From IMG/VR virus record IMGVR_UViG_3300026263_000019, positions 1 to 22,108 of that record: a DNA stretch of 22,108 nt; one strand, 5' to 3'. Both the position numbers and the translations under genes were made by a program. Under the pieces are notes generated by a model. That model was not told the origin of the DNA and did not search any database. It saw only the letters and a program-made list of their open reading frames with translations. The stretch comes from a virus. Of the stretch, positions 1 to 22,108 are shown in pieces (position 1 is the first letter of the stretch; each line of letters starts with the position of its first letter).

Positions 1-2034
1 TATCTTGAAACAGAAACTCACCTTGAAACTCTTGATCGTTGGGGTCTGCAACGAATACAACTCGATCTTCCGGACCTAACAGGTGTAAATACTTATGTTT
101 CTGTGGCGAAAGAAGTAATGACTAAATTCGCTGATGGTGTAGATAAAGCAATTAATAGATCAATAACGCATGCTCCAAATCCTGCAGAACAAATAATAGC
201 TGTAACAGTTTCAGGTGTTGATTTTCTTTTTGATGGTGTAAACATTAATGATAACGATTGGACAAGAGAACTCATCAAAGGAGTTACGTACCGTTTCAAT
301 GTAGAAGATAGTTCTAATAATTCATATACTTTAAAATTTGCCAGCGTATCAGATGGTTCGCATAATGGATCTTGGGCATCAACTATGGAATTTCCATCGA
401 CAGCAGTTGGAACGCCAGGTACCGGCGGAGCCTATGTAGATTTTAAAATTCCAGATTATACATATGAAACTTGGATAGGAAATGGTGTGGCTGGAGCATC
501 CGTAGCTCAACCAGTATTATATGCTTATGGTAGTACCGCAAATATGGCCGGCCCAATTAAAACTGTAAATAAATCAGTAGCCCATTCATATTTTATGACA
601 AAGACTCCGCCTATAGCAAATATTTCAACTACTCCGGAAGGAACAGTGCTACATGCTGGAACACAAGCAAATATTGAGGGGCGTTCATTTGCTAGACCAA
701 GGGATATAAGATTAAGAAATCCCGCAACATTTATAGTAGCGACTGCGAAGGTATATGCCGGAATGGTAGTAGGCCTAAGACCAGATGGTAAAGTAGAAAG
801 AGTATATGAAAGTTCAGACGTGTTATTTCCACGAATTAATTATGTACATTCATTGTTAGGAATAGCCCAGCAAGATGCGGCTGTAGGAGAAACCCTTGAA
901 GTCAGAGATACAAACTCAACAGAAGAACGCGTTTTCGAGTTAAAACCTGGCGCCGTATATTATCCTGATTATAGTTCTAGCATGATGAGTTATATAACTA
1001 CTACGCCTCCCACATTAACCGCTGCCGATAGCCTTGATAGGGTTAGATTAGGAAAGGCTTCAACAAAAGATGCTTTAGAGTTAGACTTTCCTCAATGGAA
1101 AATACATGAATATCGAGCAAACGAAGATATTAGTAAAGGCCAAGTAGTTGGTTTGATGAGTAACGGAAAAATACAGCTAGTTTTTTGTGAAGTAGATGGT
1201 ACAGCAAAACCTCAATTAGACGGAGTGCACTCGTTGCTAGGATTAGCTAGTGAAGATATTGCATCAGGCGAATACGGCGAAGTTTTGACATTTGATAAAA
1301 CTCTTCAAATGAGTACTTTTCCATCAGGTTCATATAATGCACTTCCTGGAGATGGATTAACAAAAGGAACTAAGTATTATGTTGATTATAGAGATGCCAC
1401 AATAAAAGCATTTGGAACTTATAGTAATCATCCTGATAATGTCTTAGGTGAAGCACTTGATAGCGATTTAATTAAAATAACATGTAAGTTGCCAAATCAT
1501 CAAACATATTCTCCTCAATGGGATTTAACAACTATAGCATATCCGTATCCAACATATACACAGATTAGAACACTTCCTAATCCCGATGAATTTTTTAGAA
1601 AATTTGAACAACTTGGCACGGCCATGGGACCTGATCAGGTAATCGAAAGTATGGTTATTACTAATATAACGCCAGTAGAAAATATTGAACAGGGACAGAC
1701 TGTTTTGTTCGATGATATAAATATAATACTAGAGGAGTCTGACGGAATGTTATTGGAAGATGGCGATGAAATATTAACAGAAGATGGCACATTTGACGCT
1801 ACTTCTGCAATTGGTAAAATAATGATCGAAAGTGACTTTCTACTATATGAAGATATCATAAATACAGGAATAGGTCAAGATCCGAATGCGAAGATAAACA
1901 TTTATAGTCGAACTGACGCTAAATACATCGTAGGTGATCTAACAACCTCAAGTTTTAACATTCATAATCGCGGTAATAAATATTTCCCAGAAGGAATTAT
2001 AGACACCGCTACTCAACATACTGTTTTAGAGTAA
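1..2034 (+). CDS. Virion structural protein, baseplate/tail-fibre type (5' partial)
   Basis: The frame is open from base 1, so the gene begins upstream. The GTG at 103 is internal, because the reading frame before it encodes ordinary protein (YLETETHLETLDRWGLQRI and on). About 677 residues are in the window. Early on is a beta-rich stretch of the type FDGVNIN...LIKGVTYRFNV, like small Ig/cupredoxin-like modules of phage tail proteins. Then a domain occurs twice (about 721-990 and 1093-1420); both copies share VVGL..(D/N)GK, VHSLLG(I/L)A and YY.DY. The C-terminus carries an acidic LEDGDEILTEDGT stretch that I associate with marine myovirus tail proteins. It lies directly upstream of the gp8 homologue, so a baseplate or fibre role is likely. 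I cannot match it to a T4 gene by sequence: gp6 would be expected in this neighbourhood but does not fit. Structural assignment is an inference. Confidence 0.7.
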   Translation, partial: YLETETHLETLDRWGLQRIQLDLPDLTGVNTYVSVAKEVMTKFADGVDKAINRSITHAPNPAEQIIAVTVSGVDFLFDGVNINDNDWTRELIKGVTYRFNVEDSSNNSYTLKFASVSDGSHNGSWASTMEFPSTAVGTPGTGGAYVDFKIPDYTYETWIGNGVAGASVAQPVLYAYGSTANMAGPIKTVNKSVAHSYFMTKTPPIANISTTPEGTVLHAGTQANIEGRSFARPRDIRLRNPATFIVATAKVYAGMVVGLRPDGKVERVYESSDVLFPRINYVHSLLGIAQQDAAVGETLEVRDTNSTEERVFELKPGAVYYPDYSSSMMSYITTTPPTLTAADSLDRVRLGKASTKDALELDFPQWKIHEYRANEDISKGQVVGLMSNGKIQLVFCEVDGTAKPQLDGVHSLLGLASEDIASGEYGEVLTFDKTLQMSTFPSGSYNALPGDGLTKGTKYYVDYRDATIKAFGTYSNHPDNVLGEALDSDLIKITCKLPNHQTYSPQWDLTTIAYPYPTYTQIRTLPNPDEFFRKFEQLGTAMGPDQVIESMVITNITPVENIEQGQTVLFDDINIILEESDGMLLEDGDEILTEDGTFDATSAIGKIMIESDFLLYEDIINTGIGQDPNAKINIYSRTDAKYIVGDLTTSSFNIHNRGNKYFPEGIIDTATQHTVLE

Positions 2035-2070
2035 AAAATTAATTAAAAATAAAAGATTGGAGTTATCGAA

Positions 2071-3798
2071 ATGCCGGCTTTAGTAACAAATAAATTTAGA
2101 ATGTTCAATGCAAGACAATTCCGGGAGTCTTTTGATGAAGATTTCGGAATGACGACATTCGCAAACACGGTCGCGGGCGATACATATTTAGAATCAAATA
2201 TGTATCTATTCATCGGTGGTGTCCAAAACTGGGCTAATGTAGCAGGAGCCGCGGCGGCAGATACCGACACAGTACCCCCTACACCTACCGATGATGTATC
2301 AAATACTTATTATAATCACTGGAAAGATATGATCGCAGCTAAAAAGGTTGTATCTACCGATGTAACACATTGTATTCCTAGATATAATTGGGCTAACAAC
2401 ACACCTTATTTTGCTTATGATAATACGCAACCTGGTATGTTGGGACAATCATTTTATGTCTTAACGGATGATTACAACGTTTATAAGTGTTTGGCAAATA
2501 ATAATAGTTCCGGAAATAGTGTAGCAAAACCTACCGGACAAACAACAGCACTTGTTACACCTGGATCTGATGGATATAAGTGGAAATATATGTATACAAT
2601 TTCCGCCGCGTCAGCTCTGAAGTTCGTAACAACTAACTATATTCCAGTACAACAGATTAGATATGCCAACGTAACTATGGCCAGCGCTACTCAAGAAAAT
2701 ACTCTGCAAAGAGATGTTGAGAATGCGGCTGTTGATGGTGCGATTAATATCTACAGGAAAACAGCTAATGGTACTGTTGGTGGATTAGAGTATTTAATTT
2801 TTGAAACGAACACATTAGATAATGGCTTTGGAGGTGCGTATGCACATACTACAACTTCTTGTCGTATTCATAGTACAGCTGCGGCCACAGATGATGTCTA
2901 TATTGGTTCTGATATATTCTTTACTTCAGGAAATGCTGAAGGACAAGGTGGAACCATTACAGATTATGTTCAATCAACAAAAGTTATAACTTTCGCACCT
3001 GCTGTTTCAACCGCACCGGCTCAAGGAGACAATTTTCAAATTGCTCCCAGATTGCAAGTTTTAGGTGATGGTTCTGGTGCAAATTGTAGAGCTAATGGTA
3101 CTAACGCAACTGGTCTAACAGACATTATTACGATTGCGGCTGGTTCTGGTTATACAAACGCAACCGTTAGTGTTTTGGCAAACAGTTCTTGGAATACAGA
3201 TGATGCCACTGCTGTTCCCGCAATTGAACCCAAAGGCGGACATGGTTTTGACGCTACGGAAGAATTGGGAGGCTACAATGTAATGGTTAACGTCAGACTT
3301 GAAAATGATGAGTCAGGCGAATTCACAGTTGCAAACGATTTTAGAAAAATTGGATTGATTTCACATCCAAACTCCGCTAATACTACCAGCGGTGCGGATT
3401 TGAATGTACCAGCAACAATTTCCTTAGGTGACCAAGCACTCAGAATTACTGTTCAATCATTTTCTGGTGCAGCTTATGCTGCAGATGCTGTGGTAACCGG
3501 AGCACAATCAGGAGCTACAGGAAGAGTTGTTGACTGGACATCAGGTACAAGTAAGTTAAGATTAACACAAATTACAAAAGGATCTAATACAACCAATGGT
3601 TGGGATAGTACACCAGGTTCTTTTCAAGCAAACGAGGCTTTAACAATTGCGGGTGCTGGAACCACAGCTAACTCAAGTGTTATCGAAGGACCAGATCTAA
3701 AACCATATACAGGAGATATTTTGTATGTTGAAAATAGATCACCTATCTCAAGAGCTAGTGACCAAATTGAAGATGTGAAATTAATTATTAACTTCTAA
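2071..3798 (+). CDS. gp8: Baseplate wedge subunit, T4 gp8 homologue (enlarged)
   Basis: Homologue of T4 gp8, which forms part of the baseplate wedge. The N-terminal part (residues about 1-190) has the gp8 landmarks: VTNKFR near the start, PPTPTDDV followed by a YYNHWKDM helix, VTHCIPRYNW (T4: AVIPRRDW), and GYKWKYMYTI (T4: GYVWEYLFEI). The last 28 residues, GDILYVENRSPI...DQIEDVKLIINF, align with T4 GEMIYMENRPPI...DQTEEINILFTF. At 575 residues it is much longer than T4 gp8 (334). The extra length lies in the middle (about residues 240-540) and consists of beta-rich modules, including a GSGYTNATVSVL motif and an SGATGRVVDW module also seen in two other proteins of this window. ATG start with GGAG upstream at about 2060. 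A 36-base AT-rich gap separates it from the gene before. Confidence 0.9.
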   Translation: MPALVTNKFRMFNARQFRESFDEDFGMTTFANTVAGDTYLESNMYLFIGGVQNWANVAGAAAADTDTVPPTPTDDVSNTYYNHWKDMIAAKKVVSTDVTHCIPRYNWANNTPYFAYDNTQPGMLGQSFYVLTDDYNVYKCLANNNSSGNSVAKPTGQTTALVTPGSDGYKWKYMYTISAASALKFVTTNYIPVQQIRYANVTMASATQENTLQRDVENAAVDGAINIYRKTANGTVGGLEYLIFETNTLDNGFGGAYAHTTTSCRIHSTAAATDDVYIGSDIFFTSGNAEGQGGTITDYVQSTKVITFAPAVSTAPAQGDNFQIAPRLQVLGDGSGANCRANGTNATGLTDIITIAAGSGYTNATVSVLANSSWNTDDATAVPAIEPKGGHGFDATEELGGYNVMVNVRLENDESGEFTVANDFRKIGLISHPNSANTTSGADLNVPATISLGDQALRITVQSFSGAAYAADAVVTGAQSGATGRVVDWTSGTSKLRLTQITKGSNTTNGWDSTPGSFQANEALTIAGAGTTANSSVIEGPDLKPYTGDILYVENRSPISRASDQIEDVKLIINF

Positions 3799-3823
3799 AA
3801 TTTTATTGACGAAAGAGATATAA

Positions 3824-6800
3824 GTGTCTGGAGTAAAAACAAATTTTAACATTGCACCATACTATGATGACTACGATAAAGATAAAAACTTTCATAGAAT
3901 TTTATTCAGACCTGGTTTTGCAGTTCAAGCAAGAGAACTTACTCAAATGCAAACTATTTTGCAGGAGCAAGTTACCAGGTTTGGTGATAATATTTTTAAA
4001 GAAGGCAGTAAAGTATTTGGTGGAGATGTTACCCTTAACAATCAGGTTAATTCCTTAAAATTAGAAGCAGCATTTGATAACGCAGATGTTGCTGAAACTA
4101 ATTTTGATGGTAAAACTATCGAAGGCGGCACGTCAGGGGCTAAAGGTTTAGTTATTAAATCTACCCCTGTAACTGTCTCAGATCAGCCAACAATAATTTT
4201 TTCAAAAATAGGTGGTATTGATTTCGTAGACGGTGAAACAATTACCACCTTAGAAGCCGTTCCCTATCAAGCCAATACTGTTAGTTTAAGTGGTGCTTCT
4301 GGTGTAGCTGCATCTCAAAATACCGCATCTATTGCAAGTATTTCTGAAGGATGTTTTTATATCAGTGGATTTTTTGTATTAGTACAAAGTCAAACCATCG
4401 CATTAGACAAATATAGCAATCGACCTACTAAAAGGGTTGGATTGCTCGCAACAGAAGCAATTGTTCAAACAGATGATGATTCGTCTATTTTAGATAACGC
4501 ACAAGGTACCGCTAACTATGCCGCGCCGGGTGCTGATAGATTTAGTATAACATTGACACTGGCGGCTTTAGATATTGTAACACAAACAGTAGGCGCCGAC
4601 GGAACTACGACTACTACTAGTTCCACTATTTCAGAATTTGCTGGTGAAAAATTTATAGAGTTAACCAGAGTTGAATTGGGTGTTAAAACAACAGAGACAA
4701 GATATCCACTATACGCAGAACTTGAAAAAACATTAGCCAGACGAACATTTGATGAATCGGGCTCATACACCGTAAGACCATTTGGAATTCAATTAAAGAA
4801 CCATATAACTGGCAATAATTCGTTGATTTCCGCCGGTTTAGAGGCTGGTAAAGCCTATGTAAAAGGATATGAATATGAAAGCATAGCTACACGTTATGTT
4901 GACGTAGAGAAAGGGAGAGACACCGCAAATATTTCAGATTATATAATCGCGGCTGATTATGGAAATTCTTTATATCTCAATAAAGTACAAGGAACTTTTA
5001 ATATTGGTCAACATGAACTTGTAGATCTTCATTGCTGTTCTTCTGCGGATGTTAAGGCTGTAGTAAGCGATGATAATGCTTTGACGAAGTATGATCAAAC
5101 GAAGATGGGTACGGCGAGAGTTAGATCATTCGATTGGGAACAAGCAGATTTAGCAACCTCTAACACTACACATTTTCATTCAGTTTACTCAACACGAATA
5201 TATGACATTCGTTTAAATAAAACTATTGATGGAGAAGTTTCAGGTGAAGGTGATGACCTTATAACGGTTGGTTTCAGAGCAGCCGATACTTCATATGCCA
5301 ATAGTGTATATAAAGGAGCAACGTTAACAGTTAACACTACATTAGCCGGCACTACAACTAGTGATACTGTTACCATTGCAGAATATATAGCCATCGGATC
5401 ACAACACAAAGCAATATGTAATACTGCACTGTCACAAAAAGTTCAGTCTAATTCAACATATTCTATTTCCTTTAAATTTCAGGATTTAGGTTCTATAATT
5501 GTAAAGCACGCTGCAAAAGATCAATTAGTGGCCGCGAATACTACACACGTAGTTAAGACAACACAAGCAGATATAGATAAATTATCAAGGTTCAATAATG
5601 ACCCTGAAGGTACAGCTTACCTGGCAGGCACAAGTAAAAATTCTTTACTTTTTCAATTACCATTCTCGCCCTTAGCTTCTATACCAGATGGGATAACTTA
5701 TACATATAAAACATTTCAAACCGTATCTGTTCCAATAGCTGGTTCAACAACTGTTTCAACAGCAACTGGATCTTTTATAGGTTCTGGTTCATTACCGGCA
5801 TCGACATCGAAAGAATTATTTTCAGTAGCCGTTAAAACAATTGATGATGTTAATAATCCTCCTATTGATAATGTTACAGGAGAAGAATTAACAGAAGGAC
5901 AAATATTAGAATTTTCTGCAGTTACCGGAAGAACTGCAACTATTGATAGCCCATCTCAAACCACATTAAATTTGAATTCAAAAAATGGTGCGTATCAAGT
6001 TGAGGTTATTTCTACCATTAGAACAGCTAACGCGTCTCCAAGATCAAAAACACTAACGATTGGTAATACTACAAATTTATCAACCGATTCCGATATATCA
6101 AAAGGTCAAGTTCACTTTTTATTACCTAATAAGCAAGCAGGTAAAAAAGATAATTTGATGATTTCTGATGTATTAAATTTGGTATATGTTATTGATTCCG
6201 GTGACAGTTCAGCACCGGTTGATTCAGTAATGCTCACGGCCCTTAGAGATGGTACTTCAACAACAGCAGTTGATATTACAGGGAATTATGATTTAGATGA
6301 TGGCCAAACAGATAATTTTTATGATCACGCATCCATTATTTTAAAACCTGGTTCAGCAGCTCCGAAAGGTCAATTATTAGTAATTGTTGACCATTTTAGT
6401 AATCCTGCCCTTACACCTCCTATTCAAGATGCACAGGCAGGGTACTTTTCGGTAGCATCATATGCCGATGTTAGCTCCAATACTGGATATCATCACACCT
6501 TAGATGGGACTGAAAGACTTGGTCTTAACTTTGAAAATATACCGACATTTATAAGTCCCACATCGGGTGAAGAAATTCGTTTAAGAGATTGTATAGATTT
6601 TAGACCTGCACGGTATTCTGCAAATAATGATAAGGGATCTAATACGACAAACGATTTTACATCTAATAACGCGGCTATTCCAGCATCACAATTAGGTTCT
6701 GCTGGCGGTACGCCTGATCCTGAATATTCATTGCAATTTAATACAAATTATTATTTGGGTCGAAAAGATAAATTAGTTTTATCCAAGGATAGGGTATTCA

Positions 6801-9800
6801 GAGTTATTAAAGGAGCACCATCACGGGAACCAATCACACCTCCAGATGATGATGATTCTATAACATTATATACTCTAACTATTCCCCCTTATACCTTCAG
6901 TACGGATGATATTAAAACAAAGTATATCGATAACAGACGATATACAATGAGAGATATTGGTAAATTAGAAAAAAGAATTGAAAATCTTGAGTATTATACT
7001 GCATTGTCAATGTTGGAAAAAGAAGCCGCGGCATCATCAATATCAGGTGGCTCAACGAAAGATTCTCTTTTTAATCCAGCTGGAGATAGATTTAAGAATG
7101 GTATTTTAGTAGATGGATTTAAAGGACACTCGGTTGGTGATGTAATTAATCGAGATTATATGTGTTCTATAGATATAGAAAAGAACGAATTAAGACCTCC
7201 TTTTAAAACAGATTGTTTTCGCTTTCACTTAGCGACAGGTTCTAGTAATAATATTTCATATCATTTGCCAGGACCAGAATTAGTAACGTTGCCTTTTGTA
7301 ACTGCCAACTTAGTTAATCAACCATTAGCTAGTTCTTATAAAGCAATTAATCCTTATGCTCTAGCACAATTTTCAGGTGGAATAAAATGTTTTCCAGATT
7401 CTGATGTATGGTATGATACGACTATAAGACCAGAAGTATTAGTTAATTTAGAAGGTGTTAATGATAATTGGCAGTTCGGAGCAATTAATGGGGGGCATGG
7501 ATCACAGTGGGATGATTGGACAAAAATTTGGACTGGTGAGCAGATTAATCCAGAACCTGAACTAAGTGTTTCCAGTGCTGGTGCAACTTCCGGTGGTGTA
7601 AGAAAAGCAAAACTTATTTCTCAAGGTCAAACCAGAAGAGGCATTACTTCTAAAAATATTCCTGATTCAATTAAAAGAAGCATAGGTAATAAGGTTGCTG
7701 ATATTTCTATGACTTTCTGGATGAGATCACATTTACTCGAAACCCAATACTCTCCGGATGACCATAGAATTTATTTTGTAGCTAAGGGGATGAAACCTTC
7801 TACGAATGTAAATATATTTTTCGATGGCACAAACGTTACAGCTAATGTTTATCCAATGCCTTTTGTTGTACTCAATGGTGTTGATACGGCTTTACATATG
7901 ATTCAGGGAGAAACGCTTACTGAGGGTGCTAACGTTGCTCAAGTAATTATGCCAGAGAAAACCACTTCAGGTGGTACAGCAACAGCCTACATTAAACCTA
8001 TTAAGTGTCACGATACAAATGGTGACGATGCTAATATAGATCAATCATTCAGCCCAGGTTCAACAACTATATTGTCGTCGAACAGTGGAATTTCAGCTGT
8101 GGTTTCTAACAGGACTGTTCCAACAAAAGGACAGGCTTCTTATATGTCAACTAACTTAGCCGGAGATTTCGCAGGAGCTCTTAGTTTGCCTGCCATGGCA
8201 CATAAAACAGGTGAAAGATTATTAAGAGTTACGGATCAAGCAAACAATGAGGTTGCGTCTTCTACTATGGCCGCGGAATGCACTTTTCATGTAAGAGGAT
8301 TAATGGATGGAAGAGAGGCTACTTCGATTTCGGTAAGGCCTTCTACTTCACGAAGAGAAGATGTTACCAATGAAAATGTCATAACAAGTGCTTCAAGCAG
8401 GGTCGAATCATCTCAAGGTTGGATGGATCCACTAGCTCAGACGTTCATTGTTAATAAGAGTAATTATACTGAAGGTGTTTATGTTAAATCAGTTGATTTA
8501 TTTTTTAGACAAATAGCAACTGCCAATAGTTCTACACCTCAATTACCTGTTACGGTTCAAATTAGACCACTGATTAACGGACTACCAAGTTGTGGAACAA
8601 TTTTACCATTTGCTGAAGTATCTTTAAAACCAGAATCAATTAATGCAATTGCGACAATACCTGATGCATCGAATACATCTCATTTTACCACATTTGAATT
8701 TCCCGCACCAGTATATTTAAACGGTGACGAATATGCATTGGTACTTATTTCTAATAGTTCCGAATATCAACTATGGACTGGAATACAAGGTTTAAATCCT
8801 TTAAGTGAAGATGCTATCAGCCCCAATTTTAGAATACCTAAACAACCGAATGTAGAAAAATTATATTTGCCAACTAATGCCGGTAATGTAAATATTTCTC
8901 CTGGCGAAGCTTTAATGTTTAGAATTAATAGGTGTGAATTTACAACAATAAACGCGGGCAATATTATTCTAATGTCGAATACCTCAAGTGAATCACAAGC
9001 TTCATCTAATGTATTTGCGGACGCATATAAGTTGAATACTTCAATACAACAATTTGATAGTTCAACAGTTACATTTGCTTATAAAACTTCAAATACAGCC
9101 GGAAGTTATATTACAACTGATTATATTGGAGGTGAAAGAGATAAAAACGTTTATCCTACTGAGCGAATGATGATGAAAGCTAATACAGCAAATTCATTTA
9201 GTACTCATGTTACAATTCGTTCTACATCTAAATATGTTGCACCAATGATTGATGTTTCAAGATTCAATTTGATAACTACTGAAAATGATGTAGATAATGC
9301 GGCACTTGCTAATTCAAATATATATATTATTAACGCAGGCGCAGGTTATACTTCTTCAGCAGTCGCAACAGTTTCTGGAGGAGGTGGTTCAGGAGCAATA
9401 ATATCTTTAACAGTAACAGACGGCGGAATTTCGGATGCTACAGTAACAGAAGGCGGCTCTGGTTATACAGGAAGGCCGACAATAGCCGTAACTGATTCCG
9501 GATTCACTGGAGATAATTATGCTAATATTGTTATAAGTAGTGAATTAGATAACGCCGGTGGTCCAATCAATGCTAAATATATTACAAGAAAAGTTAATCT
9601 CGAAGATGGTTTTGAAGCAGAAGATTTAAAAGTTATTGTAAATGCATATAAACCGGAGACTGCGACAATACATGCATTCGCAAAGGTATTAAGCCCCGAT
9701 GATACACAATCATTTGATGATAGAGATTATATACAATTAACACAAGAAACTGCGACTTCTGTTAATTCATTAAATGAAGATGATTATAAAGAATTCATAT

Positions 9801-9955
9801 ATAAATCACCTGGTGATTCTATTGATTACACAGATGATAATGGAACGAATTATAAGAAATTTAAAACTTTCGCAATTAAATTATGTTTGCTTTCAACTAG
9901 TACATTAGATGTACCAAAGGTGAAGGATTTACGAGCTATAGCATTAGATGAATAA
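3824..9955 (+). CDS. DUF4815-type giant virion structural protein
   Basis: A 2043-residue protein. The N-terminus (FRPGFAVQARELTQMQT, then ILQEQVTRFGDNIFKEGS) is the signature of the DUF4815 family of phage structural proteins, found in marine T4-like phages next to baseplate genes. An SGAKGLV beta module (about residues 88-165) interrupts the early part. The middle carries a KLEKRIENLEYYTALSMLEKEA helix, typical of this family. The C-terminal part (9340-9535) has GAGYT...GGGGSGA...GGSGYT...PTI, a beta-repeat common in tail proteins. The protein ends in a conserved-looking domain (AKYITRKVNLEDGFEAEDLK...FKTFAIKLCLLS). GTG start, with AAAGAG six bases upstream; no better upstream start exists. 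Its size and position suggest a baseplate-peripheral or tail-fibre connector protein, perhaps filling the role of T4 gp7 or gp10. That equivalence is a guess. Confidence 0.85.
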   Translation: MSGVKTNFNIAPYYDDYDKDKNFHRILFRPGFAVQARELTQMQTILQEQVTRFGDNIFKEGSKVFGGDVTLNNQVNSLKLEAAFDNADVAETNFDGKTIEGGTSGAKGLVIKSTPVTVSDQPTIIFSKIGGIDFVDGETITTLEAVPYQANTVSLSGASGVAASQNTASIASISEGCFYISGFFVLVQSQTIALDKYSNRPTKRVGLLATEAIVQTDDDSSILDNAQGTANYAAPGADRFSITLTLAALDIVTQTVGADGTTTTTSSTISEFAGEKFIELTRVELGVKTTETRYPLYAELEKTLARRTFDESGSYTVRPFGIQLKNHITGNNSLISAGLEAGKAYVKGYEYESIATRYVDVEKGRDTANISDYIIAADYGNSLYLNKVQGTFNIGQHELVDLHCCSSADVKAVVSDDNALTKYDQTKMGTARVRSFDWEQADLATSNTTHFHSVYSTRIYDIRLNKTIDGEVSGEGDDLITVGFRAADTSYANSVYKGATLTVNTTLAGTTTSDTVTIAEYIAIGSQHKAICNTALSQKVQSNSTYSISFKFQDLGSIIVKHAAKDQLVAANTTHVVKTTQADIDKLSRFNNDPEGTAYLAGTSKNSLLFQLPFSPLASIPDGITYTYKTFQTVSVPIAGSTTVSTATGSFIGSGSLPASTSKELFSVAVKTIDDVNNPPIDNVTGEELTEGQILEFSAVTGRTATIDSPSQTTLNLNSKNGAYQVEVISTIRTANASPRSKTLTIGNTTNLSTDSDISKGQVHFLLPNKQAGKKDNLMISDVLNLVYVIDSGDSSAPVDSVMLTALRDGTSTTAVDITGNYDLDDGQTDNFYDHASIILKPGSAAPKGQLLVIVDHFSNPALTPPIQDAQAGYFSVASYADVSSNTGYHHTLDGTERLGLNFENIPTFISPTSGEEIRLRDCIDFRPARYSANNDKGSNTTNDFTSNNAAIPASQLGSAGGTPDPEYSLQFNTNYYLGRKDKLVLSKDRVFRVIKGAPSREPITPPDDDDSITLYTLTIPPYTFSTDDIKTKYIDNRRYTMRDIGKLEKRIENLEYYTALSMLEKEAAASSISGGSTKDSLFNPAGDRFKNGILVDGFKGHSVGDVINRDYMCSIDIEKNELRPPFKTDCFRFHLATGSSNNISYHLPGPELVTLPFVTANLVNQPLASSYKAINPYALAQFSGGIKCFPDSDVWYDTTIRPEVLVNLEGVNDNWQFGAINGGHGSQWDDWTKIWTGEQINPEPELSVSSAGATSGGVRKAKLISQGQTRRGITSKNIPDSIKRSIGNKVADISMTFWMRSHLLETQYSPDDHRIYFVAKGMKPSTNVNIFFDGTNVTANVYPMPFVVLNGVDTALHMIQGETLTEGANVAQVIMPEKTTSGGTATAYIKPIKCHDTNGDDANIDQSFSPGSTTILSSNSGISAVVSNRTVPTKGQASYMSTNLAGDFAGALSLPAMAHKTGERLLRVTDQANNEVASSTMAAECTFHVRGLMDGREATSISVRPSTSRREDVTNENVITSASSRVESSQGWMDPLAQTFIVNKSNYTEGVYVKSVDLFFRQIATANSSTPQLPVTVQIRPLINGLPSCGTILPFAEVSLKPESINAIATIPDASNTSHFTTFEFPAPVYLNGDEYALVLISNSSEYQLWTGIQGLNPLSEDAISPNFRIPKQPNVEKLYLPTNAGNVNISPGEALMFRINRCEFTTINAGNIILMSNTSSESQASSNVFADAYKLNTSIQQFDSSTVTFAYKTSNTAGSYITTDYIGGERDKNVYPTERMMMKANTANSFSTHVTIRSTSKYVAPMIDVSRFNLITTENDVDNAALANSNIYIINAGAGYTSSAVATVSGGGGSGAIISLTVTDGGISDATVTEGGSGYTGRPTIAVTDSGFTGDNYANIVISSELDNAGGPINAKYITRKVNLEDGFEAEDLKVIVNAYKPETATIHAFAKVLSPDDTQSFDDRDYIQLTQETATSVNSLNEDDYKEFIYKSPGDSIDYTDDNGTNYKKFKTFAIKLCLLSTSTLDVPKVKDLRAIALDE

Positions 9956-10202
9956 AATACAAACGGAAGACCCAAGGTTTGTTAGAGACATGCATTCTAA
10001 AGCTCTATTAAGCACAGATAGAGAAGCACTAAATAGACATAGATTAGAACGCATGGCGGCTAAGAAACATCAAGAAGAAGTAGATGCTGCGCGAGCAGCT
10101 GCAGCTGAAAATCACGAACAGATAATGCAGTTACGATCTACTGTAGATAAAATTGAAGAATTATTAAATAGAGTTATAGAAAAGGATAACAATGGCAGCT
10201 AA
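9948..10202 (+). CDS. Small coiled-coil structural-region protein
   Basis: An 84-residue, highly charged, entirely helical-looking protein. The N-terminal half has DPRFVRDMHSKALLSTDREA, which looks like a conserved block. Residues about 38-78 form an Ala/Glu-rich coiled coil with heptad spacing (EEVDAARAAAAENHEQIM...VDKIEELLNRVIE). The start overlaps the end of the giant DUF4815 gene by 8 bases, and its own end overlaps the next fibre gene by 11 bases, so the three are translationally coupled. The coiled coil and position between the baseplate-type protein and the fibre suggest an adaptor, trimerisation or chaperone role for the fibre. The function is not known to me. Confidence 0.75.
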   Translation: MNKIQTEDPRFVRDMHSKALLSTDREALNRHRLERMAAKKHQEEVDAARAAAAENHEQIMQLRSTVDKIEELLNRVIEKDNNGS

Positions 10203-11730
10203 CGTAGCTTTATCAGATACGTTTGATTTATGGAGAACGCGTACGAATCAATTGCTGATGTACACCCAAACAGCGGGCGGCAAGGATTCACTACACGTTT
10301 CTAATACCACTAATTCAACGTCAACCACCACAGGTGCGATTACTTCAAATGGCGGTATTGGAATTTTGGCATCTGCTACGATTGGTGGTAGTGTTCTTAT
10401 TAACACAAATTTAACTGTAGATACAGACACAAGTCTTAAAGGAAATGTAGATATCGGTGATGCGGCAACAGACACGGTTACAATAACCAGTCGTGTAGAT
10501 GCTGACCTATTACCTTATACCGATGACGCCAGAAATTTTGGTAACAGTACTTGGAGATGGGGAACAGTTCACGTAAGTGGTATCGCAGGATCAAACTCAA
10601 CCGCTTCATTATTGATTCCGAACGGAACTAGCGCTCAGCGTCATGGTGGGACTGGTGCGATTAGATGGAACTCAACTTTAAGTAGATTCGAAGGCAATAC
10701 AGGAACATTATTTTATCCATTTGGAGGAAATCCTGAAGACCAAGATGGTGATACAACAATTACTACGGACAACGCTAGTGATGAAGACATAATCAGATTT
10801 TTCACAGGAAACTCTTCAACACAATCAACCGAACGAATGAATCTAGGTACATCAGGTAACCTTGCAATCGGAATGGGTTCGACTCTGGGTGACGCTCAAC
10901 TTCAAGTTAGCGGAACGGTTAACGTTGGCGGAACAACAAATTTTGGAAATAGAGTTAATTTAAGAGGAAATACATATGTTTATGATTCAGCCGACTGGTG
11001 TAATGTTTCACCTTCTAGTTGGTTTCATATACATACGCCTGATACTACTATAGATTCTAATACCGTTATTATTACTGGTAATTTAGTTGTTCAAGGTACT
11101 AGAACTTATAATGATACAACAGTTTCAGTTACTGAAGATAAAACTTTTGTAATTGGTTTAGCGGGAAACGTTTATAGTGAAAGTGATGCCTCTTCTGGTA
11201 CTATTACTTCGCAAAGAAACAACGCAACTGAAGCCCATGGATTGTCTGTTGCGGATAAAGTTTTTATTGCGAGTGCCGGCACTTCTGGATTAACAGATGA
11301 AGGAATTTATGTAGTTGCTACAGTTCCGACAACAACAACATTTACATTAACAGGTTATTCAGGTTCTGGAACGTTTGATTGGGCTAAATGCCATACAGAT
11401 GCGACAGCAAGTGGTGGCGGATTAATTATACCTGCTACAACTAAACATTCATTTACATATGAAAGCTCCCTTACCGCATGGTTAATATCGGATGGTGGAA
11501 AAGTCAACGGTGCCTTCCAAGTGACTGGTACATCAGATTTTGATGGCGATTTAGATATTGATGCAGATATAGCTCATGACGGTGTATTTACGCATGCCGG
11601 TGCATTTAAAACTACTGCAGGAACAACGGCTGCAACAAATTACATTTTAAAGAGTACGGATGCCGCTGGCACAAGTAACTGGGTTGCTTTTGGTATATAT
11701 GATTCATCCGGAACTCGACTCGGACCCTAA
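10192..11730 (+). CDS. Putative tail fibre protein
   Basis: A 512-residue protein low in charge and rich in Thr, Gly, Ser and Asn. The N-terminus (SDTFDLWRTRTNQLL, then SNTTNSTSTTTGAITSNGG, IGILASATIGGSVLIN, TNLTVD) follows a pattern I know from fibre or structural proteins of marine T4-like phages: a short attachment helix followed by repeated beta strands of the type TTGA...GG.GI..S..IGG. The pattern recurs later (LQVSGTVNVGGTTNFGNRVNL). A central GAIRWNSTLSRFEG motif resembles fibre shaft or knob modules. The C-terminal third includes GGLIIPATTKHSFTYESSLTAWLISD and ends in GIYDSSGTRLGP. ATG start with AAAGGA six bases upstream, inside the end of the small coiled-coil gene. It is likely a trimeric fibre contacting the host surface; its position in the virion is inferred. 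Confidence 0.75.
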   Translation: MAANVALSDTFDLWRTRTNQLLMYTQTAGGKDSLHVSNTTNSTSTTTGAITSNGGIGILASATIGGSVLINTNLTVDTDTSLKGNVDIGDAATDTVTITSRVDADLLPYTDDARNFGNSTWRWGTVHVSGIAGSNSTASLLIPNGTSAQRHGGTGAIRWNSTLSRFEGNTGTLFYPFGGNPEDQDGDTTITTDNASDEDIIRFFTGNSSTQSTERMNLGTSGNLAIGMGSTLGDAQLQVSGTVNVGGTTNFGNRVNLRGNTYVYDSADWCNVSPSSWFHIHTPDTTIDSNTVIITGNLVVQGTRTYNDTTVSVTEDKTFVIGLAGNVYSESDASSGTITSQRNNATEAHGLSVADKVFIASAGTSGLTDEGIYVVATVPTTTTFTLTGYSGSGTFDWAKCHTDATASGGGLIIPATTKHSFTYESSLTAWLISDGGKVNGAFQVTGTSDFDGDLDIDADIAHDGVFTHAGAFKTTAGTTAATNYILKSTDAAGTSNWVAFGIYDSSGTRLGP

Positions 11731-11750
11731 TTAAAAAACGATGAAAACAA

Positions 11751-13145
11751 ATGGCATCACCCTTAAAAGTAATAAATTCTGGATCGAATCTCCAAGTGAT
11801 GACCGATACAGAAATAGACACTATGATAGTTCCTCTTGTTCTACAAGAGTTCGCCAGTGATCAAACATATAATAAAAGAGGGAATTGTACTGCATACGCT
11901 AACAATTTCGGCAATGCTGGTGATTTTGATAACAGGTTCCGTAACGATGATGTAGGCGCTCATCCTATTTCCGACGGAAACTTTACTACCACTGAATGGT
12001 CTATTCAACAAGAACAAACCTTAACGGCAAATGTATCTAGCGTAGTCTACCCTACGAAATTTATTTCTTCGGGCTGTAAACTACAAACGATGACTACCGC
12101 CGAATTACAAACTACTATTTTAGCCAGAGTTGCTAACAATTGGAAAACTAATACTTATCCAGTTGGAGGGTATTATTTTGGGACTGCAGCGCCAGATGCA
12201 GATACATGGGTTTATTGTGGGGATTCACTAACAGAAACGTATAGAAAAGTAGGTGATGATAATGAAACCGTTTATAGATTATGGAGAAAAACTGCTCCTA
12301 CTACAACTTCAGGATCCAGGCCAATTTATAATAGATCAGAAGGTGATGGTGTCCAGGAAATGTCAGATGCAGATATTAAAACATTAGCCGCAGAATGGAG
12401 AAATTATCTTTTTAATGTAGAATCTATTGGCCACTATCAAATGGTAACAGGTGCTTCTGCTCCCGGAACCGGCACGTGGACACAAGTAGGTGCATATTAT
12501 GATTATCTAACAGATACCGGAGATATAATTTATTCTCAAGGATATGAAGGAATATATTCTCAAATGTATGAAGGAATATATTCAGGACAATATGAGGGAT
12601 TGTATTCAGGACAATTCCTTGGCAACTATTCGAGTGGTTTTACGGGGATTTATTCCGGACAGTTTTTAGGACTTTTTTCAAAAGGATATGAAGGATTTTA
12701 TTCTCAAGGATTTTCCGGGGGATATGGAGGAGGATATCAAGGCGGATATATAGGCGGTTACACTCAAGGATTTACAACAACATATGGGTCTGGAAGTGAA
12801 ACCCCTAATCCTCAAGCTACGTCTTCAGGTGGTACGTACAGCTCCACGTATTCTGGCATCTATTCTGGCATTTATTCAGGAACATTTTCTGGCCAGTATT
12901 CAAATCAATATGCTGGTTTTTATTCTAATCAATTTGAAGGTATATATAGTATGGGGTTTCAAGGAATCTATTCTCAAGGTTTTGAAGGTACTTATTCATC
13001 CGGTTTTGAAGGATATTATTCACAAATGTATGTAGGAATTTATTCAGGGCAATATTCTGGTTTTTACAGTAACCAATATACAGGAAGAACTGTTTTGGCT
13101 TCATTAGGTACTGATAGTTATACATTCTGGAAGAGGATTGCGTAA
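11751..13145 (+). CDS. YS-octapeptide repeat fibre-like protein 1
   Basis: A 464-residue protein with two parts. Residues 1 to about 255 contain three copies of a short module: LQVMTDTEID, LQTMTTAELQ and VQEMSDADIK, each followed by a helix. They also contain a YYFGTAAPDADTWVYCGD block and an APGTGTWTQVG block just before the repeats. Residues 260-445 are tandem units of 8 residues of the form (I/F/L)YS(Q/G/S)(G/Q/M)(F/Y)xG. A GGYxGGY-rich spacer and a TPNPQ linker interrupt them, and shorter 4-residue YSG units follow. The C-terminus is a short cap, TDSYTFWKRIA. The gene after it is a paralogue with the same order of parts. I do not recognise the family. A fibre or adhesin on the virion is likely from position, the low charge of the repeat and the repetitive build. 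Its stop overlaps the next start as TAATG. Confidence 0.75.
   Translation: MASPLKVINSGSNLQVMTDTEIDTMIVPLVLQEFASDQTYNKRGNCTAYANNFGNAGDFDNRFRNDDVGAHPISDGNFTTTEWSIQQEQTLTANVSSVVYPTKFISSGCKLQTMTTAELQTTILARVANNWKTNTYPVGGYYFGTAAPDADTWVYCGDSLTETYRKVGDDNETVYRLWRKTAPTTTSGSRPIYNRSEGDGVQEMSDADIKTLAAEWRNYLFNVESIGHYQMVTGASAPGTGTWTQVGAYYDYLTDTGDIIYSQGYEGIYSQMYEGIYSGQYEGLYSGQFLGNYSSGFTGIYSGQFLGLFSKGYEGFYSQGFSGGYGGGYQGGYIGGYTQGFTTTYGSGSETPNPQATSSGGTYSSTYSGIYSGIYSGTFSGQYSNQYAGFYSNQFEGIYSMGFQGIYSQGFEGTYSSGFEGYYSQMYVGIYSGQYSGFYSNQYTGRTVLASLGTDSYTFWKRIA
12528..13085 (+). repeat. Octapeptide (24-base) repeat region of paralogue 1
   Basis: This stretch encodes about 15 octapeptide units, such as IYSQGYEG, IYSQMYEG, IYSGQYEG, FYSNQFEG and IYSQGFEG. 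The array is split in the middle by a GGY-rich spacer and a TPNPQ linker (about 12719-12840). Aromatic residues fall at two positions of each unit and Gly at the last. Codons differ between units, so most copies are old and held by selection on the protein. Confidence 0.85.
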
Positions 13146-15028
13146 TGGCTACTGACGGAAGAGTAATGAGAATCTATCCACTGGGTAGTAACACAGAATT
13201 AGCCGCAACAGAAAGTGGAAAATTATATATAGGGTCGGTAACTGAAACCGGTTCCGGTGCTTCTGCTAATATTGGTAAAATTACAACTATTACATCTACA
13301 CCGGGAGCTGGAGTATATGATGATGTATTTGCTGCCGGCGATTATCTTATTATTAGACATCAACAATATGGAATGTTAGGTGTTGGTCAATGGATTAAAG
13401 TTCAATCTGTTTCAAGTACGGGAGCCAGTACAGAATTAACTTTAGAAGATGGTGCTGCAGAATTTTACAAATATTTAAATTCATCCGGAGCAAGTTATAC
13501 AGGCCAAACCAGCGTGGGTATTACATTTGAAAAAGTAATGGGTTGGGGTGTTAGACAAATGACTAACGACCAAATTGATGATTCAATAGTTCCAGAAGTT
13601 TTTAATAGATGGGGATCCTATACAAAAGGAACTGCAACACATGATGATTGGAAAAGTCATATAAGACCTTTAGCTGGTACTTCTAATACATCTGGTTATG
13701 ATTTATGTGGAACTGTTGGTGAAAGATATAGAAGCCCAGATGTTGTAGGTGATCATCCAGTAGCAAATAATGTAACTATAACTAATTATTCATTAGAACA
13801 ATGTGTTGGAACAAAACCCTTTAATGGCGCAGCGGATGCAACACATGTTGATGATTTAAATAGTGTTGTAGAATTTTTGGGTGCTAATACAGGTGGGTCT
13901 CACGGCGGTAAGGTATACGAAATATCAGACGCAGAAATGGCTGCCGGTGCTGTTATTGCTAGGTGTAATGCATATTTTACTTCAGCCGCAAATACTGTTG
14001 GTTCTTATCATATTGGAACTGCCGCGGGAGATTCAGATACTAGTTCTTGGCATGATGAAACATGGTATACAGATACAGTAATAACATCGTCAGGTTCAGC
14101 AAACGTTGCATATCATCTTTATAGAAAAGAATCTGGTATTGAACGAGGATGGTCAACTTCAAGATCTTTATCAAATGCTAATACAGAAGCAAGAGCCGCA
14201 AATTCTGTTACACATTGGACTGGTGCTAATGCTGACTATATTGCCGTAGGAAATTATCCACGTGCAGCAACAGATGAGGTAATATACTTACCAATTTATA
14301 ATCAAGGTAATAACCAAACTAAAGAATCAAATACTGTTCAAGCCTATGGGCATTCTGCAACTTTACAAGATACTGCAGGTGATGCCGGCATACATTTGCA
14401 TTGGATTAAACATTTATTGATTGCAAATGCCGGTGAATATAGTTTAGTAACAGGTAATACAGCTCCTGGAACCGGCACATGGCAATTTTGTGGTAATGTA
14501 TATGATAAAGTTACAACAGTTGCAGATGTAATATATTCTCAAGGATATGAAGGTATATATTCTACAGGATATGAAGGCATTTATTCACAAGGATTTGCCG
14601 GAATTTTTAGTAGCGGATTCACTGGAATTTATTCAACAGGCTTTGAAGGCATTTATTCACAAGGATTTACTGCTGGTTATGCTGGTGGTTATGCTGGTGG
14701 ATATGGCGGTGGATATACTCTAACTTATGGTTCTGGCGGCGAATCACCTAACCCTCAAGCCTCTTCAGAAGGTCCTACATATTCCGGAACTTATTCTGGA
14801 ACATATTCTGGAACATATTCTGGAACATATTCACAAGGATTTGCCGGAATTTATTCAGCAGGCTTTGAAGGCATTTATTCACAAGGCTTTGAAGGCATTT
14901 ATTCACAAGGATTTGGTGCAGTTTATAGTGGCCAATATACTGGCATCTATAGTAACCAATATACCGGAACAACGGTATTTGCCACTTTAGAAACAGATAC
15001 ATATTCGCTTTGGAAAAGAGTAGCATAA
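13145..15028 (+). CDS. YS-octapeptide repeat fibre-like protein 2
   Basis: A 627-residue paralogue of the preceding gene. The N-terminal ~460 residues are longer and diverged, but share landmarks with paralogue 1: VRQMTNDQIDDSIVPEVF (compare VMTDTEIDTMIVPLVL), HIGTAAGDSDT, and VTGNTAPGTGTWQFCG. The repeat region (residues 463-608) has units IYSQGYEG, IYSTGYEG, IYSQGFAG and IFSSGFTG. A GYAGGYAGGYGGGY spacer, an ESPNPQ linker and a run of four-residue TYSG units follow, then more octapeptides. The C-terminal cap TDTYSLWKRVA matches that of paralogue 1. The start lies in a TAATG overlap with the gene before. The pair is therefore a tandem gene duplication whose repeat frame, linker and cap were kept while the N-terminal parts diverged. 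A fibre or adhesin role is inferred. No enzymatic motif is visible. Confidence 0.75.
   Translation: MATDGRVMRIYPLGSNTELAATESGKLYIGSVTETGSGASANIGKITTITSTPGAGVYDDVFAAGDYLIIRHQQYGMLGVGQWIKVQSVSSTGASTELTLEDGAAEFYKYLNSSGASYTGQTSVGITFEKVMGWGVRQMTNDQIDDSIVPEVFNRWGSYTKGTATHDDWKSHIRPLAGTSNTSGYDLCGTVGERYRSPDVVGDHPVANNVTITNYSLEQCVGTKPFNGAADATHVDDLNSVVEFLGANTGGSHGGKVYEISDAEMAAGAVIARCNAYFTSAANTVGSYHIGTAAGDSDTSSWHDETWYTDTVITSSGSANVAYHLYRKESGIERGWSTSRSLSNANTEARAANSVTHWTGANADYIAVGNYPRAATDEVIYLPIYNQGNNQTKESNTVQAYGHSATLQDTAGDAGIHLHWIKHLLIANAGEYSLVTGNTAPGTGTWQFCGNVYDKVTTVADVIYSQGYEGIYSTGYEGIYSQGFAGIFSSGFTGIYSTGFEGIYSQGFTAGYAGGYAGGYGGGYTLTYGSGGESPNPQASSEGPTYSGTYSGTYSGTYSGTYSQGFAGIYSAGFEGIYSQGFEGIYSQGFGAVYSGQYTGIYSNQYTGTTVFATLETDTYSLWKRVA
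14531..14968 (+). repeat. Octapeptide repeat region of paralogue 2
   Basis: Two blocks of octapeptide units flank a GGY-rich spacer and an ESPNPQ linker. Several neighbouring 24-base units are almost identical at DNA level, for example the GGCATTTATTCACAAGG core repeated around 14869-14910. This is more recent-looking than in paralogue 1 and fits repeat gain and loss. Confidence 0.85.
14777..14832 (+). repeat. 12-base in-frame tandem repeat (TYSG units)
   Basis: Four consecutive 12-base copies (14777-14788, 14789-14800, 14801-14812, 14813-14824), followed by a partial copy. The third and fourth are identical (ACATATTCTGGA); the first and second differ by one base each. Each copy encodes Thr-Tyr-Ser-Gly in frame, so slippage would change the repeat length without breaking the frame. 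Confidence 0.9.
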
Positions 15029-15031
15029 ATA
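15024..15031 (+). promoter_or_regulatory. Candidate T4-like late promoter (CATAAATA)
   Basis: CATAAATA matches the NATAAATA form of the T4-type late promoter (T4 consensus TATAAATA) used by marine T4-like phages. It overlaps the TAA stop of YS-repeat paralogue 2 and lies 31 bases before the next start, in one of the few real intergenic gaps. The sequence ATAAATACAT is shared exactly with the site at 17866. It would drive the cassette 15062-17869. Confidence 0.55.
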
Positions 15032-15034
15032 CAT

Positions 15035-15050
15035 ATAATATTAATATTAT
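15035..15050. other. Perfect 16-base palindrome
   Basis: ATAATATTAATATTAT reads the same on both strands. It begins four bases after the candidate late promoter and ends just before the ribosome binding site AAAGGA (15052-15057) of the next gene. It could be an operator or a 5' hairpin of the late transcript, or simply AT-rich sequence. Confidence 0.4.
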
Positions 15051-15061
15051 GAAAGGAAAAA

Positions 15062-15679
15062 ATGGCCGAACAAGAAGTAGCTGAAACTAAAGAGTGGACT
15101 CATGATACAATGATTGAAGCATTATGGAGAACACCAGAAAAAAAAGAAATTTCTATCCTTTATGAACGAGAAGATAAATCTAGATATTCCGGACAAGCTT
15201 TAGAAGATTCTCAAGAATGGAAAGATTTTTTTTATAAATTTACCCCGGAGCAGGTTGATCAATTTTCCGAAACTGCTAGAATCCAGCGTGAGAGTCAAAA
15301 TAAGGGTAGAGCAGCGCGAAGCAATCAAGTTGAAGAAAAACAAAAAGTTGAAAGAAGAAAAGCGGCGGATGATTTAGAAACCTTATTTCGTGCTAAATTA
15401 GAAGCCTTTGAGATTCCGGAAGTTAGAGATAGTGAAAATAGAGAATTGAGGTCAAGAATTAGAAAATCTAAATCACTAACAGAAATTTCTGCCTTAGTTG
15501 CATCTCTTATAACACTTTCTATAATTAAAGTAACTTTAAGACCCGAAGGTCTTTTAGATGAAAGTGAGCCGGAGGAAACCGAAGATGCGGCAGTCCAACA
15601 CGACGGTGATGAAGCAATCATGATTGATGCATCAACTATTAATATTGTAGCTAATAAGGAAATTGGGGATGCGGAGTGA
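15062..15679 (+). CDS. Unknown charged protein, first gene of the modification cassette
   Basis: A 205-residue protein that I do not recognise. The N-terminus (EWTHDTMIEALWRTPEKKEISILYERED) resembles a small folded domain. Residues about 60-135 are very rich in charged residues and likely helical or coiled coil (EEKQKVERRKAADDLETLFRAKLEAF). Residues 139-158 form one hydrophobic stretch (LTEISALVASLITLSIIKVTL), which could be a membrane segment or a buried helix. The tail is acidic (ESEPEETEDAA). The start has AAAGGA four bases upstream and follows the candidate late promoter at 15024. Its end overlaps the glycosyltransferase gene by 11 bases, so it is probably made together with that enzyme. 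A structural protein or an enzyme partner are both possible. Confidence 0.7.
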   Translation: MAEQEVAETKEWTHDTMIEALWRTPEKKEISILYEREDKSRYSGQALEDSQEWKDFFYKFTPEQVDQFSETARIQRESQNKGRAARSNQVEEKQKVERRKAADDLETLFRAKLEAFEIPEVRDSENRELRSRIRKSKSLTEISALVASLITLSIIKVTLRPEGLLDESEPEETEDAAVQHDGDEAIMIDASTINIVANKEIGDAE

Positions 15680-16466
15680 CGAAGGATTTTTATTATGTGC
15701 GACTAATTTTAAACCATATCTTACCGCAGCCCAACAATTAGCAGACAGTTTAAAAGAATTTGCGCCAGACCATCCGGTAATTGTATATACCGAAGATAAA
15801 TGGGTTTCTGATCCGGGTAATCATATATTCGATGAAGTCCATGGAGGTATGCCACCTTCTAATAGAGCCAAATTACTAGCCTTACAACACAGCCCCTTTG
15901 ATCTTACATGTTATCTCGATTCAGATATGGTATGTGTTAATCCTAGAGCCCCAGAAGTTTTTAAAGGAATAAAACCCGGTTATGATATGGCGTGGACTAA
16001 AATTAGAACATATGCTGCCGCTGCCACGTGGTGGGATAAGTTACAACTAAAAGTCCCGCACGGTGGAATGTGTTTGTATAGAAAATCTGATAGAATGATT
16101 TCCTTTATGGAACAGTGGTGGGAGAATTGGTTATGGAAAAGACGAAATGATTGGGATCCACGCTGGGACGGCAAATATCCTTACTGGGAAACTAGAGGTT
16201 GGGATCAATTCCCATTACATTTAATGATGGGCGTTATTAGAAAAGATGATCCTTGGTATAGACCCGATATAAAATGGCATTGGATATACGGAGGAGATCC
16301 ACCTTGTACTCCCGAAACAGATGATTGGAATACCGGTGAAGATGCAAAATGGAATTGGATTATTGGATATGATCCAGAAAGAGAGGGTGTAAATAGAGAT
16401 GAGATTATATTTCACGATTATTCTTGCTTATTATTTAAAAGACAATATCAAAATGGTAGAAAATGA
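15669..16466 (+). CDS. GT-A-like glycosyltransferase
   Basis: A 265-residue protein with the look of a GT-A nucleotide-sugar glycosyltransferase. The N-terminus (FLLCATNFKPYLTAAQQLADSL, then PVIVYTEDKW) fits the first Rossmann-like strands. SNRAKLLAL (residues 64-72) is followed by CYLDSDMVCVNP with the metal-binding DSD at 84-86. A VPHGGMCLYRKS block lies at 129-140, and FHDYS at 248-252 could give the usual late histidine metal ligand. The rest is unusually rich in Trp. ATG 15669 is chosen over the in-frame TTG at 15663 because AAGGAA lies about 8 bases upstream of the ATG. The gene overlaps both neighbours (ATGA at its end). Sugar donor and acceptor are unknown. Next to fibre genes and two hydroxylase-like genes, a virion protein is a plausible acceptor, but host surface glycan or DNA bases cannot be excluded. 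Confidence 0.75.
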   Translation: MRSDEGFLLCATNFKPYLTAAQQLADSLKEFAPDHPVIVYTEDKWVSDPGNHIFDEVHGGMPPSNRAKLLALQHSPFDLTCYLDSDMVCVNPRAPEVFKGIKPGYDMAWTKIRTYAAAATWWDKLQLKVPHGGMCLYRKSDRMISFMEQWWENWLWKRRNDWDPRWDGKYPYWETRGWDQFPLHLMMGVIRKDDPWYRPDIKWHWIYGGDPPCTPETDDWNTGEDAKWNWIIGYDPEREGVNRDEIIFHDYSCLLFKRQYQNGRK

Positions 16467-17266
16467 AACATACAGAACATATTTCGAAATATTGTAATGA
16501 AGAAGAGATATTAGACACTCTTGAACGGTTAGGGAAATATCTATATGATTTGGATGAAGAATTAATACGATTAAAAGACCGAAGAGAAAACTCCCCCACT
16601 TGGAAAGAGGCTATTTGTGATGATTATTTAAATGAATATAGAAAATCTATTAGACCAGGACCACCTTGGCATCAAAAGATATGGGATTTAATTTTAGATT
16701 TAAGAACGAGAGAAAGACATAAAAAGATTGGTGAATTATGTGCTAATTTAGGAAAAAGAATAGGAGCAAGAAAACAGGCTCTCAGTGCAATATATCCGCC
16801 AGGTGGTTATGTTGGGTGGCATACTAATGCAGATGTTCCGGGTAGAAATTTATTATTTACTTGGTCAAAAACAGGTAATGGTGTGCTTAGATACAAACGA
16901 TCTACCCCAGAAGGTGAAATGATAAAATATGATATTCCGGATCACATTGGTTGGAATGTAAAGTCGTTTGATTGGTTTGGACATAAAGAAATATCTCGTA
17001 CTGGTTATACTTGGCACTGTGCTGGCACAGAAGATCTTCGGTGCACTATAGCATTTGTAATTCATAGTAATGTAATGTCTGATATGCTTTTAGAAGAAGA
17101 TTTTAATTTACATTCTTGGAGTGAAGGTTGTTTTATATCTGACGATAAAAGTGATGAATCTGAATGGTGGAAAGGGACGAAAGAAGAAATTGAAACAATG
17201 AAATTAAGTCCAGAAATTCTATCGAATGTTCATGCCGGGCCTGCTGGAACCAGAAATCCTAGATAA
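16463..17266 (+). CDS. 2OG-Fe(II) oxygenase-like protein with HxN instead of HxD
   Basis: A 267-residue protein. Residues 1-105 are helical and charged. A jelly-roll-like domain follows, with YPPGGYVGWHTNADVPG (H120, N122, D124), a central strand region, and GYTWHCAGTEDLRCTIAFVI (H185, R193). This spacing matches the HxD...H...R pattern of 2-oxoglutarate/Fe(II) dioxygenases and parallels the canonical next gene (YPAGGYYQWHSDD). Here, however, the acidic iron ligand position is Asn122, with Asp only at 124. It may still bind iron with altered geometry, or have another activity, or be a non-catalytic relative. The C-terminal ~60 residues are acidic with no clear domain. It overlaps the glycosyltransferase gene by four bases (ATGA), and the next gene starts directly after its stop. 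Confidence 0.65.
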   Translation: MKHTEHISKYCNEEEILDTLERLGKYLYDLDEELIRLKDRRENSPTWKEAICDDYLNEYRKSIRPGPPWHQKIWDLILDLRTRERHKKIGELCANLGKRIGARKQALSAIYPPGGYVGWHTNADVPGRNLLFTWSKTGNGVLRYKRSTPEGEMIKYDIPDHIGWNVKSFDWFGHKEISRTGYTWHCAGTEDLRCTIAFVIHSNVMSDMLLEEDFNLHSWSEGCFISDDKSDESEWWKGTKEEIETMKLSPEILSNVHAGPAGTRNPR

Positions 17267-17869
17267 ATGACCGAAGCAAAAAAAACTAATTATCCAATTA
17301 CTAAGCCACCAACATATGTTAGAATTCCTTCTAGATGGTTTAGAGAAAACGCAGGAATTATTATCGAGGAATTTGATAATAAATCAACCACTGCTTTAAC
17401 ATATAATAATGATTCAAAGGCTAGATCCTCCGAAGTTTTTTTATGGGATATTTGGAAACTAGATTTATCAGATTTACAAAAAACAATAATCTATAAATTT
17501 AAAGAAATTTTTATAGAAGAAAATAAAAAATATCGATTTGATTTAGACTACTCCACTATCAATGTTCAATATACAAGATATCCAGCAGGAGGTTATTATC
17601 AATGGCATTCTGACGATGATTTCGGTGTTGTTCATAAAAGACATCAAAATGTAAGAAAAATATCTATAACTTCTCCATTGAATACAGGTAAATTTGAAGG
17701 AGGAGACTTACAATTACAATTAAATTATCAAAAAGAACTGCGAACAATGCAGTTTGAACCCGGTGATGCGGTAGTATTTCCCAGTTTTATTCAACATCAA
17801 GTTACTCCAGTTACTAAAGGTATACGCTATTCTTTAATCGCTTGGGTGTCAGGACCCGCATGGAGATAA
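17267..17869 (+). CDS. 2OG-Fe(II) oxygenase, PKHD/prolyl-4-hydroxylase-like
   Basis: A 200-residue protein with a complete 2-oxoglutarate/Fe(II) dioxygenase motif set: WHSDDD gives H114 and D116, FEGGDL lies at 143-148, QHQV gives the distal H177, and GIRYSLIAWV gives R187 for 2-oxoglutarate. Domain order and length fit the small PKHD-type/prolyl-hydroxylase-like family, which hydroxylates protein side chains or small molecules using O2 and 2-oxoglutarate. Such genes are frequent in marine T4-like phages, with unknown substrates. It begins right after the stop of the variant oxygenase gene (TAAATG) and ends in a TAA embedded in the next candidate late promoter. Position beside a glycosyltransferase and repeat-rich fibre genes suggests modification of a virion protein. 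Substrate not visible from sequence. Confidence 0.88.
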   Translation: MTEAKKTNYPITKPPTYVRIPSRWFRENAGIIIEEFDNKSTTALTYNNDSKARSSEVFLWDIWKLDLSDLQKTIIYKFKEIFIEENKKYRFDLDYSTINVQYTRYPAGGYYQWHSDDDFGVVHKRHQNVRKISITSPLNTGKFEGGDLQLQLNYQKELRTMQFEPGDAVVFPSFIQHQVTPVTKGIRYSLIAWVSGPAWR

Positions 17870-17872
17870 ATA
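17865..17872 (+). promoter_or_regulatory. Candidate T4-like late promoter (GATAAATA)
   Basis: GATAAATA fits the NATAAATA late-promoter form. It overlaps the TAA stop of the oxygenase gene and lies 37 bases before the gp13 start, in the largest gap of the middle of the window. The ten bases ATAAATACAT are identical to those at the 15024 site. It would drive the neck and terminase genes, which are late functions in T4. Confidence 0.6.
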
Positions 17873-17909
17873 CATTAGATAATAATAATCAATTTGTAGG
17901 AATCTTATC

Positions 17910-18653
17910 ATGGCAAAACCTCAAACTCGGATACAACTTAAAGAATATTGCCTTAGACAATTAGGCTCCCCAGTCATAGAAATCAATGTAGATGATGATC
18001 AATTGGAAGATAGAATTGACGAAGCTATTCAAGTCTACAATGATTATCATTATGATGGTTCTGAAAAGTTATATTTAAAGCACATAATTACACAGGATGA
18101 TATCGACAATGAATATCTTACTGTGGGTGATGAAACGATTAGTGTCATCAAAGCATTTCCCATAGATTCATCAACTGGGAATATCAATATGTTTGATGTA
18201 AGATATCAATTAAGATTGAATGATATATTTGATTTAAGTAAGCAGAAGTTGGGCGGATATACCTTAGCAATGCAACATTTAGATTTAATAGAAAACCTTT
18301 TTAATCAATCTCCTTCATTTAGATTTAATAGACACACAGATAAATTGTATCTGGATATCGATTGGGATAAAGAATTAACCGTCGGTAAATATTTGTTATT
18401 TGAAACTTACAGGAGACTTGATCCCGAAATATATACCGACGCTTACAATGATTTGTGGTTAAAAAAATATATAACATCTTTATTTAAAAGACAATGGGGA
18501 TCCAATTTATTAAAATTTGAAGGTATACAATTACCTGGTGGAACTACTTTAAATGGTAGACAAATCTTTGATGATGCGGTAACGGAATTGCAAATGTTAG
18601 ATGATGAAATCTTTACGAAGTTTCAGTTGCCTGATGATTTTATGACAGGATAA
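17910..18653 (+). CDS. gp13: Neck protein, T4 gp13 homologue
   Basis: A 247-residue homologue of T4 gp13, which with gp14 forms the neck joining the filled head to the tail. Recognisable blocks are RIQLKEYCLRQLGSPVIEIN with DDDQLEDRIDEAIQVYNDYHYDGSEK at the N-terminus, and the central DAYNDLWLKKYITSLFKRQW followed by GSNLLKFEGIQLPGG. These are the most conserved parts of gp13 in marine T4-like phages. It is shorter than T4 gp13 (309 residues). It is the first gene after the candidate late promoter at 17865. Gene order 13-(small gene)-14-15-16 agrees with T4 and supports the call. Confidence 0.9.
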   Translation: MAKPQTRIQLKEYCLRQLGSPVIEINVDDDQLEDRIDEAIQVYNDYHYDGSEKLYLKHIITQDDIDNEYLTVGDETISVIKAFPIDSSTGNINMFDVRYQLRLNDIFDLSKQKLGGYTLAMQHLDLIENLFNQSPSFRFNRHTDKLYLDIDWDKELTVGKYLLFETYRRLDPEIYTDAYNDLWLKKYITSLFKRQWGSNLLKFEGIQLPGGTTLNGRQIFDDAVTELQMLDDEIFTKFQLPDDFMTG

Positions 18654-18654
18654 T

Positions 18655-18855
18655 ATGAAATCATTCCAAGAATTTATAGATGAAGCGATTAAGTTGCCCA
18701 TAGAAGTGGGAGATGTAGTTCTCGGTGGAAAATTTAAAAATAAGAGAATTGTAGTAAAAGATATTGGAGAAAATGAAAAAGGTGATATTACTATTAATGG
18801 TAAACCAATTCTAAGAGTTAGAATAACAGACAAAAAGGCTGACGATGCCGACTAG
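18655..18855 (+). CDS. Small protein with capsid-targeting-like N-terminus
   Basis: A 66-residue protein beginning MKSFQEFIDEAIKLPIEVG. In T4, internal head proteins such as IPI begin with a capsid-targeting sequence MKTYQEFIAEA, which the prohead protease gp21 cuts after Glu in (L/I)xE. Here FIDE|A matches both the shape and the cleavage rule. The rest (GDVVLGGKFKNKRIVVKDIG...ILRVRIT) looks like a small five-stranded SH3/KOW-like barrel with a basic patch, which could bind DNA or protein. It is set between gp13 and gp14: it starts one base after the gp13 stop and overlaps gp14 by 11 bases. It is a candidate internal or head-packaged protein. Family function is unknown to me. Confidence 0.7.
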   Translation: MKSFQEFIDEAIKLPIEVGDVVLGGKFKNKRIVVKDIGENEKGDITINGKPILRVRITDKKADDAD

Positions 18856-19690
18856 TAATTATTTTCAAAAATTTGATCATATTAATGAACAAAATCTTCT
18901 TCAGGATTTAATGGTGGAGTCTATTCAAATTTTTGGGCATGAAACATCTTATCTACCTAGAACAAAAAATAATGTAGATAATATATTTGGTGAAGATCCA
19001 ACTTCGTCCTTTGATTCAGCATATCCTATAGAAATGTATATTAAGAATACTGATGGATTTGAAGGTGAAGGCGCATTTGTTGGTAGATTTGGATTAGAAA
19101 TTAGAGAACAAATAACATTTACTGTTGCGAGACGTACCTGGGATGGACAAGGAATATCTGATAGACCTTTAGAAGGGGATTTAATTTGGATGCCTCTAAC
19201 AAGTAAGTTATTTGAAATTCAATTTGTTGAGCACCAGGCTGTCTTCTATCAAATGGGAAAACTTCCTGTTTATGATTTATCTTGTGAATTGTTTGAGTAT
19301 AGTGATGAAGATATTGATACAGGTATAAAAGCTATAGATCAAGTAGAAATTGATAACGCTTATTCTGTAGAATATGTATATTCTGCTAATTCGGGTGTTT
19401 TTACAACTGATGAAATAGTTACTGGTACTAACTCTAGAGCAACAGCAACGGTATTACAATTATCGACATCAGGCTCAGAGAGCATTATAAGATTAACAAA
19501 TATTGTTGGAACGTTTAGTGCTACGGAACAAATTACAGGCGGCACTTCAGGTACAACAGCAAATTTAAGTTCAACTGCAACAGAGTTTGCAGGTGATAAT
19601 AGTACTGCTAATAATAAAACAATACAGACAACAGCGGATGGCATCATTGATTTTACCGAAGGAAATCCATTTAGTGAAGGATCATTTTAA
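18845..19690 (+). CDS. gp14: Neck protein, T4 gp14 homologue (with extra C-terminal domain)
   Basis: A 281-residue homologue of T4 gp14, partner of gp13 in the neck. Supporting blocks are MPTSNYFQKFDHINEQNLLQDL at the start, then SIQIFGHETSYLPRT, LEIREQITFTVARRTW and EGDLIWMPLTSKLFEIQFVE, all at positions expected for gp14, with gp15 following directly. Residues about 174-245 form an additional beta-rich module (TDEIVTG...ATVLQL...FSATEQITGGTSGTTANLSS), which resembles modules in gp8 and the DUF4815 protein of this window. The last ~30 residues end in GNPFSEGSF. Start at ATG 18845, inside the end of the small gene before; its stop overlaps the gp15 start as TAATG. Confidence 0.88.
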   Translation: MPTSNYFQKFDHINEQNLLQDLMVESIQIFGHETSYLPRTKNNVDNIFGEDPTSSFDSAYPIEMYIKNTDGFEGEGAFVGRFGLEIREQITFTVARRTWDGQGISDRPLEGDLIWMPLTSKLFEIQFVEHQAVFYQMGKLPVYDLSCELFEYSDEDIDTGIKAIDQVEIDNAYSVEYVYSANSGVFTTDEIVTGTNSRATATVLQLSTSGSESIIRLTNIVGTFSATEQITGGTSGTTANLSSTATEFAGDNSTANNKTIQTTADGIIDFTEGNPFSEGSF

Positions 19691-20679
19691 TGTTAGGACA
19701 ATACTGGTATCACGGCTTAGTAAGAAAATATGTAGCTGTATTCGGAACACTGTTTAATGATATCTATGTTAAGAGGAGAAACAGTTCTGATGATGTAATA
19801 GAAACGATTAAAATCCCCTTAGCTTACGGCCCTAAACAGAAATTCTTAGCTAGAATTTCTGGCGACGAAAATTTAGATAAAAAAGTGGGGATGCAATTGC
19901 CGAGGATGGGCTTCGATATGACTTCAATGTCTTATAGTCCCGAGAGAATGTTGCATCCCCTCCATAACAGGACAGCTCAATATAAAGGGGAAACTGGTAG
20001 AGTTAGAAGTCCAGTTCCGTATGATTTTGCATTTGCTCTAAATATCTATGTAAAAAATGCAGACGACGGTACACAGATTATAGAACAAATTTTACCATTT
20101 TTTCAACCGGACTTCACCGTAACTATTAATGCTCTTCCAACGATGGGTATAAAAATAGATTTACCTATTATTTTGGGAGGTGTTAATCTTGAGGATTCGT
20201 ATGAGGGCGATTTTCAATCTCGAAGAGCTCTAATATGGACGATGGATTTTACAATTAGAGGATACTTGTATCCGAATATTAAAGGTAAAGGTTTTGGTGA
20301 TGGTAGTGATAATGAAGCAACTAAACTCATTCGAACATCTATTATAAATTTTCATATAGTACCGAATGTTGCACAAGTTTCGGAAGATCCAGAATATATT
20401 GTATCTGAATCAGATAATGCTTTCGGTATAAGATCATATATGGTAAATGAAGAAGATTCTTCCAAATTTGTTGCAGAAGGATCAGCTGATAGAAACTTAA
20501 GAGATGGAATAGTATCACGTATAACAGGAACAGTTGGTAATGTGCCTATGTCAGATGAATATGATATAACAGAAACACGAGACTTTTTCGCTGAGGGAAT
20601 AGATTATGACCCAGTAACAGGTTTAGATACTCGTGCGCCGAGTTTAGATGTTCAGGCACTAGGAAATAAAAATTTATGA
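19690..20679 (+). CDS. gp15: Proximal tail sheath stabiliser, T4 gp15 homologue
   Basis: A 329-residue homologue of T4 gp15, the hexameric terminator that caps the tail tube and sheath and joins the tail to the neck. It begins MLGQYWYHGLVRKYVAVFGTLF (T4 MFGYFYNSSFRRYATLMGDLF), has IKIPLAYGPKQKFLARI (T4 IRVPITYASKEHFMMKL), and contains the diagnostic IIEQILPFFQPDFTVTIN (T4 IVEQILPYFQPHFNTTM). SRRALIWTMDFTIRGYLYP matches T4 SRRRIEWSLTFEVNGWMYP. About 55 residues longer than T4 gp15, mainly at the C-terminus. It is translationally coupled to gp14 by a one-base TAATG overlap. Confidence 0.95.
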   Translation: MLGQYWYHGLVRKYVAVFGTLFNDIYVKRRNSSDDVIETIKIPLAYGPKQKFLARISGDENLDKKVGMQLPRMGFDMTSMSYSPERMLHPLHNRTAQYKGETGRVRSPVPYDFAFALNIYVKNADDGTQIIEQILPFFQPDFTVTINALPTMGIKIDLPIILGGVNLEDSYEGDFQSRRALIWTMDFTIRGYLYPNIKGKGFGDGSDNEATKLIRTSIINFHIVPNVAQVSEDPEYIVSESDNAFGIRSYMVNEEDSSKFVAEGSADRNLRDGIVSRITGTVGNVPMSDEYDITETRDFFAEGIDYDPVTGLDTRAPSLDVQALGNKNL

Positions 20680-20689
20680 GAGGTAAGCG

Positions 20690-21136
20690 ATGCAAGATTA
20701 TGATCCGATTGATAAACCACTATCACCTAAAGACGTAGATGATAAATTGAATGAAGTTTTTGAAATAGCTCCAGTGGTAGAAAAAGTACCAGTAGAAAGA
20801 GTTACACCTAAAAAAACAGATGACGAAGATTCAGATACTGATTTTCAGTACACAAGAGAAAATCTGTATAATATAATAGAGAGAGGTTCCGACGCCATGG
20901 AAGGCCTACTTGAGATTGCTAGGGAAACAGAACATCCTAGAGCATATGAAGTAGTGGGTCAATTGATCGATAAGTTAACTAATGCAAATAAAGAACTTAT
21001 TGGTTTACATAAAACGATGCAAACAGTGAAGGAGGATTTGATAAAGTCACCGACAAATGTAACAAATGCGTTATTTGTGGGTAGCACGGCAGATCTTCAG
21101 AAACTTTTAAAACAAAATAAGGAAACGAAAAAGTAA
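20690..21136 (+). CDS. gp16: Small terminase subunit, T4 gp16 homologue
   Basis: A 148-residue homologue of T4 gp16, the small terminase subunit that regulates DNA packaging by the large subunit gp17. The acidic N-terminus is followed by a central helical hairpin, residues about 55-110 (RENLYNIIERGSDAMEGLLE...RAYEVVGQLIDKLTNANKELIGLHKTM), matching the T4 coiled-coil core ([28 protein letters not shown]). Then NALFVGSTADLQKLL matches T4 NATVFMGSPTELM. GAGAGG lies seven bases before the ATG. It is slightly shorter than T4 gp16 (164). An open stretch in the +1 frame follows the stop at once (see the feature at 21111). Confidence 0.92.
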   Translation: MQDYDPIDKPLSPKDVDDKLNEVFEIAPVVEKVPVERVTPKKTDDEDSDTDFQYTRENLYNIIERGSDAMEGLLEIARETEHPRAYEVVGQLIDKLTNANKELIGLHKTMQTVKEDLIKSPTNVTNALFVGSTADLQKLLKQNKETKK

Positions 21137-21221
21137 GAATGCCAGGATAGAAGAATCCGAAATACCACGAATAAAACTGTTAGAAAAGCTGGAAGAGCAA
21201 ATCGCTAACAACAGGCACTAA
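21111..21221 (+). other. Open +1-frame stretch after gp16, possible extension or tiny gene
   Basis: In the +1 frame relative to gp16, a 36-codon open stretch crosses the gp16 stop and encodes a plausible amphipathic helix (RIEESEIPRIKLLEKLEEQI) before TAA at 21219. It has no ATG, GTG or TTG start. It could be a +1 frameshift extension of gp16 at AAG-T-AAG (21131-21137), a one-base assembly error, or remains of an older C-terminus. Confidence 0.25.
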
Positions 21222-21285
21222 AAATACTTTTCGAGATATTACGACTGATAAAGTCGAAATGAAATAACAGTTAAGAAAGGCAGAT
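21137..21285. other. Longest gap in the window (149 bases)
   Basis: No normal gene fits here. It holds the +1-frame stretch described above, a weak hairpin (CGACT, loop GATAA, AGTCG at 21242-21256) without a T-run, and the strong ribosome binding site GAAAGG at 21275-21280 for the next gene. I see no NATAAATA motif. The change from wall-to-wall packing marks a junction between the neck/terminase block and the membrane-protein pair. Confidence 0.5.
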
Positions 21286-21630
21286 TTGGAACAATTATTC
21301 ACAATCGATGAATTCATTATGATAGGACTAGTCCTATTTTCATCATTTTGGATTTTTCTATTTAATTACAGGCAAGACAATAAGGATAAGTATGCCGGAC
21401 ATTGGGGATTGATAGTTTTAGACCTATTCATTAATATGGGTATGTCGGCAACTGGATATCTGCTAATATCTATTGTATTCCAAAACGTTCCACAAATAGC
21501 AGCGTATGAAAGTTATAGATATCCCATAGGATATTTGTTTGGGCTTACTTCTAATGTAAGTATACCGATTGTTCTCAAGTGGTTTCAGCAACAAATCACT
21601 AAGAAATTAAACGACGCAGGAAAGAAGTGA
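21286..21630 (+). CDS. Three-helix membrane protein, holin-like
   Basis: A 114-residue protein with three hydrophobic segments: residues about 9-27 (DEFIMIGLVLFSSFWIFLF), 41-65 (GLIVLDLFINMGMSATGYLLISIVF) and 79-98 (YPIGYLFGLTSNVSIPIVLKWF). A polar hinge separates the first two, and the C-terminus is basic (QQQITKKLNDAGKK). Size, number of helices and the tail fit a class I-type or LydA-like holin, which makes the inner-membrane hole for lysis, but no family signature is certain. TTG start at 21286, supported by GAAAGG five bases upstream; the first in-frame ATG would lie inside helix 1. It may overlap the following cytochrome-like gene (if that starts at GTG 21627) and is otherwise 8 bases from it. 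An alternative is a membrane partner of the haem protein. Confidence 0.6.
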   Translation: MEQLFTIDEFIMIGLVLFSSFWIFLFNYRQDNKDKYAGHWGLIVLDLFINMGMSATGYLLISIVFQNVPQIAAYESYRYPIGYLFGLTSNVSIPIVLKWFQQQITKKLNDAGKK

Positions 21631-21638
21631 GGAAGATA

Positions 21639-22079
21639 ATGGCAGATCAAAACAAAAAATATGAAGCGGGTGAACAAGAATTAAAAGTGATGGAACCTGT
21701 AAAAGAAATAGAAATTGAGACTAAGGATATAGTAGCCACAAGCAAATTATGGATTTACATAATTATTGGATTATTGGTATATATGATGTTTTTTATTATC
21801 CCAGAGATTGATGAAAAAGTCACATGGATGGAAAAAGACTTAAACTCTGTATTGGTACAATCTGAAAGATTTAAGAAGTCAACAAGAGTGTTTGCGAAGG
21901 ATCATCAATGTGCTTCATGCCACTTGAGTCCTGATTATCTTCTTCATAATTTACTTATGAAGTATCCTAGTTTTTCTGACATAAAAGCATTTATGGCGGT
22001 CGGACATCAGAGATATTTCACAATGACCTCACCGATACCAGATGAACAATTATTAGATGTATATCGAGCGTTACAATGA
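21639..22079 (+). CDS. Membrane-anchored cytochrome c-like protein (CxxCH)
   Basis: A 146-residue protein. Residues 1-36 are charged and probably cytoplasmic; residues 37-55 are one membrane helix (LWIYIIIGLLVYMMFFIIP); the rest would be periplasmic. FAKDHQCASCHLSPDYLL contains C91, C94 and H95, the CxxCH haem c attachment motif. About 34 residues later FTMTSPIPDEQLLDVYRALQ offers M129 as a possible axial ligand, followed by the (S/P)DEQ..DV...L C-terminal helix typical of class I cytochromes c. The domain is compact: the His-Met distance is shorter than in cytochrome c551. ATG 21639 is preferred, with GAGG six bases upstream; GTG 21627 is also possible. A haem-binding electron carrier at the outer face of the inner membrane is the best reading. 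A zinc or disulfide motif in a spanin-like protein is the main alternative. Confidence 0.72.
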   Translation: MADQNKKYEAGEQELKVMEPVKEIEIETKDIVATSKLWIYIIIGLLVYMMFFIIPEIDEKVTWMEKDLNSVLVQSERFKKSTRVFAKDHQCASCHLSPDYLLHNLLMKYPSFSDIKAFMAVGHQRYFTMTSPIPDEQLLDVYRALQ

Positions 22080-22108
22080 TAATGGTAGGTAAAGTTTTCA
22101 TTGCACTA
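22076..22108 (+). CDS. Start of a further gene (3' partial)
   Basis: ATG 22076 overlaps the preceding TGA as ATGA, the same coupling used elsewhere in this window, and opens a frame MIMVGKVFIAL that runs off the end. A second ATG lies at 22082. Eleven codons are too few to name it. T4 order would predict the large terminase gp17, but these residues do not resemble the T4 gp17 start. Confidence 0.35.
   Translation, partial: MIMVGKVFIAL

Follow-up and report, generated by a model that had tools for sequence, protein, structure and literature searches.

The repeat fibre genes and the adjoining X3, GT and OX5 genes of the DNA analysed here appear to form a self-contained module of marine T4-like phages for fibre biogenesis and modification, in which late-expressed X3, GT and OX5 would decorate a fibre made of four-residue repeats (tetrads). 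The probability of this reading is put at about 0.7. The core of the module is a fibre, the X3 protein, a glycosyltransferase (GT) and an oxygenase-like protein with an HxN motif (OX5). A second fibre and a second oxygenase (OX6) are specific to the clade of the sequence studied. The window, i.e. the whole stretch of DNA analysed (22,108 nt), is part of the 26.9 kb contig C77 from a 1.89 Mb genome bin; C77 is also present in IMG/VR.

Gene layout, tetrad fibres and late-promoter-like sequences

The window carries T4-like phage virion genes, which include a large phrog_358 protein, fibre-type genes and a head-tail adaptor Ad2 gene, and Gp23 is present in seven long relatives. R1 and R2 are situated among the baseplate/fibre genes, the tail-fibre position of a T4-like phage. 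The genes R1, R2, X3, GT, OX5 and OX6 were all found where a first-pass annotation of this DNA had placed them. The features are as follows.

11751–13145, + strand: R1, repeat fibre protein 1, 464 aa, with N-terminal 'LQxMTDxEI' modules, aromatic tetrads and a C-terminal '...DSYTFWKRIA'
12525–13100, + strand: aromatic tetrad region of R1, Tyr or Phe every 4 residues, with YSQGFEGI-type octads
13145–15028, + strand: R2, repeat fibre protein 2, 627 aa; the start overlaps the R1 stop and relatives display the same order
14534–14989, + strand: aromatic tetrad region of R2, from the repeat pattern
15024–15032, + strand: late-promoter-like CATAAATAC between fibre and X3, with TATAAATA at the equivalent place in several distant lineages
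15062–15679, + strand: X3, conserved protein (140–300 aa) of no known family, found fused to GT in L184 and L186
15669–16466, + strand: GT (P0004), predicted glycogenin-like, GT8-fold glycosyltransferase, with invariant K70, D86xD88 and D181
16463–17266, + strand: OX5 (P0005), protein of predicted 2OG-oxygenase fold, with invariant H120-x-N122 ... H185 ... R193
17267–17869, + strand: OX6 (P0006), canonical 2OG-Fe(II) oxygenase (PF13640) that is closest, among solved structures, to PiuC/PKHD-type hydroxylases; confined to the window's clade
17865–17873, + strand: late-promoter-like GATAAATAC past OX6 and before the next virion gene, from an upstream motif scan
17910–18653, + strand: head-tail adaptor Ad2-like gene (phrog_211, by family match), the boundary, outside the module

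GT, OX5 and OX6 each have a start that overlaps or abuts the preceding stop, and the arrangement X3-GT-OX5-OX6 thus fits a single translationally coupled operon. GT residues are numbered from the TTG of the open reading frame 15663–16466, but the start is likely the ATG at 15669, where relatives start. Elsewhere in the virion-gene region (21627–22079, + strand) there is a 150 aa protein with a predicted membrane span and a CxxCH haem-type motif, CASCHLSPDYLLHN; its match to cytochrome c in Pfam is weak (0.12).

R1 and R2 display Tyr or Phe at each fourth residue, with longest unbroken runs of 22 (R1) and 17 (R2). In 2000 composition-preserving shuffles the maximum runs were 8 and 7, respectively. 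The repeat, described earlier as an octapeptide, is therefore far above chance, but its true period is four residues. Two tetrads alternate in R1 and R2 (YSQG-FEGI), which explains the octapeptides. Most relatives have a [YF]-[T/S/A]-G-x unit, in which Tyr fills 42–100% of the aromatic positions and Gly is mostly third. The repeat regions of R1 and R2 contain 1–2% Pro and 0–0.5% Lys. A collagen-type repeat is ruled out, as a period of 4 is not Gly-X-Y and the sequence is almost without Pro or Lys acceptors. The analogy originally drawn with the hydroxylation and glycosylation of collagen-type repeats thus fails, and collagen chemistry is not transferable to these [YF]-[S/T/A]-G-x tetrads.

Sequence is conserved in two places of the fibre family, the N-terminal part, which has 'LQEMTDxEI' motifs, and the end, which reads '...LWLRTA / LWKRVA / LYVRVA'. 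An N-terminal profile made from distant fibres matches the N-terminal 256 residues of R1 (1.6e-40) and the fibre of phage C48C1, a giant of 3347 residues (2.4e-31). The searches run with the fibre N-terminus gave no convincing known family. At non-fibre positions of the module loci, just 1 of 347 open reading frames of at least 250 aa has a tetrad count of at least 10. A first search for the tetrads in phages gave a weak match to an unannotated stretch of Enterococcus phage Riverwalk.

ATAAATA is the core of the T4 late promoter. In the window it lies 37 bases ahead of X3 and 44 ahead of the gene that follows OX6, and it precedes no other gene. The word alone is unremarkable, as ATAAATAC is observed 3 times in the whole window versus 2.3 expected and is not rarer than chance. 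However, both ATAAATA positions are kept within the window's clade, and in L125, L133, L139 and L142, which share about 30% GT identity with the window, TATAAATA again precedes X3. The flanking candidate late promoters noted at first sight are thus present as late-promoter-like sequences, although the count of the word adds nothing. Together the kept positions and the recurrence before X3 make late expression of the module enzymes likely.

Conservation of the module across phages

Approximately 240 viral-contig loci, near-duplicates included, were fetched by two GT profiles and one fibre profile, at identities down to about 28%. X3, GT and the oxygenase adjoin in this order in every contig long enough to show them, and upstream is a fibre whose aromatic residues recur at four-residue intervals. 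Members of the window's clade keep the order R1-R2-X3-GT-OX5-OX6-Ad2. In distant phages found with the GT profile (about 28–45% identity) the order is fibre-X3-GT-OX5, and OX6 is absent. OX6, earlier taken as a core part of the system, is therefore restricted to the window's own clade and was rejected as part of the module core.

Among the matches listed for the GT query, OX5 is found at most 2 genes downstream in 81 of 81 loci, and X3 is upstream in all of these except contig-end truncations. The best 80 loci of a divergent GT alignment, most of which resemble C48C1 in having giant fibres, have X3 and OX5 neighbours throughout save for contig-edge or overprinted cases. The search with the fibre N-terminus approaches the module from the other side. 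Among its best 80 loci, X3-GT-OX5 follows in all 74 that have enough downstream room; 65 of these are exactly adjacent, and 9 show one extra gene, an X3-GT fusion or a spurious open reading frame. These locus counts rest on the best 80 hits per scan, include near-duplicates, sample the most distant relatives incompletely and do not represent independent events; a fairer number is given by GT clusters at 75% identity, of which 14 of 15 have the full module. In the fifteenth (L137) the fibre is of the tetrad-fibre family, although its repeats are short.

Apparent exceptions to the fibre linkage, where enough upstream sequence is present, have the tetrad fibre a few genes further up. In the seemingly fibreless L300, L303, L305 and L306 the fibre is further upstream or masked by an antisense open reading frame. 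L301 and L307 are short contigs with no fibre assigned, and L302, a close relative of L301, has a fibre. Two phages that entered the set solely through a distant OX5 relative next to ThyX have the module as well, at another genomic position. In 50,697 annotated phage records, a single record, C48C1, matches the fibre (R1), GT and OX5 queries, and no GT match came from related marine T4-like phages that lack the tetrad fibre. The proposed check on co-occurrence of the repeats with the enzymes thus supports a fibre-linked system, and among the matches listed the X3-GT-OX5 core was not found beside unrelated genes in phages without the repeats.

A shared neighbourhood of this kind indicates a functional link rather than the identity of the substrate. 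Since T4-like phages conserve virion-gene order, ordinary synteny in a slowly rearranging block of virion genes might also keep the genes together with no link in function. However, the genes around the module vary between lineages while the module stays, inserted genes (an AMP-ligase-like gene and one of 377 aa) come and go inside it, and the relatives that lack the tetrad fibre lack a GT match as well. Synteny of that sort is thus given hardly any probability.

The inserted genes are of some note in themselves. A gene of about 430–440 aa is situated between the fibre and X3 in L117 (8162–9484), L190, L208 and L209; the L117 gene, the one that was scanned, has weak similarity to AMP-binding (acyl/aryl-ligase-like) proteins. 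One lineage (L125:10711–11844, also L126, L128 and L151–L153) has a 377 aa protein of no known family between GT and OX5. Adjacent to the module in L103 (11323–12612, − strand) there is a DUF1552 (HXXSHH) gene with an E-value of 3.6e-75, and to our knowledge a gene for this protein is otherwise unexpected in a phage. The sole module contig found in the GTDB genome collection is L227, in the bin Rhodobacteraceae bacterium Water_Bin34, and this bin membership is a weak hint of Rhodobacteraceae as hosts.

The enzymes could also act on some other target, e.g. host surface glycans (superinfection exclusion), another tail protein or a phage polysaccharide, and be merely housed in the fibre region. 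This region of phage genomes collects host-interaction genes, in some loci further fibre genes separate the tetrad fibre from X3, and many GT8 enzymes, including LgtC (one of the GT fold matches described below), build bacterial surface glycans. However, the linkage is to one fibre family, in the same order, down to about 28% identity, with a late-type promoter and by three different queries, and the sole GT match in the 50,697 phage records also matches the fibre. Such a different target is considered distinctly unlikely.

Predicted folds and catalytic residues

X3 shows no known family. Searches of 23 members against Pfam and PHROGs gave scattered weak matches only, and a profile search of PDB gave none. 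In L184 and L186 (7263–8948), two contigs that are perhaps one virus, X3 and GT are fused in-frame as a 561 aa protein, which suggests that X3 works with GT. By eye, a likeness to tail-fibre chaperones is suspected. X3 is probably an adaptor or chaperone that joins the fibre and the transferase. It had been listed as an unknown charged protein; the absence of a family is borne out, but the description undersold a conserved core member that is found fused to GT.

GT carries invariant residues K70, D86, D88 and D181 in a broad alignment, and these include a DxD metal site. P0004 itself has no Pfam match, the GT8 model above cut-off included. Its relatives give weak matches to GT2, GT77 and GT8, the last in 2 of 23 with a best value of 0.022. 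Because searches of PDB by sequence gave nothing for either GT or OX5, structures were predicted for both. The AlphaFold model of GT (pLDDT 84) is closest to glycogenin (Foldseek 2e-8; VIA Z = 17.9 over 198 residues, 3t7n), followed by Skp1 GalT (Z = 15.2), GlyE (15.0) and LgtC (14.9), although these fold matches are at 10–16% identity and glycogenin is over-represented in PDB. By its model GT is a glycogenin-like transferase of the GT8 fold, and the DxD glycosyltransferase originally predicted holds both in the residues kept in P0004 and its relatives and in the modelled fold. Glycogenin is the classical tyrosine glucosyltransferase. A tyrosine-rich partner fits a glycogenin-like GT, although the predicted fold alone leaves the acceptor unfixed. 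All seven long relatives carry an epimerase-family gene and three carry a UDP-glucose dehydrogenase-like gene; at a guess, these sugar-nucleotide genes could supply the GT donor.

OX5 displays the motif HxN...H...R in place of the canonical HxD/E. HxN is found in 30 of 30 relatives and in 8 of 8 of a further set, and the distal His (H185) and the 2OG-binding Arg (R193) are invariant in both alignments. P0005 has no Pfam oxygenase match, and just one of the 30 members gives one, at 0.06. The OX5 model (pLDDT 88) matches AlkB, prolyl hydroxylases and PiuC/PKHD with VIA Z up to 7.9. The best 50 VIA matches are all 2OG/Fe oxygenases or close kin, many protein hydroxylases are among the matches, and the model shows the double-stranded beta-helix. 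An HxN oxygenase-like protein, as first described, is thus supported by the kept motif and the predicted fold.

The chemistry of OX5 is uncertain, as every member examined carries Asn in place of the iron-binding Asp. The constancy of HxN in the 30 and 8 relatives could mean that OX5 is a pseudo-enzyme or a fibre-binding fold, with GT alone catalytic. However, both His and the Arg are invariant, as expected for a working iron/2OG site. In human AspH two His suffice for activity, with no acidic iron ligand, and activity has likewise been reported for oxygenase variants in which one protein ligand serves alone (PMC10947486). Given the AspH example, an OX5 that lacks the acidic ligand may still be active, and a purely structural OX5 is judged unlikely.

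Other members of the OX5 family are found outside the module. C48C1 and two relatives have three OX5 genes each, i.e. one in the module, one beside DnaB/ThyX and one directly after a tail-tube gene. HxN proteins just 3′ of a T4-like tail-tube gene are found at L232:4268–4921 (C48C1 CDS0017) and L231:2646–3293, and perhaps a second virion protein is oxidised there. Those that adjoin ThyX and a DnaB-like helicase occur in many T4-like phages (L036–L072, e.g. L037:5787–6521) and form a separate clade with support 99/95. Neither the ThyX-linked nor the tail-tube-linked relatives have a GT neighbour.

Base hydroxylation and glucosylation are known in T-even phages, and the neighbourhood of ThyX and helicase as well as AlkB among the Foldseek matches would suit an OX5, perhaps with GT, that acts on nucleotides or DNA bases. 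The separate clade of the ThyX-linked proteins, their lack of a GT neighbour, the separate OX5 copies that C48C1 and its relatives keep for the two places and the closeness of GT to a protein-modifying transferase all argue against this, and action on nucleotides or DNA bases is rated very unlikely.

OX6 is a canonical 2OG-Fe(II) oxygenase, as had been proposed. It matches PF13640 with an E-value of 6.6e-15 (56.3 bits versus a cut-off of 27), H114, D116, H177 and R187 are invariant (HxD...H...R), and its sequence matches are PiuC/PKHD-type hydroxylases. However, distant fibre-X3-GT-OX5 loci do without it.

Proposed fibre modification and comparison with known systems

The proposed mechanism is as follows. 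One or two fibres, or one giant fibre in other lineages, bear long [Tyr/Phe]-[Ser/Thr/Ala]-Gly-x stretches. Late in infection X3 would bind the fibre and GT, and GT would attach a UDP-activated hexose to hydroxyls of the repeat, either on Tyr, by analogy with glycogenin, or on neighbouring Ser/Thr. OX5 would oxidise the same fibre before or after sugar addition, and a hydroxyl made by OX5 could serve as the sugar acceptor, as in mimivirus collagen (PMC9546862). In the window's clade OX6 would be an added second, canonical oxygenase that also oxidises the fibre. The decoration may have a role in stability, masking, protection or host recognition. Thus the fibre modification system of the first-pass annotation is retained as a late, fibre-linked cassette with glycosyltransferase and oxygenase folds, and its collagen chemistry and the core role of OX6 are dropped.

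A more specific version is tentative and on balance doubtful. In it, a glycogenin-like GT would add sugar to fibre tyrosines, and 2OG oxygenases of a new HxN branch would hydroxylate the fibre and also, in relatives, a second virion protein, the tail tube. If the fibre modification proposed above is real, a bacterial virus would both hydroxylate and glycosylate a fibre protein. This would affect host recognition, the stability of virions and how virions are themselves recognised, and HxN would be an iron site beyond those recorded for the oxygenase families covered here. Of the genes without explanation in marine T4-like phages, those for 2OG oxygenases are some of the commonest. In cyanophages such oxygenases have been proposed to act in host nitrogen/2OG metabolism (PMC3037559). 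For one oxygenase family the module offers a concrete candidate substrate, the adjoining fibre.

Phage virion glycosylation is known, as is viral hydroxylation plus glycosylation of a repeat protein, each separately. The family libraries and open literature searched gave no instance of the combination seen here, of the repeat type or of the HxN branch, and that literature contained no paper found to deal with the module, which is not proof of absence.

Glycogenin (GT8) is the closest solved fold to GT, and both carry a DxD with a Lys 16 residues before it (K86/D102 in glycogenin). However, glycogenin modifies itself and extends a glucan, whereas the presumed acceptor of GT is a separate Tyr-rich fibre, and the identity is 10–16%. 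GlyE and other GT8 enzymes of Streptococcus pneumoniae, which are GT8-fold transferases like GT, glycosylate a repeat adhesin, i.e. a surface protein. GlyE has no oxygenase partner and acts on already glycosylated serine-rich repeats of this cell-wall adhesin. OX5 has its best fold matches, and OX6 its sequence matches, among the protein hydroxylases PKHD/PiuC, P4H and PHD2, but all of these are HxD enzymes with unrelated substrates while OX5 is HxN.

AspH is a working 2OG oxygenase that, like the predicted oxygenase OX5, is without the acidic iron ligand (PMC10947486). The likeness is by motif only, as in AspH the acidic ligand is simply absent and in OX5 an Asn takes its place in an otherwise normal HxN...H...R. 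In mycobacteriophages, phage-encoded transferases are proposed to glycosylate capsid proteins; these are other phages with other hosts, and no oxygenase and no tetrad fibre is described for them (PMC11256854). The collagen modification of mimivirus (L230 lysyl hydroxylase/glucosyltransferase and R699; PMC9546862) belongs to a giant virus of amoebae and uses Gly-X-Y repeats with Lys as acceptor, whereas the present module shows Tyr/Phe tetrads with almost no Lys, sequence-unrelated enzymes and a modification that is put forward from the gene content. However, the two are alike in that each combines a virus-made repeat protein with a 2OG oxygenase and a glycosyltransferase.

Follow-up and report, generated by a model that had tools for sequence, protein, structure and literature searches.

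The electron carriers that phages are known to encode are for the most part copies of photosynthesis genes of the host, and the plastocyanin and ferredoxin genes of cyanophages are auxiliary electron-transport genes of their phages. In the XoxG/XoxJ arrangement of methanol dehydrogenase systems, a cytochrome c gene stands beside a gene for a binding-protein-like product. Genes for electron transport in general, for cytochrome c oxidase and for SoxD have been reported in viral data, the last in phages (PMC8190135), and a nitrogen-cycle survey observed no such electron carriers, cytochromes included, in its phages (PMC8115048). A phage-only family of c-type cytochromes in a fixed gene cassette was not found in the open-access papers searched.

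The window, i.e. the whole stretch of DNA that was analysed (22,108 nucleotides), corresponds to positions 3889-25996 of C77, a 26,910-base contig of the metagenome bin G000; an IMG/VR record of equal length carries an identical gene. A gene near the end of the window (ATG at 21639, stop codon at 22077-22079) encodes a membrane-anchored cytochrome c-like protein, hereafter cyt. The features of the gene and its surroundings are:

20690-21136, + strand: gp16 (small terminase), next to the cassette on its left (phrog_445, E=2.1e-44)
21286-21630, + strand: protein X, 114 aa, multi-TM, TTG start; invariant partner upstream of cyt
21639-22079, + strand: cyt, membrane-anchored cytochrome c-like protein, 146 aa (from ORF, homologues and dN/dS)
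21747-21803, + strand: single TM segment of cyt, residues 37-55 (mean hydropathy 2.45)
21909-21923, + strand: CASCH haem c motif with C91, C94 and H95 (CxxCH invariant, 118/118)
21945-21947, + strand: His103, nearly invariant (117/118)
21993-21995, + strand: Met119, invariant (118/118), candidate distal haem ligand
22005-22007, + strand: His123, invariant (118/118), favoured candidate distal haem ligand
22023-22025, + strand: Met129, variable (M in 83/117), the ligand proposed in the initial annotation
22076-22108, + strand: start of an AapJ-like amino-acid-binding protein (SBP_bac_3), whole in L086:3159-4328
L086:4338-5024 and L106:11538-12131: PycTM-like (Pycsar effector) membrane proteins, beside the cyt cassette

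The N-terminal membrane anchor and the CASCH motif, both pointed out in the initial annotation, are borne out, the motif down to its codons. The anchor is flanked by three Lys/Arg and four Asp/Glu residues on its N-terminal side and by two and five, respectively, on its C-terminal side, a charge bias that weakly favours a cytoplasmic N-terminus. Scans of IMG/VR with different queries yielded 140, 172 and 192 confirmed relatives, and conservation was counted over 118 unique homologous proteins. CxxCH is present in every one of these, so that homologues lacking the motif, which the initial annotation had named as evidence against its claim, are absent from this set; a later scan with divergent members likewise returned no new subfamily and no member without the motif region. 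The two residues between the cysteines vary (A/S, then S/T/E/A/G/D), and the homologues contain practically only two Cys, those of CxxCH. Invariant positions are C91, C94, H95, M119, G122 and H123, together with the stretches EKDL and PSFSD. The median pairwise dN/dS of 0.066 shows a gene evidently under strong purifying selection; given this value, the 118 unique homologues and the unbroken CxxCH, cyt is no chance ORF.

The distal haem ligand is a different matter. The initial annotation had placed it at a downstream Met in a TMTSPIPDEQ context. This residue, M129, is indeed there, but the residue at position 129 is M in 83 of 117 relatives and otherwise A (16), L (12), N (4), S (1) or T (1), and one subfamily carries SSATNP at this site, in a loop without any Met. 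Since M129 is replaced in 34 of the 117 (about 30%), it cannot be the general sixth (axial) ligand and is rejected in that role; H123 or M119 would then be the distal ligand.

Whether cyt belongs to a described cytochrome family was addressed with profiles and models. The Pfam search, proposed as a check in the initial annotation, found no family above its curated cut-off. The weak matches that span the motif are all to cytochromes c (SoxA/TsdA, C550 and CBB3). The SoxA/TsdA profile PF21342 matches 28 of 32 members weakly over the CxxCH and YP region, with a score for cyt of 12.8 bits, far below the cut-off of 27 bits. A sequence search of the PDB with the full-length alignment gave no match, and the sole match of a PDB profile search, SoxA 1h31, is non-significant (E=0.11). 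Comparison of the cyt profile with 45 bacterial class I domains by hhalign gave a probability of 74%, with an alignment spanning the helix before CxxCH, the motif, helix 3 and the C-terminal helix. When the columns were shuffled with C, C and H kept in place, 5 of 200 profiles reached the real score (195 of 200 were beaten), and when the motif was masked the similarity shrank to 12 columns and 4 of 200 shuffles equalled the real score. Most of the signal therefore comes from the motif, the rest of the profile adding modest support. Structure prediction, also suggested in the initial annotation, produced a helix order that fits class I at low confidence, but neither AlphaFold model (pLDDT 65 and 58) is good enough to reveal a haem pocket; Foldseek and VIA-align searches with these low-pLDDT models found no cytochrome and are uninformative.

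Against a cytochrome stand the absence of any family above its cut-off, the poor models and the 12 columns left after masking. Nevertheless, the invariant CxxCH, the two cysteines, the class I-like helix order and the weak but consistent cytochrome c matches uphold the description as cytochrome c-like, and cyt is likely to be a haem c protein. On the best reading of its sequence, membrane-anchored cytochromes c of class I would be its nearest functional counterpart, although it falls outside the class itself on account of the Pfam cut-off and of the distal Met after helix 3, which is not conserved in the family.

The main new result, and the strongest clue to function, is the linkage of cyt to its two neighbours, which the initial annotation did not see. 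Protein X has two clear TM segments and a likely third, and matches no family. A role as a haem b protein was considered for X and rejected, since it has no well-conserved His. Downstream, the SBP gene overlaps the cyt stop codon by 4 bases and runs past the window end. Its product has a signal-like N-terminus, scores 45.8 bits with SBP_bac_3 against a cut-off of 26.4 and matches the AapJ structure (PDB 4z9n) over the whole fold (E=2.2e-79). Wherever a locus has room for the partner, X lies directly 5' of cyt (132 of 132) and SBP downstream of it (103 of 103, 98 of them within a narrow preset distance). The reverse tests place cyt 3' of X in 35/35 and upstream of SBP in 51/51; these counts include related contigs and are not independent events.

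Beyond SBP, the cassette becomes less uniform. PycTM-like proteins, which pass the PF18967 cut-off of 27.2 bits with 73 and 83 bits, follow SBP in 65 of 89 loci; they could be holin-like or counter-defence genes, and inspection by eye recognised no Pycsar (uridylate/cytidylate) cyclase in the cassette. At L086:5014-5971, the gene for a small membrane protein and that for a class 3 lipase lipoprotein overlap in different frames; the two are possible lysis genes. The lipase is present in 8 of 28 loci. In a 134-kb phage contig (G001), X, cyt, SBP, PycTM, the small TM protein and the lipase occupy 85.7-89.3 kb, about 83 kb from the adjacent gp16 and gp17 at about 1 kb. As the six genes are found together at this other site, they appear to be mobile as one block, and this speaks for a joint function.

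The placement of cyt among T4-like phage genes, as initially annotated, holds. The window carries gp13, gp14, gp15 and gp16 upstream of the cassette, and relatives lie on T4-like contigs of up to 167 kb. The longest of these (G203) has the order gp13-gp14-gp15-gp16-X-cyt-SBP ... gp17-gp18-gp20, and this T4-like order shows that cyt belongs to a phage. In G002, G203 and the window phage alike, the cassette sits between gp16 and gp17, amid late morphogenesis genes. The late-promoter motif ATAAATA occurs at five sites in the window, all on the + strand, which is fewer than expected by chance, and none of the five lies directly upstream of X; ATAAATA-like sites at 15025 and 17866 just precede genes at 15062 and 17910. 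Two large tail-region proteins of the window (464 and 627 aa) contain YSGQYEGIYSQGFEG-type repeats, at 12600-13000 and 14400-14990. In G203, a long gene run at about 54-91 kb (L267-L269) has, by eye, a radical SAM/SPASM-type and otherwise biosynthetic look.

The family occurs in many uncultured marine T4-like phages. Among isolated phages, cyt finds a match at chance level only (E=9), X and the PycTM-like protein have no relative, and SBP has distant matches only. Searches of 198 genomes from the phylum and 397 from the order found no bacterial homologue of cyt, bin G000 excepted, and of the GTDB contigs two matched, each apparently a phage contig placed in a bin. Bin membership is only weakly indicative of a host. 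Bin G000 contains CcmE and a class I cytochrome, so that haem attachment would be possible there, and its contig C43 begins with the isocitrate lyase of the phage; no 16S gene was found in the bin. Gene similarity was rejected as a pointer to G000 as the host, since neither its AapJ (39%) nor its isocitrate lyase (58%) is close. The cassette phage itself has a complete isocitrate lyase gene (L086:6050-7336; NCBIfam equivalog, 656 bits), after which comes one for a BMP-type binding protein; this lyase is rare among relatives (0/28 loci).

The explanation that we prefer, and to which we give an even chance, is that cyt is a phage-specific, membrane-tethered mono-haem c-type cytochrome that acts on the periplasmic side together with its partners. 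Its C-terminal domain would face the periplasm, where the Ccm machinery of the host would attach one haem at C91/C94, with H95 as the proximal and H123 (or M119) as the distal ligand. Together with X and SBP, cyt would make up a small unit of the inner membrane, carrying electrons on its periplasmic side during late infection; the late-gene position in several phages, the export-type layout and the binding-protein partner all fit such a unit. Its electron carrying would most likely sustain respiration, membrane energy and amino-acid supply until lysis. The respiratory electron-carrier role is the more tentative part of this proposal, and we put it at clearly below an even chance.

Of the other explanations, the one that survives best is a haem c sensor of redox state or gas, part of a membrane-bound phage module that times lysis or prevents superinfection. 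This module would comprise X, cyt, the AapJ-like SBP, the PycTM-like protein, the small TM protein and the lipase lipoprotein, with the haem domain sensing the periplasmic redox state and SBP sensing nutrients. Such a role is possible but rather unlikely. It would account for the six genes forming a block at another site in G001, for a PycTM-like protein above the Pfam cut-off with lipase and small membrane genes downstream, for the cassette lying amid late genes and for the dispensability of Met129. Furthermore, the linker helix of cyt is highly conserved, and residues 65-85 are more conserved than a haem domain requires, which hints at a role in binding or signalling. However, neither the PycTM-like protein nor the lipase is constant in the loci, and the M15 peptidase, a likely lysin, is sited elsewhere. 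A dedicated haem-based decision module, made up of X, cyt and SBP and often joined by the PycTM-like, small TM and lipase genes, sensing periplasmic redox state and nutrients in order to time lysis or exclude rival phages, is a little less likely again.

Less probable than either is that cyt is no cytochrome at all, the CxxC pair, H103 and H123 binding zinc or making a disulfide within a structural domain in the periplasm, such as that of a holin-like or immunity protein. C91, C94, H103 and H123 are invariant or nearly so and could make a Cys2His2 site, and the predicted layout of cyt (N-in, single TM, C-out) resembles that of the T4 holin T. However, H95 directly after C94 is equally invariant, and the residues between the cysteines vary as in haem c motifs. 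The weak matches over the motif are to cytochromes, and no holin family is among the Pfam matches listed up to E=10, HMMER filters dropping most weak matches. The plain metabolic import of a captured host cytochrome c and an amino-acid-binding gene with no shared mechanism, to which the isocitrate lyase and BMP-type binding protein genes of the same phage lend some colour, is quite improbable in view of the exceptionless X/cyt/SBP linkage and of the lack of bacterial homologues in the phylum and order genomes searched and in the GTDB contigs beyond two apparent phage contigs.

Taken together, the haem-type signature and the two constant partner genes suggest that a large group of uncultured T4-type ocean viruses may bring an electron-handling part of their own into the infected cell. 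If this is true, lytic phages that infect heterotrophs make redox parts of their own for the periplasm. In addition, X/cyt/SBP marks a large T4-like clade, uncultured and widespread in the sea, and is a small gene set directly testable in E. coli.

Compared with described proteins, cyt is closest to membrane-anchored class I cytochromes c (cytochrome c_y type; Cytochrome_CBB3, PF13442), with which it shares the N-terminal anchor, the CxxCH after a helix, the Gly before the distal loop and the C-terminal DEELL..Y helix (profile probability 74%). It differs from them in staying below the Pfam cut-offs, in having no conserved Met ligand, in the spacing of only 28 residues between CxxCH and His123 and in being phage-only, and from SoxA/TsdA (PF21342) in having neither a distal Cys nor a second haem domain. 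SBP resembles AapJ in the TxTxTR-type motif and CDMYGTD, which are kept in most unique partners, but is phage-encoded, has an N-terminal extension and has no adjoining permease genes. The gene pairing recalls XoxG/XoxJ, a likeness to be taken as a lead only; no dehydrogenase gene was seen in the cassette, and SBP is AapJ-like. Finally, cyt shares with the plastocyanin, ferredoxin and SoxD of phages that it would be a phage-encoded redox carrier that may sustain host energy metabolism; those proteins are recognisable copies of host genes, whereas cyt, with no detectable host homologue, is part of a fixed phage cassette.
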